From Aurantimonas coralicida (GTDB lineage Bacteria > Pseudomonadota > Alphaproteobacteria > Rhizobiales > Rhizobiaceae), in the NCBI GenBank assembly GCA_011050685.1, contig DRFF01000057.1, forward strand, positions 62,001-126,000: 64,000 bases of DNA. Direction: 5' to 3'. The position numbers were made by a program, and so were the translations under genes. A model generated the notes under the pieces. The model did not search any database. It worked only from the letters and a program-made list of their open reading frames with translations, and was not told where the DNA came from. Of this stretch, positions 1 to 64,000 are shown in pieces (the first letter of the stretch is position 1; every line of letters begins with the position of its first letter).

Positions 1-705
1 GGCACGGTAGATGCCGCGACCTGCTTCGCGGGCGCGCCGGGCCGCGGCTTCCTCAGCCCTCCAGGCGGCCTCGGACGCATCATGGCCAAGCCGAGCGGCC
101 GTATCGCGAGCCGAACTAGCGGCATCGGAGATAGACGAGCCGGCGCGGCTCGCGGCATCGGAGACGCTTGCGCCCGCGCTGGACGCCGCCGCTTTGGCCT
201 TTTCCGTCATGCCCGGACCGTCCGATCCACTGGTGCCACTGCCTCCAACGGATGGCCGCGAAGCTCCCCCGGTAACCGGATAGGGATTCGGTCGAGGCGA
301 GCCCGATGACATCCCCCGCGACAATGGCTCCGACGTGCCCGCACGGTAGCCGCCGGCCGGCTGCGAACCGCCCGAAAATGCCCCGTCGAAGCGTTCGTCG
401 TAATCTCGGTCGTCGCGCCATTGATCGTAGCGCCCCTTCAAATGGCGCCCCTCGGCCCGGGCACTATCACCGGTAAACAGCCAGGCGATGCCAGCGCCGA
501 TCAGGCCCAGCGCGAGCGGATTGTCGCGGACCTGGCGCCCCAGATTCCGCGCCATGTCGGAACCTTGTCCTTCCTTCAGATAGCTCGACACCTCATCGAC
601 GATCTGGCCGACCGAGAATCGGTCGCGCAATTCGTCGAGGGTCGAATCCACCCGCGAGCGGTGGCTTTCGGCTTCGTGTTCCAATCGATCGGTATCGTTG
701 CTCAT
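1..705 (-). CDS. DUF3618 domain protein, C-terminus cut by window edge
   Basis: The reading frame is open from an ATG at 705 to the window edge, giving 235 visible residues without a stop. The N-terminus (MSNDTDRLEHEAESHRSRVD, then STLDELRDR) matches the DUF3618 pattern of a charged helix followed by a conserved TLDEL segment. A short hydrophobic stretch (NPLALGLIGAGIAWLF) follows, and then a long Gly/Ser/Ala-rich tail with DAASRAGSSISDAASSARD-type amphipathic repeats. DUF3618 proteins are of unknown biochemical function and usually sit next to holin-like and YtxH-like genes, as here. The start overlaps the stop of the preceding gene by four bases (ATGA), which implies translational coupling. 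The family call rests on the N-terminal pattern; the tail is low complexity. Confidence 0.75.
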   Translation of the reverse strand, partial: MSNDTDRLEHEAESHRSRVDSTLDELRDRFSVGQIVDEVSSYLKEGQGSDMARNLGRQVRDNPLALGLIGAGIAWLFTGDSARAEGRHLKGRYDQWRDDRDYDERFDGAFSGGSQPAGGYRAGTSEPLSRGMSSGSPRPNPYPVTGGASRPSVGGSGTSGSDGPGMTEKAKAAASSAGASVSDAASRAGSSISDAASSARDTAARLGHDASEAAWRAEEAAARRAREAGRGIYRA

Positions 706-1097
706 CGGGTCTGCTCCTTCACGAGCTGGCCATCCTTGCGCAGCTGGCGGGCCGTGCGGTCAGGCGTAAGATTAGCGGGGCTGAGGTCATTCCGCCCCTT
801 GAAGAGTAGCGCCACGCCGATACCGGCGATGACCACTCCAACGAGCAGCGCGGCCCAGGCATCGCCCATGAACGAGCCCAGCGCGACGATGAGGGCTTGC
901 GCGAGGACGAAGAGCGCCACGAGCAGGCAAATCGCCCCGGCTGCGATCGAGCCGCCACCGATTTCCACCTGGGTGATCTTGTCGGATATTTCCGAGCGGA
1001 TCAGCTCTCCCTCGGTCTTGAAGAGATCGGTGGTTTCGCGCAGCAGGTCCGACAGCAGTTCGGGTACCGACCGGTTGTCTCTGGGTTCAACGGCCAT
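702..1097 (-). CDS. Phage holin family / Actinobacteriota Holin-X-like membrane protein
   Basis: The 131-residue protein starts with an acidic amphipathic helix (LLRETTDLFKTEGELIRSEI) followed by two hydrophobic segments, at about residues 50-73 (AAGAICLLVALFVLAQALIV) and 80-98 (WAALLVGVVIAGIGVALLF), and a basic tail. This is the layout of the DUF1469 / holin superfamily III group, which are peripheral or bitopic envelope proteins rather than proven phage holins. The ATG at 1097 is preferred over upstream in-frame codons because those lie inside the preceding gene. The start overlaps the YtxH-like gene by 11 nt and the stop overlaps the DUF3618 start, so the three genes form one transcript. 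The membrane topology is clear; the function is not. Confidence 0.8.
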   Translation of the reverse strand: MAVEPRDNRSVPELLSDLLRETTDLFKTEGELIRSEISDKITQVEIGGGSIAAGAICLLVALFVLAQALIVALGSFMGDAWAALLVGVVIAGIGVALLFKGRNDLSPANLTPDRTARQLRKDGQLVKEQTR

Positions 1098-1812
1098 GAT
1101 TGCCTCCGCTGGTGTTGGTGGACGTCGTGCCGGACGGCGTCCGGGTCTGCGTACCGCCGAGCGGCGCAGAGCTCGAAGAGCCGCCAGCCGAAGACGAGGC
1201 CGTAACGCCGGAAGCTCCGACCGACGCGGCGGAGGCGGACGGTGACGGGCGCGCGCCCATTGTACCGGCCGGACGTACAGCGGTGGGAACCGGCCGCCCG
1301 ACCGGACCCCGGTCGTTCGCGCCGCTATCGTCGTCATGCTCATGTTCGCCGGAGGCCCGGGCAAACCGTCCCAGAGCGACCCCAGCTAAAGCAGCGCCAA
1401 CCAGAAAAGCCGTCGGCTGACGTCGGGCAAAGCCGGCGACAGAGCGGGTGAGATCCTGGACACTACGCCCATGCAGGGAGCGCGACGCATCCTCAAGACC
1501 GGAGGCGACTTCGCGGACGACCTTCGCGGCCATCGACTGATCGCGATCGCCGAGCTCGTCGGAAGCCTTGCGTACGGCAGCGGCGAAATCGTCCATGCTG
1601 CCGGCCACGGCTTCCTTGCCTTGGTCGGCGCTCTCGCTCGCCCGCTGCTTGGCTTTCTCGGCAAGGTCGGACGCCTCGTCGCGAATAGTTTGGCCGGCTT
1701 TCGTTGCCTCGTCCCGCGCCGATCGCGTCTCGCGATCGATCGCATCCGCTGCGCGGTTCTTGTCGTCTTCCGCCTTGGCGGGTAGCGACGGTTTGTTGAT
1801 ATCGGATGTCAT
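1087..1812 (-). CDS. YtxH/LEA-like stress-associated protein with one membrane segment
   Basis: This 241-residue protein has an N-terminal half made of charged amphipathic repeats (ARDEATKAGQTIRDEASDLA, then EKAKQRASESADQGKEA) like those of late-embryogenesis-abundant and YtxH proteins. A single hydrophobic segment near residues 140-158 (PTAFLVGAALAGVALGRFA) follows, and then a Ser/Thr/Gly-rich low-complexity tail. The ATG at 1812 has an AAGGA ribosome site seven bases upstream; an upstream TTG in frame lacks one. Similar genes in rhizobia are often named nutrient-deprivation-induced proteins, but this is a weak label. The gene lies in an operon-like run with the holin-like and DUF3618 genes, which suggests envelope or stress protection. 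Confidence 0.7.
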   Translation of the reverse strand: MTSDINKPSLPAKAEDDKNRAADAIDRETRSARDEATKAGQTIRDEASDLAEKAKQRASESADQGKEAVAGSMDDFAAAVRKASDELGDRDQSMAAKVVREVASGLEDASRSLHGRSVQDLTRSVAGFARRQPTAFLVGAALAGVALGRFARASGEHEHDDDSGANDRGPVGRPVPTAVRPAGTMGARPSPSASAASVGASGVTASSSAGGSSSSAPLGGTQTRTPSGTTSTNTSGGNHGR

Positions 1813-1822
1813 TGGGAGATCC

Positions 1823-1897
1823 TTATGCAAGCCCGAGGAGGGAGAGGATGACGAGGACCACGACGATCAACCCGACAAGATAGATGATGCTGTTCAT
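1823..1897 (-). CDS. 24-residue single-pass membrane microprotein
   Basis: A 25-codon frame (ATG to TAA) encodes MNSIIYLVGLIVVVLVILSL, then LGLA: one uninterrupted hydrophobic helix. Very similar 20-30 residue peptides of the form MN-x-I-x-YLVGL...ILSFFGL occur widely in Alphaproteobacteria and are often left unannotated. A GGAAGGAAA purine-rich site lies about ten bases before the ATG. The gene ends 10 nt before the start of the YtxH-like gene and is probably the first gene of that operon. Function unknown; the peptide may insert in the inner membrane and modulate a larger complex. Confidence 0.65.
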   Translation of the reverse strand: MNSIIYLVGLIVVVLVILSLLGLA

Positions 1898-2237
1898 GAC
1901 AACGGTGTTTCCTTCCTGAGGGGCGGCCGAGAAGGCCGGCGTCAAGCCTTCACGTGCCCGTGTTCCAATCATGCTTCGTTAAGTTTGATAACCATGAATC
2001 GGTTCCACGATCCGTGGCTGGCTTCGGAAATCTGATAGGTCCGGCCGCTCCGTTCATTGCCAAGGCGGGATCGCGCGCGTGAACGCCTGGTTTGATCCAG
2101 GACAACTCCAGCGCCGGCGTCGGTCGCTATATTGACGGTGCTTCGTTCATCCTGATTCTGCTCGCCTGAGAATAGGCGGAGCGTCCACGGGATCGGCGAA
2201 AGCGCAGTCGATTACGAGAAGGATGGAGAGCTTGCCA
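1898..2237. other. Intergenic region between divergent genes
   Basis: This 340-nt spacer separates the leftward stress cluster from the rightward CBS-BON gene and should hold both promoters. Two GGAAC motifs are present on the minus strand (at 1962-1966 and 2002-2006), but neither is followed at 16-17 nt by the GTT expected of an EcfG promoter. No coding frame is convincing here. Confidence 0.5.
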
Positions 2238-2936
2238 ATGCTGACGGCGAAGGACGTCATGACCGCCAAGGTCTTCACCGTGGCGCCTGACGATACGGTC
2301 CGCAACGTTGCGATCCTACTGACCGATCATGGCGTGAGCGCCCTTCCCGTGGTCGATGGAGACAAACTGGTCGGCATCGTCAGCGAGGGTGATCTCATGC
2401 GCCGCGAGGAGCTCGGCACCGCCGCCCGCCCGCGTTCCTGGTGGCTGAACATCTTCACCGACTCAGCGGCGACGGCCGCCGACTACACCAAGGCGCATGC
2501 CAGACATGTCGTAGCCGTGATGACGAAAAACGTCATCACGGTCGAGGAAGACACGCCGCTGGCGGAGGTTGCCGATCTTTTGGAAAAACGGCGCATCAAG
2601 CGGGTTCCGGTCGTTCACGAAGGCAAGCTCGTCGGAATCGTCAGTCGCGCCAATTTGATCCGGGCATTAGCGACGGCGCGCGACAGCCAGCTCGCCGCCA
2701 CCGCGGCCGGCGACAGCGGTATACGCGAGGAAATTCTGGAGAAACTGCGCCAACAGCCCTGGGCTTCAGTCGGCGCCTGGGATGTCACCGTCACCGACGG
2801 AACCGTCGCCTTCTGGGGTCGATACCGAACCGAGGAAGAGCAGGAGGCCTCGCGCGTTCTGGCTGAAAACACCCCGGGTGTCCGCTCGGTCGAGGACCAT
2901 CGCATCCCGATCGAGGTCTATTACGGCGCCATCTAG
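2238..2936 (+). CDS. CBS domain pair plus BON domain protein
   Basis: The 232-residue protein carries two CBS motifs, at about residues 3-60 (AKDVMTAKVFTVAPDDTVRN ... GIVSEGDLMRR) and 95-150 (VMTKNVITVEEDTPLAEVAD ... GIVSRANLIRA). The C-terminal BON domain spans about residues 165-228 (IREEILEKLRQQPW ... NTPGVRSVEDHR). CBS pairs bind adenine nucleotides and sense energy state; BON domains bind phospholipid or envelope structures. CBS-BON fusions are common stress-induced proteins in Alphaproteobacteria. The ATG at 2238 is chosen over one 15 nt upstream because GGAGAG lies eight bases before it. No signal peptide is seen, so it is probably cytoplasmic. Confidence 0.85.
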   Translation: MLTAKDVMTAKVFTVAPDDTVRNVAILLTDHGVSALPVVDGDKLVGIVSEGDLMRREELGTAARPRSWWLNIFTDSAATAADYTKAHARHVVAVMTKNVITVEEDTPLAEVADLLEKRRIKRVPVVHEGKLVGIVSRANLIRALATARDSQLAATAAGDSGIREEILEKLRQQPWASVGAWDVTVTDGTVAFWGRYRTEEEQEASRVLAENTPGVRSVEDHRIPIEVYYGAI

Positions 2937-3034
2937 CGCGCGCCAACCGACCGGAACGGACCGCAGCGTGAGCGCAGCGTCGCATCATCCAGCGCCTGGT
3001 CGACTTCGAAGCCGCCTAGACGCATGTCCCGGCG

Positions 3035-5254
3035 TCACCCGTTGACGCGCACGACCTCGGACACGCAGGGCTTGCCGCGAAGCTGGTTCAGCGTCTGATT
3101 GAGGTGGTTGAGATCCCAGACCTCCAACTCGATGACCATCTTGGTGAAATCGGGCGCCGTGGTCACCATCGACAGATTGTGGATATTGGCGTCGTTGGCC
3201 GCGACCGTCTCGGCGATCTCGGCGAGTGAGCCCGGCTCGTTGATGGCGGAGATCATGATCCGGGCGGGAAAACGTTCGTTCAGCGCCTCGTCGATGTCCC
3301 ATCTGACATCCACCCAACGGTCCAACTGGTCATCATAGTCCATCAGGGCCGGCGACTGGATCGGATAGATGGTGATACCCTTGCCGGGCTCGATGATGCC
3401 GACGATACGGTCGCCCGGCACCGCACCGTCAGGTCCGAAATGCACTGGCATGTCGTCACGCGCGCCGCGGATCGGGATAGCGTTCCGGTCCTTTTTCTGC
3501 TTCGTCTTCGAACGCCCCGGCATGCGGAAGATCATGCCGGCGGCGGTTCTGAGGTTGAACCAGCCCTCCTCTTCCCGACGCGGCGAGCGTCTGGTCACGC
3601 GGCTGTCCTGAAAGTCCGGGAAAACCGCCTTGAGGACATCGGAGGAGTTCAGTTCGCCTCGGCCCACCGCGGCGAGCGCGTCCTCGATCTCGCGCTGGCC
3701 GAGCTTGCCGAGCAGCGGCTTCAGGATATCGCGGCTGAACGTCTTGCCCGACCGGGCGAAGGTCCGCTCGAGGATCTGCTGGCCGAGACCGGAATACTGC
3801 CGGCGGATCGAGATTCGGGCCGCCCGCCGGATCGCCGAGCGCGCCTTGCCCGTGACGGCGACGTTCTCCCAGGCTTGCGGCGGCGTCGCGGCCTTTGACC
3901 GGATGATCTCGACCTCGTCGCCATTGGCGAGTTCGGTGACCACCGGCATGATCCGCCCATCGATCTTGCAGCCGACGCAGGTATCGCCGACGTCCGTATG
4001 GACGGCATAGGCGAAATCGATGGGGGTGGCGCCGCGCGGCAATGCGATCAGCCGCCCCTTCGGCGTGAAGCAGAACACCTGATCCTGGAAGAGCTCGAGC
4101 TTGGTGTGCTCCAGGAACTCCTCCGGATTGTCGCCCTCGGCGAGCAACTGGATCGTCCGGCGCAGCCAGCCATAGGCGTTCGAATCCTTCGACAGATGCA
4201 CCTTGGCGTCGCCATCCTCGCCGAGATCCTTGTAGAGCGAGTGGGCCGCGACGCCGAATTCCGCGATCTCGTGCATCAAGGACGTGCGGATCTGCAGCTC
4301 GACACGCTGACGCGACGGTCCGACGATGGTGGTGTGAATCGAGCGGTAGTCGTTTTGTTTCGGCGTCGAGATGTAGTCCTTGAAACGACCGGGCACCATC
4401 GGCCAGGTCCGGTGCACGATACCGAGCGTGCGGTAGCAATCCTCTTCGGTGCCGACCACGACGCGAAAGCCGAAAATGTCGGAGAGCTGCTCGAGCGACA
4501 GCGCCTTTCGCTGCATCTTCGAGAATACCGAATAGGGCTTTTTCTGCCGGCCGGTGACGGTCGCCTCGATGCCGCTGTCCTTCAGGCGCGCGGTCAGGTC
4601 CTGTTCGATGCTGGCGATGCGCTCTGCATGCCGATCCCGCAATTCGTCCAGCCGCGCGGTAATGGTCTCATAGGCTTCGAGATTGACGTGTTTGAACGCG
4701 AGGTTTTCCAGTTCCTCGCGCATGTCCTGCATGCCCATGCGCCCGGCCAGTGGCGCATAGATGTCCATCGTCTCCTGGGCGATCCGGGCCCGCTTGTCCG
4801 CCGCCATGTGACCGAGGGTGCGCATGTTGTGCAGGCGGTCGGCGAGCTTGACGAGCAAGACGCGTATGTCGTCGGCGATGGCGAGCAGCAGCTTGCGCAG
4901 GTTCTCGGCCTGCTCCGCCTTTTTCGAGACGAGGTCGAGCCGCTTCAGCTTGGTCAGGCCTTCGACGAGCTGGCCGATCTTCGGTCCGAAGAGCTGGTCG
5001 ATCTCCTTGCGGGTCGCGTCTGTGTCCTCGATCGTGTCGTGCAGCAGCGCCACCGCGACCGTCGCCTCATCGAGGTGCATCTCGGTCAGGATCGCGGCGA
5101 CCTCGAGCGGATGCGAGAAGTACGGATCGCCGCTGGCGCGCGTCTGCGCGCCATGCTTCTGCATAGCGTAGACATAGGCGCGGTTGAGGAGCGCTTCGTC
5201 GACATCGGGCTTGTAGGCCGCGACCTTCTCGACGAGTTCATATTGTCGCATCAT
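3035..5254 (-). CDS. rsh: Bifunctional (p)ppGpp synthetase/hydrolase Rsh
   Basis: The 739-residue RelA/SpoT homologue makes and degrades the stringent-response alarmone (p)ppGpp. The N-terminal HD hydrolase has His48 and the HDTIED motif at residues 72-77, so hydrolase activity should be intact. The synthetase domain (about 234-342) holds RFKDYISTPKQNDYRSIH; the RxKD charge motif at 290-293 is the one typical of bifunctional enzymes, as opposed to ExDD of synthetase-only RelA. A TGS domain (about 390-450, FCFTPKGRLIALPRGATPID) and a C-terminal ACT domain (about 660-739) complete the standard order and length. The gene follows rpoZ on the same strand but is separated from it by a strong hairpin terminator. 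A single Rsh is usual in this group. Confidence 0.97.
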   Translation of the reverse strand: MMRQYELVEKVAAYKPDVDEALLNRAYVYAMQKHGAQTRASGDPYFSHPLEVAAILTEMHLDEATVAVALLHDTIEDTDATRKEIDQLFGPKIGQLVEGLTKLKRLDLVSKKAEQAENLRKLLLAIADDIRVLLVKLADRLHNMRTLGHMAADKRARIAQETMDIYAPLAGRMGMQDMREELENLAFKHVNLEAYETITARLDELRDRHAERIASIEQDLTARLKDSGIEATVTGRQKKPYSVFSKMQRKALSLEQLSDIFGFRVVVGTEEDCYRTLGIVHRTWPMVPGRFKDYISTPKQNDYRSIHTTIVGPSRQRVELQIRTSLMHEIAEFGVAAHSLYKDLGEDGDAKVHLSKDSNAYGWLRRTIQLLAEGDNPEEFLEHTKLELFQDQVFCFTPKGRLIALPRGATPIDFAYAVHTDVGDTCVGCKIDGRIMPVVTELANGDEVEIIRSKAATPPQAWENVAVTGKARSAIRRAARISIRRQYSGLGQQILERTFARSGKTFSRDILKPLLGKLGQREIEDALAAVGRGELNSSDVLKAVFPDFQDSRVTRRSPRREEEGWFNLRTAAGMIFRMPGRSKTKQKKDRNAIPIRGARDDMPVHFGPDGAVPGDRIVGIIEPGKGITIYPIQSPALMDYDDQLDRWVDVRWDIDEALNERFPARIMISAINEPGSLAEIAETVAANDANIHNLSMVTTAPDFTKMVIELEVWDLNHLNQTLNQLRGKPCVSEVVRVNG

Positions 5255-5282
5255 TTGGCTACGGCGACGATCCTAATGTGAA

Positions 5283-5314
5283 AAGGACGCCTCCCCAATC
5301 GGGAAGGCGTCCTT
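5283..5314 (-). terminator. Intrinsic terminator between rpoZ and rsh
   Basis: A 14-bp stem (AAGGACGCCTcCCC pairing with GGGaAGGCGTCCTT, one mismatch) encloses a four-base loop and is followed on the minus strand by a run of four T. It lies downstream of rpoZ and just before rsh, so rsh needs its own promoter or read-through. Confidence 0.8.
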
Positions 5315-5363
5315 CAATATAGGACTGTTACGGGCGCCGCCGAAAGTGCGGCGCAAACAAAAC

Positions 5364-5774
5364 TCAATAATCGTCTGTCCGCTCCGGCGGGACGAGCCCC
5401 TCGATCCCGGCGAGAAGCTGTTCTTCCGACATGTGATCGAAGGAGACCTGATCGTCGCCCTCCTGCGCGCCGGTCGCCTGCGCTGCCGCCGGCTGGCCGG
5501 CAATGCCGCGCGGCTCCGGTGCTGGTGCAGGCTCGGGCTCGTCCACCTCGACGTGCTTTTGCAGCGAGTGAATCAGATCTTCCTTGAGATCGCCGGGCGA
5601 CAAGGTCTCGTCTGCGATCTCGCGCAGTGCGACGACGGGGTTCTTGTCGTTGTCGCGATCGATGGTGATCGACTGCCCCTGCGAGATCTGCCGCGCCCGG
5701 TGACTGGCGAGCAGAACCAGCTCGAAGCGGTTCTCGACCTTATCGACGCAATCCTCTACGGTGACGCGGGCCAT
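5364..5774 (-). CDS. rpoZ: RNA polymerase omega subunit
   Basis: The 136-residue product begins [20 protein letters not shown] and continues with [11 protein letters not shown], the conserved core that wraps the beta-prime C-terminus and helps assemble RNA polymerase. The extended acidic/proline-rich C-terminus ([12 protein letters not shown]) is typical of alphaproteobacterial omega. Omega is also a contact site for (p)ppGpp in proteobacterial polymerase, which fits the conserved rpoZ-rsh order. The ATG at 5774 is the only sensible start. Confidence 0.97.
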
Positions 5775-6030
5775 GCCTGTCTCCTGGCTGTACGAATTCG
5801 ATGAGATTAAGCGGCTCGCATAGACCGTTTGCCGTCGCGGGACAAGGGCTTATGGAGATGCGGTCGCGGTTTTCCGAATCTGACAATGCCCGTTGTGCTG
5901 CCAGGACGCGCCGATTATGGTCGCGCGAAATTCGCCAAACACCTCGATAACCGTCGATTGCGCCCCTGGGTCCCGACGGCCAGAACAATTGCCATCACCG
6001 ATTTGAGCGCTACCGAAAGCTGCATTGCCG

Positions 6031-6627
6031 ATGTTCGACCAACGTGAAAAAATCGCCCTCCTCATCGACGGCGCCAATCTCTACGCCGCTTCCAGAAGCC
6101 TCGGCTTCGATATCGATTACAAGAAGATGCTGGTCAGCTTCCAGAAGCGCGGCTACCTCTTGCGCGCCTACTATTATACGGCCCTGATCGAGGACAGCGA
6201 ATATTCGTCGATCCGGCCGCTCATCGACTGGCTCGACTATAATGGCTACCGCGTCGTTACCAAACCGGCCAAGGAGTTCACCGACGCGGCGGGACGACGC
6301 AAGATCAAGGGCAATATGGACATCGAGCTGGCGGTCGATGCCATGGAGCTGGCCGATACGGTCGATCACTTCGTGCTGTTCTCCGGCGACGGCGATTTCC
6401 GGTCGCTGGTCGAGGCTCTGCAGCGCAAGGGCCGCAAGGTCTCGGTGGTCTCCAGCCTGACCACATCGCCGCCGATGATTTCGGACGATCTGCGCCGGCA
6501 GGCCGACCATTTCATCGATCTGGCGAGCCTCCGGGCGGAAATCGGCCGCAACCCGGCCGAGCGCGAAAACCGGATATCCCGTCGCACCGAGGTCGACGAA
6601 GCCGACGCTTCCGACGAGGACTATTGA
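6031..6627 (+). CDS. NYN domain (LabA/DUF88-like) predicted RNase
   Basis: The 198-residue protein is a PIN-like NYN domain: IALLIDGANLYAA near the N-terminus supplies the first catalytic Asp, and GNMDIELAVDAMELAD and VLFSGDGDFRSLVEAL supply the other acidic residues of the metal site. Members of this group (LabA, NicB-like) are thought to be endoribonucleases acting on structured RNA; substrates are unknown. The ATG at 6031 is chosen over a TTG six bases upstream. The gene is divergent from rpoZ and is followed 35 nt later by a uracil-DNA glycosylase on the same strand. The position next to rpoZ is conserved in many Hyphomicrobiales. Confidence 0.88.
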   Translation: MFDQREKIALLIDGANLYAASRSLGFDIDYKKMLVSFQKRGYLLRAYYYTALIEDSEYSSIRPLIDWLDYNGYRVVTKPAKEFTDAAGRRKIKGNMDIELAVDAMELADTVDHFVLFSGDGDFRSLVEALQRKGRKVSVVSSLTTSPPMISDDLRRQADHFIDLASLRAEIGRNPAERENRISRRTEVDEADASDEDY

Positions 6628-6662
6628 GCTGGCCGCTCGCCATCGCTAGAGAGCCCGTCGCA

Positions 6663-7316
6663 ATGTCCACCCTTCCATCGGAACCGGCGCGCGATTGTCC
6701 GCTCTGCCCGCGGCTGGTCGCCTTCCGCCACGAATTGCGCGCGAGCGAGCCCTCCTGGCACAACGCGCCGGTGAAAACGCTGCTGCCTGCTGCCGGAGCC
6801 AAGCCCGTTCGCCTGCTCGTTGTCGGATTGGCGCCGGGGGTGCGCGGCGCCAACCGCACCGGGCGCCCGTTTACCGGCGACTATGCCGGCGACCTGCTCT
6901 ATGCGACGCTGTCGCGCTTCGGCTTCGCCAACGACCGGTTCGCCGCCCGCCCCGACGATGGGCTTGAGCTGTTTGGGACGGCGATCACCAACGCGGTCCG
7001 CTGCGTGCCGCCGCAGAACAAGCCGGTCGGCGCGGAAATCAATCACTGCCGCCCGTTCCTGACCGCGACCATCGCCGACTTTCCCGAACTTCGCGCCATC
7101 GTGACCCTCGGCAAGATCGCGCACGAATCAACGGTTCGCGCGCTCGGCGGCCGTCTGGCGAGCGCGCCATTTAGCCACGGGGGCGAGCACCAGCTCGGCG
7201 GTATTCAGCTGTTTTCGAGCTATCACTGCTCGCGCTACAACACCAACACGCGCCGCCTCACCGAGGACATGTTCGTCGCCGTGTTCCAAAGGGTGCGGGA
7301 TTATCTGGATGGTTGA
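6663..7316 (+). CDS. Family 5 uracil-DNA glycosylase (UDGb type)
   Basis: This 217-residue glycosylase should excise uracil, and probably other deaminated bases, from DNA. The diagnostic active-site motif GLAPGVRGANRTGRPFTGD is of the family 5 (UDGb) kind, in which the catalytic polar residue of other families is replaced. Four cysteines fit a 4Fe-4S cluster: Cys12 and Cys15 (DCPLCPRL), Cys114 (NAVRCVPP) and Cys129 (INHCRPF). The ATG at 6663 is chosen because it places the first Cys pair about ten residues from the N-terminus as in the family; an upstream TTG overlaps the NYN stop. A second, family 4-like glycosylase lies near 32 kb. Confidence 0.9.
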   Translation: MSTLPSEPARDCPLCPRLVAFRHELRASEPSWHNAPVKTLLPAAGAKPVRLLVVGLAPGVRGANRTGRPFTGDYAGDLLYATLSRFGFANDRFAARPDDGLELFGTAITNAVRCVPPQNKPVGAEINHCRPFLTATIADFPELRAIVTLGKIAHESTVRALGGRLASAPFSHGGEHQLGGIQLFSSYHCSRYNTNTRRLTEDMFVAVFQRVRDYLDG

Positions 7317-7353
7317 GGGCAACGCCGGGATAGCATCTGTCCATCGGTGACTG

Positions 7354-7914
7354 TCAGCGTCCGACGGAAAGATACGCGATCACCTCCGCGGCGTTCCGGT
7401 CGGGCGGGAACACCGGATAGAAAACCTTCGCGATTCGCCCCTCGTCGATGATCAGGGTGATCCGCTTGAGGTAGACGCGCCCGCCAAGTTCGAAGGCCGG
7501 AAGCTTCAGCGCGTCGCGGAACGCGCCCTGCTCGTCCGACAACAGCGCGAAGGGCAAATGTAGCCGTTCGGCGGCTTCCCGCTGATCCCCGGGCGATTGC
7601 GCCGACAGGCCGAACACGGCGTCGACGCCAAGCGCGCGCAGTTCGGCGAAATAATCCCGGAAGGCGCAGCTCTGCGGCGTGCAGCCCCGGGCGCCCGGCA
7701 TCTCGTTCCAGCCTTGCGGCAAGTCGACGCCGGGCTTGCCCGTCATCGGATAGACGTAGAGGACGAGGCGTCCGCCGATCGCCGACAGATCGATCGTCCG
7801 CCCATCGGTCGCTTCAAGCGGCACCGACGGGAGCGCGAGGTCGAGAAGATGGTCCGCCGCCCCGTCGTCAATGGGCGGAGTCAAATCATCGGGAAGTTGC
7901 ACGAAGTCCGTCAT
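7354..7914 (-). CDS. Peroxiredoxin (PrxQ/BCP-like)
   Basis: The 186-residue thioredoxin-fold protein carries GARGCTPQSCAFRDYF at about residues 75-90. The first Cys is the peroxidatic residue in the T-x-x-C-like position and the second, four residues on, is the resolving Cys of the PrxQ type. VLYVYPMTGKPG and FGLSAQSPGDQREA are the usual flanking segments. It reduces hydroperoxides using thioredoxin or a similar donor. The stretch GRTIDLSAIGG is typical of peroxiredoxins fused to short N-terminal extensions. The gene starts 11 nt after the smpB stop, so it is likely the last gene of a dapA-smpB-prx transcript. Confidence 0.88.
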   Translation of the reverse strand: MTDFVQLPDDLTPPIDDGAADHLLDLALPSVPLEATDGRTIDLSAIGGRLVLYVYPMTGKPGVDLPQGWNEMPGARGCTPQSCAFRDYFAELRALGVDAVFGLSAQSPGDQREAAERLHLPFALLSDEQGAFRDALKLPAFELGGRVYLKRITLIIDEGRIAKVFYPVFPPDRNAAEVIAYLSVGR

Positions 7915-7925
7915 CGGGACCGGCC

Positions 7926-8399
7926 CTACCCTTCCTTCAAGATCCGCTGCTTTTGCCGGTTCCAGTCGCGTTCCTTGATGGTCTGACGCTTGTCCGGCGC
8001 ATTCTTGCCCTTGGCGACAGCGAGTTGAAGCTTGGCCACCCCGCGATCGTTGAAGTAGATTCGCAGCGGCACAAGCGTCATGCCATCCTTTTGCACGGCG
8101 CCGGCGAGCCGGTTGAGCTCGGCGCGATGCACCAGCACCTTACGGCGGCGTTTCGGCTCGTGATTGAAGCGGTTGGCCTGGAGGTATTCCGGCAGGTTGG
8201 AGTTGATCAGCCACAACTCGCCGCCTTCTTCGGTGGCATAGGACTCGGCGATCGACGCCCTGCCGGCGCGCAGCGACTTCACTTCCGTACCGGTCAGCGC
8301 CAGGCCGGCCTCGAGCGTATCCAGGATCTCGTAATTGTAGCGGGCCTTGCGGTTTTCCGCCGCGACATTCGAGCCCGTCGTCTTTTTCTTCTTGGCCAT
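7926..8399 (-). CDS. smpB: SsrA-binding protein SmpB
   Basis: SmpB binds tmRNA and delivers it to stalled ribosomes for trans-translation. The 157-residue protein has the family landmarks: [39 protein letters not shown], and the basic C-terminal tail [20 protein letters not shown] that reaches the mRNA channel. The ATG at 8399 is preferred over a TTG three bases upstream; GAGGTGG is its ribosome site. It lies between dapA and a peroxiredoxin, the usual alphaproteobacterial arrangement. The tmRNA gene itself is not in this window. Confidence 0.97.
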
Positions 8400-8487
8400 C
8401 AACCACCTCGCGCGCGCCCGATGCGCGCGCCCCTCACACGGCCGATATAGTCACGGCAACGCCACGGCGCGACGGACGGCGGAAAAT

Positions 8488-9369
8488 TCAGTTCAAGAGC
8501 CCGGCATGGCGAAGGGCGGCATCGATGGCCTCCTCGGTCTCGCGATCCACCGGCACGAGCGGCGATCGCAGCCGGTTATCGACCTTGCCGAGCTTCGACA
8601 GCGCATACTTCACGCCCGTGGGGTTCGGCTCGAGGAAGAGCGCCTTGTGCAGCGGCATCAGCCTGTCCTGCAAGGCAAGAGCGGCCGCGTAATCGCCCGC
8701 TTGGCACGCCGCCTGGAAATCGGCGCACAGGCGCGGGGCAACATTGGCCGTCACCGAGATGCAGCCGTGCCCGCCATGGGCATTGAAGCCGAGCGCGGTC
8801 GAATCCTCGCCGGAGAGCTGGATGAACTCCGTGCCGCAGGTGATGCGCTGTTCGGAGACGCGGTCGACCTTTGCCGTCGCATCCTTGACCCCGACGATGT
8901 TGGAACAGTCCGCAGCGAGCCGACCCATCGTCTCCGGCGTCATGTCGATGACCGAGCGGCCGGGAATGTTATAGATCAGGATCGGCAGGGACACCGCCTC
9001 GGCAACCGCCGAAAAATGCGCGTAGAGTCCCTTCTGGTTCGGCTTGTTGTAATAGGGCGTGACCACCAGCAGGCCATCGGCGCCAGCCTTTTCGGCGAAT
9101 TGCGCCAGGTCGATCGACTCGGCGGTGTTGTTCGACCCCGCTCCGGCGATGACCGGAACCCGGCCTTTCGTCACCTCGACGCAGATTTCAACCACACGCT
9201 TGTGTTCGTCGTGGCTCAGCGTCGGGCTCTCTCCGGTCGTGCCGACCGGCACGAGGCCGTTCGAGCCCTCCGCGATCTGCCAGTCGACGAACGCGCCGAA
9301 CGCCGCTTCGTCGAGCGATCCATCGGCGGCAAAAGGCGTGATCAGCGCCGGCATCGAACCCTTGAACAT
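8488..9369 (-). CDS. dapA: 4-hydroxy-tetrahydrodipicolinate synthase
   Basis: DapA condenses pyruvate with aspartate semialdehyde, the first committed step to diaminopimelate and lysine. The 293-residue TIM barrel shows GTTGES at 43-48, [10 protein letters not shown] with the active-site tyrosine, IYNIPGRS (Tyr133) and the Schiff-base lysine in VGVKDATA (Lys162). The start at 9369 gives [13 protein letters not shown], the normal N-terminus; upstream in-frame codons add a non-conserved extension. The gene is divergent from the lytic transglycosylase and upstream of smpB. Both neighbours and product link to cell-wall supply. Confidence 0.96.
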
Positions 9370-9695
9370 GCTTTCCGTCACTCCCACAATTTTCCCTCGG
9401 CGCTGGCGTGGTATCGGCACAGCCCGCCGATGTCGGTCCCCCGCCTCGTCCGGACAAGAGCGAGCGACCGCAATCCCGCCCCAGAGCGGTGCTACAAACG
9501 CGGCACCATATTGAAGCGCCGACAGCGAAACAAGCCGATCCGGGGGCGGCCTGCAAGAGCGTCTCGACCTTGCCCCGGTAACCGCGCTTTAATCGTGTCC
9601 GTGAGAGATTTGCAAACCATTCCGGCCAGCCGACGAGCCGCCGGATCCGGATTGGGCGCCGAACCATTGGCGCCGAGGACTCCAAAAGGTTGGCC
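9370..9695. other. Divergent intergenic region, dapA / lytic transglycosylase
   Basis: This 326-nt spacer must carry both promoters. AAAAGG just before 9696 is the ribosome site of the transglycosylase. I see no convincing coding frame, RNA gene or strong palindrome in it. Confidence 0.5.
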
Positions 9696-11876
9696 ATGAC
9701 GGCAAAGCTTTCCACCCGACGAATTTTGATCAGCGTTCTGGCCGTCTCGATGCTGCCGGTATCGAGCTTCGCCGACGAGGCGATCCTGCCACTGACGGGT
9801 CCCAAGCCGACGATGCGCCCCATGGAACGCGCCGCAGGCATCGCCATCGATCCCGCCCGTTTCGGCGGTGCCGTTCGCGCTCCGATGCCGAACCCGGTTC
9901 TGCGATCGGCCGCAGCCCCGGCGCTGCCCGTTGCCGCCGGCGCCTTCACCGCGTCGATCGCAGCAATGCCCCGGATCGCTTCGGTTCGGCCCATGCAGGG
10001 CGAACTCAAGGACGGTCTCCAGGCGCTGTCCGACCGCGATCCGGTCAAGGCACGGGCCATTCGCGAGGGTATGATGCCGGGCTCCCTGGACAGGGACATT
10101 CTAGCCTGGGCGATCGCCCTTCAAGGCGGCAAGGACGTCCCCGCGGTCGAGATCGCCCGCACGGCGACCGATCTCGCCGATTGGCCCGGCATGGTCACGC
10201 TTCGCATCAACAGCGAAAAGGCGCTCTATCGCGAGCGGCTGCCGGCTGGCGACGTGATCCGCGCTTTCGCCGGTGGCCAGCCGGAGAGCCCCGAGGGCGC
10301 CATGGCCTTGGCCAGAGCCTATATCGCCGCCGGTGACGCGGGCCGAGCGAGGGCTCTTGTCGCGACGGTCTGGCGCGAGGAGCGGCTCGACAAGGACATT
10401 GAACGCGCGCTGCTGGCCGACTTCCAGACTCTGCTGTCGCGCGCCGACCACAAATATCGCATGGATAAGCTGCTCTATAGCGACCGTGTGACCGACGCGG
10501 GCCGTGTCGCGGGACTCGCCGGAGCCAAGGAACTCTACGCCGCTCGCGCCGCCGTTGTCCGCGGCGACGGGAATGCGGGAAAACTGCTCGGCGCGGTTCC
10601 GGACGCCCAGCGCGGCGATCCGGGCTATCGTTTCGCGCTGGTTGAATACAACCGCAAGAAAGGCAAGATCGACGCGGCGGCCGATCTTCTCGTGGGAGCG
10701 CCACGCGATTCCGCCTCGTTGGTCGATCCAGATGCCTGGTGGAACGAGCGGCGCATCGTCGCCCGCGACCTCCTCGATCTCGGCCAGCCGAAACTCGCCT
10801 ATCGGGTGGCGAGCAGTCATTCCGCCGAGAGCTCCAGCGAGGCGGTCGAGGCCGAATTCCACGCCGGCTGGATCGCGCTCAGGTTCTTGAACGATCCGCG
10901 CACGGCATCCCAGCATTTCGCGCGCATCGCGCAATTGTCGAACAAGCCGTTGTCGCTCTCGCGCGGCTATTACTGGCTGGGCCGCGCCGCCGAGGCGGGC
11001 GCCGGAGGTAACGCGGCGAACCATTACGCCACAGCCGCACGCTACGGCTCCACCTATTACGGCCAGCTTGCCGCCGCCCGGCTCGGACGGCAGCCGGCGG
11101 CGATCGCCTTCCCGCGCCCGAGCGACGCCGATCGCCGCCGCTTCGAGCAGCGCCGTGCCGTGCGCGCCATCCAGCGCCTGCAACAGATCGGATCGGACTG
11201 GCGGACCGACAGTCTCTATCGCTCCCTCGCCGGCGAACTCGACAGCCCCGGCGAACTCGCGCTGTTGTCGGTCATGGCCGAACGACGCGGCGATCACGCC
11301 CTGGTTCTCCAGGTCGGAAAACTCGCCAATCGGGGCGGCGTGGACGCGCCGGCCCTGGCCTTTCCGATCGGTGTTATCCCGGCAAGCGCCAACATTTCGT
11401 CCGCCGGCAAGGCCCTGGCCTACGCCATCGCCCGCCAGGAGAGCGCGTTCAATCCAAAGGCACGCTCGCCCGCCGGCGCGCTTGGCCTGTTGCAGCTGAT
11501 GCCGGGAACGGCCAAGAGCGTCGCGCGTAAGGCCGGCCTGCCCTATTCCGCCGAGCGGCTGACCAGCGACCCCGGCTATAACGCCACGCTCGGCGCGCGT
11601 TTTCTCGGCGAGCAGATCGCCGATTTCGGCGGCTCCTATGTCCTGACCTTCGTCGCCTACAATGCCGGGCCTCGGCGGGCGCGCGAGTGGATCGAGCGCT
11701 TCGGCGATCCCCGCGGCCAGTCCTTGGACGCGGTGATCGACTGGGTCGAGCGCATCCCATTCACCGAGACGCGGAACTACGTCCAGCGCATCATCGAGAA
11801 CTATCAGGTCTACAAGATGCGGCTCGGCGCGAGCGTCGACGTCGAACGGGATCTGCGGTTCGGGCGAACCGGATGA
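9696..11876 (+). CDS. Soluble lytic murein transglycosylase (Slt70-like)
   Basis: The 726-residue periplasmic enzyme cleaves the MurNAc-GlcNAc bond with formation of 1,6-anhydro-MurNAc. A signal peptide (RRILISVLAVSMLPVSSFA-DE) is followed by a long alpha-superhelical region and then a C-terminal SLT goose-lysozyme domain. The domain contains AIARQESAFNPKARSPAGAL with the catalytic Glu in ES, GLLQLMPGTA, VAYNAGPRRAREW, and RNYVQRIIENYQVY. Length and layout match Slt70-type enzymes. The ATG at 9696 has AAAAGG six bases upstream. It is divergent from dapA and ends just before a hairpin. Confidence 0.93.
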   Translation: MTAKLSTRRILISVLAVSMLPVSSFADEAILPLTGPKPTMRPMERAAGIAIDPARFGGAVRAPMPNPVLRSAAAPALPVAAGAFTASIAAMPRIASVRPMQGELKDGLQALSDRDPVKARAIREGMMPGSLDRDILAWAIALQGGKDVPAVEIARTATDLADWPGMVTLRINSEKALYRERLPAGDVIRAFAGGQPESPEGAMALARAYIAAGDAGRARALVATVWREERLDKDIERALLADFQTLLSRADHKYRMDKLLYSDRVTDAGRVAGLAGAKELYAARAAVVRGDGNAGKLLGAVPDAQRGDPGYRFALVEYNRKKGKIDAAADLLVGAPRDSASLVDPDAWWNERRIVARDLLDLGQPKLAYRVASSHSAESSSEAVEAEFHAGWIALRFLNDPRTASQHFARIAQLSNKPLSLSRGYYWLGRAAEAGAGGNAANHYATAARYGSTYYGQLAAARLGRQPAAIAFPRPSDADRRRFEQRRAVRAIQRLQQIGSDWRTDSLYRSLAGELDSPGELALLSVMAERRGDHALVLQVGKLANRGGVDAPALAFPIGVIPASANISSAGKALAYAIARQESAFNPKARSPAGALGLLQLMPGTAKSVARKAGLPYSAERLTSDPGYNATLGARFLGEQIADFGGSYVLTFVAYNAGPRRAREWIERFGDPRGQSLDAVIDWVERIPFTETRNYVQRIIENYQVYKMRLGASVDVERDLRFGRTG

Positions 11877-11887
11877 CACTTGCTCTG

Positions 11888-11915
11888 GAGACCCGTTGCA
11901 TCAGCGACGGGTCTC
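11888..11915 (+). terminator. Hairpin after the transglycosylase gene
   Basis: GAGACCCGT and ACGGGTCTC form a perfect nine-bp stem with a ten-base loop, 11 nt past the stop codon. No T-run follows, so it may be a weak terminator or a 3' stabilising hairpin. Confidence 0.5.
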
Positions 11916-12555
11916 AGGACGCCGGCTATCCCTGATCGCGCGCGGACTCCCGCACCGGCTTGCTCCCCCCTTAGCGCCCGACCCGCCCGGCAAAGCTGAC
12001 CTTCAGCTCGATCCAGTCCAAGTCGGCCGCGCCCCAGCCGATAATCTGATCGAAATGACAGCTGCCGTGCTCCAGCAGCGATCGTTCGACTGCCGGTCTC
12101 TGGTTGCTACACCACTCCCTTCGTGGAGGCAGTACCGTCTCTCGCCAAAGGCTTGGCCGGTATGGCCCTCGCGACTCGGCAACATACCCTGCCCGCTTGA
12201 GCAGCAGGCGAAGGGAATTTCGGCTTTCTATCTTTTGGCTTGACAGGAGACGTGGTTGCGGAGGGATCGACGTCCTCAGCCCGGAGTGCCGCCCTGGCCC
12301 CGTCATCCCCGTATCGGCGCTGTCTCAGCCTGGGCCGCCCTGTTCCGCGAGACCATCGCCCCGCCGTGTACCTTGCCGGTGGCAATGGCACCGAGCCCCA
12401 ACGCTCCCAGCTGACAAGCAGGGCAGCTTCCTTGACGAGAGCCCGGAAGGTTTGGCGCTGCGCGCTGGCGGCATGGCCATTCCATAGTCTAGCAGCCGCG
12501 GTTCGCCCGGCAACAGGTCCGGCGGAGGCATCTATCCGCGCGAAAAATCGACACA
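11916..12555. other. Roughly 640-nt stretch without a supportable gene
   Basis: Several open frames cross this stretch on both strands, but none has recognisable domain content, a ribosome site or a consistent codon pattern, and their translations are Arg/Ser/Pro-rich in the way of chance frames in GC-rich DNA. Short fragments such as a minus-strand segment ending DLDWIELKVSFAGRVGR look protein-like but match no family I know. The region may hold a decayed gene. There is no tRNA: a segment ending in CACCA at about 12,112 has no pairing T-arm. Confidence 0.45.
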
Positions 12556-12560
12556 AAAAA

Positions 12561-12584
12561 GAGCCCGGCGCGAACGCCGGGCTC
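12561..12584 (-). terminator. Intrinsic terminator of the porin gene
   Basis: A perfect ten-bp stem (GAGCCCGGCG / CGCCGGGCTC) with a CGAA tetraloop is followed on the minus strand by six T. It lies 24 nt past the porin stop. This is the clearest terminator in the window. Confidence 0.92.
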
Positions 12585-12607
12585 CTCTATCTGCAATGCT
12601 CGATCGA

Positions 12608-13891
12608 TTAGAAGGAGCGGATGAACTGGATGAAGCCAGCCGTCTGGTCGCTCTGCGTACCGTTGTCGAACTCGATGTCGGTGTAGGAGACTTCAGCCAA
12701 CATATCGAAGTTGTTGGTGATCTCGTAGCCAACGTTGCCGACGAGCTTGTAGTATTCGCCGGTACCGAGCATGTCTCGGACGCCGTCGCCGTTGACGTCT
12801 GCGTACAGATCGAACGTCTCACCGTATACGCCCGAGAAGGCGAGGCCGAGCTTGCCGAACGACTGGGCGTAACCGGCACCAACCTGCCACTCGACTGGGA
12901 TGTTGGAGTTGACACCAATGTCGTTGTTGCCGATCGAACGAACGTTATCGAACAGGCCGATCGTGCTGTAAGCGGTCGGATCAAAAGCGTACGAGCCTTC
13001 GATCTTGAGCTCGGAGTCCGTCATCACGACGTCTTTGAGCGAAACGCCGCCCTTGAGAGCGAACGCATCTTCTTCGACCTCGGTCGAGAGAAGGCCCGCG
13101 CGAGTGGAATAACGGCTCGTGACGAGGACGCCGTTGTTGTCGATGTAGCGAGTGCGGCCATCCGACCCGACGAACGCCGTCGCGCCGAAGTCGCGGTTAC
13201 GGTACGTGTTGAGCTCAACGTTCTCGTCGTACGAACCCGCGATGTAAAGCGAACCGAAGCCCGCGTCGTAGCCGAGACGCGCGACCACGTCAGGAGCGAA
13301 ATCGCGTGAGCCATCGTCTTCGAGCGAAACCGCGGCCGAGAAGCCGTTGGCGGCGTAGGTGTAGGACACCCGGTTGACCTGGAAATCGCCGACCGGAAGA
13401 TCGGTATCGGTCAGCAGGCCGCCGCCCTCGGTCCACAGAGTGTCGAGGTAACCCATGGTCAGGCCGCCGAGCTGGATATAGCCCAGATCCATGGAGTAGT
13501 TCTGGTCCGAACCGCCAATGCTACCCGAGCGGTTGCCGAAGGCTTGCGTAGCCTGGACGCGAGCGAAAGCGCGCAGGGTGCCGAGTTCAGTCTCTTCGCG
13601 AGCGTCGAAGTTCAGGCGAACGCGAACGCCGGAACCAGCAGCGTAATCGTCGCCTTCGTCGTTGTTAGTAGCCGCATTGTCGACGACGGCATATTTGAAG
13701 CGGACGTAACCGCTGACCGACAGGCACGTCTCGGTGCCCGGGATGTAGTAGAAGCCGGTGCCGTAAACGTCGCAGACGCGGACGTAGTCAGCAGGCTCGG
13801 CGGCGACCGGTACGATAACGTCCGCAGCGCGGGCGCCGGAGACTGCGACGAGTGCCGCAGCGGAGCCGAGAAGAAGGCTCTTAATGTTCAT
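12608..13891 (-). CDS. Outer-membrane porin, Omp2b family
   Basis: This 427-residue protein is a trimeric 16-strand beta-barrel general porin of the Rhizobiales Omp2b family. A signal peptide (MNIKSLLLGSAAALVAVSGA, cut after RAA) precedes the family hallmark DYVRVCDVYGTGFYYIPGTE, then CLSVSGYVRF, which contains the two conserved cysteines. Alternating hydrophobic strands end in a terminal aromatic residue (QFIRSF), the BAM recognition signal. The ATG at 13891 has an excellent GGAGGTC ribosome site five bases upstream. Acidic, low-Lys composition and strong signals suggest high expression. Regulation is probably osmotic or growth-phase dependent, but only the promoter and terminator are visible. 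Confidence 0.95.
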   Translation of the reverse strand: MNIKSLLLGSAAALVAVSGARAADVIVPVAAEPADYVRVCDVYGTGFYYIPGTETCLSVSGYVRFKYAVVDNAATNNDEGDDYAAGSGVRVRLNFDAREETELGTLRAFARVQATQAFGNRSGSIGGSDQNYSMDLGYIQLGGLTMGYLDTLWTEGGGLLTDTDLPVGDFQVNRVSYTYAANGFSAAVSLEDDGSRDFAPDVVARLGYDAGFGSLYIAGSYDENVELNTYRNRDFGATAFVGSDGRTRYIDNNGVLVTSRYSTRAGLLSTEVEEDAFALKGGVSLKDVVMTDSELKIEGSYAFDPTAYSTIGLFDNVRSIGNNDIGVNSNIPVEWQVGAGYAQSFGKLGLAFSGVYGETFDLYADVNGDGVRDMLGTGEYYKLVGNVGYEITNNFDMLAEVSYTDIEFDNGTQSDQTAGFIQFIRSF

Positions 13892-14210
13892 GTTCTGACC
13901 TCCAGTCAAATTATAGGTTAGGGTTGGGCCTTGTTTATGAAGGACAGCCTTCCCTGCCCCATCCCCTTCTGCGAAAGTCCGAAGCGTTTTGTCCCCGCGA
14001 TCTTTCTGACGCGACATTATCCAGCACCGGATCGGATGCAATCGCCTAATTGCCACAATGGGTCGGATGGGACGCTTTGGACACACCCCTGTTGCGGCGA
14101 TGCCACTTTTTCGTTTACCCGCCGTTAAGGAATTGGCGAAAACAGCCCAAATGAGCGCCAAATAGCCTGCAAAGGCAGCGCAGGGGCCGAATCGGCCCGG
14201 CCCGCCGCCT
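13892..14210. other. Intergenic region upstream of the porin
   Basis: This 319-nt spacer lies between the porin start and the 3' end of the SbcC-like gene, both on the minus strand. It carries the porin leader and promoter and, at 14184-14198, a seven-bp inverted repeat GGGCCGA/TCGGCCC with a one-base centre that could end the upstream SbcC-like transcript. No gene is seen. Confidence 0.45.
13910..13915 (-). promoter_or_regulatory. Candidate -10 box of the porin promoter
   Basis: A perfect TATAAT on the minus strand lies 19 nt before the porin start codon. The corresponding -35 position is a poor match to TTGACA, so the promoter would be extended or activator dependent, with a very short leader that consists mainly of the GGAGG ribosome site. 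A chance match cannot be excluded. Confidence 0.35.
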
Positions 14211-16853
14211 TCAGATTCTGAACAACGGCGCCCCGAGTCCGCGAAAATCGCGCTCCCGGCAGGTCAGAACGATAATCTGCAGGTCTTCGGCGGCCTTTTG
14301 CAGCACCAGATGCATGCGTTCGAGTCGTTTTTCGTCCGTGTTGACCAGGGCATCGTCGAGAATCACCGTCGCCGGATGGCCGCCCTTCTTCAGAACCTGC
14401 GCCAAGGCGATTCGGGTAACCACGGCCACCTGCTCGCGCGCGCCGGCCGAAAGGCGTTGGAAATTTTCCTCGACGCCGGCGCGATGCAGCCCCCGAATTT
14501 CCAGCGTCGTCTCGTCGAGCTCGATCTCGGTTCCTGGATGGATCAGCCGCAGATAGGGAGCCACCTGCGTCTTGATCGGTCCCAGCCAATGCTCGCGCGC
14601 CTCGCGCTGGGCCGCGAGCAGCGTCGAATGCAGCAGCTTCGATGCCTCGGCCTCGAGCGTGAGACGGCTCAAGCGGCGATCGAGGACGGTGATCTCGCCT
14701 TCGATTCGATCAATGTCCTCGCCAAGCGCCGTCAGCCCGTGGCCGCCGAGCTCACCTTCCAGCGCGGCCGCTTCCTCGCGAAGGGTTACGACCTGGCGGC
14801 GAATCTCGACCAGTGCCCGGCGCTTGGATTGAAGCGTCAAGGCGACAGTCTCGGGATCGACGCCCGCCAGTTCGCGCTGACGCTGCTCGAGAACCACGGC
14901 CTTGGCAGTCCGCTCGACTTCGGCGGCGGCCAGGTCTTCGGCCAGCGCCGCCCGGCTCCGCTTCGCTTCGGCCTCGATCTGCTCGCGCCGCAGCCGCTCG
15001 GCCTCCGCTTGGCGAAAGCCGGCCTCGCCCTCCGCCGTCGCCAATTGGGCGGAAGATTCGGCCGCCCTGCGGCGCATGCCGTCGAGTTCGGCATCCGCGG
15101 CCTCCAGCAAGGCCCTTGCGGTCCGGCGCGCGGCTCGACTGTCCGATGGATCGGCCTCCGTCTCGTTTTCCTCGGCGGACGCTCCCATCGCCGCGCTGCG
15201 CTCGGCGATCTCGCCTTCGCGAAGACCGAGCGCCGCAGTCGCCTCGGACAAGCCTTCGGGCAGGATGGCACCGAGTTGTGCCTTCAAGGTGTTGGCCGCG
15301 ATCCGCCGCTCCTCGGCGGCCTGAACGCTCCGGCGCGCCTCTTCCAGCGAGGCAACCCCGTGCCGGGACAGCAGCGTGGCGCATGCGGCCTCCGCCGTCG
15401 CGGCATCGCGGGCCACAGCTCCCCCGTCGGCGCCGGGCTCGACGGCGATCCGGCCGAAGCCTTCCAGATCGAAAACGCTGCGGCCGGTGATATCGACTGA
15501 TCCCTCCGTCGCCACCGCCTCGCCCGCCGCATCCCGCACGGCCTGACCGGCCGACGGTTCAAACCGAAGCTTTGGCGCGGCGACCGAGAGCCGGATCGCC
15601 GCCTCGCGGCGCAATTGCTCCGCCGCCTCGATCGCCGCCAGTGCCTTTGGATCGAGGCCGGCCCCGCTCGCGGCGCGGCGCAATTCGGCAAGCCGCTCCT
15701 CGAGCTCGCGCGCGGTTGCGATCCGCTTGCGAGACTTGGCCAGCTCGTCCTGCTTGCGGGACAGTTCGGTCCGAAGCTGAATCGTCTCGTCCGCCGCTTC
15801 CGCCTGTTCGGCGGCGGCCTTGGCTTCGGCCCGCCGCGCTTCGAGCCGCGCGACCTCCGAGCGCTCCTCGACCGCCCGCGCGCGGAACGCATCGAGGGAT
15901 GCGGCGATTGCCTCCGCCGCCTGCGTCACGCGTCCTCTTGTCTCGATGAGTTTATCGCGCTGACGCAGGAGTTCGGCGGCGCCGTCGCGCTTGGCAAGCG
16001 CGTGGCGAAGCTCCCGTTCGGCCTCGCCGCGTTCCCGGTCGAGACTCTCGGCGGCCCGGGACGCGGCCTCCGCCGCCTCGACCGCGGCTTCCGCCTTGGC
16101 AACCGCGACGTCGCGCTCGTAGGACAGAAGCGTTTCGCGCCGGCGCCGCAGCCGGTCGAGCTTCTCGTCATAGTCGGCGCGAAGAGCCAGTTTCGCCTGG
16201 AGCTCCGTGCGCAGTGCCTCGCGCCGCTCTTCCGCCTGGCGGATCGGCGAGGCCGACGCCACGCGCAACGTGTCGGTAAAGAAGCGATCCTGCAGCGCCT
16301 TTGTGGCGGCGACCAGCGACCGGCCGCGCTCGCCGCCGAGGATCTGGCCGACCTCCCCCTCCAGCGAGGCGGTAACGGCGTCCTTGCCGACGCCGATATC
16401 GAGGCCGCCGGTCGAGCGCCCTTGCTCGACCCACAACAAGCCGAACGCGCCCTGATGCTCGCTGAGCTTGGAATCGCCACGGCCGGGATGGGAAAAACGG
16501 AACAGCTCGGCCAGCCGCTCTTCCACCGCGTCGCCGGACAGGCTCCCGCCCGGCCAGGACAGGTCGGCCGACGGACGCTGAACGAATGCCTTGCGGAGCG
16601 TATAGGCGGTGCCGTCGATATCGAATTCCACCACGACTTCCGGCCGCGCCTGACGATTGTAGGGTGCCAGCATTTTCACGGCCTCACCGCCGGCGCGATG
16701 CTTCTGGAAGAAGGCCGCCCTGAGCGCGGTCAACAGCGTCGATTTGCCGGCTTCGTTGTCGCCGACCACGACGTTGAGCCCGGGCTCGAAGCGCGGCAGA
16801 TCGACCGAGCCGACACCGGCGAAATCCGTCAGTTGGAGCGATTTCAGGTACAT
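14211..16853 (-). CDS. SbcC/YhaN-like SMC-family ATPase
   Basis: This 880-residue protein has an N-terminal Walker A in VVVGDNEAGKSTLL (about residues 30-43), about 600 residues of Ala/Glu/Arg-rich coiled coil, and a C-terminal head with signature RLSAGAREQVAVVTRIA and Walker B VILDDALVNTD. It is the ATPase half of an SbcCD/Rad50-Mre11-type or YhaON-type DNA-end processing complex. No clear CxxC zinc hook is visible at the coiled-coil tip, which fits the YhaN subgroup better than classical SbcC. It starts 3 nt after the nuclease gene stop, so the two are cotranscribed. It lies opposite ku-ligD, consistent with a role in double-strand break repair. Confidence 0.85.
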   Translation of the reverse strand: MYLKSLQLTDFAGVGSVDLPRFEPGLNVVVGDNEAGKSTLLTALRAAFFQKHRAGGEAVKMLAPYNRQARPEVVVEFDIDGTAYTLRKAFVQRPSADLSWPGGSLSGDAVEERLAELFRFSHPGRGDSKLSEHQGAFGLLWVEQGRSTGGLDIGVGKDAVTASLEGEVGQILGGERGRSLVAATKALQDRFFTDTLRVASASPIRQAEERREALRTELQAKLALRADYDEKLDRLRRRRETLLSYERDVAVAKAEAAVEAAEAASRAAESLDRERGEAERELRHALAKRDGAAELLRQRDKLIETRGRVTQAAEAIAASLDAFRARAVEERSEVARLEARRAEAKAAAEQAEAADETIQLRTELSRKQDELAKSRKRIATARELEERLAELRRAASGAGLDPKALAAIEAAEQLRREAAIRLSVAAPKLRFEPSAGQAVRDAAGEAVATEGSVDITGRSVFDLEGFGRIAVEPGADGGAVARDAATAEAACATLLSRHGVASLEEARRSVQAAEERRIAANTLKAQLGAILPEGLSEATAALGLREGEIAERSAAMGASAEENETEADPSDSRAARRTARALLEAADAELDGMRRRAAESSAQLATAEGEAGFRQAEAERLRREQIEAEAKRSRAALAEDLAAAEVERTAKAVVLEQRQRELAGVDPETVALTLQSKRRALVEIRRQVVTLREEAAALEGELGGHGLTALGEDIDRIEGEITVLDRRLSRLTLEAEASKLLHSTLLAAQREAREHWLGPIKTQVAPYLRLIHPGTEIELDETTLEIRGLHRAGVEENFQRLSAGAREQVAVVTRIALAQVLKKGGHPATVILDDALVNTDEKRLERMHLVLQKAAEDLQIIVLTCRERDFRGLGAPLFRI

Positions 16854-16856
16854 CGG

Positions 16857-17978
16857 CTAATCGTTTCCCGACAGGCGCCGATGTTCGACATAGGCCATCC
16901 GCAGGGCCAGCTGGGCCGCCGCGCGCTCGGGGTCTTGCGGATCGGCGGCCTTCGCCCGCAGCCGTTCGATCGCGACGCGCACGAATCCGCCAACGTCGAT
17001 ATGGTCGAGATCCTCCTCGTCCGGCTCGTCCAGAAGGCCTTCGTCCGACAAGCGCAGATCGAACAGGCGCGCGCTCCAGGCCGCGAGCGCTTGATCGAGC
17101 CGAACCCGCTCGCGCAGTGACAGGCTGCCGGACAGCGTCAGCTCGAGCAGCGTCTCCCCCGGACGAGCCAATGCCGCAAGCGCATCGTCGAGCGCGCCGA
17201 TGCCGCCGTCCAGTCGCACATCCATCGACCGCCAATCGAAACGCGCGATGCGGAAACGCTCGATCCGGGGCGCGACGCCCGGCGCGTCGATCTCCACGAT
17301 CGCGACATGACCCGGTGCGTTGGCGGGGTAGCGATCCGGCTCCGGGGTCCCGGAATAGACGGTGCGCGGCGCGATCTCGACGAAGCCATGCCAATCGCCG
17401 AGCGCCAGATAGTCGAGCTTCGCCTTGTCGGCGCGGTCGTCGGCGATCGGATTGCCGGCTTCGGCCTTCTCCGGCAGCCGGTTGAGCACCGCGCCGTGGG
17501 CAAGGCCGACACGAACCGCAGACGAGGGCGTCGCGGCGTGATCGAACCATTCGGTGAGATCCGCCCCCTCGCGGCGGCGGGTCAGCGGCGCCGGGAAGAT
17601 GACGAGCGCCCCGTCCTTCAGAACCACCGGTTCGGGGCGGTCCGCGACCACGATCGTCGCCCTGGTCGTCAGGCGGCGCAGACGCGTCCAGACCGAAACG
17701 CTCAGCGCGGCGTCGTGATTACCGGGCAGCATGACCCATGGGCCACCGAAACCGGCCATGGCGTCGAGCGTGCGGTTGAGGTCACGATCCGGCACGGTGT
17801 TGTCGTCGAAGGCGTCGCCGGCTACGAGCACGGCGTCGCAACCGCGCTCCTCGGCCAGCGCGGCGATGCGGGCGACGGCGGCGAAACGCTCGGCGCGCAG
17901 TTCGCCCCGGCGGTCGGGCTCGAAATTGCCGAACGGCTTGCCGATCTGCCAGTCTGCGGTGTGAAGGATTCGGATCAA
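16857..17978 (-). CDS. SbcD/YhaO-like metallophosphoesterase (predicted DNA exonuclease)
   Basis: The 373-residue calcineurin-like phosphoesterase has ILHTADWQIGKPF at its N-terminus (D-x-H-like metal motif), VLVAGDAFDD, MLPGNHDAA and LAHGAVLNRL, the five metal-binding motifs of Mre11/SbcD nucleases. It should partner the downstream SMC-type ATPase to process DNA ends or hairpins. The start is a TTG at 17978; no upstream ATG exists and the next in-frame ATG would remove the first metal motif. The C-terminal part (about 290-373) lacks recognised domains but has helical content like SbcD caps. Its promoter region is shared with ku. Confidence 0.87.
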   Translation of the reverse strand: MIRILHTADWQIGKPFGNFEPDRRGELRAERFAAVARIAALAEERGCDAVLVAGDAFDDNTVPDRDLNRTLDAMAGFGGPWVMLPGNHDAALSVSVWTRLRRLTTRATIVVADRPEPVVLKDGALVIFPAPLTRRREGADLTEWFDHAATPSSAVRVGLAHGAVLNRLPEKAEAGNPIADDRADKAKLDYLALGDWHGFVEIAPRTVYSGTPEPDRYPANAPGHVAIVEIDAPGVAPRIERFRIARFDWRSMDVRLDGGIGALDDALAALARPGETLLELTLSGSLSLRERVRLDQALAAWSARLFDLRLSDEGLLDEPDEEDLDHIDVGGFVRVAIERLRAKAADPQDPERAAAQLALRMAYVEHRRLSGND

Positions 17979-18117
17979 GGGCAGCGCCTTGGCTGATTCA
18001 TCGATTGTCCCTGCTTAACCGCGCACCTGCCCTTGGCAAGAGGGGACGAAGCGCGCCTCGGTTTTTCAGGCCCTCCGGGACGCCTGCCGGGCGGCGCGGG
18101 AATGCTCATGGCTCGCC

Positions 18118-18143
18118 GGAACGAGTCGGGCCTTTACGCCGTT
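18118..18143 (+). promoter_or_regulatory. Consensus EcfG (general stress sigma) promoter of ku-ligD
   Basis: GGAAC at 18118-18122 is followed after exactly 17 nt by CGTT at 18140-18143. This matches the GGAAC-N16/17-CGTT consensus of EcfG/RpoE2 sigma factors, which control the general stress response in Alphaproteobacteria. The predicted transcript starts about 18,150, leaving a leader of under 40 nt with the ku ribosome site GGAG. A scan of the other intergenic regions here found no second match of this quality. Confidence 0.75.
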
Positions 18144-18186
18144 CTGTCTCCCGTAGCGGCAGTCATCGTGTCCGGAGTTAAAAAAA

Positions 18187-19137
18187 ATGGCGCCACGTCC
18201 CATCTGGAAAGGGCAGATTCGCCTGTCGCTTGTCTCAATTCCCGTCGAAATGTTCTCGGCCACCCAGTCGGGTGCGTCGATCAGCTTCCGCCAGATCCAC
18301 CGCGAGAGCGGCAAGCGCATTCATTACGACAAGGTCGTCGAGGGGATCGGTCCGGTCGACAAGGACGAGATCGTCAAGGGCTACGAAATCAGCAAGGACG
18401 AATATGTTCTCCTGACCGACGAGGAGATCGAGGACGTCAAGCTGGAGACGAAAAAGACGCTGGAACTCGTCCAGTTCGTCGATACCTGCTCCATCCCGCC
18501 GCTGTATTTCGACAAACCCTATTACGTCGTGCCCCAGGACGAACTTGCCGAGGATGCGTTCCGGGTGGTGCGCGACGCGTTGCGCCAGTCGCAGAAGACC
18601 GGCCTTGGCCAGCTCTCGCTACGCGGCAAGGAGTATCTCATTGCGCTGCGCCCCTGCGGCAACGGCCTCCTGCTCGAGACGCTGCACTATGAGGACGAGG
18701 TCCGCAAATCGGATTCGATCTTCTCCGACATCTCCGATGCGGAGACCGACGAAGACCTGCTCGACGTCGCCACCCAGCTCATCGCCAAGAAATCCGCGCC
18801 CTTCGACGCATCCGCTTTCAAGAACCACTACACCGACGCGCTGAAGAAACTGATCGCCGAGAAGCGCAAGAAGGGTGGCAAGGCGACGATCGCCATCGAG
18901 GAAGACGAACCGGCACCATCCGACCGAGGCAGCAACGTGGTCGACCTGATGGCGACGCTGAAGAAGAGCCTGGAAGGCGACGGCGGTTCCGCCGGGGTGA
19001 AGGCTGCGGCAGCGAGGGATCGGAAGCCACCCGCCAAAGCACGGGCGACAAAGTCGCCCGCCGCCGCCTCGGGCAAATCCGCGAAGTCCGCGAAGCCGGT
19101 CACGAAGAGTCCGTCCAGCCGGCGCAAAAGCGCCTGA
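18187..19137 (+). CDS. ku: Non-homologous end joining protein Ku
   Basis: Ku forms a ring-shaped homodimer that binds double-strand DNA ends and recruits LigD. The 316-residue protein starts MAPRPIWKGQIRLSLVSIPV and has the conserved core (ISFRQIHRESGKRIHYDKVV, YYVVPQDELAEDAFRVVRDA) over about residues 10-230. The C-terminus is a Lys/Ala/Ser-rich basic tail (about 270-316) of the type that contacts DNA or LigD. The ATG at 18187 follows GGAG at eight bases. The gene is 11 nt from ligD, so one transcript is expected, driven by the stress promoter upstream. Confidence 0.96.
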   Translation: MAPRPIWKGQIRLSLVSIPVEMFSATQSGASISFRQIHRESGKRIHYDKVVEGIGPVDKDEIVKGYEISKDEYVLLTDEEIEDVKLETKKTLELVQFVDTCSIPPLYFDKPYYVVPQDELAEDAFRVVRDALRQSQKTGLGQLSLRGKEYLIALRPCGNGLLLETLHYEDEVRKSDSIFSDISDAETDEDLLDVATQLIAKKSAPFDASAFKNHYTDALKKLIAEKRKKGGKATIAIEEDEPAPSDRGSNVVDLMATLKKSLEGDGGSAGVKAAAARDRKPPAKARATKSPAAASGKSAKSAKPVTKSPSSRRKSA

Positions 19138-19148
19138 GGATCGGCGCG

Positions 19149-21743
19149 ATGGCGGCGAAGGGCGACGACCTCCTCGGCACCTACCGGAAGAAGCGGGACT
19201 TCTCGAAAACCCGCGAACCGGCAGGATCGGCCAATGCGCTCTCCGGCGATGGCGCCTTGTTCTTCTGCGTCCAGAAGCACGCCGCGACCCGGCTTCATTA
19301 CGACTTCCGCATCGAATGGGACGGCGTTCTGAAAAGCTGGGCGGTGACCAAGGGTCCCAGCCTCGATCCGGCCGCCAAGCGCCTGGCGGTCAGGACCGAG
19401 GACCACCCGATGGATTACGGGACCTTCGAGGGCACCATTCCGAAGGGCCAATATGGCGGCGGCACGGTCATGCTCTGGGACCGGGGTTCCTGGGAGCCGC
19501 TGGAAGACCCGGAAAAGGGTTTCGAGAAAGGCAGCCTGAAGATGCGCCTGTCCGGCGAGCGGATGCGGGGCAACTGGGCGCTGGTGCGCATGAAGCCACG
19601 CGGCAAGGAGACGCGCGAAAACTGGCTGCTGATCAAGGAAAAGGACGCGGCGGTCGACCGGCGCCGCAACCTCCTCAGCGCCGACACCAGCGTCAAGACC
19701 GGCCGCACCATGGCGGCGATCGCTGAGGGCGACGAGAGCTGGGCCGAGACCCGGCGACCCGGCGACCCGGCGGCCAAATCCAGCCGAACCGGAACCAAGC
19801 AGGCGGCCGAGACGAACACGAAAGCAAAGTCTTCCCCTTCCCTGCCGCTGCCGCGATTCCATGCGCCGCAACTGGCCACGCTGGTCGACGCCGCTCCCGA
19901 GGGCGGAGACTGGCTGCACGAGATGAAATATGACGGCTACCGTGTCATGATCGCGGTCGGCAAAGGGCAGGTGCGATGCTGGACCCGCAACGAAAAGGAC
20001 TGGACCGACAAGTTCGGGCCGGTCGGCGAGGCCGCGAAGCATCTTGATTGCGGCAATGCCCTGATCGATGGCGAGATCGTCGCCTTCGATGACAACGGAA
20101 AAACCGACTTCTCGACACTGCAGCGGCATCTCAGCGAGGGTGGCCCCCTTGCTTGTTTCTGCTTCGACCTGCTGCATCTGGACGGCAAGGATCTGACCAA
20201 CCGGCCGCTCGCCCAGCGCAAGACCGCGCTGAAGGCGCTGCTGGATCGTACGCCCTCCGATCTGCTTCTTTATAGCGAGCACGTTTTGGGCAGCGGCCCG
20301 GCGGTGTTTGAGAAAATTTGCGGAGCGGGTCACGAGGGCATTATCGCCAAGCGCGCCGACGCGCCCTACCGATCGGGACGCGGCAAATCCTGGCTGAAGG
20401 TCAAATGCACAAGGCGGCAGGAATTCGTCGTCGGCGGCTGGTCACCGTCGGACAAGAAGGGTCGCGCCTTCTCCTCGATCCTTGTCGGAGTCATGGAAGA
20501 TGATCGCCTGCGCTATCGCGGCCGGGTCGGCTCCGGTTTCGATCAACAGACGCTGGAGGATCTCGCCGATCGCTTCGACGCCCTCTCCCGCCAGACCTCG
20601 CCCTTCGATGCGCTGCCGAATGACGTCAAGCGCGGCGCCCGTTTCGTCACCCCAAAGCTCGTCGCCGAGATCGATTTCGCCGAGTTTACCGCCGACGGCC
20701 ATATCCGCCACGGCGTGTTCAAGGGCCTGCGCGAGGACAAGGCGGCCGAAGTCGTGGCGGACGAACGACCGCATCTGACGAAATCCTCAGGCGCGAAGAC
20801 CGCAACAGCCGAAAAGCGCGGCGGCGCGCCTATCTCCCGTCGCTCCGGCAGCGCCCCCACCACCGTCGCCGGTGTTCGGCTCACCAGCCCGGATCGCGTG
20901 GTTTACGACAGTCAGGGCGTTACCAAGCTCGATCTGGCGCATTATTATGAAGCAGTGGCCGCGCGCATGCTGGAGCATGCCGGCAACCGCCCGGTCTCCC
21001 TGGTGCGCTGTCCGCAGGGGCGCAACAAGCACTGCTTCTTCCAAAAGCACGACACCGGCGGCTTCCCCAATGCCGTGAAGACGGTCGCGGTCGCCGAAAA
21101 GGACGGCGGCACCGCCGACTATCTCACCATGCCGGACGCCGCGGCGCTCGTCGGAGCGGTGCAGATGGGAACGCTGGAATTCCACATCTGGGGCGCACGC
21201 AACGACCGGTTGGAAAAGCCCGACCGGCTGGTCTTCGACCTCGACCCGGACGAAGGCCTGGGCTTTGCCGATGTGAAGACGGCGGCCTTCGATCTTCGCG
21301 ACCGGCTCGCCGATCTTGGCCTCCAGAGCTTTGCCATGGTCACCGGCGGCAAGGGCGTGCATGTGGTCGTGCCGCTCGAACGGCGGCAGGGCTGGACGGA
21401 ATTAAAGGCCTTCGCCAAGGGCTTTGCCCAAACCCAGGCCGACACCGAGCCGGAGCGCTTCGTCGCCACCATGTCCAAGGCCAAGCGGAAGGGCCGGATC
21501 TTCATCGACTGGCTGCGCAACGAGCGCGGCGCGACGGCCATCACTCCATACTCCACGCGCTCGCGCGCGGGGGCGCCCGTGGCAACGCCCGTCGGCTGGG
21601 CCGAACTGGAGACGCTCGAAGCAGCCAATGGCTTCGACATTGAGGCGGTGCTGCAGCGGCTACAGGACGCCGACCCATGGTCCGACTATGGTTCGGTGCG
21701 CCAGTCCATCACCAAGGCGATGCTGTCGACGGTCGCTGGGTGA
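19149..21743 (+). CDS. ligD: ATP-dependent DNA ligase D (PE-LIG-POL)
   Basis: This 864-residue protein carries all three NHEJ activities. The 3'-phosphoesterase domain covers about residues 35-150, with KHAATRLHYDFR supplying His44, His50 and Asp52. The adenylating ligase spans about 240-545, with catalytic Lys260 in EMKYDGYRV and the motif IIAKRADAPYRSGR. The archaeo-eukaryotic primase-like polymerase spans about 575-860, with the acidic pair in DLDPDEG (697-699) and later IDWLRNERGATAI. The order PE-LIG-POL is the common proteobacterial one, unlike mycobacterial POL-PE-LIG. All key residues appear intact, so Ku-LigD here should be a complete end-joining system. Confidence 0.96.
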   Translation: MAAKGDDLLGTYRKKRDFSKTREPAGSANALSGDGALFFCVQKHAATRLHYDFRIEWDGVLKSWAVTKGPSLDPAAKRLAVRTEDHPMDYGTFEGTIPKGQYGGGTVMLWDRGSWEPLEDPEKGFEKGSLKMRLSGERMRGNWALVRMKPRGKETRENWLLIKEKDAAVDRRRNLLSADTSVKTGRTMAAIAEGDESWAETRRPGDPAAKSSRTGTKQAAETNTKAKSSPSLPLPRFHAPQLATLVDAAPEGGDWLHEMKYDGYRVMIAVGKGQVRCWTRNEKDWTDKFGPVGEAAKHLDCGNALIDGEIVAFDDNGKTDFSTLQRHLSEGGPLACFCFDLLHLDGKDLTNRPLAQRKTALKALLDRTPSDLLLYSEHVLGSGPAVFEKICGAGHEGIIAKRADAPYRSGRGKSWLKVKCTRRQEFVVGGWSPSDKKGRAFSSILVGVMEDDRLRYRGRVGSGFDQQTLEDLADRFDALSRQTSPFDALPNDVKRGARFVTPKLVAEIDFAEFTADGHIRHGVFKGLREDKAAEVVADERPHLTKSSGAKTATAEKRGGAPISRRSGSAPTTVAGVRLTSPDRVVYDSQGVTKLDLAHYYEAVAARMLEHAGNRPVSLVRCPQGRNKHCFFQKHDTGGFPNAVKTVAVAEKDGGTADYLTMPDAAALVGAVQMGTLEFHIWGARNDRLEKPDRLVFDLDPDEGLGFADVKTAAFDLRDRLADLGLQSFAMVTGGKGVHVVVPLERRQGWTELKAFAKGFAQTQADTEPERFVATMSKAKRKGRIFIDWLRNERGATAITPYSTRSRAGAPVATPVGWAELETLEAANGFDIEAVLQRLQDADPWSDYGSVRQSITKAMLSTVAG

Positions 21744-21815
21744 CGAAGCGGCGAAACGCTTGATTCCCGCCAGCGCCTGACGCAATTTCGCCGCCGCAAC
21801 CGGAGGAATTTGCTG

Positions 21816-22352
21816 ATGCCCCTTTACGCACTCGACGGCGACCGCCCCGAAACCTCGCCTGAGAGCGAGTTCTTCGTTGCGCCGGGCGCCCATGTCATCG
21901 GACGGGTACGCCTCGGCAAAAACGCGAATATCTGGTTCGGCTCGGTGCTGCGCGGCGACAATGAATGGATGACGATCGGCGAGAACACCAACATCCAGGA
22001 CAATTGCACCCTGCACAGCGACCCCGGATTTCCGCTGACCATCGGCGCAGGCTGCACGATCGGCCACGGCGCCATCGTCCATGGCTGCACCATCGGTGCG
22101 AATTCACTGATCGGCATGGGCGCGACGGTCCTGAACGGCGCCCGGATCGGCAAGAATTCGATCGTCGGCGCCAATGCGCTGGTGACCGAGGGCAAGGAGT
22201 TTCCAGACAATTCCCTGATTGTCGGCGCGCCCGCCAAGGTGGCGCGCACGCTCGATGACGCAGCGGTCGCCGGGCTCAAGGCCGCCGCCGAGCACTATGT
22301 CGCCAACGCGCGACGCTTCGCCAAGGGGCTCGAGCGCGTCGATCCCGAGTGA
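21816..22352 (+). CDS. Gamma-class carbonic anhydrase-like hexapeptide protein
   Basis: The 178-residue protein is a left-handed beta-helix built from hexapeptide repeats (VIGRVRLGKNANIWFGSVLR, IGAGCTIGHGAIVHG, IGANSLIGMGATVLNG). The three zinc ligands of the family are visible as His in CTLHSD and the two in TIGHGAIVHG. Such proteins (YrdA/CaiE group) form trimers; many lack proven carbonic anhydrase activity, so a metal-dependent acyl or hydratase role is also possible. The ATG at 21816 has GGAGGA nine bases upstream, which rules out a TTG six bases earlier. It lies 72 nt after ligD and may be read from the same transcript. Confidence 0.9.
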   Translation: MPLYALDGDRPETSPESEFFVAPGAHVIGRVRLGKNANIWFGSVLRGDNEWMTIGENTNIQDNCTLHSDPGFPLTIGAGCTIGHGAIVHGCTIGANSLIGMGATVLNGARIGKNSIVGANALVTEGKEFPDNSLIVGAPAKVARTLDDAAVAGLKAAAEHYVANARRFAKGLERVDPE

Positions 22353-22474
22353 TACCTGGACGCCGCCGCAACAGACGGACCGACAGGCGACCCCCGCGTT
22401 GAATCAACATCACAGCCACTCCTTGTAACCAATTGATTCCGCTTTGTGCGCTTAGCCCCTTGATCTGGATCGCC

Positions 22475-23590
22475 ATGACACTCTTCACCAGCCTCGCCCG
22501 GTCGCTTCCCGCCACCATCCCCTTCGTCGGCCCGGAGGCGATCGAGCGCCGCACCTCCGTGCCGTTCAAGGCGCGGCTGGGCGCTAACGAAAGCGTCTTC
22601 GGCCCGTCGCCCAACGCTGTCGCGGCCATGGCCGAAGCGGCGCGCGGAAGCTGGGCCTATGGTGACCCGGAAAACCACGAGCTGAAACACGCCATCGCCG
22701 ACCATCTCGGCATCGGCTTCGACAATGTGACGGTCGGGGAAGGCATCGACGGCCTGCTCGGATATCTGGTGCGGCTCACCTGCGCACCCGGCGAGGTGGT
22801 GGTGACGTCACGCGGCGCCTATCCGACCTTCAATTATCACGCGGCCGGCTATGGGGCGTCCGTCGACTTCGTCCCCTATCGGTCGGACGACCATGAGGAC
22901 CTCGACGGTCTGATCGAGCGGGCCAGGGAACTGCGTCCGAAGCTCGTCTATTTCGCCAACCCGGACAATCCGACCGGCTCCTGGCACGCGGCCGCCGCGG
23001 TAGAGCGGCTGATCGCCGAAATCCCGGAGGAGACGATCCTCGTTCTCGACGAGGCGTATAGCGATCTGGCGCCGGCGTCGGCGCTGCCGCGTATCACGCT
23101 GATGCGGCCCAATCTCCTGCGGTTTCGCACCTTCTCCAAGGCCTACGGCATGGCCGGCATGCGGATCGCCTACGCGATCGGCGAGGCGGACACCGTCGTT
23201 CAGTTCGACAAGGTGCGCAATCATTTCGGCGTGTCGCGCGTGGCGCAAGCCGGGGCGTTGGCGGCGTTGAAGGATCAGGATTATCTGCGCGCGGTGACCG
23301 CGAGGATCGTGGCGGCGCGAGATCGGCTGGCCGATATCGCCCTGCGGGCCGGGCTGACACCCCTGCCCTCGGCCGCGAATTTCGTGGCCATCGACTGCGG
23401 CGGCGACGGCGATTATGCGCGCGCGCTGCTCGAGGCGGTGATCCGCCGCGGCGTCTTCATCCGGATGCCGGGTGTGGCTCCGCTGGATCGGATGATCCGC
23501 GTCACGGTCGGACGGAACGAAGATCTGGCGCTGTTCGAGACGGCCCTTGCCGGCGCGATCGAGGAAGTCGGCGCGCCCAAGGCAGCCTGA
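22475..23590 (+). CDS. PLP-dependent aminotransferase, HisC-like
   Basis: This 371-residue class I/II aminotransferase shows LGANESVFGPSPNA near the N-terminus, YFANPDNPTGSW, VLDEAYSDL (Asp contacting PLP nitrogen) and TFSKAYGMAGMRIAYAIG with the Schiff-base Lys. It is closest in pattern to histidinol-phosphate aminotransferase, which moves an amino group from glutamate in histidine synthesis, but many such proteins in Alphaproteobacteria act on other amino acids. There are no his genes around it, so the substrate is open. The ATG at 22475 is chosen because upstream codons give a non-conserved hydrophobic extension. Confidence 0.87.
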   Translation: MTLFTSLARSLPATIPFVGPEAIERRTSVPFKARLGANESVFGPSPNAVAAMAEAARGSWAYGDPENHELKHAIADHLGIGFDNVTVGEGIDGLLGYLVRLTCAPGEVVVTSRGAYPTFNYHAAGYGASVDFVPYRSDDHEDLDGLIERARELRPKLVYFANPDNPTGSWHAAAAVERLIAEIPEETILVLDEAYSDLAPASALPRITLMRPNLLRFRTFSKAYGMAGMRIAYAIGEADTVVQFDKVRNHFGVSRVAQAGALAALKDQDYLRAVTARIVAARDRLADIALRAGLTPLPSAANFVAIDCGGDGDYARALLEAVIRRGVFIRMPGVAPLDRMIRVTVGRNEDLALFETALAGAIEEVGAPKAA

Positions 23591-23599
23591 CGTCGAAGC

Positions 23600-23872
23600 T
23601 CAGTGCAGAGTCAACCATTCGCGGGCAGCGCGCAACGCGGCCGCGATCTCGGACTTCGACATCTGTCCGGCGATATCCTGGCGATGGAAAGCGGCGTCTT
23701 CGGCGCCCTTACGATCAGCCAAGTTGAAATACATGTGGGCGGCGACGAAATTCACCGCGCCGTCGCGGCCCGAGGCCGCCCGCATGCCGAGGTCGAGAAG
23801 GATGTCGGCGTCGACGAACGCGGCGCCGTTGACCGTCGGTTCGGAATAGTTCTGGAAATCGATGCGAGCCAT
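23600..23872 (-). CDS. Small SEL1-repeat-like protein
   Basis: The 90-residue product (MARIDFQNYSEPTVNGAAFV, then DADILLDLGMRAASGRDGAV) has one SEL1-like helical hairpin (VAAHMYFNLADRKGAEDAAF) and ends EIAAALRAAREWLTLH. Nearly the same small protein is common across rhizobia, where it is annotated as a SEL1 repeat family protein of unknown role. A weak AGGGA site precedes the ATG at 23872. It is convergent with the aminotransferase gene ten bases away. The SEL1 hairpin suggests a protein-protein contact role. Confidence 0.75.
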   Translation of the reverse strand: MARIDFQNYSEPTVNGAAFVDADILLDLGMRAASGRDGAVNFVAAHMYFNLADRKGAEDAAFHRQDIAGQMSKSEIAAALRAAREWLTLH

Positions 23873-24238
23873 TGTCTTTGCGTCCCTGTCGCTATTGATC
23901 GGGCTGTTGTCCGATAGCGCCAGAATGACCGGCACGACTGAAAAGGCGATTAAAGTTCGAGCTTAATTAGACTTAAACATCGCCAGGAAAAAAGCCGCCC
24001 TTATATTGCGTAACAGTATGAGACAAATAGGTTATTCCGAAAATCAACCCAAATCGGTCGGGCCTTGGCTTTACCGAACGCTAACCGCGTTCCCACAAGG
24101 GCCAGCGCCCGGCGCGTCGTTTTCGGCTCTTTGCCCCGCGCCGGGTCACTTGCGATTTCCCGCGATTCAATTACGCTTACGTCAAGGGAATATGGCGGGC
24201 GTCGATCTGTCGTCCGGTCGTTCCCATGGGAGGAAGAC
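23873..24238. other. AT-richer divergent intergenic region
   Basis: This 366-nt spacer lies between the SEL1-like gene and the first DUF2147 gene. It contains a local AT-rich patch with three TTAA half-sites (23950, 23963, 23973) whose spacings (9 and 6 nt) do not fit the seven-base CtrA box. A weak TTGCGA-N16-TACGCT promoter-like pair lies at 24150-24177 ahead of the DUF2147 gene. No gene is seen. Confidence 0.4.
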
Positions 24239-24586
24239 ATGAGACGAGTATTCCTTGCAGCCGCGTGTTTCGGCCTTGCCATGGCCGGCGCGGCCCACGC
24301 CGATCCGATCGAGGGCAAATGGCGGATGCCATCCGGCTATGACGCCAAGATCGCGCCCTGCGGCGGCGCCTTTTGCCTGACCTATACGAACGGCCCCTAC
24401 AAGGGCAAAACCTTCGGCCAGATGCAGCCCAAGGGCGGCGGCCAATATGCCGGATCGGTGACCGACTACACCAAGGGCGGCAAGCAATACTCCGGCAAGG
24501 GCAGCCTCTCCGGCAACACGCTGTCGATTTCGGGCTGCGTGCTCGGCGGCCTGTTCTGCCGGTCGCAGAGCCTCAACCGTCTTTGA
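24239..24586 (+). CDS. Exported DUF2147 family protein, copy 1
   Basis: A signal peptide (MRRVFLAAACFGLAMAGAAH-A) is followed by a 94-residue mature domain beginning DPIEGKWRMPSG. The pattern G-x-W at the start of a small beta-sheet, PYKGKTFGQMQPKGG and GNTLSISGCVLG matches the DUF2147 fold, a lipocalin-like small periplasmic domain of unknown function. Four Cys in two pairs (CGGAFC, CVLGGLFC) suggest two disulfides. The ribosome site GGGAGGAAGAC is strong. A paralogue follows 133 nt downstream, so this is a tandem duplication that has since diverged. Confidence 0.82.
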   Translation: MRRVFLAAACFGLAMAGAAHADPIEGKWRMPSGYDAKIAPCGGAFCLTYTNGPYKGKTFGQMQPKGGGQYAGSVTDYTKGGKQYSGKGSLSGNTLSISGCVLGGLFCRSQSLNRL

Positions 24587-24719
24587 CGGCGGCCGCCTGC
24601 TGGAAACTCTCACGATGCGCTCGGGCGCGCCATGCCGGCGCGCCCGAACCGGGCCACCGTGCTGCCCAAATCCGACCCTACTGTTCGCGCGGGGACGTCC
24701 CAGCGAACAGGAACAGGGC

Positions 24720-25061
24720 ATGCGCCAGCTACTCCTCGCAATCACCGCTATCGCGGCCATCACGTCGCCGACGCTTTCGGCCGAGCCGATCGTCGGAAAA
24801 TGGCGCGCGCCGGGGGGCGGCGTCGTCAAGGTGACGTCGTGCGGCAACGCCGCCTATTGCGCCAAGGTCATAACCGGCGAGCACAAGGGCAAGTCGGTCG
24901 GGCAGATGTCGGGGGCCGGCCTGGAATATGTCGGCACCGTCACCGATCCGCGCGAGGACCGGACCTATAACGGCAGGGCGCGCGTGGAGGGAGGACAATT
25001 GAAGCTGACCGGCTGCGCCTTGAAGATCTTCTGCAAGACGCAAATCTGGGTCCGCGTCTGA
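24720..25061 (+). CDS. Exported DUF2147 family protein, copy 2
   Basis: The 113-residue product has a signal peptide (MRQLLLAITAIAAITSPTLS-A) and a mature domain EPIVGKWRAPGGG...GKSVGQMSGAGLEYVG...GQLKLTGCALKIFCKTQIWV. The Cys pairs (CGNAAYC, CALKIFC) match those of the upstream paralogue. The two proteins share only the family skeleton, so the duplication is old. AGGAACAGGG precedes the ATG. A terminator follows closely, consistent with a two-gene transcript. Confidence 0.82.
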   Translation: MRQLLLAITAIAAITSPTLSAEPIVGKWRAPGGGVVKVTSCGNAAYCAKVITGEHKGKSVGQMSGAGLEYVGTVTDPREDRTYNGRARVEGGQLKLTGCALKIFCKTQIWVRV

Positions 25062-25084
25062 GACCGCCGGCGCGGCTTTTTATG

Positions 25085-25114
25085 CCCCGACCCGCCACAG
25101 TTCGCGGGTCGGGG
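25085..25114 (+). terminator. Terminator between the DUF2147 pair and the convergent GST gene
   Basis: CCCCGACCCGC and GCGGGTCGGGG form a perfect 11-bp stem with an eight-base loop, followed on the plus strand by TTCTTGT. It lies 24 nt after the second DUF2147 stop and may serve both convergent genes. Confidence 0.8.
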
Positions 25115-25158
25115 TTCTTGTCTGACCGAGAATAACGCGGCGCCATTGTCGCCTCGCG

Positions 25159-25872
25159 TCAGGCGCGGGCCCGCTGGCCGAAGAGGACGCTCTGGGCATT
25201 GGCGTCGGTCGCGAGATTCATCTTCTCGCGCTCCGCCTTGCCGATATCGAGTCCCTTGGAAACCGCCGGGCGCGATTTGACGACATCGAACCACCGCCGC
25301 AGATTCGGGAACTCCTCCAGATCCTGACCCTGGTTCTTGTAGGGCACCACCCAGCCGATCGCCGCCATGTCGGCGATCGAGTAGTCGGCGCCGCCGAGAT
25401 ATTCATTGTCCTTCAGGCGTCGGTTCATGACCCCGTAGAGCCGGTTCACCTCATTCGTATAACGGTCGATGCCATAGGCGATCTGCTCCGGCGCGTAATT
25501 GCGGAAGTGATGGGCTTGGCCCGCCATCGGGCCGAGGCCGCCGATCTGCCAGAACAGCCATTCCTCGACGGCGACCCGCGCCCGCTCCTCGGTCGGATAG
25601 AATTGGCCGAACTTGCGCCCGAGATATTGCAGGATTGCGCCTGACTCGAACACTGAGATCGGCGCGCCGCCCGGCCCTTCCGGATCGACGATCGCCGGCA
25701 TCCGGTTGTTCGGGGAAATCGCCAAGAAGTCCGGCTTGAACTGGTCGCCCGCGCCGATATTGACGTATTCGATATCGTAAGGAACGCCGAGTTCCTCCAG
25801 CATGATGGAGATTTTCCAGCCGTTCGGCGTCGGCCAGTAATACAGCTTGATCGGATCGGTCTGCGTCGGCAT
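25159..25872 (-). CDS. Glutathione S-transferase family protein (YfcG-like)
   Basis: The 237-residue protein has an N-terminal thioredoxin-like domain with IKLYYWPTPNGWKISIMLEE, where Thr/Asn take the position used for glutathione activation in the Nu-class (YfcG, YghU) enzymes. It also has NNRMPAIVDPEG with the cis-proline and FESGAILQYLGRKFG contacting glutathione. A C-terminal helical domain follows, with GGADYSIADMAAIGWV. Nu-class enzymes act as disulfide-bond reductases and peroxidases. The ATG at 25872 has AGGA nine bases upstream, so it is preferred over one 18 nt earlier. It stands alone as a transcription unit. Confidence 0.9.
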   Translation of the reverse strand: MPTQTDPIKLYYWPTPNGWKISIMLEELGVPYDIEYVNIGAGDQFKPDFLAISPNNRMPAIVDPEGPGGAPISVFESGAILQYLGRKFGQFYPTEERARVAVEEWLFWQIGGLGPMAGQAHHFRNYAPEQIAYGIDRYTNEVNRLYGVMNRRLKDNEYLGGADYSIADMAAIGWVVPYKNQGQDLEEFPNLRRWFDVVKSRPAVSKGLDIGKAEREKMNLATDANAQSVLFGQRARA

Positions 25873-26052
25873 CGCAAAAATTCCTGTCATCCCGGGTTGG
25901 CGTTACCCACCGACCTAGCGCCGCGACGGCGAAGCGCAAAGCCGTATTTCGCCCGACGCTGCGTTCATCATCGGCATCCGGCCGGCGACACCGCTTCAGC
26001 TTCGGTTCAGGCAACCCGTGCAAACATGGAAAAAATCGTTTAGGACGACGCC

Positions 26053-26244
26053 ATGATGACGCGATTGACAATCATCACCGCGCTGATCGCGCTCTTTGGG
26101 GTGAGCTTCAGTTTTCTGGCCCAGAACTCCGTCAACCGCCCCGGCAGCGCCTTTGCCTCGGTTGCGGGAAGCGATTGCGGCTACAGGATCGGTATCGTCT
26201 GTCCGCTCGAACGCGATCCAACGACGACGCGGGCGAAATTTTAG
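26053..26244 (+). CDS. Hypothetical 63-residue membrane or secreted peptide
   Basis: The frame encodes an N-terminal hydrophobic helix (MMTRLTIITALIALFGVSFS, then FLAQNSVNRPG) followed by a short polar tail with two Cys (GSDCGYRIGIVC). It has a signal-peptide or single-anchor layout. AGGACGACGCC lies before the ATG. It ends 45 nt before the AMP nucleosidase start on the same strand. I do not recognise a family; the case rests on the hydrophobic profile and ribosome site, and a chance frame is possible. Confidence 0.5.
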   Translation: MMTRLTIITALIALFGVSFSFLAQNSVNRPGSAFASVAGSDCGYRIGIVCPLERDPTTTRAKF

Positions 26245-26288
26245 GTCGCTCGTCTTCTCCGCGCCACGCCAGCCGGCTAAACCAAGGC

Positions 26289-27791
26289 ATGACCAAGCCC
26301 TTTCCCTTGCCGGCCGATCCCAATTACCAGAGCCCCGAGTCAGCGCCGCCACGGCCCTTTAAAGACGCGGAGGAGGCCGTGGCCGAACTCACCCGGCTTT
26401 ACGACCGGTCGGTCGCCTTCCTGTCCGACACATTCGATGGCGTTCTGGAGAAGGGCCTCGGGGGCAAGCGCTACCGCGCCTACTACCCCGAGATCTCGCT
26501 GACGACGGCGACCCACGCCAAGGTCGATTCGCGCCTCGCCTTCGGGCACGTCGCGCGACCCGGCCGCTATGCCGCAACGATCACGCGACCCGACCTCTTC
26601 CACCATTATCTCATCGAGCAGATCGATCTCTTGATCCGCAATCACGGTCAGCCCGTCACGGTTAGCGATTCGACCACGCCGATCCCGCTGCATTTCGCCT
26701 TCGGGGAAGGATCCTACGTCGACGGAGGGTTGGCCGAGAAACTCGATCGCCCTTTGCGCGATATCTTCGACGTGCCCGACCTGGAGGCGACCGACGACCG
26801 GATCGTCAACGGCAATTTCGAGCCGCGCGACGGCGAAGCGCTGCCGCTCGCCCCATTTACTGCACAACGGGTCGACTATTCGCTGCACCGGCTGTCGCAT
26901 TATACCGCGACCCGACCGGAGCATTTTCAGAACTTCGTCCTGTTCACCAACTACCAGTTCTATGTCGACGAGTTCTGCATGCTGGCGCGCGAAATGATGG
27001 CGGAGGGCGGCGGCGGCTATACCGCCTTCGTCGAGCCTGGCAACGTCGTCACCCCGGCCGGCACGCGCGAGCCGGCCGAAGGCATGGCGCCGCTTCGGTT
27101 GCCGCAGATGCCCGCCTATCATCTGAAACGCGATGACGGCCACGGCATTACCATGGTCAATATCGGCGTCGGCCCCTCCAACGCCAAGACGATCACCGAC
27201 CATATCGCGGTGCTGCGGCCGCATGCCTGGCTGATGCTCGGACACTGCGCGGGACTTCGCAACAGCCAGGAGCTCGGCGACTACGTACTTGCCCATGCCT
27301 ATGTGCGTGAGGACCATGTTCTCGACGCCGACCTGCCGCTGTGGGTGCCGATCCCGGCACTGGCCGAGGTGCAGGTGGCGCTGGAGCAAGCGGTTGAGGA
27401 AATCACCGGCCTGTCGGGCTACGAATTGAAGAAGATCATGCGGACCGGCACCGTCGCGACGATCGACAACCGCAATTGGGAATTGCGCGATCACAAGGAG
27501 CCGGTGGAACGCCTGTCGCAGTCTCGGGCCATCGCCCTCGACATGGAATCGGCGACGATCGCGGCGAACGGTTTTCGTTTCCGCGTTCCCTACGGCACCC
27601 TGCTCTGCGTCTCCGACAAGCCGCTGCATGGCGAACTGAAACTGCCGGGAATGGCGACGGAGTTCTACAAGCGGCAGGTCTCGCAGCATTTGCGGATCGG
27701 CATGCGCGCCCTCGAGCTTATGTCGGAGGTGCCTTCCGAGCGGGTGCATTCGCGCAAGCTCCGCTCGTTCTTCGAGACCGCGTTCCAGTAG
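26289..27791 (+). CDS. amn: AMP nucleosidase
   Basis: Amn hydrolyses AMP to adenine and ribose 5-phosphate and so sets adenylate levels. The 500-residue protein has the AMP nucleosidase N-terminal domain (about 20-190) and a C-terminal nucleoside phosphorylase-like domain. Recognisable segments are MVNIGVGPSNAKTITDHIAV, HAWLMLGHCAGLRNSQELGD, and ALDMESATIAANGFRFRVPY, where the ME-S element binds ribose. Length and layout are those of the Escherichia coli enzyme. The ATG at 26289 is used since upstream codons lie in a different context without a ribosome site. An EEP hydrolase gene begins 7 nt downstream. Confidence 0.95.
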   Translation: MTKPFPLPADPNYQSPESAPPRPFKDAEEAVAELTRLYDRSVAFLSDTFDGVLEKGLGGKRYRAYYPEISLTTATHAKVDSRLAFGHVARPGRYAATITRPDLFHHYLIEQIDLLIRNHGQPVTVSDSTTPIPLHFAFGEGSYVDGGLAEKLDRPLRDIFDVPDLEATDDRIVNGNFEPRDGEALPLAPFTAQRVDYSLHRLSHYTATRPEHFQNFVLFTNYQFYVDEFCMLAREMMAEGGGGYTAFVEPGNVVTPAGTREPAEGMAPLRLPQMPAYHLKRDDGHGITMVNIGVGPSNAKTITDHIAVLRPHAWLMLGHCAGLRNSQELGDYVLAHAYVREDHVLDADLPLWVPIPALAEVQVALEQAVEEITGLSGYELKKIMRTGTVATIDNRNWELRDHKEPVERLSQSRAIALDMESATIAANGFRFRVPYGTLLCVSDKPLHGELKLPGMATEFYKRQVSQHLRIGMRALELMSEVPSERVHSRKLRSFFETAFQ

Positions 27792-27798
27792 GCGCCTC

Positions 27799-28839
27799 AT
27801 GTCGGCCGCTCGCCCCCGCCCCTCCGACCGGCGCCGCGTCAGCCGCGCCCTTGCCCAGGCGCTCGCGCTTGCCGCGGCTTTGGCGTTCGCCAGCGGCTAT
27901 TTCGGCGACATCGTCCCGTTCTTCGATACGCTGGCCCATTTTCGCGCGCATCTCGCCGTGCTCTTGTTGCTCGCCGGGCTCGCGCTGCTTGTCATCCGAC
28001 CTGTCACGACGGGTCTGGCGGCGATCATTCTCGGCGCGTTCGGTCTTTTCTCGGTTTATCCGGCGATGCTGCCCGCCGCCTCATTGGCGTCGGCGCCCGG
28101 CGGCACGGCCCGGTACACGCTTTTGCAAATGAACCTGCGCTGGAGCGCCACCGATCGCACAGCGGCAATTCGGCTCATCGGGGAGCTTTCACCCGACGTC
28201 GTGACCCTGCAGGAGGCCCGGAAAGAGTGGCGGCCGCTGCTTCAATCCCTCTCCGCGCGATATCCCTACCGGTTCGATTGCACCGGCCCCCGCGCCTATT
28301 TCGACGTCGTGATCCTGTCGCGTCGGCCTTTCGCGAGCGACGATCCGGGCGATTGCGATCGTCCCGGGACATTTGCTAGCCGAACAGTCGATTTCAACGG
28401 CCAAGCGCTCACCATTGCCACCCAACATTTGACCTGGCCCTGGCCGGGAAGGCAGTGGCGCCAGCTCGAGCAGCTTCAGGACCGTCTCCGGCGACTTCGT
28501 CGGCTCGGGACGCCCATCCTCATTGCCGGCGACTTCAACGCCGCCCCCTGGAGCGCTGCGCTCAGGACCTACGCCGCCGCGAGCGGCACGGACATCGTGC
28601 CGAATGTCGGGCCAAGCTGGTTCTTCCAGCCCTTTACCAGACGGCTCGCTCCCTATGCGGGATTGCCGATCGACAATATTCTCGCTTCGCCCGGCATCGA
28701 CATTCTCGACGTCGCGCGGCAACCGGCGACCGGCTCCGACCATCTGCCGCTGCTGGTGACCTTCGGTGTCGACAGCGCCCTGCCCGGCGTTGTCGGACCG
28801 CAGCGATCGATCGTGGAACGACGCGCTCTGGATAATTGA
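27799..28839 (+). CDS. Membrane-anchored endonuclease/exonuclease/phosphatase family protein
   Basis: The 346-residue protein has about three N-terminal membrane helices within residues 17-100 (ALALAAALAFASGYFG, LAVLLLLAGLALLVI, GLAAIILGAFGLFSVYPAM). A periplasmic-side EEP domain follows, with its metal and catalytic motifs in order: LLQMNLRW, TLQEARKEW, LIAGDFNAAPWS and GSDHLPLLV. The family hydrolyses phosphodiesters in nucleic acids, phospholipids or sugar phosphates; this membrane-linked subgroup has no fixed substrate. It follows amn by 7 nt and is likely cotranscribed. Confidence 0.85.
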   Translation: MSAARPRPSDRRRVSRALAQALALAAALAFASGYFGDIVPFFDTLAHFRAHLAVLLLLAGLALLVIRPVTTGLAAIILGAFGLFSVYPAMLPAASLASAPGGTARYTLLQMNLRWSATDRTAAIRLIGELSPDVVTLQEARKEWRPLLQSLSARYPYRFDCTGPRAYFDVVILSRRPFASDDPGDCDRPGTFASRTVDFNGQALTIATQHLTWPWPGRQWRQLEQLQDRLRRLRRLGTPILIAGDFNAAPWSAALRTYAAASGTDIVPNVGPSWFFQPFTRRLAPYAGLPIDNILASPGIDILDVARQPATGSDHLPLLVTFGVDSALPGVVGPQRSIVERRALDN

Positions 28840-28902
28840 TCCGGCCTCGTCGACGTCGCGTTTGCGCGGTATGCCCTCCCCTTCAGGGCTAGCATTTTCC
28901 GC

Positions 28903-28931
28903 TTGCATTCGATCGCGAGGCGCCCGATATT
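28903..28931 (+). promoter_or_regulatory. Candidate hicAB promoter
   Basis: TTGCAT (28903-28908) and GATATT (28926-28931) stand 17 nt apart and fit a sigma70-type promoter. The expected start of transcription, about seven bases after the -10 box, falls on the A of the hicA ATG, and no ribosome site precedes that ATG. The toxin mRNA may therefore be leaderless. Confidence 0.5.
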
Positions 28932-28951
28932 GCTTGCATGAACAGCAAGCA
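28931..28951 (+). repeat. Inverted repeat over the hicA start, likely HicB operator
   Basis: TGCTTGC (28931-28937) and GCAAGCA (28945-28951) form a perfect seven-bp inverted repeat with the start codon in its spacer. The half-site GCTTGCAT recurs at 28901-28908 over the -35 box. HicB antitoxins with a ribbon-helix-helix tail repress their own operon through such sites, so this is the expected place for it. Confidence 0.55.
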
Positions 28952-29192
28952 TCGCAGGACGCTGGTCGCCATCTTCGCGGAGCCCGTTTCCGGCACTCTC
29001 GACTGGGCGTCCATCGAAGCGCTTCTGCTTTCCGTCGGATGCGAGTTGGTTGAAGGGTCCGGGTCGCGCGTGCGGTTCAACTTCGAAGGCGCCGTCGCGA
29101 CGTTTCATCGGCCGCACCCCGCCAAGGAAGCCAAACGTTACCAGATACGAGCGGCCCGCGATTACCTCATCAGGATTGGAATCGAGCCATGA
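28938..29192 (+). CDS. hicA: HicA-family mRNA interferase toxin (variant active site)
   Basis: The 84-residue protein has the small double-stranded-RNA-binding-like fold of HicA: an N-terminal helix (WASIEALLLSVGCELVEGSG), then SRVRFNFEGAVATFHRPHPA and a C-terminal helix (YQIRAARDYLIRIGI). HicA normally cleaves mRNA using a His in a GSHH motif. Here that position reads GSRV, and the only histidines are in FHRPHP, as in a well-populated HicA subgroup. Activity is thus inferred from the partner gene, not the residues. The stop overlaps the hicB ATG by four bases. Confidence 0.87.
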   Translation: MNSKHRRTLVAIFAEPVSGTLDWASIEALLLSVGCELVEGSGSRVRFNFEGAVATFHRPHPAKEAKRYQIRAARDYLIRIGIEP

Positions 29193-29527
29193 ACACGATG
29201 TCCTACAAAGGCTACGCGGCCCGTGTCGAATACGACGACGCGGACGAGATTTTCTTCGGCCGCATCGCCGGGATCGATGACGGTGTGACGTTTCACGCCG
29301 ACACCGTTCCGGAACTCAAGGCGGCTTTCCACGATGCCGTGGACGACTATGTCGAAACTTGCGCGAAAATCGGAAAGGCGCCGCAAAAGCCCTATTCGGG
29401 TCGCGTGATGTTCCGCATATCGCCGGAGATCCACGCCAAGGCGGCGCGTGCCGCGGAGCTTTCCGGCAAAAGCCTCAACCAATGGGCGGAAGAGGTCTTG
29501 CGCAAAGCCTCCGAAATTGCCGCCTGA
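29189..29527 (+). CDS. hicB: HicB-family antitoxin with ribbon-helix-helix tail
   Basis: The 112-residue antitoxin has an N-terminal partial RNase H-like domain (YKGYAARVEYDDADEIFFGR, IDDGVTFHADTVPELKAAFH) that covers the HicA active site. The C-terminal Arc-like DNA-binding domain (GRVMFRISPEIHAKAARAAE, SLNQWAEEVLRKA) should bind the operator at the hicA start. Overlap with hicA (ATGA) gives translational coupling so that antitoxin follows toxin. The pair is a complete type II toxin-antitoxin locus. Confidence 0.93.
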   Translation: MNTMSYKGYAARVEYDDADEIFFGRIAGIDDGVTFHADTVPELKAAFHDAVDDYVETCAKIGKAPQKPYSGRVMFRISPEIHAKAARAAELSGKSLNQWAEEVLRKASEIAA

Positions 29528-29573
29528 TCAACCGGGAAGGTAGCCGCGGGATCGCGACCAAGCCAGGCTCGCC

Positions 29574-31235
29574 TCACATCACCTGATAGACCGGTCCCTC
29601 GCCGCCCTGGGGCGGAACCCAGTTGATGTTCTGGTTGGGATCCTTGATGTCGCAGGTCTTGCAGTGGACGCAGTTCTGGGCGTTGATCACGAACGTCTCG
29701 GCGCCGTTTTCCTCGACCCATTCATAGACGCCGGCCGGACAATAGCGCTGCGACGGGCCGGCATAGACCGCCCATTCGGACGAATGCTGCAGCGCCGGGT
29801 CCTTCACCTGCAGGTGAACCGGCTGATCCTCCTCGTGATTGGTGTTGGACAGATAGACCGACGAGACCTTGTCGAAGGTCAAGACGCCATCGGCTTTCGG
29901 GTATGCGATCTTTTCGTGCTTGTCCGCCGGCTCCAGGCAAGCGTAGTCCGGCTTGCCGTGTTTTTGCGTGCCGAAGAAGGAAAAGCCGAACAGCGAATTG
30001 GTCCACATGTCGAGGCCGCCCAACGCGATGCCGAGTATCGTGCCATATTTCGACCAGAGCGGCTTGACGTTGCGCACCGGCTTCAAATCCTTGCCAATCG
30101 GGGACGTCCGCCACTCGTCTTCATACGCAGCCAGCCGATCGTGCGAACGGCCGGCCTTGATCGCCTCGGCCGCCTTTTCCGCCGCCAGCATGCCGGATGT
30201 CATGGCGTTGTGGGCGCCCTTGATGCGCGGCACGTTGACGAAGCCGGCCGAGCAACCGATCAGCGCGCCACCTGGGAACACCAACTTCGGCACAGACTGC
30301 CACCCGCCCTCGGTAATCGCGCGGGCGCCATAGGCGATGCGCTTGCCACCTTCGAGCAGCTTGGCCACGTCGGCGTGGGTCTTGAACCGCTGGAATTCCT
30401 CGAAAGGCGAGAGATACGGGTTCTTGTAGTTCAGGTGCATGACGAAGCCGACGTAAACCTGATTGTCGCCGAGATGGTAGAGGAACGATCCGCCGCCGGT
30501 GCCGCCGTCGAGCGGCCAGCCGAAGGAGTGCTGGACGCGGCCAGGCTTCGACTTTGATGGTTCGATCTCCCAAAGCTCCTTGAGGCCGATGCCGAACTTT
30601 TGCGACTCCCGTCCCTCATCGAGCCCGTAGGCCTTGATCAGCTGCTTGGCGAGCGAGCCGCGGACGCCCTCGCCGATCATCACGTATTTGCCCATCAGCG
30701 CCATGCCGCGCTGATAACTCGATCCCTGTTCGCCCTCGCGTGTCACACCCATGTCGCCGGTCGCCACGCCGATCACCGCGTTCGACTCGTCATAGAGAAT
30801 CTCGGACGCGGCGAAGCCCGGATAAATCTCGACGCCGAGTGCCTCGGCCTTCTCCGCCATCCATTTGCAGACGAGGCCAAGCGAGACGACGAAATTGCCG
30901 TGATTGCCCATCAGCTTCGGCATCAGGAAGTTCGGCAGGCGGATCGAGCCTTGCGGGCCGTAGAAATAGAATCGGTCGTCGGTTACTTCGGTCTTGATCG
31001 GCGTCTCTTCCAGTCGCCATTCCGGCAACAGACGATCCAGCGCCGACGGGTCGAGGACGTTGCCGGACAGAATGTGAGCGCCAACTTCCGCGCCCTTTTC
31101 CAGAACCACAACCGTCAGGTCAGGGTCAATCTGCTTCAGGCGGATGGCCGCCGCCAATCCGGCCGGGCCGGCTCCAACGATCACCACGTCGAAGTCCATT
31201 GATTCGCGTTCGGGCAGAGTTTCGGCTTCGCTCAT
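29574..31235 (-). CDS. Electron transfer flavoprotein-ubiquinone oxidoreductase
   Basis: ETF-QO passes electrons from fatty-acid and amino-acid dehydrogenases, through ETF, to the quinone pool at the inner membrane. The 553-residue protein has an FAD site (DVVIVGAGPAGLAAAIRL) near residue 15, a quinone-binding middle region with GWPLDGGTGGGSFLYHL, and a C-terminal 4Fe-4S domain. The cluster cysteines are in RYCPAGVYEW and NCVHCKTCDIKDP. Length matches the family. The ATG at 31235 gives MSEAETLPERESMDFD; upstream codons add an unrelated extension. The divergent SMR and UDG genes are a common neighbour set in this order. Confidence 0.96.
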   Translation of the reverse strand: MSEAETLPERESMDFDVVIVGAGPAGLAAAIRLKQIDPDLTVVVLEKGAEVGAHILSGNVLDPSALDRLLPEWRLEETPIKTEVTDDRFYFYGPQGSIRLPNFLMPKLMGNHGNFVVSLGLVCKWMAEKAEALGVEIYPGFAASEILYDESNAVIGVATGDMGVTREGEQGSSYQRGMALMGKYVMIGEGVRGSLAKQLIKAYGLDEGRESQKFGIGLKELWEIEPSKSKPGRVQHSFGWPLDGGTGGGSFLYHLGDNQVYVGFVMHLNYKNPYLSPFEEFQRFKTHADVAKLLEGGKRIAYGARAITEGGWQSVPKLVFPGGALIGCSAGFVNVPRIKGAHNAMTSGMLAAEKAAEAIKAGRSHDRLAAYEDEWRTSPIGKDLKPVRNVKPLWSKYGTILGIALGGLDMWTNSLFGFSFFGTQKHGKPDYACLEPADKHEKIAYPKADGVLTFDKVSSVYLSNTNHEEDQPVHLQVKDPALQHSSEWAVYAGPSQRYCPAGVYEWVEENGAETFVINAQNCVHCKTCDIKDPNQNINWVPPQGGEGPVYQVM

Positions 31236-31459
31236 CGTCTCGTCCCTTGTCCCGGTTTCTGCGGATCGACCCGGCCGCATGACCACCGATCGCAGCGCTT
31301 GCGCTACACGAGTGCTCCCGCATGTCTGCACGAGTTCTATCGTGATCGACCTTGACGTCAATCCGGTGATGCGAAGCCCTGTTGGGCTCGGCGCCCACCG
31401 CTTGACCAAAGCGCGCGTTGCAGTGCTAGACAGGGGTGGCGATCGCGCGGGGGGCGGAT

Positions 31460-31789
31460 TTGAATTTTCTCTATCTGAGTGTTGCGATCGTTTGCGAAAT
31501 CATCGGAACGACCGCGCTGAAGTCTTCCTTTGGCTTCACCCGCCTCGTGCCGTCGCTGGTAACGGTCGGCGCCTATGTGCTGGCCTTCTATTTCCTGTCG
31601 CTGCCGCTTCGCACCCTGCCGGTCGGCATCGTCTATGCCATCTGGTCGGGCACCGGAATCGTGCTTCTGGCGCTCATCGACCTGTTCTGGTTCCGGCTGT
31701 CGATCGATGTCGCCGGCTTCGCCGGTGTGGCCCTGATCCTCGCGGGCGTCATCGTCATCAACGTGTTTTCGCAGACCGTCGGCCATTGA
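31460..31789 (+). CDS. Small multidrug resistance (EmrE/SugE-like) transporter
   Basis: This 109-residue protein has four transmembrane helices and the family landmark VAIVCEIIGTTALKSSFGFT, in which the membrane-embedded Glu couples proton and drug movement. Helix 3 contains VGIVYAIWSGTGIVLL. It should work as a dual-topology dimer exporting cations or guanidinium-like compounds. The TTG at 31460 is preferred because it gives the standard MNFLYLSVAI N-terminus and follows a G-rich ribosome site; a GTG 24 nt upstream is the alternative. It is divergent from ETF-QO. Confidence 0.9.
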   Translation: MNFLYLSVAIVCEIIGTTALKSSFGFTRLVPSLVTVGAYVLAFYFLSLPLRTLPVGIVYAIWSGTGIVLLALIDLFWFRLSIDVAGFAGVALILAGVIVINVFSQTVGH

Positions 31790-31854
31790 GAGCACGCGCG
31801 CAAGTTCCCAGGCAAGCCGTCGCGCCGCGTGCCCGAATGGGCTAGGAAGACGCC

Positions 31855-32754
31855 ATGAGCGCCGAGATTCAATCGACCGACAACCACGCCGCCATCGCCC
31901 TGCTCGAATGGTATCGCGCGGCCGGGATCGACGTCGTTCTGGACGAGCGGCCGCGCGACCGTTTCGCCGAGACCCAAGTCGAGATCGAAGCGAGACGCGC
32001 GCGCAACGCAAGTCCACAGACCCGGCCCGAATCCGCCGGCCCCGCTCGCACGCCGGCGGCCATCGCGAAGCCCGTCGCGAGCCCGTCGGACAGCGCCGCG
32101 CTTCCAACTCCGCGGGTCGCCGTGCCGGACGATGTCGCCGTTGCCGACGCACGGGAACGCGCGCGCTCGGCCGCCGACCTTGCCGAGTTGCAGGCGGCGC
32201 TCGAGGCCTTCGACGGCTGCAATCTGCGTATCACCGCGAAGTCGACCGTCTTCGGCGATGGCAGCGAGACCGCCGACGTGATGTTTGTCGGAGAGGCCCC
32301 CGGCCGGGAGGAGGACGCGGCGGGTGTCCCCTTCGTTGGCCGCTCGGGCCAGCTGCTCAATCGGATGCTGGCAGCGATCGGACTGGAGCGGGAAGCCGTC
32401 CGGGTGACCAATACCGTGCCTTGGCGCCCGCCCGGCAACCGGCCGCCGACTCCCGCCGAGACGCTGATCTGCCTGCCATTCGTGCAGCGCCATATCGAGT
32501 TGGTGCAACCGAAGATCCTCATCTGCCTCGGCTCGCCCGCCTCCAAGGCGCTCCTTGGCTCGCAGGAGGGTATTCTGCGCATCCGTGGCCAATGGACGCG
32601 CTATAGTTTCGGAGTCGAGGCCGACCAGGCCATCGACGCGACGGCGATGCTTCACCCCGCCTATCTGCTGCGCCAGCCCGCGCAAAAGCGACTGAGCTGG
32701 CGTGACCTGCTGGCGCTGAAAACCCGGCTTGCGGAGGAACGCGGGGCGGGGTGA
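31855..32754 (+). CDS. Family 4-like uracil-DNA glycosylase with altered iron-sulfur site
   Basis: The 299-residue protein has a 110-residue Ala/Pro-rich N-terminal extension and a C-terminal glycosylase domain with VGEAPGREEDAAGVPFVGRS, RPPGNRPPTPAE and MLHPAYLLRQ, the family 4 motifs. Family 4 enzymes hold a 4Fe-4S cluster with four Cys. Here the first position is Phe119 and the third is Trp190 (VPWRPPGNR), leaving Cys122 and Cys206. Cluster binding is therefore doubtful, though alphaproteobacterial relatives often share this change. It should remove uracil from DNA if active. The gene ends within four bases of the frame entering the MFS gene. Confidence 0.88.
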   Translation: MSAEIQSTDNHAAIALLEWYRAAGIDVVLDERPRDRFAETQVEIEARRARNASPQTRPESAGPARTPAAIAKPVASPSDSAALPTPRVAVPDDVAVADARERARSAADLAELQAALEAFDGCNLRITAKSTVFGDGSETADVMFVGEAPGREEDAAGVPFVGRSGQLLNRMLAAIGLEREAVRVTNTVPWRPPGNRPPTPAETLICLPFVQRHIELVQPKILICLGSPASKALLGSQEGILRIRGQWTRYSFGVEADQAIDATAMLHPAYLLRQPAQKRLSWRDLLALKTRLAEERGAG

Positions 32755-32864
32755 ACGCCAGTTGGACAAATGTCGCAAATGGCACTCGCCAAATCACCTC
32801 CAGAAGCCTAGCTGTCCGGCCAAAGCGCGACGCCGTGCCGACTCGCAAAGCCAAGGCCAATCCC

Positions 32865-34145
32865 ATGCCCGTGCCCGTCCAGATCCTGCCGATCGTCTCG
32901 CTGCTTCTCTCGACCTTCTTTCTGATGGCGGGCGCGGGTTTGATGGGCATCCTCCTGCCGGTTCGCGGCTCGATCGAGGGCTGGTCGAGCTACCAGATCG
33001 GCGCTTTCGGGACCAGCTACGCCATCGCCTTCACGCTCGGCTGCTTCGTGATGCCGCTGATCGTGCGCCGGGCCGGGCATGTGCGGACCTTCTCGAGTCT
33101 CGCCGCGTTGCTGGCGATCTCGGTACTCTTATGCGCAATCTTCCTCGATCCAATCGCCTGGATCTTCTTTCGCGCCCTCGCCGGCTTTGCCTTGGCCGGC
33201 ACCTACATGGTCGTCGAAAGCTGGCTTAACGAGCGCGTCACCAACGAGACCCGAGGGACGATCTTTTCGGTCTATATGATCGTCACCATGGCGGCGATGA
33301 TGGGCGGTCAATACGTCATGCCATTGAGCCGACCCGAACTCGCCATTCCTTTCATGCTCTGCGCCATTTTATTCGCATTGGCGGTGATCCCGACGGCCAT
33401 GTCGCAGGCCCCCTCCCCGAAGCCCCTGACCACCGTGAAAATCGATCTGCGTCTGATCTTCCGCAATTCGCCGGTGGCTTTCATCGGTGTGTTATTGGCT
33501 GGCGTTCTTTCCGGCGCATGGAACAATATGGCGCCGGTGTTCGGCCAGAAGGCCGGTCTTTCCACGACGGAGATCGCCACTCTCGTCGTCGCGGCGATGG
33601 CTGGCGGCATCGTGTTCCAGGTGCCGCTCGGACGTATCTCGGACAGGGTCGACCGGCGTTATGTCATGTCCGCCGCCGGGCTGATCGGCGTCGCGGGTGC
33701 AACGGCGGGCGTGTACGTCGCAGACGCCGGGGCCATCGCGCTTTTCGTCGTCGCCTTCGTGCTGGGCGGCATCATCTACCCGACCTATTCGCTCGCCGTC
33801 GCCCACGCCAACGACTACGCCGCCGACGAGGACTTCGTGAAGATCTCCAGTGGTCTGCTCATCCTCTATGGGATCGGGACGATGATCGGACCGCTCTACG
33901 CCGCTTACCTCATGGAGACGTTCGGCCCGCGGGGCATCTTCCAGTCGATCGGAACGGCTGCGGCACTCTACGCCGCCTATGCGTTCTATCGCACTTTCCG
34001 GCGGGTTTCGCTGCCGGCCGACGAGCGGGCCGACTTCCAGACGACGCCGCTCGCCCGCACGCAGACTCCGACGAGCTTTGCGCTCGACCCGCGCGCCGAC
34101 GTGACGCCGGAAGCCGAGGAAGCCGAGCTCTTGCCTTCCAACTGA
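32865..34145 (+). CDS. Major facilitator superfamily transporter
   Basis: The 426-residue protein has about 12 transmembrane helices and the MFS signature regions, including LGRISDRVDRRYVM between helices 8 and 9 and FFRALAGFALAGTYMVVESW in helices 4-5, which resembles the YcaD/YfkF drug-efflux type. A 35-residue cytoplasmic acidic tail follows the last helix. The ATG at 32865 starts MPVPVQILPIVSLLLS just before helix 1; an upstream GTG overlapping the UDG stop would add a basic, unconserved segment. The substrate cannot be told from sequence. Confidence 0.9.
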   Translation: MPVPVQILPIVSLLLSTFFLMAGAGLMGILLPVRGSIEGWSSYQIGAFGTSYAIAFTLGCFVMPLIVRRAGHVRTFSSLAALLAISVLLCAIFLDPIAWIFFRALAGFALAGTYMVVESWLNERVTNETRGTIFSVYMIVTMAAMMGGQYVMPLSRPELAIPFMLCAILFALAVIPTAMSQAPSPKPLTTVKIDLRLIFRNSPVAFIGVLLAGVLSGAWNNMAPVFGQKAGLSTTEIATLVVAAMAGGIVFQVPLGRISDRVDRRYVMSAAGLIGVAGATAGVYVADAGAIALFVVAFVLGGIIYPTYSLAVAHANDYAADEDFVKISSGLLILYGIGTMIGPLYAAYLMETFGPRGIFQSIGTAAALYAAYAFYRTFRRVSLPADERADFQTTPLARTQTPTSFALDPRADVTPEAEEAELLPSN

Positions 34146-34177
34146 ATGGGGGCGGCCTCCGCGAGACGCCCCCATTC
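34144..34177. terminator. Bidirectional hairpin between MFS and phoX genes
   Basis: GAATGGGGGCG and CGCCCCCATTC form a perfect 11-bp stem with a 12-base loop between two convergent genes. T-runs are short on both sides, so it may act with modest efficiency in both directions. Confidence 0.65.
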
Positions 34178-34197
34178 AACCTTGGCAAAGTACGCGA

Positions 34198-36186
34198 TCA
34201 GGCGATCTTGCCGCCACCCTGCTTGGTGATGGCGATCAACGACGGGCGCACCGGCATGTCGTCCTTGAAGTCCGGCCAGCGGGTCGAGGGATCCTCGTAA
34301 TAGGACTGACGCCCAAAGCCCTCCCAGTCCTCGCCGCCATCCGCCGGATGCTGGACCGCGACAAAGGCGGTCTGCATGTCGGGCAACAGCAGCGGCCCGC
34401 ACATTTCCGCGCCGATCGGCACCCGGAAGAACAGCTTCGACGTACCGCGCGCCTCGCCCTCGGTATCGACGGCGAACAAGCCGTCGGTGCGCCCGGTCTT
34501 CTTCGGCGACATGCCGTCGGTCGCGACCCACAACCGGCCATCGCTGTCGATCGCGCAATTGTCCGGCATACCGAACCAGCCGTTCTTGGTCGTCTCGGTA
34601 GAGAACGTCGCGCCAACCTCGGCAACGGAAGGATCGCCGCATTTGAGAAGGATTTCCCATTTGCCCGTCGTCGCGGCGAAATCTCCGCCGTCCTCGGCGA
34701 TCTCGATGATGTGGCCGAAAGCGTTATCGACGCGCGGGTTGGCCGGGTTCGGCTCCTCGCGCTTGGTGTTGTTGGTCAGCATGACGTAGACGCGACCATT
34801 GGAGCCGTTCGGCTGGATGTCCTCCGGGCGATCCATCTTGGTCGCCTCGAGTAGATCGGCGGCCAAGCGGGTTTCGACGAGCACGTCCGCCTGGCTTTCG
34901 AAGCCGTTCTCGGCCGTGAGCGGTCCCTCGCCAAAGGTCAGCGGCAGCCAGGTCACCGTTCCGTCCTCGGCAAACTTTGCGACATAGAGCGTGCCCTCCG
35001 CCAGCAGATCCATGTTGGCAGCGCGATCGTCGGTGTTGTAGGTGCCCGCGGTCACGAATTTGTAGACATAGTCGAAGCGCTCGTCGTCGCCGAGATAGAA
35101 GACGACGCGGCCGTCCCCATTGACGATCGACTCCGCGCCCTCGTGCTTGAAGCGCCCCATCGCGGTGCGCTTCTTCGGCACGGAATTGGGATCCTCGACG
35201 TCGACCTCGACGATCCAGCCGAAGCGGTTCGGTTCGTTCGGCTCCTTCGAGACGTCGAAGCGGTCGTGGAACTTGCCCCAGGCATATGTTCCGTCCGGCA
35301 CGCCGTAGCGCTCGTAGTTCTTGGCCTCGCGGTGGTCGGCGGCCAGTTCGCCCATGAAATAGCCGTGAAAGTTCTCCTCGGCCATCACATAGGTTCCCCA
35401 CGGAGTGACGCCGCCGGCACAATTGTTGAAGGTGCCGAAGACGTTGCGGCCGCTCGGGTCGGCGTTGGTCTGCATGCGCGGATCGCCGGCCGCGGGGCCG
35501 GTGAGTTCCATCTCGGTTTCGGCGGTGACCCGGCGGTTCTTCGCGCCGTCCTTCACCACCTGCCACTTGCCGCCCTCCTTGCGGATTTCGACGACCGAGC
35601 CGCCATGCGCGGCCATTTCGACATTGACCTGGTTCTCGTCGGCTTCGGCGACGACGAGCTTGTCGTCTTCCACCTTGACAATTCCCGGGAACATCAGGTG
35701 ATCGTTGGTATATTCGTGATTGACGACCAACAGGCCGTGCTCTGACGAGCCGTCGATCGGGACGTAGCCGACATAGTCGTTGTTGTAGCCAAATTGCCGA
35801 TTCTGAGCGTCCGGCGTCTGGGCCGTCGGATCGAACTCGGGCGAGTCAGGAAAGATCCCGTCGCCCCAGCGCAGCAGTACGTCGGCATCGTAGCCCTCGG
35901 CGACATGGTGGGTTTCGTCGACGCCAGCTTCGACTTCGGTGAAGTCGAAGCGCGATCCCGACGCGCCCTGCGCCTTCGCTTCGTCGGCGGCGACGAGCGC
36001 CAACGGGCTTACCGTCGCGGCGATCGCGGTCGCGGCCAGCGAACCGCGCAGGAAGTCACGGCGTGAGAAGCGCGCGGCGATAATCTCGCCCATGGTGCGA
36101 TTGTCGGTCGGATTATGACCCTCGCCCGCCGCGTCCTCAAGCTGCGTGGTCCGGAAGACCGTGCCGTTTCCAACATGTTCGTTCAT
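34198..36186 (-). CDS. phoX: PhoX-family alkaline phosphatase, Tat-exported
   Basis: PhoX is a Ca2+/Fe3+-dependent periplasmic phosphatase that frees phosphate from phosphomonoesters during phosphate starvation. The 662-residue precursor has a twin-arginine signal, SRRDFLRGS at residues 41-49, followed by a hydrophobic stretch ending LALVA and an Ala-rich cut site. The mature protein carries DUF839/PhoX segments such as NHEYTNDHLMFPG, NNCAGGVTPWGTYVMAEENF and WFGMPDNCAIDSDGRLWVAT. The ATG at 36186 is preceded by AAAGGGG. A Pho-box-like site lies 74 nt upstream. The 40-residue N-region before the RR motif is long but normal for the family. Confidence 0.92.
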   Translation of the reverse strand: MNEHVGNGTVFRTTQLEDAAGEGHNPTDNRTMGEIIAARFSRRDFLRGSLAATAIAATVSPLALVAADEAKAQGASGSRFDFTEVEAGVDETHHVAEGYDADVLLRWGDGIFPDSPEFDPTAQTPDAQNRQFGYNNDYVGYVPIDGSSEHGLLVVNHEYTNDHLMFPGIVKVEDDKLVVAEADENQVNVEMAAHGGSVVEIRKEGGKWQVVKDGAKNRRVTAETEMELTGPAAGDPRMQTNADPSGRNVFGTFNNCAGGVTPWGTYVMAEENFHGYFMGELAADHREAKNYERYGVPDGTYAWGKFHDRFDVSKEPNEPNRFGWIVEVDVEDPNSVPKKRTAMGRFKHEGAESIVNGDGRVVFYLGDDERFDYVYKFVTAGTYNTDDRAANMDLLAEGTLYVAKFAEDGTVTWLPLTFGEGPLTAENGFESQADVLVETRLAADLLEATKMDRPEDIQPNGSNGRVYVMLTNNTKREEPNPANPRVDNAFGHIIEIAEDGGDFAATTGKWEILLKCGDPSVAEVGATFSTETTKNGWFGMPDNCAIDSDGRLWVATDGMSPKKTGRTDGLFAVDTEGEARGTSKLFFRVPIGAEMCGPLLLPDMQTAFVAVQHPADGGEDWEGFGRQSYYEDPSTRWPDFKDDMPVRPSLIAITKQGGGKIA

Positions 36187-36259
36187 CGAATGACCCCTTT
36201 GTTGAAAGGTTAAGAACAATCCATCTTGCAATGGTTCTGATCTTACCTAAAGGGCCAAT

Positions 36260-36277
36260 GTCACGGTCAGATGACGG
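36260..36277 (-). promoter_or_regulatory. Candidate Pho box upstream of phoX
   Basis: On the minus strand CCGTCAT and CCGTGAC are separated by four bases (CTGA). This fits the PhoB operator layout of two CTGTCAT-like seven-base direct repeats on an 11-base period, matching six and five of seven positions. It sits 74 nt before the phoX ATG, where an activator site at -35 would be expected. Confidence 0.6.
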
Positions 36278-36295
36278 TCCGCCGCGGGCGGGCCC

Positions 36296-37240
36296 TCAAC
36301 CGCTGGGCGGCGTCACCCGCCGGGCCTTCGAGCGCTCGATACCCAGTTGATGCTCCCGCCAGATGATGAAGATGCCGGCGGAAATGACGATGGCAGCGCC
36401 GGCGAGCGTCGTCGAACTCGCGGCCTCATCGAAGGCGAAATAGCCGATAGCGATGGCCAGCAGCATCGAAGTGTATTCGAACGGCGCGATGGTCGAGGTA
36501 TCGGCGAAGCGGTAGGCCGAGGTCAGCAGCAACTGCCCGACGCCGCCGCACAGCCCCGCCAGGACCAACAGCACCGCCTGTTCCCATGTCGGCAGCACCC
36601 ACCCGAAGAAGATCGAGAAAAGCGCGATGCCGGACGACGTCAGCGAGAAATAGACCACGATCGTCGCGGTCTTCTCCGTGCGGACGAGTCGGCGGATCTG
36701 GATCATCGCGACGGCCGCCACCGCAGCCGAAATCACGGCCGCGATAATGCCGATCGCCTCCGCACCGTCGACGGCGTCGCCGCCAAGGGTCAGCTTCGGC
36801 AACGTCACCACCACGATGCCGACCAGACCGATCAGTGCCGCGGTCCAGCGATAGAGGCGCACGACCTCCTTGAGGAAGACGGCAGCGAAGACGACCGTGA
36901 GCAGCGGCGCGCCATAGGTGATGGTGATCCACTCGGGATAGGGCAATCGGGTCAGCGCGTAAAAGCCGAGGCCCATGGAGGTGACGCCGATCAGCCCCCG
37001 GCCGATATGCGCGGGCAGATTGTCGGTCTTCAAAGCCGTCCTCAGATCGCCGAGCCAAGCGAGATAGAGCACCACCGGAACCAAGGCGAAGAACGAGCGG
37101 AAGAATACGATCTCGCCCGCCGGGATGCCCTCGCCGCCCGCCTTGATCAAAGTCTGCATGGCGACGAACACCACGACCGACAGGCATTTCAGAAGAATGC
37201 CGCGCATCGGCGACTCGGCGAATGCCGGCCGACTGTCCAT
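36296..37240 (-). CDS. EamA/DMT-superfamily transporter
   Basis: This 314-residue protein has ten predicted membrane helices in two five-helix EamA repeats (first about 13-145, second about 165-300). Typical segments are FFRSFFALVPVVLYLAWLGD and the helix 4 motif YALTRLPYPEWITITYGAPL. The family exports metabolites such as amino acids or S-adenosylmethionine; the substrate here is unknown. The ATG at 37240 follows GGAGAGG. It lies between the CoxL-like gene (82 nt upstream, same strand) and phoX (109 nt downstream). Confidence 0.9.
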   Translation of the reverse strand: MDSRPAFAESPMRGILLKCLSVVVFVAMQTLIKAGGEGIPAGEIVFFRSFFALVPVVLYLAWLGDLRTALKTDNLPAHIGRGLIGVTSMGLGFYALTRLPYPEWITITYGAPLLTVVFAAVFLKEVVRLYRWTAALIGLVGIVVVTLPKLTLGGDAVDGAEAIGIIAAVISAAVAAVAMIQIRRLVRTEKTATIVVYFSLTSSGIALFSIFFGWVLPTWEQAVLLVLAGLCGGVGQLLLTSAYRFADTSTIAPFEYTSMLLAIAIGYFAFDEAASSTTLAGAAIVISAGIFIIWREHQLGIERSKARRVTPPSG

Positions 37241-37322
37241 CCTCTCCCCTCTCCTGCCTCAATTTCGCTGTCGGCGCGGACGCACCCGGGCGGTTGTCGT
37301 GTCGCTTCCGTCTGCGGAGTCC

Positions 37323-39620
37323 TTAGCGAGCCGCCTGCAACGCCTCCCAAACCCGCAGCGGCGTTGCCGGCATGTCGATATGATCGACGCCGGCGGGCCG
37401 CAACGCATCGGCGACCGCGTTCATCACCGCGGGGGCGGCGCCGATGGTACCAGCCTCGCCGGCGCCCTTGATGCCGAGCGCGTTGGTCGTCGACGGGACG
37501 TTCCGGGTCTTGAAGGCGAAGAACGGCAGGTCCCAGGCGCGCGGCATGGCATAGTCCATGAAGCTCGCGGTGACGAGCTGACCGTCCTCGTCATAGACCG
37601 CGTTTTCGAGCAGGGCCTGGCCGATGCCTTGGGCGACACCGCCGTGGATCTGGCCGGCGAGCAGCATCGGATTCACCGTCACCCCGAAATCGTCGACGAT
37701 CGTGTAGGCGAGGATTTCGGTCGTCCCGGTCTCCGGATCGATTTCGACCTCGCAAATATGGGTGCCGTTCGGATAGGTCGCCTCGTCCTGCTTGAACTCG
37801 CCGACGGCCTTGCGGTCCTCGGCCGACGGGGCAGCCGCCGCGATCGCGGCGAAATCGATCGAACGGTCGGTGCCGACGATCCGGGCGGTTCCGCCGTCGA
37901 GCTCGATATCGCCGATCGATGCCTCCAATTCGTTCGCCGCCAGCTTCTTGATCTTGTCCGCCAGGGTCTGGCTCGCCCGCCGCACCGACACCGCGCCGAG
38001 CGGGATCGACCGCGAGCCGCCGGTTCCGCCGCCGGTCGGGGTGTCGTCGGTATCGCCCTGTTTCACGTCGATCAGATCGTAGTCGAGATTCAGCGCCTCG
38101 GCGACGAACTGGGCGTAAGCCGTGGCATGGCCCTGCCCGTTGGACTGCGTGCCGATCTTCAGTTCGATGCGCCCCGCCGGGGTCAATTCGGCATAGGCGG
38201 GCTCGGAGCCGGCGAAGGCGCAGGCTTCGACATAGGTGGCCATGCCGATGCCGCGAAGCTTGCCTTGTTCCTTGGCGCTCTCCCGGCGCGTTTCGAACTC
38301 TTGCCAGCCCGACTGCCGCATCGCCTCGGCGAGATGGCCTTGGAAATCGCCGGTGTCGTACATGCGGCCGACCGCCGTCGTATAAGGAAGCTGATCGGGG
38401 CGGATGAAGTTCTTGCGCCGGATTTCCTCACGGGCCAGCCCCATGTCGCGCGCGCATTGATCTACCAACCGTTCGATCAGATAGGACGCCTCCGGACGCC
38501 CGGCGCCCCGATAGGCATCGATGGGAACGGTGTTGGTGTAGACTAGGTGGCAATCGACATTGACCGCCTCGATGTCGTAGAGGCCCGGCGCCATCGACAT
38601 GCCGAGATAGGGAATGAACGGCCCGTTCTGCGACAGATACGCCCCCATATTGGCGTAGAGGTCGATGTCGAGAGCGAGAAAGCGCCCGTCCTCGTCCATC
38701 GCCATGCGTGCCGTAACGACATTGTCGCGGCCATGCGCGTCGGAGACGAAATGCTCGCCGCGGTCACCGGTCCATTTGACCGGGCGGCCGAGGCGCTTGG
38801 CCGCCACCAGCACCAGAACGTGTTCGCGGTACAGGAACGCTTTGGTCCCGAAACCGCCGCCGACATCCTTGGTCAAGACCCGCACCTTCGACGGATCGAC
38901 CTTGAGCACTTTCTTGGCGAGCACCGACTGGATACCGTGGACGCCCTGGCTTCCGGTCGTTAAAATCCAGCGGTCCTCCTCCTGCGACCACTCTCCAAGG
39001 GCCGAGCGAAGCTCCATGTAATTGCAGACGAGACGGTTTTGACGGAGCGTGATCTCAGTCACCCGGGGCGCGTTCGCGAAAGCCTCGGTCTGCTGCTTGT
39101 TCCCCATGTTGAGATGGCCGCCGATGTTCCCGTCACTGTCCGGCCACACCGGCGCCGCGCCGTCCGCCGTGGCCGTTTCGATATCGGCAACGACCGGCAG
39201 GGGCTCATAGTCGACGACGAGGAGTTCGGCGGCGTCCGCCGCCTGGGTCGCCGATTCGGCGACTACGAAGGCCACCGCATCGCCGACATGCCGAACGACA
39301 TCGCGGCAGAGCACCGGAATGTCGCGGGCCGAGACCTTGCTGCCGTCCGGCTGTTCCAGCAATGCCTGACAGGGCACATCGCCGAGTTCAGCGACATCCG
39401 CATGGGTCAGCACCAGATGCACGCCTGGCGCCGAACGGACCGCTTCGACATCAGTGATCGTGAAATTTGCGTGAGCATGCGGCGAGCGAACCACCACGGC
39501 GTGGAGGATGCCAGGGCGGGTTTCGTCGTCCGTGTAACATCCCTCGCCCCGGATGAAGGCGTCGTCCTCCTTCCGCAGAGCCGAAGCGCCAAGGCCGAAT
39601 TTCGGGGTCATCACGTTCAT
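37323..39620 (-). CDS. Form-II CoxL-like molybdopterin-binding dehydrogenase subunit
   Basis: This 765-residue protein is the molybdopterin-cytosine-dinucleotide subunit of a xanthine oxidase-family hydroxylase. It has an N-terminal ald_Xan_dh_C domain (about 18-130), and the signature AYRGAGRPEASYLIERLVD is of form II, not the AYXCSFR of true CO dehydrogenase. The catalytic Glu is in KGAGEAGTIGAAP near the C-terminus, and GGGFGTKAF and the QSNGQGHATAYAQF motifs contact the cofactor. The usual FAD (CoxM) and 2Fe-2S (CoxS) subunits are not adjacent. The ATG at 39620 has AGGAG ten bases upstream. Substrate is probably an aldehyde, purine or aromatic ring, not CO. Confidence 0.9.
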   Translation of the reverse strand: MNVMTPKFGLGASALRKEDDAFIRGEGCYTDDETRPGILHAVVVRSPHAHANFTITDVEAVRSAPGVHLVLTHADVAELGDVPCQALLEQPDGSKVSARDIPVLCRDVVRHVGDAVAFVVAESATQAADAAELLVVDYEPLPVVADIETATADGAAPVWPDSDGNIGGHLNMGNKQQTEAFANAPRVTEITLRQNRLVCNYMELRSALGEWSQEEDRWILTTGSQGVHGIQSVLAKKVLKVDPSKVRVLTKDVGGGFGTKAFLYREHVLVLVAAKRLGRPVKWTGDRGEHFVSDAHGRDNVVTARMAMDEDGRFLALDIDLYANMGAYLSQNGPFIPYLGMSMAPGLYDIEAVNVDCHLVYTNTVPIDAYRGAGRPEASYLIERLVDQCARDMGLAREEIRRKNFIRPDQLPYTTAVGRMYDTGDFQGHLAEAMRQSGWQEFETRRESAKEQGKLRGIGMATYVEACAFAGSEPAYAELTPAGRIELKIGTQSNGQGHATAYAQFVAEALNLDYDLIDVKQGDTDDTPTGGGTGGSRSIPLGAVSVRRASQTLADKIKKLAANELEASIGDIELDGGTARIVGTDRSIDFAAIAAAAPSAEDRKAVGEFKQDEATYPNGTHICEVEIDPETGTTEILAYTIVDDFGVTVNPMLLAGQIHGGVAQGIGQALLENAVYDEDGQLVTASFMDYAMPRAWDLPFFAFKTRNVPSTTNALGIKGAGEAGTIGAAPAVMNAVADALRPAGVDHIDMPATPLRVWEALQAAR

Positions 39621-39848
39621 GGGAACAAGCTCCTGGACGGGGATGCGCTGCCGTTGCGGTTCGGCGCGCGAGTGGGGACGAGGCCACAACCGGCGTTTCG
39701 AACGCCTCACTTATTGCGTCGAACCACTTCCGTCGAGGGTCGACACGATCCCGAATGCCGGCGCTCGGCCGACCGACGACGCCATCGGTCGGTTGGCAAT
39801 TCGTCCGCTTGGGGTTACCTCCCGCTGCAATACGAAAGGAACCGCCCT

Positions 39849-42497
39849 ATGCTTCGCACCGACGACGGTCAGACCATCAAGCTCGAAGACTACCGTGCAA
39901 CGGACTTCGTCCTGCATTCGGTGGCGATGACGATACGGCTGTTCGAGGGTCGCGCCGATATCGACACGACGCTCGAGCTTGAACGGCGCGAGGGAGCCGA
40001 CGCCGCCGCCCCGCTGGTCCTCGACGGCGACGAATTGACGCTGACGGGACTGGCACTGGATGGCACGCCGCTGGATGGCGACCGGTACGAGGCGTCTCCC
40101 GGGCGGCTGGAAATCACCGGTCTGCCGTCTGGCGGACGCTTCACGCTCGACGTCGCGACGTCGCTTGTGCCGGAAAACAATACGAAACTGATGGGGCTTT
40201 ACCGGTCCAACGGCATCTGGTGCACCCAATGCGAGGCCGAGGGCTTCCGCCGCATCACCTACTTCCTCGATCGCCCGGACGTGCTGGCGCCTTACACGGT
40301 CAGAATCGAGGCGGACCGGGTGGCCGCGCCCATTTTGCTGTCGAACGGCAACCCGGCTAAGACGGGCACCCTTCCCGACAATCGGCATTTCGCCGTCTGG
40401 GACGATCCTTTCAACAAGCCGTCCTATCTCTTCGCCATGGTCGCCGGTGATCTCGACTCGATCCACGAGCGATTTACCACCGCGAGCGGCAAACCCGTCA
40501 GCCTCGGCATCTACACGGAAAAGGGCCGCGCCGCGCAGGCCGGCTACGCCATGGATGCGCTACGGCGGTCCATGATCTGGGACGAGCGGCGCTTCGGCCG
40601 CGAATACGATCTCGACGTCTTCAACATCGTGGCGATCGCCGATTTCAACATGGGCGCGATGGAGAACAAGGGTCTCAACGTCTTCAATCACAAATATGTC
40701 CTGCTCGACCCCGAAACGGCGACGGACACCGACTATGCCGGCGTGGAAACGGTCATCGCCCACGAATATTTCCACAACTGGACCGGCAACCGGATCACTT
40801 GCCGCGACTGGTTCCAGCTTTGCCTGAAGGAAGGGCTGACGGTCTATCGCGACCAGGAATTCAGTGCCGACGAACGATCGGCCACGGTTCAGCGCATCAG
40901 CTCCGTGCGGCGGCTGAAGGCGCATCAGTTTCCCGAGGACCAGGGACCGCTGCAACATCCCGTCCGGCCGACGGAATATCGCGAGATCAACAACTTCTAC
41001 ACGGCGACGGTCTACGACAAGGGCGCCGAGCTCGTCCGGATGATCGCGACGATCCTTGGCCGCGACGGCTTTCGAGAGGGCATGGACCTTTACTTCGACC
41101 GCCACGACGGCGACGCTGCGACGATCGAGGACTTCATCGCCTGTTTCGAGGTCGCGACCGGCGAGGACCTGTCCCACCTTGCGCTATGGTACGGACAGGC
41201 GGGAACGCCCACCCTCACCGTCACGGAGGATTACGACGCGGCGACCGCGCGTCTGACGGTCGGTTTCAAGCAGACGCTCCAGCAAGGCACCGCAGCCACC
41301 GGAACCGCGCCGGTGCATATTCCGATTCGCTTCGGCCTCGTCGGCTCCAACGGACAGGACAAGGATGCCACACCGGTGTCCGGCGCGGCTGTGCGAGGCG
41401 ATGTCATTCATCTGACCGAGGCTGAAGACAGCGTCGTCTTCGAAGATCTGAGCGAGCGCCCCTATCTGTCCGTGCTCCGGGACTTTTCGGCACCGGTGAC
41501 GCTCGATCACGCCCAGAGCGAAGCCGACCGCCTTGCCCTCGCCCGTCTCGACCCGAACCTGTTCAACCGCTGGCGCATCCTCAACGATCTCGTCGGCGCG
41601 GCGCTGACCAAGGCGAGCCGGGGTCCATCCCAGGCGGCCCAGGCCCCGCTGGCACCCGAGATCATCGATGCCATCCTCGGCTCGGCCGGTGACGAAAGCC
41701 TGGAAGCGGCATTCCGCGCCCAGGCGCTTGCCCTGCCCGGCGAGGCCGAAATCGCCCGCATGCTTGCGGAGAATGTCGATCCCGACGCCGTTCACGCCGT
41801 CGTCGAGGTGGCCCGGCGCGACTTGGGCAAGCGCGGCGCTTCGCTGTTCGCCCGTCTCCATGGCGACCGGCAAACCGGCACGGCTTTCTCCCCTGATGCC
41901 GTGAGCGTGGGAAGGCGGGCTCTCGCCAATGCCGCGCTCGGCTATCTCGCCACCGCGACCGGGGATTGCGGCCCGGCGGAAGACCAGTATGCGGCGGCCG
42001 GAAACATGACCGACCGCCTCGCCGCCCTGACAGTCCTGGTACATCGCTTTCCCGACACGCTGGCCTCCACGTCTGCGCTGAGCGATTTCTACGCCCGCTT
42101 CGAGCAGGATGGTCTCGTCATCGACAAATGGTTTGCGATCCAGGCGACGATCCCGAGCCCGAGGGCGGTCGAGATTGTCGCCGACCTCGCCTCGCATCCA
42201 GTGTTTTCCCTGAAGAACCCGAACCGCGTCCGGGCGCTTGTCGGTACGTTCGCGGCAGCGAACCAGCTGGCGTTCCACCGTCCCGATGGCGCCGGATACC
42301 GCTGGGTTGCCGGGCAACTGGTGGAGATCGACCGCCTGAACCCGCAGGTCGCGGCCCGGATAGCGACCACTTTCCGCTCCTGGCGAAGCCTGGAGCCCGC
42401 TCGCCGCGACAAGGCGAGTGCGACATTACGGCAACTGCTTGAACTTAAAGACATCTCGACCGACCTGCGAGATATCTTGGGACGATCTTTGCGATAG
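39849..42497 (+). CDS. pepN: Aminopeptidase N
   Basis: PepN is the main cytosolic broad-specificity aminopeptidase. The 882-residue M1 metalloprotease has the exopeptidase motif NMGAMENKGLNVFN and the zinc site HEYFHNWTGNRITCRDW with the third ligand in LKEGLTVYRDQEFS. A later segment FYTATVYDKGAELVRMI supplies the catalytic Tyr. The C-terminal helical domain and total length match E. coli PepN. The ATG at 39849 has AAGGA nine bases upstream; a long in-frame extension upstream overlaps the CoxL-like gene on the other strand and is not real. Confidence 0.96.
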   Translation: MLRTDDGQTIKLEDYRATDFVLHSVAMTIRLFEGRADIDTTLELERREGADAAAPLVLDGDELTLTGLALDGTPLDGDRYEASPGRLEITGLPSGGRFTLDVATSLVPENNTKLMGLYRSNGIWCTQCEAEGFRRITYFLDRPDVLAPYTVRIEADRVAAPILLSNGNPAKTGTLPDNRHFAVWDDPFNKPSYLFAMVAGDLDSIHERFTTASGKPVSLGIYTEKGRAAQAGYAMDALRRSMIWDERRFGREYDLDVFNIVAIADFNMGAMENKGLNVFNHKYVLLDPETATDTDYAGVETVIAHEYFHNWTGNRITCRDWFQLCLKEGLTVYRDQEFSADERSATVQRISSVRRLKAHQFPEDQGPLQHPVRPTEYREINNFYTATVYDKGAELVRMIATILGRDGFREGMDLYFDRHDGDAATIEDFIACFEVATGEDLSHLALWYGQAGTPTLTVTEDYDAATARLTVGFKQTLQQGTAATGTAPVHIPIRFGLVGSNGQDKDATPVSGAAVRGDVIHLTEAEDSVVFEDLSERPYLSVLRDFSAPVTLDHAQSEADRLALARLDPNLFNRWRILNDLVGAALTKASRGPSQAAQAPLAPEIIDAILGSAGDESLEAAFRAQALALPGEAEIARMLAENVDPDAVHAVVEVARRDLGKRGASLFARLHGDRQTGTAFSPDAVSVGRRALANAALGYLATATGDCGPAEDQYAAAGNMTDRLAALTVLVHRFPDTLASTSALSDFYARFEQDGLVIDKWFAIQATIPSPRAVEIVADLASHPVFSLKNPNRVRALVGTFAAANQLAFHRPDGAGYRWVAGQLVEIDRLNPQVAARIATTFRSWRSLEPARRDKASATLRQLLELKDISTDLRDILGRSLR

Positions 42498-42629
42498 GCG
42501 ATCTGTTCATTGACTCCTTAATCTTGTCGCAATTCATCTCTGGACAAGGTGATTCGCCTCTGATCAATTGGCGGTGATTCGGGTGTGCGGCACGTCGAAT
42601 CATTGAGATGCGGTTACGAGGGGTTATGC

Positions 42630-44993
42630 ATGGGAGCGGACGCGTCAAACGCGCCGGCCGGGGGACTATTGTCCCGATTCGAGGCTTTGCTGACCGCTAA
42701 AACGGAGATCGCCGGGCACGCCAAGATGCTGGCGGGTCCGACCTACGAGAAGCTCCTGCGCTCCGAAAAGGCGCTCCGCCGCACGATCCCTATCCTGATC
42801 ATTCTGTTTCTGGCGATCGCCGCGATTGCGCGCCTTGCGGCGCTCGTCGAAGAGCGCTTCGCATTGGAGGAAGCCGCACTACGCGATCTCCAGATCGCGA
42901 CGACGCTGATGCGGGCGGAAAGCCAGGTCGCCTATGCGTCGGATCCGAAGATGGCGGACGCGAACGCGCTGTTGACCAGTGCGATTCCGGCCGCGCTGAT
43001 CCAGCAGGGACGCTTTGCCGTCGTCAGTAATACTAGCGGACTGATCACCGCGGTCATGCCGGGCTACGAACACCTCCTCGGTGACGATCTGATGCTCTTG
43101 CTGGACGAGTCGCAGGCGCTGCTGATGTTCGGGCAGCGGGCGGGCGTGCAGCACACGCGGTTCCAAGGCGAGGCCGCCTTTGTCGCCAGCGCAACTCTGG
43201 CCGGCGGTCAGGGCACCGTCACCTTCATCCAGCCCGACGTCGACCTGCTTGCCGCTTGGCGCAGCGCGGTCTCGTTGAACGTCACGCTGTTCGCCTTCAC
43301 CAGCATCATCATGCTGGTCATTCTCTACGCTTATTTCCGCCAGGCGACGCGCGCCCAGGACGCCGACGCTCTGTATCTGGAGACCCATCAGAAGGTCGAC
43401 ACCGCCTTGTCGCGCGGCCAGTGCGGCCTTTGGGACTGGGACATCGCCCGTGGGCGAATGTACTGGTCACGCTCGATGTACGAAATGCTCGGCCTGCAAC
43501 CGACGGACAGTGTCCTTGCCTTCGGTGATGTCGCGCCACTGCTCCATCCCGACGACGGCAACCTGCTCGATGTCGCCCGGTATGTCGCCGCCGGAAAGAT
43601 CACCAGCCTCGATCACAACTTCCGCATGCGGCGCAGCGATGGCGCCTATGTCTGGCTCCGTGCGCGGGCCCAGGTGACGCGCACCGGCGAGAACGAGGTC
43701 CATCTGATCGGGATCGCGCTCGACGTCAGCGAGCAACAGGAACTCGCCCGCCTCACCGACGAAGCCAACAAGCAGCTCAACAGCGCGATCGAGAACATCT
43801 CGGAAACCTTTGTCCTGTGCGACAACCGCAACCGTCTTGTCCTCTGCAACTCCAAATACCGCCAGACCTTCGGCCTCACCGAGGCGGACGTCGCGCGCGG
43901 GACGCCGCTCGACGCGGTCATTGCCAAGGCCCGCAAGCCGATCAATAGCCACACCGTCACCAGCCCGGCATTCGCCGAGGGCGAGCGAGCCTCGGAGGCG
44001 CTGCTTGCCGACGGCCGCTGGCTGCTTCTGTCGGAGCGACACACCGCCGATGGCGGGTTCGTCTCTATCGGAACCGACGTCACGCAGCTCAAACTGCACC
44101 AGGCACGGCTGTCGGATTCCGAGCGGCGCCTGATGGCGGTCATCGATGATTTGTCGATTGCGCGGCGGGACGCGGAGAAGAAGGCCGTCCAGCTGACCCA
44201 GCTGAACCGAAATTACGCCGTCGAGAAAGAGCGCGCGGAGGGCGCCTCGCGCGCCAAGACGACCTTCCTCGCCAATATGTCGCATGAGCTGCGAACGCCG
44301 CTCAACGCCATTCTCGGATTCTCCGAGATCATGCGCCAGGGGACCTTCGGCCCGATCGGCTGCGAAAAATACGGCGAATACACCGAAGACATCCATCAGA
44401 GCGGCCACTATTTGTTGCGGCTCATCGACGACATCCTCGACATGGCCAAGATCGAGGCCGGGCGCCTCGTCCTTTCTCCCGAGGAAATCGATATCACCGA
44501 GATCGTCGCAGAGGCCACCAAGATCATCGAGGTCCAGGCCGAACAGAAGGCGATCCGCTTCGAGGGCAGCGCCCCGGACCAGCTGTCGTTCCAGTCCGAC
44601 CGCCGGGCGACCAAGCAGATCCTTCTCAATCTCCTGTCCAACGCGGTCAAATTCACCGATCCTGGCGGTACGGTCCGGCTCAGAGTGCGGGCAGTGAACG
44701 ACGCAGCGCTGATCACCATCTCCGACACCGGTATGGGCATACCCCAAGCCGCGCTAGCCAGCCTCTGTCGACCGTTCGAGCAGATCGAGAACGAATTGAC
44801 CCGCAGCAACAAGGGGACCGGGCTCGGCCTCGCCATCGCCCGGTCTCTGGTCGAGCTTCAAGGTGGCCGTATGCGGATCAGTTCATGCGTCGACGTCGGA
44901 ACGGTCGTGGCGATCCGCCTTCCAGTCGCCCCGGCAAATGTAGCCCATGCAGCGGCAACGCAAATCGAGGCGACCGAAACATTGGACGCCTGA
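42630..44993 (+). CDS. PAS sensor histidine kinase of the PleC/PdhS type
   Basis: The 787-residue protein has two membrane helices (about 52-72 and 215-236) bounding a periplasmic sensor, then two PAS domains (about 262-385 and 395-500), a short coiled coil, a HisKA domain and a HATPase. The phospho-accepting His is in FLANMSHELRTPLNAILGFS, followed by GHYLLRLIDDILDMAKIEAG, the pattern of PleC, DivJ and PdhS kinases that act on DivK. HATPase boxes are NLLSNAVKFTDPGG, DTGMGIPQ and GTGLGLAIARSL. The location between pepN and glnE is the PleC locus in some rhizobia. Assignment to PleC rather than another family member is inference. Confidence 0.82.
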   Translation: MGADASNAPAGGLLSRFEALLTAKTEIAGHAKMLAGPTYEKLLRSEKALRRTIPILIILFLAIAAIARLAALVEERFALEEAALRDLQIATTLMRAESQVAYASDPKMADANALLTSAIPAALIQQGRFAVVSNTSGLITAVMPGYEHLLGDDLMLLLDESQALLMFGQRAGVQHTRFQGEAAFVASATLAGGQGTVTFIQPDVDLLAAWRSAVSLNVTLFAFTSIIMLVILYAYFRQATRAQDADALYLETHQKVDTALSRGQCGLWDWDIARGRMYWSRSMYEMLGLQPTDSVLAFGDVAPLLHPDDGNLLDVARYVAAGKITSLDHNFRMRRSDGAYVWLRARAQVTRTGENEVHLIGIALDVSEQQELARLTDEANKQLNSAIENISETFVLCDNRNRLVLCNSKYRQTFGLTEADVARGTPLDAVIAKARKPINSHTVTSPAFAEGERASEALLADGRWLLLSERHTADGGFVSIGTDVTQLKLHQARLSDSERRLMAVIDDLSIARRDAEKKAVQLTQLNRNYAVEKERAEGASRAKTTFLANMSHELRTPLNAILGFSEIMRQGTFGPIGCEKYGEYTEDIHQSGHYLLRLIDDILDMAKIEAGRLVLSPEEIDITEIVAEATKIIEVQAEQKAIRFEGSAPDQLSFQSDRRATKQILLNLLSNAVKFTDPGGTVRLRVRAVNDAALITISDTGMGIPQAALASLCRPFEQIENELTRSNKGTGLGLAIARSLVELQGGRMRISSCVDVGTVVAIRLPVAPANVAHAAATQIEATETLDA

Positions 44994-45018
44994 CCGCCAA
45001 GTCGCCCCGCTTCCACGC

Positions 45019-48000
45019 TCAAGCCCGGCGAAGCCCCGGGTCCGCAGCCTCTGCCGGCGCCTCTTTCGAAGCCGCAACGGGCAACAGCGCATCGAAAACC
45101 GCCCGGACGGCGGTCGCCGTCTCCGCCAGAAGCGGCTCCAGCCCATCCGTCCCGTCAGTCTCGAGCGCCCGAACCAGGCGGTCGGCAAGCCCCGGCGGCA
45201 GATCCTCCACACCCTGAACGCCGCCTGGCCCGAGCCGCAGGATCTGGATGACGCAGGTGTAGCGGCGCATGGCGGCCGACAGATCGCACCTTGCCTCGAC
45301 ACCGGCGGCCAGATCGGCCGCATCGAGGACGTCCGCCGTCGGCGCACCGACAAGGTCGAGATCGGCGCGACCGGTCAGCAGCGCCCACTGCGCCAGGAAC
45401 TCCAGATCGATGAGACCGCCCGGTCGCAGCTTGAGGTCAAGCGCCCCCTTCGCCGGCTTGTCGCGTTCGATGCGCCGGCGCATGTCGCCGACGTCATGGG
45501 TCGTCGTCGCTTCATCACGCGGTTGGCAAAGGATATCGCGAATGGTTCGGGTCACCTCCGCGCAAAGCTCCGGATCACCGGCGATCGGCCGCGAGCGCGT
45601 CAGCGCCATCCGTTCCCAGGTCCAGGCCTCGTCCAACTGGTAGCGGCGAAACGAGTCGATGCGGGTTGCCAGCGGCCCCATATTGCCCGAAGGGCGCAGC
45701 CGGAAATCGACCTCGTAAAGCACACCCTCACGCATTGGGATCGTCAGTGCCGCAATCAAGCGTTGTGTGAGACGGGCAAAATAGAGACCTGACGACAAAG
45801 GCTTTTCGCCGTCGGATTCTTCGGCCGCTTCATCGTGATCATAAAGCAGGATCAGGTCGACATCCGAGCCTGCCGTCAACTCGCGGCTGCCGAGCCGGCC
45901 CATGCCGAGCAGGGCGATTTTCGCACCAGCGACATGACCATGACGCACGGCAAAGGCTTCCGTGACCGCGTCCAACGTCGCCTCGAGCACGACGTCGGCG
46001 ATGTTCGAGAAGGCTAGTCCTGCCTCGCCGACATCGACCACACCGCTGAGCAACCGCGCCCCGACCAAGAACCGCTGTTCCGAAGCGAAGATGCGCAGTC
46101 GGGCAAGCACGTCCTCGTAGCCGTCGGCCTCGGTCAGGAACATCGCCAGACGTTCGGACATCAGGTCGCGGTCCGGCACTTCGTCGAAAAAGGCCGGATC
46201 GAGAAGCGCGTCGAAGACGTGCGGGCGCGCGGCGATCGTGTCGCGCAGCGCCGGCGCCGACGTGATGATCAGGGCGAGAAGGTCGAGGACGCGCGGATTG
46301 GAGGCGATCAATGAAAAGAACTGAATCCCTGACGGCAGCCCGGCCAGGAATGTGTCGAAGGCGGCGATGGCGCCATCGGGGTCCTTCGCACCCGAAAACG
46401 CCTTCAGCAGCATCGGCAGAACCTTGGTCAGGCGTTCGCGCGCGGTTTCCGAACGGGTGGCGCGATAGCGCCCGTAACCCCAGGAACGCACGATTCTGGC
46501 GACGTCCTCCGGACGGGAAAAACCGAGTTCTCGCAATCGGGCGAGTGCTTCCGGGTCGTCCTCGCTGGCCAGCAGTGCCTTGAATCCGGCTTCTTCGATC
46601 GCACTCGTCTCGCGGTCGCGTCCGTCGCTGAACAGCCGCGTGTAACGCCGGTCGACCCGGCTGAGCCGTTCCAGCAGCGCCTTTGAGAACGCCGCGCGAT
46701 CCTCAAATCCGGCGAGACGGGCGATGCGTTCGACCCCCTCCTCGTCCTCCGGCAAGGTATGGCTCTGCTCGTCGGCCACCATCTGGATGCAGTGCTCTAT
46801 GCGGCGAAGAAACCAATAGTCCGAGACCAGTTCGGCCTCCGTCTCCTCCACGATCCAGCTCCCGGCGGCGAGCTCGGCGAGCGCCTTGTCGGTGCGGCGC
46901 TGGCGCAGCCTGGGTGCGCGGCCACCGGCGATCAGTTGCTGGGCCTGCACGAAGAATTCGACCTCCCGAATGCCGCCGCGCCCAAGCTTCACATTGTGCC
47001 CGGCTACGCCGATGTCGTCGAAGCCGCGATGCCGATCGATGCGCGTCTTCATCGCCTGGATGTCGGCGATCGCCGCGAAGTCGAGATATTTCCGCCAGAC
47101 AAAGGGCGTCAATTCCTGAAGGAACGCCTCTCCCGCCGCGCGGTCGCCCGCCACCGGCCGCGCCTTGATCATCGCGGCGCGCTCCCAGTTGCGCCCGCTG
47201 CCCTCGTAATAGGTGAGCGCCGTGTCGACCGAGATCGCCAGCGGCATCGCCCCCGGATCGGGCCGCAGCCGCAGGTCGGTGCGAAAAACGTAGCCGTCGG
47301 CCGTGCTCTCGCCGACGATCCGCACCAGTCGGCGCACCAATTTGGACAGCGTGTCGACCGCTTCCGTGGGGTCGGCGCAGATGCCGGCCGATTCCTCGAA
47401 GAAGACGATGAGGTCCACGTCGCTCGAATAATTGAGCTCGCCCCCGCCGAGTTTGCCCATGCCGAGCACGAACAACCCGCACCCCGTCTCCGGGTCCTCC
47501 GGATGCGGCAGCACGAGCTTGCCGGCGCGGTGCGCGTCGGCAAGACAGAAGCGCAAGGCCGCGCCGATCGCGACCTCGGCGAGATCGGACAGATCGGCGG
47601 TGGTCTCGGCGGGCGTCGCGGCACCGAACAGATCCCGCAAGGCGATCAGCAGCGAGACCTCGCGCTTGATCAGCCGAAGCTCCCTCATTAGCGCGCTTTC
47701 GCCCTGATCCGTCGCGGGCAGTTTTCGCAACAGGGCGATCCGCTCGGCGATGCGCTGCTTCGCGTCCTGGTCGAACAACGCCTCCAGCCACTCGGGATGC
47801 TGCTGCATCTGGGTGTTCAGATAGGATGAGAGGTCGAGCACGGCCCCGAGCCGCTCGGCCTCCGGGCCACCTTCTGTCAGGAACGCCACGAGCCTTGGGC
47901 ACTTCCCTGCCTCGGCCGCCGCTTTCAGATCGGCGAGCCATGCCGCCGCCTTGTCCGGGTCTAGCGGCGCCAATCGGTGGCCGCCGCCAATCCCGAGACC

Positions 48001-48021
48001 TCTTGCCTCATCCTTCGCCAT
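45019..48021 (-). CDS. glnE: Glutamine synthetase adenylyltransferase/deadenylylase
   Basis: GlnE attaches and removes AMP on glutamine synthetase in response to PII and glutamine. The 1000-residue protein has two nucleotidyltransferase domains: the N-terminal deadenylylase with GMGKLGGGELNYSSDVDLIV and the C-terminal adenylyltransferase with GMGRLGSRELTAGSDVDLIL. Each carries the GSD/SSDVDL metal site intact, and a helical linker lies between them. Length and order fit the family. The ATG at 48021 lies within the last 14 nt of the upstream kinase gene, so translation of the two is coupled. Confidence 0.96.
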   Translation of the reverse strand: MAKDEARGLGIGGGHRLAPLDPDKAAAWLADLKAAAEAGKCPRLVAFLTEGGPEAERLGAVLDLSSYLNTQMQQHPEWLEALFDQDAKQRIAERIALLRKLPATDQGESALMRELRLIKREVSLLIALRDLFGAATPAETTADLSDLAEVAIGAALRFCLADAHRAGKLVLPHPEDPETGCGLFVLGMGKLGGGELNYSSDVDLIVFFEESAGICADPTEAVDTLSKLVRRLVRIVGESTADGYVFRTDLRLRPDPGAMPLAISVDTALTYYEGSGRNWERAAMIKARPVAGDRAAGEAFLQELTPFVWRKYLDFAAIADIQAMKTRIDRHRGFDDIGVAGHNVKLGRGGIREVEFFVQAQQLIAGGRAPRLRQRRTDKALAELAAGSWIVEETEAELVSDYWFLRRIEHCIQMVADEQSHTLPEDEEGVERIARLAGFEDRAAFSKALLERLSRVDRRYTRLFSDGRDRETSAIEEAGFKALLASEDDPEALARLRELGFSRPEDVARIVRSWGYGRYRATRSETARERLTKVLPMLLKAFSGAKDPDGAIAAFDTFLAGLPSGIQFFSLIASNPRVLDLLALIITSAPALRDTIAARPHVFDALLDPAFFDEVPDRDLMSERLAMFLTEADGYEDVLARLRIFASEQRFLVGARLLSGVVDVGEAGLAFSNIADVVLEATLDAVTEAFAVRHGHVAGAKIALLGMGRLGSRELTAGSDVDLILLYDHDEAAEESDGEKPLSSGLYFARLTQRLIAALTIPMREGVLYEVDFRLRPSGNMGPLATRIDSFRRYQLDEAWTWERMALTRSRPIAGDPELCAEVTRTIRDILCQPRDEATTTHDVGDMRRRIERDKPAKGALDLKLRPGGLIDLEFLAQWALLTGRADLDLVGAPTADVLDAADLAAGVEARCDLSAAMRRYTCVIQILRLGPGGVQGVEDLPPGLADRLVRALETDGTDGLEPLLAETATAVRAVFDALLPVAASKEAPAEAADPGLRRA

Positions 48022-49420
48022 CCAGAAGCGTCTTTCCGTCGAGAGGGAACTCCAGGATCACTGTAAGGCCCGGAGCGGCATCCTCAAGCGTCAACGTTCC
48101 GCCATGCACACGGGCGATGGCCTGAACCAGCGACAGACCGAGCCCGGAGCCCGGCAGCGAGCGGCTCTGGTCGAGACGATAGAAGCGCTCCAGCACCCGT
48201 TGGCGCTGCTCGGCGGGGATGCCGGGACCATTGTCCGAAACCACCAACCGGCACAGCCCCCCGTTCTCCGCGAGCCGGATCGCGATCACCGTGCCGCCGT
48301 CGCCGGTTGCGTATTTCAGTGCGTTGTCGAGAAGATTGGACAGCGCCTGGGCGATCAGCTCCCTGCTGACCGAGGCGATCACTGGTGCGGCCGCGTCAAT
48401 GACGAGGCGGGCGCCGGCCTCTTCGGCCAGTGGCTCGTAGAGTTCACCGACATCGGCGACGATCGTGGCGATATCGACCCGATCCTTGAGAACCGGATGC
48501 GAGCCGGCCTCGACCCGCGAGATCATCAAGAGCGCGTCGAAAGTGCGGATCATCTGGTCCGCCTCGGCGATCGTGCCTTCCAGCGCCTCGCGCGGATCGC
48601 CCTCACCGGAGGCCGTCGCCAGCGCGGCCTCGACGCGGTTGCGCAACCGCGTCAGCGGCGTCTTGAGATCATGCGCGATATTGTCGGAGACCTGCCGGAG
48701 CCCTTCCTGCAACAGGGCAACCCGCGCCAGCAGCGTATTGAGGTTTTCCGACAGCCGGTCGAATTCATCGCCCGCGCCGGTCACCGGCAGCCGCTCGGTC
48801 AGGTCACCGGCCAGAATGCGGGCACTCGACGCCGACATGCGGTCCAGCCGCTGCAAGGCGCGGCGACCGACCAGCAGCCAGGCGAACAGCGCGCCGGCAC
48901 CCATCAGCGCCAGCGCCAGGATCAGCGCGCTGCGGACGATCTGGCGAAAGCGTTCCTGCTCGGTCTGGTCGCGCCCGACAAGCACGCGCATGCCATTCGG
49001 CAGGCTGACGACCTCGGCGAGCGCGAGATGATAGCGATCGTCTGCATTCTCGGCGAAACGCTCATAGGCGAAGACCTTTTCGGTAAAGCCTGCTTCGTCG
49101 AGGACGCCGGCCTGCAGGTTCTCGACATTGCCGGCGATGATCCGGCCGGTTGCGTCGGTGACCAGATAGAGCGAAGCCCCGGGTTGGCGGGCGCGACGAT
49201 CGACGGTCCGCACGAGGCCGATGATCCCGGTGGTACGGTAGACCTGCGCGAGGTCGCTGAGTTCCTCGGAAATCGCCGCGCGGCTCTGGCTTTCCAGAAT
49301 TCCCGACGCCGTGGCTGTAACATAGAAGACCAAAACGACGGCGAAGACGGCGAAAAGCAGCAGGTAGACGGCCGACATTCGAACGGCCGTCATGCGCATC
49401 AGCGCCTTCAGTCGCTCCAT
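48008..49420 (-). CDS. Two-component sensor histidine kinase
   Basis: This 470-residue kinase has two membrane helices (about 15-35 and 165-190) flanking a 125-residue periplasmic domain, a HAMP domain, and HisKA with LRQVSDNIAHDLKTPLTRLR. The HATPase boxes are LLDNALKYATGDGG, DNGPGIPAEQR and GSGLGLSLVQAIA. The HDLKTPLTRL H-box is typical of kinases pairing with OmpR-type regulators, such as the one encoded 13 nt upstream. The ATG at 49420 is preferred over earlier frames that overlap the regulator gene. The signal is unknown; the position between degP and glnE suggests envelope or nitrogen stress. Confidence 0.92.
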   Translation of the reverse strand: MERLKALMRMTAVRMSAVYLLLFAVFAVVLVFYVTATASGILESQSRAAISEELSDLAQVYRTTGIIGLVRTVDRRARQPGASLYLVTDATGRIIAGNVENLQAGVLDEAGFTEKVFAYERFAENADDRYHLALAEVVSLPNGMRVLVGRDQTEQERFRQIVRSALILALALMGAGALFAWLLVGRRALQRLDRMSASSARILAGDLTERLPVTGAGDEFDRLSENLNTLLARVALLQEGLRQVSDNIAHDLKTPLTRLRNRVEAALATASGEGDPREALEGTIAEADQMIRTFDALLMISRVEAGSHPVLKDRVDIATIVADVGELYEPLAEEAGARLVIDAAAPVIASVSRELIAQALSNLLDNALKYATGDGGTVIAIRLAENGGLCRLVVSDNGPGIPAEQRQRVLERFYRLDQSRSLPGSGLGLSLVQAIARVHGGTLTLEDAAPGLTVILEFPLDGKTLLDGEG

Positions 49421-49433
49421 GCCCCGAAACCTC

Positions 49434-50159
49434 TTACCTGTCCTGTTCGCCCGCACGCATGATGTAGCCGGAACCGCGCACGGTATGCAGCAGCGGGGAA
49501 TCGAAGTCCCGCTCGATCTTCGAGCGCAGCCGCGAGATATGAACGTCGATGACGTTGGTCTGCGGGTCGAAATGATAGTCCCAGACGTTTTCCAGAAGCA
49601 TGGTGCGGGTAACGACCTGGTTGGCATGTTTCATCAGATATTCGAGCAGACGAAACTCGCGCGGCTGGAGCACCACCACCTTGCCGGCGCGTCGCACTTC
49701 ATGGGACAGGCGGTCGAGTTCGAGATCGCCGACCCGGTAGCTGGTCTCGACGTCCTTGCCGCCGCGACGCCGGCCGAGCACCTCGACCCGGGCCAACAGT
49801 TCGGAAAAGGCGAAGGGCTTGGCCAGATAATCGTCGCCCCCGGCCCTCAGCCCGGTAACCCGGTCATCGACCTGGCCCAGCGCCGAGAGGATCAGCGCCG
49901 GCGTCCCGTCGCCCTTTTCGCGCAGCCCGGATATCACCGCGAGGCCATCACGCTCCGGCAACATGCGATCGACGATCAACACGTCGTAGGTGCGGCTGTC
50001 CGCCATATGGAAGCCGGCCTCGCCATCGCCGGCGTGATCGGCCACATGACCGGCCTCCCGCAGCGCCTTGACCAGATACGCTGCCGCCTCGCGGTCGTCT
50101 TCGATGATCAGGATGCGCATGGATTCGGTCGATGTTCCAAGGGCCGTGGAAGAGGACAT
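49434..50159 (-). CDS. OmpR-family response regulator
   Basis: The 241-residue regulator has a receiver domain (MRILIIEDDREAAAYLVKAL, phospho-Asp in YDVLIVDRMLPERDG, conserved Lys in DDYLAKPFAFSELL) and a C-terminal winged helix (QPREFRLLEYLMKHANQVVT, then DVHISRLRSKIE). The ATG at 50159 has AGGGAG seven bases upstream and adds 13 residues before the receiver; a second ATG at 50120 lacks a ribosome site but would give the typical MRIL start. The cognate kinase follows directly. A large hairpin lies just upstream, after degP. Confidence 0.92.
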   Translation of the reverse strand: MSSSTALGTSTESMRILIIEDDREAAAYLVKALREAGHVADHAGDGEAGFHMADSRTYDVLIVDRMLPERDGLAVISGLREKGDGTPALILSALGQVDDRVTGLRAGGDDYLAKPFAFSELLARVEVLGRRRGGKDVETSYRVGDLELDRLSHEVRRAGKVVVLQPREFRLLEYLMKHANQVVTRTMLLENVWDYHFDPQTNVIDVHISRLRSKIERDFDSPLLHTVRGSGYIMRAGEQDR

Positions 50160-50201
50160 GATCGGCTCCCTTATCTGATCCATTTTGCGCAAAAGAAAAG
50201 C

Positions 50202-50248
50202 GGCGAAGGCGCGATGGCAGCTCTTTGCGAGCTGCCCGCCCCTTCGCC
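50202..50248 (-). terminator. Terminator of degP before the response regulator
   Basis: An outer stem (GGCGAAGG / CCTTCGCC) and an inner stem (GGCAGCTC / GAGCTGCC) form a long interrupted hairpin, followed on the minus strand by CTTTTCTTTT. It should end most degP transcripts; read-through would couple degP to the two-component genes downstream. Confidence 0.78.
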
Positions 50249-50301
50249 ACCCATCGGGAACGGGTCGGCGACCGGGGAAGGTCACCGACCCGGAGCAGGG
50301 A

Positions 50302-51822
50302 TCAGCCCTTGTCGATCGGCAAGGCCACGAAGCGGTTCTGGTCGCCGTTCTTCAGCTGGAAGAGCGCAGCCTTGCGGCCGTTCTTCGAGGCATCCGCAAG
50401 CGCGGCCTGCACCTCCTTCTGGCTCGCAACGCTCTTGCCGTTCACCGCGATGATGACATCGCCCGCTTCGACGCCCTTGTCGGCCGCCGATGAGTCCGGA
50501 TCGACATCGGTCACGACCACGCCCTTGCCGTCCTCGGACGGCGTCAGCGTCAACCCGTAACCGGACAAGGAGGACGGATCGACCGGAGCCTTGCGACTGC
50601 TGGATTCTTCAGCCGACGACGCCTCGTCGAGGCTTGCGAGATTACCGAGCGTGACCGAAATGTCCTGCGCCTTGCCGGCACGCCAGACGGTGATGTCGAC
50701 CTTGGTGTCCGGCTTGTAGTTGCCGATCTTGCGAGCCAGCTCGCGCGGGCCGTCCACCGTCTCGCCATCGACCGCGGTGATCACGTCGCCGGTCGCGACA
50801 CCGGCCTTCGACGCCGGCGTTTCCGTCTCCGGCAAGGTAACGATCGCGCCCTTTTCGTCGGCCAGCCCGACCGCTTCAGCGATATCGTCCGTCACCGAGG
50901 CGATCTGGACGCCCAGCCAACCGCGTTCGACATTGCCGCCGTCGCGCAGGGAAGCAACGACGTCCTTGGCGACCGAGGCTGGAATCGCGAAGGCGATGCC
51001 GACATTGCCGCCGGACGGCGAGAAGATCGCCGTGTTGACACCGATGACCTTGCCGTCGAGACCGAAGGCCGGACCGCCGGAATTACCCCGGTTTACCGCC
51101 GCGTCGATCTGCAGGAAGTCGTCATAGGGGCCGGCGCCGATGTCGCGGCCGCGCGCCGAGACGATGCCGGCCGTAACCGAGCCGCCGAGGCCGAACGGAT
51201 TGCCGACGGCCACGACCCAGTCGCCGATGCGAACCGCCTCGTCATCGCCGAACTCGACATAGGTGAACTTCTTGTCGTCCCGGTCCACCTTGAGCAGCGC
51301 GAGATCGGTGCGCTTGTCGGTGCCGATCAGCCGGGCGTCGTATTCGGTGCCGTTGTCCATGACGATCGTGTATTTGCTACCGTCGCCGACAACATGGTTG
51401 TTGGTGACGAGATAGCCGTCATCGGAGATGAAGAAGCCGGACCCCTGGCCCATCGACTGGCGCGGCTGGCGGCGTGGGCGCATGCCCTCCGGCATGCCGT
51501 TCTGGCCGGGGATGTCGAAGAAGCGGCGAAGCGGGTGATCCTCCGGCAGATTGTCGAAGGGACTGGCCATATCCTGACCGTCGGCAACCGCAGGCGAGAT
51601 GTTCTGCGTGACCCGCACCGAAACCACCGCCGGGGAAACCTTCTCGACCACATCGGCGAAGCCGAAGTTCTTTGCTGGCGCCTCGACCTGAACCGGCTGG
51701 GCGAAAACCGGCATGGTGTTGGTCACAACACCTCCGGAAAAGGCCAGTCCGGCCACGCCGGCGGCCAGCGCACCGGCGATCAGACCGCCGCGCTTCGTCT
51801 TGCTTTTCGTCTCGTTCCGCAT
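50302..51822 (-). CDS. degP: Periplasmic serine protease/chaperone DegP (Do family)
   Basis: DegP degrades and refolds misfolded envelope proteins. The 506-residue precursor has a signal anchor (GGLIAGALAAGVAGLAFSGG), a trypsin-like domain with the triad His in LVTNNHVVGDG, Asp in RTDLALLKVD and Ser in NRGNSGGPAFG, and two PDZ domains (about 295-385 and 410-500). LA-loop residues (residues about 90-115) contain PLRRFFDIPGQNGMP. All catalytic residues are intact. The ATG at 51822 has AAAGGG. The gene sits between ccmH and a two-component system, as in rhizobia. Confidence 0.95.
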   Translation of the reverse strand: MRNETKSKTKRGGLIAGALAAGVAGLAFSGGVVTNTMPVFAQPVQVEAPAKNFGFADVVEKVSPAVVSVRVTQNISPAVADGQDMASPFDNLPEDHPLRRFFDIPGQNGMPEGMRPRRQPRQSMGQGSGFFISDDGYLVTNNHVVGDGSKYTIVMDNGTEYDARLIGTDKRTDLALLKVDRDDKKFTYVEFGDDEAVRIGDWVVAVGNPFGLGGSVTAGIVSARGRDIGAGPYDDFLQIDAAVNRGNSGGPAFGLDGKVIGVNTAIFSPSGGNVGIAFAIPASVAKDVVASLRDGGNVERGWLGVQIASVTDDIAEAVGLADEKGAIVTLPETETPASKAGVATGDVITAVDGETVDGPRELARKIGNYKPDTKVDITVWRAGKAQDISVTLGNLASLDEASSAEESSSRKAPVDPSSLSGYGLTLTPSEDGKGVVVTDVDPDSSAADKGVEAGDVIIAVNGKSVASQKEVQAALADASKNGRKAALFQLKNGDQNRFVALPIDKG

Positions 51823-52009
51823 CGAAAACCCTTTCGCTAGGTCGTCCAAATCCCAGGCGAGCCGGCGTACACGCCAAACTCGCCATCGATGCGACCAGAG
51901 ATAGGGGGTCCGAGGTTACAGGAGCTTTTCGGCTGCGTGAAATCTTCGTAAGGTTGCGAAGAGACGAGGAACGCAGGTGAGCACGGTCGCCCTGTTCGCC
52001 GTCCTGAGC

Positions 52010-52504
52010 CTACCGCCGCGCCTTGACGACGTCGGCGATGGCGGCTTCCTCTTCGGCCGAAAGCCGCGGCGGCGTGCCGCTCTCGCGCCTGCGGCTGCGC
52101 AGGGCCATCAGAGCGAATCCGATACCGCCGAGAAGCAGGATGATCGGCGCGCCCCATAGCGCCAGCGTCGCCCAGTCGAAGCGCGGCTTGAGCAGCACGA
52201 ATTCACCGTAACGAGACACCAGATAATCGAGGACTTCGTCGTTGGTATCGCCGGCGACAAGGCGCTCGCGAACCAGAAGACGCAGGTCTTTGGCAAGATC
52301 GGCATCGGAATCGTCGATCGACTGGTTCTGACAGACCAGGCAGCGCAAACCCGCCGAAAGATCCCGCGCCCGCGCCTCGAGTACCGGATCGCTCAAGACC
52401 TCGTCGGGATTGACGGCGAAAGCCGGCCCGACCGTCAGCCCGCCGGGCAGCAGAACGGCGAGCAGGGCGAAGACGGAAAGCAGATATCGAAACCGCCGAA
52501 TCAT
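52010..52504 (-). CDS. ccmH: Cytochrome c-type biogenesis protein CcmH/CycL
   Basis: CcmH reduces the heme-binding cysteines of apocytochrome c before heme attachment. The 164-residue precursor has a signal peptide ([17 protein letters not shown]), the redox motif [20 protein letters not shown] and a C-terminal membrane anchor ([17 protein letters not shown]). The gene starts 3 nt after ccmF stops and is the last of a four-gene run. Confidence 0.95.
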
Positions 52505-52507
52505 GGC

Positions 52508-54493
52508 TCAGACCTTCGCCATCGCGGCCATCCGCTTCCGGCTGCGCGCCGGCGCGCCGACCCGCAGCCGCCGATCGGCCAGCGAGATCACCCCGCCCAG
52601 AGCCATCAGGATCGAGCCGATCCAGATCAGCGTGATGAACGGCTTGTACCAGATGCGCACGACGGTCGAACTGCCGTCGTCGGCCGGGTCGCCCAGCGCG
52701 ATGTAGAGCTGAGAAAACCAGCGTGTGCGGATGCCGGCTTCGGTCGTCGGCGCCTGCCGTGCCGGATAGAAGCGCTTGCCGCTTTCCAGCGTGCCGGCGT
52801 CGCGGCCGTCGCGACTCAGCGCGAACGTGCCGACCTGTTCCTCGAAATTCGGCCCCTGACGCGGCGCGATGCCCTCGTATCGCAGCGAGTAGCCACCGAC
52901 GTCCACGCTGTCGCCGGGAGCCATCGAAAGCACGTCTTCGGTCTCGAAGGACGACACGGTGACGACGCCGAGTACCAGAACGCCGACGCCGAAATGAGCG
53001 AGAACCGTGCCAAAGGCCGAGCGCGGCAGGCCCCTCAGGCGTGACAGCCCCTTGCGCCATCCCACCTTGGCGAAGTTGGCCCGGCCGTAGAGATCCGTCA
53101 GGCTGCCAACCAGGAGCCAGACCGCGAGGCCGAATCCGAGCGCCGCCAGAATCTTCGTGCCGGAGGTCACCGCGACAGCCACGATCACCGTGAACATGAC
53201 CGCGCCGATGGCAAAATAAAGCCGCTGCGCGGCGGCGAGAAGATCGCCCCGCTTCCATGCCAGTAGTGGCCCGAACGGAAGCGCGAACAAAAGCGGCACC
53301 ATCAGCGGCCCGAAGGTCAGATCGAAGAACGGCGCCCCGACCGAGATTTTTTCGCCGGTGATGACCTCGAGCACCAGCGGATAGAGCGTGCCGATCAGTA
53401 CAGTCGCCGCCGCCGTGGTGAGAAACAAATTGTTGAAGACCAGCGCGCCCTCGCGGCTGATCGGCGCGAACAACCCACCCGACTCCAGTGTCGAGGCCCG
53501 CATCGCGAACAGCGCCAGCGAGCCGCCGATGAACAGACACAGGATCATCAGGATGAAGATGCCGCGCTCCGGGTCCGTCGCGAAGGCGTGCACCGAGGTC
53601 AGCACGCCCGAACGCACCAGGAAGGTGCCCAGCAGCGACAGCGAGAAGGTCAGGATCGCCAGGAGGATGGTCCAGATCTTCAACGCCGAGCGCTTCTCCA
53701 TAACCACCGCCGAATGCAGCAGCGCCGTCCCCGACAGCCACGGCATGAAGGAAGCGTTTTCGACCGGGTCCCAGAACCACCAGCCGCCCCAGCCGAGTTC
53801 GTAATAGGCCCAGTAGGAGCCCATCGCGATGCCGGCGGTCAGAAATATCCAGGCGACCAGCGTCCAGGGCCGCACCCAGCGTGCCCAGGCAGCGTCGATC
53901 CGCCCGTCGATCAGCGCAGCGACGGCGAAGGAGAAGGCGATCGAGAAACCGACATAACCGAGATACAAAAGCGGCGGATGGATCGCGAGGCCGATATCCT
54001 GAAGGATCGGGTTGAGATCCCGTCCCTCCATCGGAGCCGGCGCGAGGCGAGCGAAGGGGTTGGAGGTAAACAGGATGAACAGGAGGAAGGCGCTGGTGAT
54101 CCACGCCTGCACGGAGAGGACGTTTGCCTTGAGGGTAGCCGGCAGATCCCGTCCGAACAGGGCGACGAGCGCTCCAAAGAACGCCAGGATCATCACCCAG
54201 AGCAGCATCGAGCCCTCGTGATTGCCCCACACCCCGGTGACCTTGTAGAGCATCGGCTTCAGCGAATGGGAATTCTCGAAGACGTTGGCGACCGAGAAGT
54301 CCGAGGTCACATAGGCGGTCGTCAGGGCTGAAAATGATATGGCGAGGAGCACGAACCCGCCGGTCGCGGTAACGGTCCCCGCCTCCATCAGCCGGGCATC
54401 ACCCTTGCGCGCGCCAATGACCGGCAAGAGCGACTGGACGAGCGACAAGGACAGCGCCAGGATCAGGGCGTAGAGGCCGATTTCGACGATCAT
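52508..54493 (-). CDS. ccmF: Cytochrome c heme lyase subunit CcmF/CycK
   Basis: CcmF is the multi-helix part of the heme lyase that joins heme to apocytochrome c. The 661-residue membrane protein has about 14 helices, the tryptophan-rich WWD motif [20 protein letters not shown], and conserved His in [10 protein letters not shown] and [11 protein letters not shown] for heme ligation. The periplasmic loop before the last helix (about 540-610) is normal. The ATG overlaps the ccmE stop by four bases. Confidence 0.96.
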
Positions 54494-54987
54494 GAGCTCG
54501 CTCCGGTTGCCGTCTGCGCCGACGCAGGCTGCGGATCTGACTTGACCATGCCCTTGCCTTCTTCCCACAAGCCACGCGCCTTCAGGTCGTCGACGACTTC
54601 CTTCGGCATGTAGTTCTCGTCGTGCTTGGCCAGGACCGTATCCGCAACGAAGACGTTGTCCGGTCCGAGCGTGCCTTCGGTGACGACGCCCTGCCCCTCA
54701 CGGAAGAGATCCGGCAGAAGCCCGGTATAGGTCACCGGCACGCTCTCGATCGTGTCGGTGACCCGGAAGGTCACTTTCTGCGAACCGCCGCGCACGACCG
54801 ACCCCTCTTCGACGAGGCCACCCAGCCGGATACGCTGTGAAGGCGCCGGTGCACTGGCGACGATGTCGGTGGGTGAATTGAAGAACGCCACCGAATCCGA
54901 CAGCGCGGTCAGGACGAGGCCGGCCGCCGCGCCGATAACGAGGAGGATGGCCGCTATGGAAGTGAGCCGTTTCGCTTTCCGTGTCAT
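54490..54987 (-). CDS. ccmE: Heme chaperone CcmE/CycJ
   Basis: CcmE carries heme covalently through a His before handing it to CcmF. The 165-residue protein has an N-terminal anchor ([20 protein letters not shown]), an OB-fold beta-barrel domain with [15 protein letters not shown], and the heme-attachment site [13 protein letters not shown] with both His and Tyr. The start overlaps the ccmI stop by four bases. Confidence 0.96.
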
Positions 54988-55577
54988 TGGGTCTGTGTCG
55001 CCTCCGCGTCCGCCAGGCCGAGTTCCTGTCCGAGAGCGGCGATTTCCCGGCCCGCGGCAGTGTCCGCCTCAAAATGTTGAAACGCCGTCCGCAGCGCATC
55101 GCTCGCCTTGTCCGTCTCGCCCAAGACCTTATAGGAGCGAATCAACCGCTTCCACCCTTCCACGTCCCGCGGGTTGGATTCCAGCCGGCTTGCCAGTTGC
55201 GAGACCATTCCCTGGATCATCGCCTGCCGGTCGCCTGCAGACATTTCGGAGGCGGCGGCCACATCCGCCTCGCTCGGCCGAGGTGGTGCGGATCGCGCCG
55301 TTTCCGCCGGCGCCAGCCCCAATTCCTCGCCAAGCGCCGCGATCTCCTGGCCAACTGCGGAATCGGGGGGAAAGGCATCGGAGGCGGTCGTCAAAGCCTG
55401 AGCCGCTTTCTCGTTGTCTCCCAGAACCGTGTAGGACCGGATCAAGCGTTTCCATCCTTCGAGATCGTCCGGGTTGGATTCCAGCCGGGCAGCCAGTTGC
55501 GAGACCATACCCTTGATCATCGCCTGACGGTCATCGACCGACATTTCGGAGGCGGCGGCCATGTCGGCTTCGCTCGG
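54984..55577 (-). repeat. Tandem 300-nt duplication inside ccmI
   Basis: Copy one covers 55278-55577 and copy two 54984-55277. The period is exactly 300 nt, in frame, giving two protein units with roughly 70 identical positions of about 95 aligned by hand. Segments such as CATTTCGGAGGCGGCGGCCA are identical at the DNA level, so the duplication is not very ancient or has been kept alike by gene conversion. Confidence 0.9.
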
Positions 55578-56480
55578 TCCCGGCGCTTTCGGACCGGAGT
55601 TCTCCGCAACGGCGGTTGACGGCGCATTGGTGCCGGTCTTCTGGCGCGCGTCGGCCAGCGCCGCATCGGCGATCTGCATCCAGGGCGCGTCTTTGGGGCT
55701 GATGTCGAGGAGCTTTGCCCAAGCGATCTCGGCCTTGGCGTAATCTCCCTCCTGGGAGAGGTCGAGCGCCAGGAAGAAATGCGCCGGCAAATAATCGCCA
55801 TTGATGGTGAGCGCCTGCGCGAACGCCGCCTTCGCATCGTCCGTCACTTCGCCGTCGGCGGCCCGCGTCAACGCCTCGCCGAGACCGCTCAGGCGGGACG
55901 CCGTCGGCTCAAGCAGACGAATGGCGTTCCGGAACGCGATGGCGGCGGCGTCCGGGCGGTCCAGCCGCAGATAGATCGGCGCAAGCACATCCCAGCCGCG
56001 ACCATCGTCCGGATTGGAACGAAGCTGCGCCTCGGCAGTGGCGACGAGGCCCTCGATATCCGTGCCGGGCACCGGTGACGGTGCTTGCCGCGTGGCGAGC
56101 GGCATATCCCGCAGGCCAGGCACCCCAAATGTCATGTAAAGAGCCGTCGAGCCAAGCGGCACGGCAATCGCGACGACGCCGATCGCGGCAACGACGCCTG
56201 GTCGCATCCAGCCTGCCGCACCGCCGTCGCCACTGCCCTCCGCGCGGCCAGCCGCCTTCAGCAATCGCCGTCCGATCTCGGCTCGCGCGGTTTCCGCCTC
56301 ACCGGCAGCGATTACGCCCCGCTCGACATCGGCGTCCAGTTCGCGAAGCTGCGCCGCATAGACTTCGACGTCGTGGTCGCCGCGCGTGGCGACCTCATCA
56401 GGGGAGGCACGAAACAAGGGCCAGAGAGCCACCAACGTCGCGGCAACGGTCATGCCAGTTGCGATAATCCAGAACGCCAT
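54984..56480 (-). CDS. ccmI: CcmI/CycH with a duplicated C-terminal domain
   Basis: CcmI is the apocytochrome chaperone of the heme lyase complex. The 498-residue protein has two membrane helices (about 3-22 and 95-115), the N-terminal cytoplasmic loop with [17 protein letters not shown], and a periplasmic TPR region (about 140-290). Residues 302-401 and 402-498 are two copies of a 100-residue unit (PSEADxAAASEMSxxDRQAM, then [20 protein letters not shown]). One copy is normal for this family, so this is longer than usual. The ATG at 56480 follows AAGGG. It is the first gene of the ccmI-E-F-H run. Confidence 0.93.
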
Positions 56481-56623
56481 GACACCCTTACACCGAACGC
56501 CGGGGGATCGAAGCAGTTCGCTCCGAATGGCCGGCCGTCTCAAAACCAGTTTCCGTCCGACGAGCCCTCTAGCAGACATGGGCCGATTTGCCCATTCACT
56601 TCGTCAGGAATGGGGCGAGCGGA

Positions 56624-57028
56624 TCAGGTGACCGGCTTCCAGAGCCCATTAGTGGTCTTGCAGGCGGTTCCGACGGCTTTGACCGGCTGTGCCTGGCCTT
56701 TGAACGTATGGGAGTAGCCCCGGCAATCCTGCGATCCGACGCGGTAGAGCTGAGTCGGCACGACCTCGCCGCTGTACCCATCGACCGACCACTGCACCAA
56801 CTGCCCTGCCGCGCCGTATTGCAAAGCCTGGAATTCCGCGTCGAGCGCCTTGGCGCGAGCCGCACTGGACAAGGATTTCGCCGCGTCGCTCTGACCGAGC
56901 AAGCCGCCGTCGAGCGCCTGGACGCCGGCTGAGGCCGGAGTAAGCGAGGCGCCCCCCAGCCCGGCACTGAGACAGCCCGCGAAAGGAAGGATCAGGAGGG
57001 GAAAGAGCAGCTTCAACACGATGCGCAT
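56624..57028 (-). CDS. Small outer-membrane lipoprotein (17-kDa surface antigen-like)
   Basis: The 134-residue precursor has a signal peptide ending in the lipobox-like FAGC at residues 16-19 and a mature domain ending in GYSHTFKGQAQPVKAVGTAC, then KTTNGLWKPVT. The last part resembles the RT0821/Lpp0805-type surface antigen family, which ends in a conserved beta segment with a Cys near the terminus. The usual glycine-zipper is absent; in its place is an Ala-rich helix (AAKSLSSAARAKALDAEFQA). The role is probably structural in the outer membrane. It lies alone between feuQ and ccmI on the same strand. Confidence 0.75.
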   Translation of the reverse strand: MRIVLKLLFPLLILPFAGCLSAGLGGASLTPASAGVQALDGGLLGQSDAAKSLSSAARAKALDAEFQALQYGAAGQLVQWSVDGYSGEVVPTQLYRVGSQDCRGYSHTFKGQAQPVKAVGTACKTTNGLWKPVT

Positions 57029-57129
57029 GACGATTTCATCCGAGTGCGGCAGTCCGATGGGACTGAAACGACAGGGTGCGGGGTCCGGAGCAATCCGCGT
57101 GCCGCAGTTCGTCGGTTCGGTCTATGATG

Positions 57130-58515
57130 TCAAGCCGCACCGCCGCCCAAAGCGCGTGGCAGCACGATCGTCACCCGCAGGCCGCCGAGATCCGAGCGGC
57201 TGAATTCCAGTGCCCCGCGATACTCGGCCACCATGTCGGAAACGATCGACAAGCCGAGTCCGCTGCCGGGCGTTGCTTCGTCGAGGCGGCGGCCGCGCTT
57301 TTGCGCCTCGATGATCTGCGCCTCGGTCAGCCCCGGCCCGTCATCTTCGATGACGGTCGCGAAGCGGTCCTCGGAGACGGGCTTGCCGATCACGACGATC
57401 CGCCCCGCCGCCCATTTGCCGGCGTTCTCGAGCAGATTGCCGATGATCTCCTCGAAATCCTGACGCTCACCGGCGAAGACCAGCCCCTCGGCCAAGGCCG
57501 GATCGAATTTGAGGTTGAGGGCTGGATTGAGCTTGGCGATCACCCGCACCAGCCGTTCGAGGGCCGGTCCGACCGGCGCGCGGAAAACGGTCGTTTCGGT
57601 TTGGGCGGCGACCCGCGCGCGATCGAGATAGTGCTGCACCTGTTGGCGCATCCGCTCCGCCTGATCGGCTATCAACTCGCCCTGTGGTCCCCCCAGCGAG
57701 GCGGCCTCGTTGACAAGAACCGCTATGGGAGTCTTCAACGAATGCGCCAGGTTGCCGACCTGCGTTCGCGACCGCTCGACGATGCGCCGGTTGTTGTCGA
57801 TCAGCGCGTTCACCTCAAGAGCCAGCGGTTCGATTTCGGCGGGAAACCGGCCTTCCAGCCGTTCCGCCTTTCCAGCGCGCACATTGGTGAGCGAGCGGCG
57901 GACGGCACCGAGGGGACTGAGTCCCGCCAGGATAGCCAGGACATTGACAAGGATCGTACCGACTCCCACGGCACCAAGATAATAGACGAGCGTACGATTG
58001 AAGTCGGCGACGTCGGCGACAACAACACCGGCATTGCCCATCACACGAAACCGCGCCGCGTGATTCTGAGCGTCGAGCACGACTTCCGTCTCGACGACTT
58101 TCAACAACTCACCATCGAGGCCGCTCGCGTCGTAACTCCGACGATAAAGGGGATCGAAGGGAACTTGCGACGTCGGTTCGGACGCGATGTCGAGAATTCC
58201 GAGGGAACTGGAGATCAGCCGTCCCCTGGTGTTGTCACTCGCCGGAATGACCTCCCAATACCACCCGGACAGCGGCTGGGAATAACGCAGATCGCCGAGA
58301 TCGGGGGAGCCGGACAGATAGCCGGTCTCGCTGACCGTCACGCTGTTGACGAGATTGTAGAGCTGTGCGGCGAGCAGGTCCTCGAAGCCGCGCGTCGCCG
58401 TCCGCTCGTAGAGCGTAGAGATCAGCCCCCCGACGACGACGAGGGCCAAAAGGGCCCAGACGCTGGATAGAACGATGACCCGGACGGTGAGGGAGTTAGC
58501 GGCCCGAATGGCCAT
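57130..58515 (-). CDS. feuQ: FeuQ-like sensor histidine kinase
   Basis: The 461-residue kinase has two membrane helices (about 12-33 and 180-200) bounding a periplasmic domain (PhoQ-like), and HisKA with VGNLAHSLKTPIAVLVNEAA. HATPase boxes are IIGNLLENAGKWAAGRIVV, EDDGPGLTEAQI and GSGLGLSIVSDMV. In Sinorhizobium and Rhizobium, FeuP-FeuQ control the export of cyclic beta-glucan and some iron or osmotic responses, and are encoded next to the cyc genes; here the same arrangement is seen. The start overlaps the feuP stop by 20 nt. The name is inferred from context and H-box pattern. Confidence 0.85.
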   Translation of the reverse strand: MAIRAANSLTVRVIVLSSVWALLALVVVGGLISTLYERTATRGFEDLLAAQLYNLVNSVTVSETGYLSGSPDLGDLRYSQPLSGWYWEVIPASDNTRGRLISSSLGILDIASEPTSQVPFDPLYRRSYDASGLDGELLKVVETEVVLDAQNHAARFRVMGNAGVVVADVADFNRTLVYYLGAVGVGTILVNVLAILAGLSPLGAVRRSLTNVRAGKAERLEGRFPAEIEPLALEVNALIDNNRRIVERSRTQVGNLAHSLKTPIAVLVNEAASLGGPQGELIADQAERMRQQVQHYLDRARVAAQTETTVFRAPVGPALERLVRVIAKLNPALNLKFDPALAEGLVFAGERQDFEEIIGNLLENAGKWAAGRIVVIGKPVSEDRFATVIEDDGPGLTEAQIIEAQKRGRRLDEATPGSGLGLSIVSDMVAEYRGALEFSRSDLGGLRVTIVLPRALGGGAA

Positions 58516-59167
58516 CGCTCATCCTGTAGCCTTGCCCCCTGACGGTCTCGATCACATCGACACCGAGCTTCTTGCGCAGTCGTCCAACGAACACTTCGAT
58601 CGTATTGGAATCGCGGTCGAAATCCTGATCGTACAGATGCTCGATAAGCTCCGTTCGGGAGACGATCTGATCCTGATGATGCATCAGATAATCGAGTAGT
58701 CGATATTCGTGGGAGGTCAGCTTCAGCGGGGTCCCATCGAGTGACACACGCGACGCCCGCGTGTCGAGGCGGACCGGACCGCAATGGATCTCCGACGAGG
58801 CATGGCCGGCGGCGCGGCGGATCAGGGCGCGCATGCGGGCCAGCACTTCTTCGACGTGAAAGGGTTTCGTGACGTAATCGTCGGCGCCCGCGTCGATGCC
58901 GGCGACCTTGTCACTCCAACGGTCGCGGGCGGTCAGGATCAGCACGGGCATGGTCCGGCCGTCGCGACGCCATCGCTCCAGAACGCTGATGCCGTCCATG
59001 ACCGGCAGACCGACATCGAGAATGACCGCGTCATAGGGTTCGGTATCGCCGAGAAAATGCCCCTCCTCGCCGTCGAAGGCGCGGTCGACGACATACTCGG
59101 CGCCGGTCAGCGCCTCGGTCAGTTGCCGATTGAGGGTTTGATCGTCCTCGACCACTAGGATGCGCAT
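58496..59167 (-). CDS. feuP: FeuP-like response regulator
   Basis: The 223-residue OmpR/PhoP-type regulator starts MRILVVEDDQTLNRQLTEAL, has the phospho-Asp in YDAVILDVGLPVMDG and the Lys in ADDYVTKPFHVEEVL, and ends in a winged helix (TSHEYRLLDYLMHHQDQIVS ... FVGRLRKKLG). HYDQDFDRDSNTIEVFV-type residues are of the PhoP/FeuP branch. It lies upstream of feuQ with overlap, so they are one unit. Regulon members cannot be seen here. Confidence 0.88.
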   Translation of the reverse strand: MRILVVEDDQTLNRQLTEALTGAEYVVDRAFDGEEGHFLGDTEPYDAVILDVGLPVMDGISVLERWRRDGRTMPVLILTARDRWSDKVAGIDAGADDYVTKPFHVEEVLARMRALIRRAAGHASSEIHCGPVRLDTRASRVSLDGTPLKLTSHEYRLLDYLMHHQDQIVSRTELIEHLYDQDFDRDSNTIEVFVGRLRKKLGVDVIETVRGQGYRMSDGHSGR

Positions 59168-59261
59168 GCCCGGCCTCGTCTTCTCGCTCTCGTCTTATCC
59201 TGTCGAATCGCCGCGACCGCGGCTGAAGTCAACGCCTCTAGCCGCTCTGACAATACGGCGA

Positions 59262-59651
59262 TCAGGGCCGTATCGTCACCGTCGTCTTGCGCCTGGGGCC
59301 ACCGTCCTTGCCTGGCACGAGAAGGGTCACGACACAAACCGTCTCACCGCCCTGCTCGCGACTGGAGACCGAGAGAACCTGGCCGCCGGTCTGGGCGGCC
59401 GCTTGCTCTGCGGCTCCCGAGCAGCTTGCGGCGGCGGTTTCGAAAGCGCCCTCGCCATTTCGACGTGGGCCCCGCTCTAACCTCAATCCCGGTCCCGGAG
59501 AGACATCCAGACCGAATCCCGAACCAATGCCGCGACCCGAAAAAGGGCTATCCAGGAGTTGAGCGGCAGCTGGCGCGGCCGCCGCGAGGGGAGCGGACCC
59601 GACGATCAGGATCGTGACTAGGCTGGCGAGGAGAGTGCGAAATCTTGTCAT
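59262..59651 (-). CDS. Small secreted protein upstream of feuPQ, possible FeuN
   Basis: The 129-residue precursor has a signal peptide (LLASLVTILIVGSAPLAAAA) and a short mature part with a PepSY-like ending: AEQAAAQTGGQVLSVSSREQ, then GGETVCVVTLLVPG and KTTVTIRP. It lies 94 nt before feuP on the same strand. In Sinorhizobium meliloti a small periplasmic protein, FeuN, encoded at the start of the feu operon, inhibits FeuQ; this protein has the right place, size class and export signal. Sequence similarity to FeuN itself cannot be judged here. The ATG at 59651 is chosen for its signal peptide. Confidence 0.65.
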   Translation of the reverse strand: MTRFRTLLASLVTILIVGSAPLAAAAPAAAQLLDSPFSGRGIGSGFGLDVSPGPGLRLERGPRRNGEGAFETAAASCSGAAEQAAAQTGGQVLSVSSREQGGETVCVVTLLVPGKDGGPRRKTTVTIRP

Positions 59652-59781
59652 TTCGGATCCGGCTGGAGGATGGCAGCGCCGCCAAGAAGGATCGGCGAGC
59701 GCTCCCGTCCTAGTGCATTGTCGCTGAACGACGAATGAACGGCGAGCGACCGAAGGTCGCCCACCAATCCACGCGGAGCAA

Positions 59782-59988
59782 CTAGCGCAGGGTCTTCTGC
59801 GCGGCCAGCCGCCCCAGGATCGCGACAACCGCGCCGACTGCCGCCGCGCCATTGGTCAGCGACACGGCCAGCATATCGTGCGTCGCGGAATCGACTTCCA
59901 GGCCGAACAGTCCAGCCATCGCCGCCCCGAAAGCGACAAGCCCGCCCCATACGGTTCGCGATTGAAACCACGGCTTTGCCTCGTTCAT
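59782..59988 (-). CDS. Small two-helix membrane protein after the GTA gene (holin-like)
   Basis: The 68-residue protein starts MNEAKPWFQSRTVWGGLVAF and has two hydrophobic stretches, about residues 14-30 and 42-58 (VSLTNGAAAVGAVVAIL). The pattern PWFQSRTVWG followed by two helices is seen in small proteins at the end of phage and GTA tail modules, some called holin-like. AGGAACGG precedes the ATG. It starts 33 nt after the GTA protein gene stops, so they may be cotranscribed. No lysis function is shown. Confidence 0.65.
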   Translation of the reverse strand: MNEAKPWFQSRTVWGGLVAFGAAMAGLFGLEVDSATHDMLAVSLTNGAAAVGAVVAILGRLAAQKTLR

Positions 59989-60021
59989 TTTCCGTTCCTT
60001 TCCTTGCTGTTGCGCCGGCGG

Positions 60022-63000
60022 TCACGCCGGTCGGGAAAAAATCGTCTGCCTGGCGGTCCCCGCGCCCCAGACGGGGCTCACCTGGGCGACGGAGATCATG
60101 AGCTGGGAAGGCAGCACACCGAACACGGCGGTCTGCTCTTCAGCCGTGAGCACCAATCCTGGCGTCGCGGCCTCGCGCACCAGAACCGCCCCAGATCCGT
60201 CGCCGACCTCGATGCGGTAGAGTTCCTGTTCTTCACCGAGCGGCACGTCGGGGCCATCCCAATTGTCGCCTCCGACCCGGGTCCGGCGGATCCAGGACAG
60301 TGCCACCGTACCCGCGGCGTCGAAGGCGGCTTTCGCATGCACCGGCGACAGCGGTTTGACCGAGCGCCGTCCGAGCGTGGCGGTGATCGTCACCGTGGCG
60401 GGATCGTCGAGCGCCCGGCCGAGCGGCGCCACACGGACATCCATCTCGCGGCCGACGTCCGACGTCGTCAGTCCAAGCGGCTCGCAGGCCGCGTCGAGCA
60501 AGACGAACGCCGCCCCAGTTAGTGCTCCCACGACCATCGCGTCTTCGGTGCCGCCTTGGGCGCGCAACAGATCCCGCAACTCGAAGACGCCGGGCGCGAT
60601 CTCCGCCGCCCTCTCGAATTGCAGCACTTCCCAAGCCCCCGTCGAGCTTCGCACCGCGCAGAGATTGCCACCATCCAGAAGTTCGTCCCTGGAGATTGCG
60701 TAGAGCGCCCCCCTGTCGAGCCGCAGCGTGATCGTGTTCCCGCGATCCAGACGTCCTTCCGGCCCCTCACCAAGCGCCGCGAGCAACTGGCCCGTGGTTG
60801 CCGGGCGTGTCGCCGTCGCTCGCTCCAGAAAAGCGCCGCCCTGCCGGGATGCGGCGATGGAATAGCCCGGCCAGGGCTTGGCCTGCACCGCGAACCGCGC
60901 ACCATCAATGCCCTGTCCTCCCTCGGGAAGCGGCAGGTCGAGGAGATGCACCAGTGGCCGCGAGGCGATCGCGGGAGCCGGCGGCCGCAGCGGGGTTGGA
61001 GGCTCCCCCTGGTCGGCGAGAGAGCCCCGTCGCGCGGGCAGACGCCGTGCCTCGATCCTTCGCGAGACGCCCGTCTCGATACGGTTCACCAGCCAGGCGC
61101 CGGGACGCTCCGCGAGGCTGACAACATCGCCGGACTCCAGTGACAAGAGCGAAGGCGCAACGCCGAACCGAGCGGTCTCGGCAGCGCCGCTCACTTCACG
61201 CAACATCGCGGCGGCCAGTTCCTTGGCGCGGGCCTCTTCGAGCACGACTGGAAGCTGGATGATGTCCTTGCGGGGATGAGCAGCGCTGGCGCGCACCGCT
61301 TCGGCCGAACCAGGCTGGTAGGCCCGCGCCGGATCGAGGAACCCGAGCGCGATCTCCTCGGGTCGCTCGCTTGCCTCGCCGCGCCGCAGTTCGACATAAG
61401 GGCCGTCCTCATCGGCGAATGTCCCGATCTCTCGGCTCGATCGCAGCGAGGCGAGCGAGCGGAAAATCAGCCGCCCGGCCGCAACATGCACGACGGTTCC
61501 GGTCAGCCGCAGCAGATCCTCGAGCGTCTCGCGCGCCGTGCCGGGACCGGCGGAGACGGTGCCGGCCACGCAGGAGTCGACGCCCGAGACGTCGTAATCC
61601 GCGATGCCGTGGTCCTCCAAAATGGCGGCGATCAAGGCGTCCACTGGCGCGTTGGCCAGACGGCCGCTCAGCCAGTGGCCCCGCCGCCAATTGCCGCCGT
61701 CGCTCCACAGGTCGCCGCGCGTCGGAAACGCCGGATAGGGTCGCGCGTCCCAGGTCCACACATGAATCGCGCTGGGATCGACCATCCGGCCGCCATAGAC
61801 CGGCGAAATCGGATTGGCGGCGGTCGAAAAGTCCGGCGACGCAGGGTCCCAATACGCCAACTGCGCTTCCAGAAATCGCCGCTGGGCGAGGTCGTCGCGG
61901 CCACCGGCGGAAAAATGCGGCACGAAGCTTTCCGATGATTTCGGGTCGACGAAGACATTGGGCTGGTTCGCGCCCTTGTCGATCGCCGGACAGCCGAGTT
62001 CGGTGAACCACACCGGTTTCGACATCGGCACCCATGCGGAGGTCTCGGCAGTCTCGACCCCAGCGCGGCGCTCGACATGGGGGTTCGACCACCAGCTCGT
62101 CACGTCCTTGGCGCGGTAGACCCACGGCTTGCCCGCCGCACCGTCGGTGATCGGCGTGCGGATGCGCGCCGCCCGGTCGGCATCGCTGGCATAGTACCAG
62201 TCGTAATATTCGCCACCGCCGATCCCGGCCCGCAGCCCGTCCCGATCGTATTGCGAGGACGGTCCCGCCGGGTTTGCGTCGATGTCCCCGTCCCGCCAGT
62301 CGGCCAGCGGCAGGTAATTGTCGATGCCGACGACGTCGATCGACGGCGAGGCCCAAAGCGGATCGAGATTGTAGAAGACGTCGCCGGAGCCGTCCGTCGG
62401 CTGGTAGCCGAAATATTCGCTCCAATCAGCCGCGTAGGTGACGACGGTCGTCGGCATCATGGCCTTGACCTCGCCGGCGATGGCGATCAGCCCCTCGACG
62501 AAGGGAAAGCGGCCGTCCTGATCGCGGATTCGCGTCAACCCGCGCATCTCCGAACCGATGACGAACGCATCGACCCCGGCCGCCGTCGCGAGGCTCGCCT
62601 GATGCAGGATCATGCGCCGGTAGGACCATTCGTCCGGCCCGGTATATTCGACGCCGGTTGCCGTGAGCGTGAAGTGCTGCGGCGCGGCTGTCCCAAGCAA
62701 GGCCGCGATATCGGCCCGCGCCGCCGCGGTGCCGTCGGCCGAACCGGCGCGACCGACGGCGATGTCGAGCGTCATCCGCCCGCGCCAGGGAAACGCCGCC
62801 TGCTCCGCGCCGCCATAGGGGTCGGCAAGTCCGTTGCCCGGCGGCACGTCCATCAGGATGAAGGGGTAATAGGTCACCGTCAGCCCACGCGCCTTAAGAT
62901 CGGCGATCGCCCGCAGCACGCCCTGGTCGCTCGGCGTGCCGCCGAAGGCTGGCCCGCCGTCGATGGAACTGACCAGATGCGCGCCGGCCCGGTCGACGGA

Positions 63001-63912
63001 GCCGGCCCGCCAAGCTTCGGTTTCGTCGCGCTGGACGATTTCCACGCCGGGCCGAAGGTCGCAACGGCCGGCGCGCAGATCGTCGCCGAACCAGGACACC
63101 ACCAGCGCGGCGCGCTCCAGCGACGGGCTGAGCGCGCCAAGTTCGTCGAGCGAAGCCGTCCAGTCGCTGGCGGCGTAAAGGACGTTGCGGTTGACGACCC
63201 GGTCCTCGCCCGCGCCGAGCCGTTCACGTACCGGAAGGGGATCGAGGCCATGTTCGCTGGCGCCGGGAATGATGGTGATCGCCCGCAGGTCGGTTTCCAA
63301 GCGCCCGACCGGGCGCAGGATTTCGCAGGAGATCTGCGGCAGGCGGTTGCCCCAGCGTTCCAGCGGCAACCGCTCGAACACGATATAGGCGAGCCCGCGA
63401 TAGGCGGGCGCGTTGCCGGCCCCTTGCCGGGCCTCGATCAGCGGATCGGCCTCTTGCGTTTCGTCGCCGCGATAGACACGGTGGACCGTCTCGGTAAGAT
63501 CGAGCTCCTCGCCGTCCGCCCACACCCGCCTGATACCGGCGATCGGCCCCTCGCAAAGCCCGACCGCGACATTGCCGTAATAGCTGTAGGTCGTCGTTTC
63601 GATGCGCGGCCCGCCGCCCTTGCCACCCCGCCGTTCGGTGGTCGCGACCTCCTCAAAACGCGTCGTCCAGATCACCTGACCTGCGACCCGCGCCGTGCCG
63701 TAGACCTTGGCAATGCCGGTGCCCTCGTCCGCTTCCATGATGCGGCTGTTGCCGAGCCTCGGCCCCTCGCTGCGGCGCGTACCGCCGAACAGCGAGGCGT
63801 CGAGCGATGCCCCGGCGAGCGCGCCGGCCGCGCGGCCGATAACGGCGCCGAGCGGACCGCCAAGCACGCCGCCGACAAGGCCGCCGGCCGCCTGCAGAAG
63901 AATCGTGGCCAT
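60022..63912 (-). CDS. GTA/phage baseplate megatron protein (TIM-barrel-like)
   Basis: The 1296-residue protein matches the gene 15 product of the Rhodobacter-type gene transfer agent, a hub and tail-tip protein with a glycoside-hydrolase-like TIM-barrel. The N-terminus (GGLVGGVLGGPLGAVIGRAA) is a hydrophobic glycine-rich segment, then RLGNSRIMEADEGTGIAKVY and VAVGLCEGPIAGIRRVWADG. The TIM-barrel-like domain (about 430-740) has VVTYAADWSEYFGYQPTDGS, IDVVGIDNYLPLADWRDGD and SKPVWFTELGCPAIDKGANQ. A phage-tail domain follows. It starts 3 nt after the peptidase gene stop, the GTA order. Confidence 0.93.
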   Translation of the reverse strand: MATILLQAAGGLVGGVLGGPLGAVIGRAAGALAGASLDASLFGGTRRSEGPRLGNSRIMEADEGTGIAKVYGTARVAGQVIWTTRFEEVATTERRGGKGGGPRIETTTYSYYGNVAVGLCEGPIAGIRRVWADGEELDLTETVHRVYRGDETQEADPLIEARQGAGNAPAYRGLAYIVFERLPLERWGNRLPQISCEILRPVGRLETDLRAITIIPGASEHGLDPLPVRERLGAGEDRVVNRNVLYAASDWTASLDELGALSPSLERAALVVSWFGDDLRAGRCDLRPGVEIVQRDETEAWRAGSVDRAGAHLVSSIDGGPAFGGTPSDQGVLRAIADLKARGLTVTYYPFILMDVPPGNGLADPYGGAEQAAFPWRGRMTLDIAVGRAGSADGTAAARADIAALLGTAAPQHFTLTATGVEYTGPDEWSYRRMILHQASLATAAGVDAFVIGSEMRGLTRIRDQDGRFPFVEGLIAIAGEVKAMMPTTVVTYAADWSEYFGYQPTDGSGDVFYNLDPLWASPSIDVVGIDNYLPLADWRDGDIDANPAGPSSQYDRDGLRAGIGGGEYYDWYYASDADRAARIRTPITDGAAGKPWVYRAKDVTSWWSNPHVERRAGVETAETSAWVPMSKPVWFTELGCPAIDKGANQPNVFVDPKSSESFVPHFSAGGRDDLAQRRFLEAQLAYWDPASPDFSTAANPISPVYGGRMVDPSAIHVWTWDARPYPAFPTRGDLWSDGGNWRRGHWLSGRLANAPVDALIAAILEDHGIADYDVSGVDSCVAGTVSAGPGTARETLEDLLRLTGTVVHVAAGRLIFRSLASLRSSREIGTFADEDGPYVELRRGEASERPEEIALGFLDPARAYQPGSAEAVRASAAHPRKDIIQLPVVLEEARAKELAAAMLREVSGAAETARFGVAPSLLSLESGDVVSLAERPGAWLVNRIETGVSRRIEARRLPARRGSLADQGEPPTPLRPPAPAIASRPLVHLLDLPLPEGGQGIDGARFAVQAKPWPGYSIAASRQGGAFLERATATRPATTGQLLAALGEGPEGRLDRGNTITLRLDRGALYAISRDELLDGGNLCAVRSSTGAWEVLQFERAAEIAPGVFELRDLLRAQGGTEDAMVVGALTGAAFVLLDAACEPLGLTTSDVGREMDVRVAPLGRALDDPATVTITATLGRRSVKPLSPVHAKAAFDAAGTVALSWIRRTRVGGDNWDGPDVPLGEEQELYRIEVGDGSGAVLVREAATPGLVLTAEEQTAVFGVLPSQLMISVAQVSPVWGAGTARQTIFSRPA

Positions 63913-63915
63913 GAC

Positions 63916-64000
63916 CTACTCCGGAAAACGAAAGGCGCCGGCGATCCGGCGGGTCCAGGCCTGCGGCATCGGCGAGGAGACAACCGCTGCGCCCTCATAG
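63916..64000 (-). CDS. GTA NlpC/P60-type peptidase, C-terminal end only
   Basis: Only the last 28 codons are in the window, ending YEGAAVVSSPMPQAWTRRIA, then GAFRFPE and a TAG stop. The ending with WxRRIAGAFRF is the usual C-terminus of the GTA gene 14 cell-wall peptidase, which precedes gene 15 in all such clusters. The fragment is short, so the call depends on this ending and on its place. Confidence 0.65.
   Translation of the reverse strand, partial: YEGAAVVSSPMPQAWTRRIAGAFRFPE

Follow-up and report, generated by a model that had tools for sequence, protein, structure and literature searches.

Control of ku or ku-ligD by the sigma factor EcfG is already known, having been measured in Sphingomonas and Sphingopyxis and reported for Sinorhizobium. 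RpoE2 of Sinorhizobium meliloti is the ortholog of EcfG, and the primary paper on RpoE2-induced non-homologous end joining (NHEJ) in this organism is that of Dupuy et al. 2019. According to a review, both of its NHEJ pathways are RpoE2-induced (PMC12844678). The report on Sphingopyxis granuli TFA counts ku and ligD among the EcfG-regulated genes, with ku at 0.16-fold of the wild-type level in the ecfG2 and double mutants and at 1.34-fold in the ecfG1 mutant; it gives the EcfG promoter as GGAAC-N16-CGTT and describes the -10 boxes as flexible, with transcription optimal when the box is CGTT (PMC7083833). A second published form, GGAAC-N17-20-GTT, comes from the study of Sphingomonas melonis Fr1, where Ku gene #1102 is EcfG-dependent (log2 ratio -3.2) and carries GGAAC 30 bp ahead of its coding sequence (PMC6599016). 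Heat induces three of the four ku homologues and one of the three ligD genes of Mesorhizobium loti MAFF303099, together with an rpoE2-like gene, and the accessible text describes this induction without promoter or sigma-mutant evidence (PMC3989490). Searches for ku and repair terms in PMC3616915, PMC6180224 and PMC4842269 gave nothing useful.

The locus described here lies in a 64-kb stretch of DNA (the window; bases 62001-126000 of contig C57) from a genome of 4.86 Mb. It resembles that of S. granuli in its ku-ligD genes and its GGAAC -35 element, with EcfG dependence measured there and predicted here, and its -10 element is CGTT, the form that is optimal in S. granuli (PMC7083833), whereas the -10 element in S. 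melonis Fr1 is AATT. The likeness to S. meliloti is that end joining is stress-induced through an orthologous sigma factor, although S. meliloti has several ku/ligD sets and one ku match was found in the source genome. The one S. meliloti gene examined, the pSymA ku, has no GGAAC within 300 bp before its start and so, unlike the window ku, lacks the motif directly upstream. The initial annotation had pointed to a dependence of some S. meliloti ku genes on RpoE2. It had also set the locus apart because the promoter would cover the whole Ku-LigD operon; this coverage remains the best reading, but it is not special to this organism, since ku-ligD belongs to the EcfG regulon of S. granuli and, among 80 related loci, 77 have ligD 3’ of ku in the same orientation. 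As far as our searches reach, the apparently new elements are the breadth of the pattern across two Ku types and the presence of PhyR/NepR-like genes beside ku in four genomes; together with the operon-head pattern described below, these go beyond the earlier account.

The ku-ligD locus and its upstream motif

The features of the locus, all on the plus strand, are as follows.

18118-18122, plus strand: GGAAC, exact -35 element of the predicted EcfG promoter (from the sequence and the Aurantimonas alignment)
18123-18139, plus strand: spacer of 17 nt (from the sequence)
18140-18143, plus strand: CGTT, exact -10 element of the predicted EcfG promoter
18144-18186, plus strand: 5’ leader and predicted transcription start region, with the start probably near 18150
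18156-18164, plus strand: GCGGCAGTC in the ku leader, recurring among the aligned Aurantimonas sequences
18174-18177, plus strand: GGAG, Shine-Dalgarno-like, before ku (from the sequence)
18187-19137, plus strand: ku, 316 aa (Pfam Ku PF02735, 171.7 bits)
19149-21743, plus strand: ligD, 864 aa (Pfam LigD_N, DNA_ligase_A_M, DNA_ligase_A_C and LigD_Prim-Pol)

The two genes are separated by 11 nt on the same strand, and with a Ku core and a three-part LigD (phosphoesterase, ligase and primase-polymerase; PF13298, PF01068, PF04679 and PF21686) they form a predicted bacterial end-joining operon. The Ku protein is 93-94% identical to those of three Aurantimonas records (L062-L064). The SbcD/SbcC-like genes (14211-17978) are divergent from ku and adjoin it in nine of the 80 related loci (eight of them Aurantimonas and Mangrovicella), a count in which a few of the loci have little upstream DNA; we rejected them as partners of ku-ligD, and this restricted adjacency probably reflects local synteny.

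The initial annotation placed GGAAC-N17-CGTT about 45 nt upstream of ku with both elements exact, and described it as the only such match in the intergenic regions of the window. Both statements hold, in that the motif occupies 18118-18143, with 43 nt between the -10 element and the ku ATG at 18187, and neither strand of the window holds another exact match with N17. A scan of spacers N15-19 gave one further match in the window, with N19 at 10529, and no exact N16 match. Uniqueness within the window is nevertheless weak evidence, because at least one N17 match occurred in 44 of 100 shuffled windows; the expected number of exact N17 matches per window is 0.59. Matches with one mismatch numbered 15 for N16 (17.4 expected) and 12 for N17 (16.8 expected). 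Over the whole genome there are 44 exact N16/17 matches versus 84 for the reversed pattern, which is thus the commoner of the two, and we rejected match counting as evidence, with the window at chance and the genome count below its reversed control. A first-order Markov model gives a probability of approximately 0.002 that the 208-bp ku intergenic region would hold an exact N16/17 match in the correct orientation. A weaker reverse-strand site with one mismatch, at 18145-18120, overlaps the predicted ku promoter; it arises from the symmetry of AACG and CGTT, and is lost in the aligned Aurantimonas sequences that read CGTTGAG.

Occurrence of the motif before ku genes

The initial annotation pointed to orthologous loci as a place to look for the same promoter, and the exact motif is present 5’ of ku in 34 of 80 related loci and in 97 of a wider set of 280 ku genes (165 of 280 in the relaxed form GGAAC-N16/17-NNTT). 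The 80-locus set consists of 79 named records and the window, with up to 300 bp upstream for each and 148 bp in one; L125, with 5 bp upstream, is left out of both sets. In 30 of the 34 exact loci the motif lies at -57 to -69, and the spacer is 16 in 15 loci and 17 in 19; when spacers of 10 to 25 were scanned, there were besides these three matches at 10 and one at 21. Permuted motifs (500) gave a mean of 0.14 and a maximum of two matches over the 80 loci, 7 of 2074 other 300-bp stretches from these loci matched, and the reverse strand upstream of ku gave none in 80. The 79 named loci, with taxon groups assigned from record titles, are distributed as follows.

Aurantimonas group: 14 exact, 0 relaxed, 1 with none (Jiella)
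Devosia and Pelagibacterium: 15 exact, 3 relaxed, 1 with none
Rhizobiaceae-like: 0 exact, 6 relaxed, 4 with none
Sphingomonadales: 0 exact, 8 relaxed, 1 with none
Rhodobacterales: 3 exact, 3 relaxed, 12 with none
Afifella: 0 exact, 2 relaxed, 0 with none
Acetobacterales: 0 exact, 0 relaxed, 2 with none
Other loci: 1 exact, 1 relaxed, 2 with none

The motif is not universal, being absent from 12 of the 18 named Rhodobacterales loci and from one of the 15 Aurantimonas-group loci.

The wider set derives from 298 ku genes among the matches listed, reduced to 281 by removal of pairs identical in upstream sequence and N-terminus, of which 280 have at least 130 bp upstream. Nearly all are alphaproteobacterial, and the set includes L098 (Gemmatimonas) and L129 (Flavobacteriaceae), MAG records that are probably mis-binned; ku matches in L147 and L300 have no start codon. 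The counts given above refer to motifs within 130 bp of the start, and 115 of the 280 genes lack even the relaxed form. Permuted exact motifs gave a mean of 0.2 and a maximum of 7, and permuted relaxed motifs a mean of 2.5, with a maximum of 165 that is the true motif redrawn. Spacing between exact boxes within 300 bp upstream is sharply confined, with 58 occurrences at 16 and 45 at 17; the only others within 12-22 number four (12 once, 21 twice and 22 once), leaving 13-15 and 18-20 empty. CGTT is the commonest -10 sequence, in 97 of the 165 genes bearing the relaxed motif. A further 18 alphaproteobacterial ku genes outside the 280 include one with the exact motif and 11 with the relaxed motif. 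Outside the Alphaproteobacteria at least 28 ku genes were listed, and 0 of the 27 examined have the motif, even in its relaxed form; a ku match in L323, from the same further survey, has no start codon. 

The motif is found before both Ku types, with 46 exact and 27 further relaxed among 119 genes of the type near that of the window, and 51 exact and 41 further relaxed among 161 genes of a distant type that often occurs in ku pairs. It marks operon heads: nine of ten ku-ku tandem loci carry the relaxed motif before their first gene and none of the ten before the second, and convergent ku pairs have the motif, exact or relaxed, on both arms in 24 of 30. Mapped onto a Ku tree built with FastTree, the relaxed label requires 39 changes (shuffled mean 88.8) and the exact label 49 times (shuffled mean 80.9), and these lower numbers of changes indicate that the motif is inherited, with many gains or losses. 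Phylogenetic conservation thus places the ku motif far beyond chance.

The PhyR-NepR-EcfG core and rival explanations

In the source genome (G000), adjacent genes on contig C190 code for PhyR, NepR and an ECF sigma factor, and its phyR has GGAAC-N16-CGTT 45 bp before the start. Other exact motifs in this genome precede plausible genes, which we take to be rpoH-like, YciF-like, PRC-barrel and DUF2188-like, and spacers of 16 and 17 are both used. Among the matches listed, the genome table covers 91 of the 93 ku-bearing relatives and 55 of the 59 ku genomes in a sample of the class; G000, G036 and G153 fall in both samples and were counted with the relatives. Among relatives the motif is present in 70 of 87 NepR-positive and one of four NepR-negative genomes. 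In the class sample it is present in 10 of 33 and 6 of 19 respectively, so that detected NepR is no predictor of the motif there, NepR being a short protein that is easily missed by detection. PF22029 (PhyR/EcfG) is found in 53 of 59 ku genomes and in 114 of the 328 remaining genomes (Fisher p 7e-16, with genome size and kinship uncontrolled), a co-occurrence to which we give little weight both for this reason and because the domain also matches the sigma factor itself.

The exact elements, permitted spacing, position, conservation in relatives, absence from the non-alphaproteobacterial ku genes surveyed and the PhyR-NepR-EcfG core make an EcfG promoter the best reading, as the initial annotation had proposed, and it is very likely that the 26-bp element at 18118-18143, predicted from sequence, drives ku-ligD as a single mRNA. 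In stressed cells, PhyR would become phosphorylated and pull NepR away from EcfG; RNA polymerase carrying the freed sigma factor would then initiate at about 18150, and the shared mRNA would yield both Ku and LigD. We infer EcfG binding, the start site, co-transcription, stress induction and a gain in end joining; a role in desiccation, heat, stationary phase or the single-chromosome state may be proposed by analogy with other species.

Several other explanations were considered. It is hardly credible that the ku motif is a functionless chance match; about half of all 64-kb windows would hold an N17 match and the exact matches in the genome are outnumbered by those of the reversed pattern, but chance is contradicted by conservation at a similar position before ku across several orders, by the narrow spacer limits and by the clean controls. 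It is somewhat less far-fetched, although still very improbable, that the promoter is recognised by a different ECF sigma factor whose site is similar. GGAAC-type -35 elements are common to many ECF sigma factors, and detected NepR tracks the motif poorly across the class. However, ku expression falls in EcfG mutants of two sphingomonads, and the phyR of the source genome has the same kind of element. PF22029 is also matched in all ten class-sample genomes with the exact motif, a weak argument given the baseline of 53 in 59 ku genomes, and the motif is missing from the four scored ku genomes that lack PF22029, which is likewise weak.

We consider it unlikely that ku-ligD is mainly under another promoter, housekeeping or LexA/SOS, with a small EcfG contribution. 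Alphaproteobacterial housekeeping promoters are poorly predicted by the scan used, and many Rhodobacterales and one Aurantimonas-group locus manage without the motif, but there is no sigma-70-type match upstream of ku, and the sole match in 17900-22000 falls inside ligD. The LexA/SOS operator, GTTC-N7-GTTC, is absent from 17979-18190 even with one mismatch allowed, and is rare in the set of 280 ku genes (4 in one orientation, 5 in the other). The box and promoter scans thus lend no support to SOS control or a sigma-70 promoter for ku-ligD.

End joining and the general stress response across the class

With an EcfG promoter as the preferred reading for the window, we consider it probable that end joining belongs by default to the general stress response in Alphaproteobacteria. 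This proposal is based on EcfG-type promoters that precede the operons of two distantly related Ku types, one with a single ku-ligD and the other with convergent or tandem ku pairs; these promoters lie at operon heads and usually on both arms of convergent pairs. It includes movement of ku next to PhyR/NepR genes in a few lineages. Our searches of an open-licence library gave no statement of such a rule for the class, although it may be published nonetheless. If true, it implies that stress control of error-prone repair was recruited repeatedly or strongly retained, and would turn scattered single-species reports into a testable rule, namely that general stress switches on template-free, error-prone DNA mending, including the joining of foreign DNA, in many alphaproteobacteria. 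The rule would bear on desiccation survival, stress-linked mutation and uptake of foreign DNA, and the ku genes without the site, as in 12 of 18 Rhodobacterales loci, offer natural contrasts.

In at least four of the 59 class-sample ku genomes (among the matches listed, with coordinates read by eye), ku adjoins genes resembling those of the general stress response core, and we regard these PhyR/NepR-like neighbours as leads. In G556 a nepR-like frame, scoring 27.1 bits against a cut-off of 25.7, shares a strand with ligD and ku, and the stretch scanned has no motif. In G270 a phyR-like gene is divergent from the ligD frame at a distance of 214 nt, and a ku-like stretch opens that frame. G525 has the exact motif followed by ku and a ligD-like gene, with a phyR-like gene 1.8 kb further on the opposite strand, and in G444 a phyR-like gene, itself preceded by the exact motif, lies 95 nt ahead of ku in the same orientation.

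ku beside genes resembling the general stress response core

PhyR-like genes adjoin ku or ku-ligD in three alphaproteobacterial genomes, and a NepR-like gene does so in one, and at one of these loci (L348) the phyR-ku pair is preceded by an exact EcfG-type site. The loci in which ku lies next to genes resembling those of the general stress response core are:
L348, 14276-16130
L349, 4071-7965
L350, 2589-7264
L351, 2739-6669

Surroundings of ku-ligD in Aurantimonas

The genes divergent from ku-ligD and an element within the predicted ku leader are:
14211-17978, minus strand, SbcC/Rad50-like ATPase and calcineurin-like phosphoesterase (SbcD-like)
18156-18164, GCGGCAGTC, part of the predicted ku 5' leader and kept in aligned Aurantimonas sequences

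The SbcC/Rad50-like and SbcD-like pair was found next to ku at nine of the 80 loci, all from Aurantimonas or Mangrovicella. The recurrence of GCGGCAGTC in the aligned Aurantimonas sequences is outside, and in addition to, the promoter elements.

Other ku records

Three records titled as Gemmatimonas or Flavobacteriaceae MAGs (L098, L125, and L129) encode Ku with 56-63% identity to that of the window, one of which (L129) has an exact EcfG-type site, and all three are probably mis-binned contigs.

On pSymA of S. meliloti 1021 (L347, 15328-16200), the DNA directly upstream of ku may, by eye, be translated into a lysine/alanine-rich tail resembling a Ku C terminus, perhaps what is left of another ku gene that lay in front of this one.
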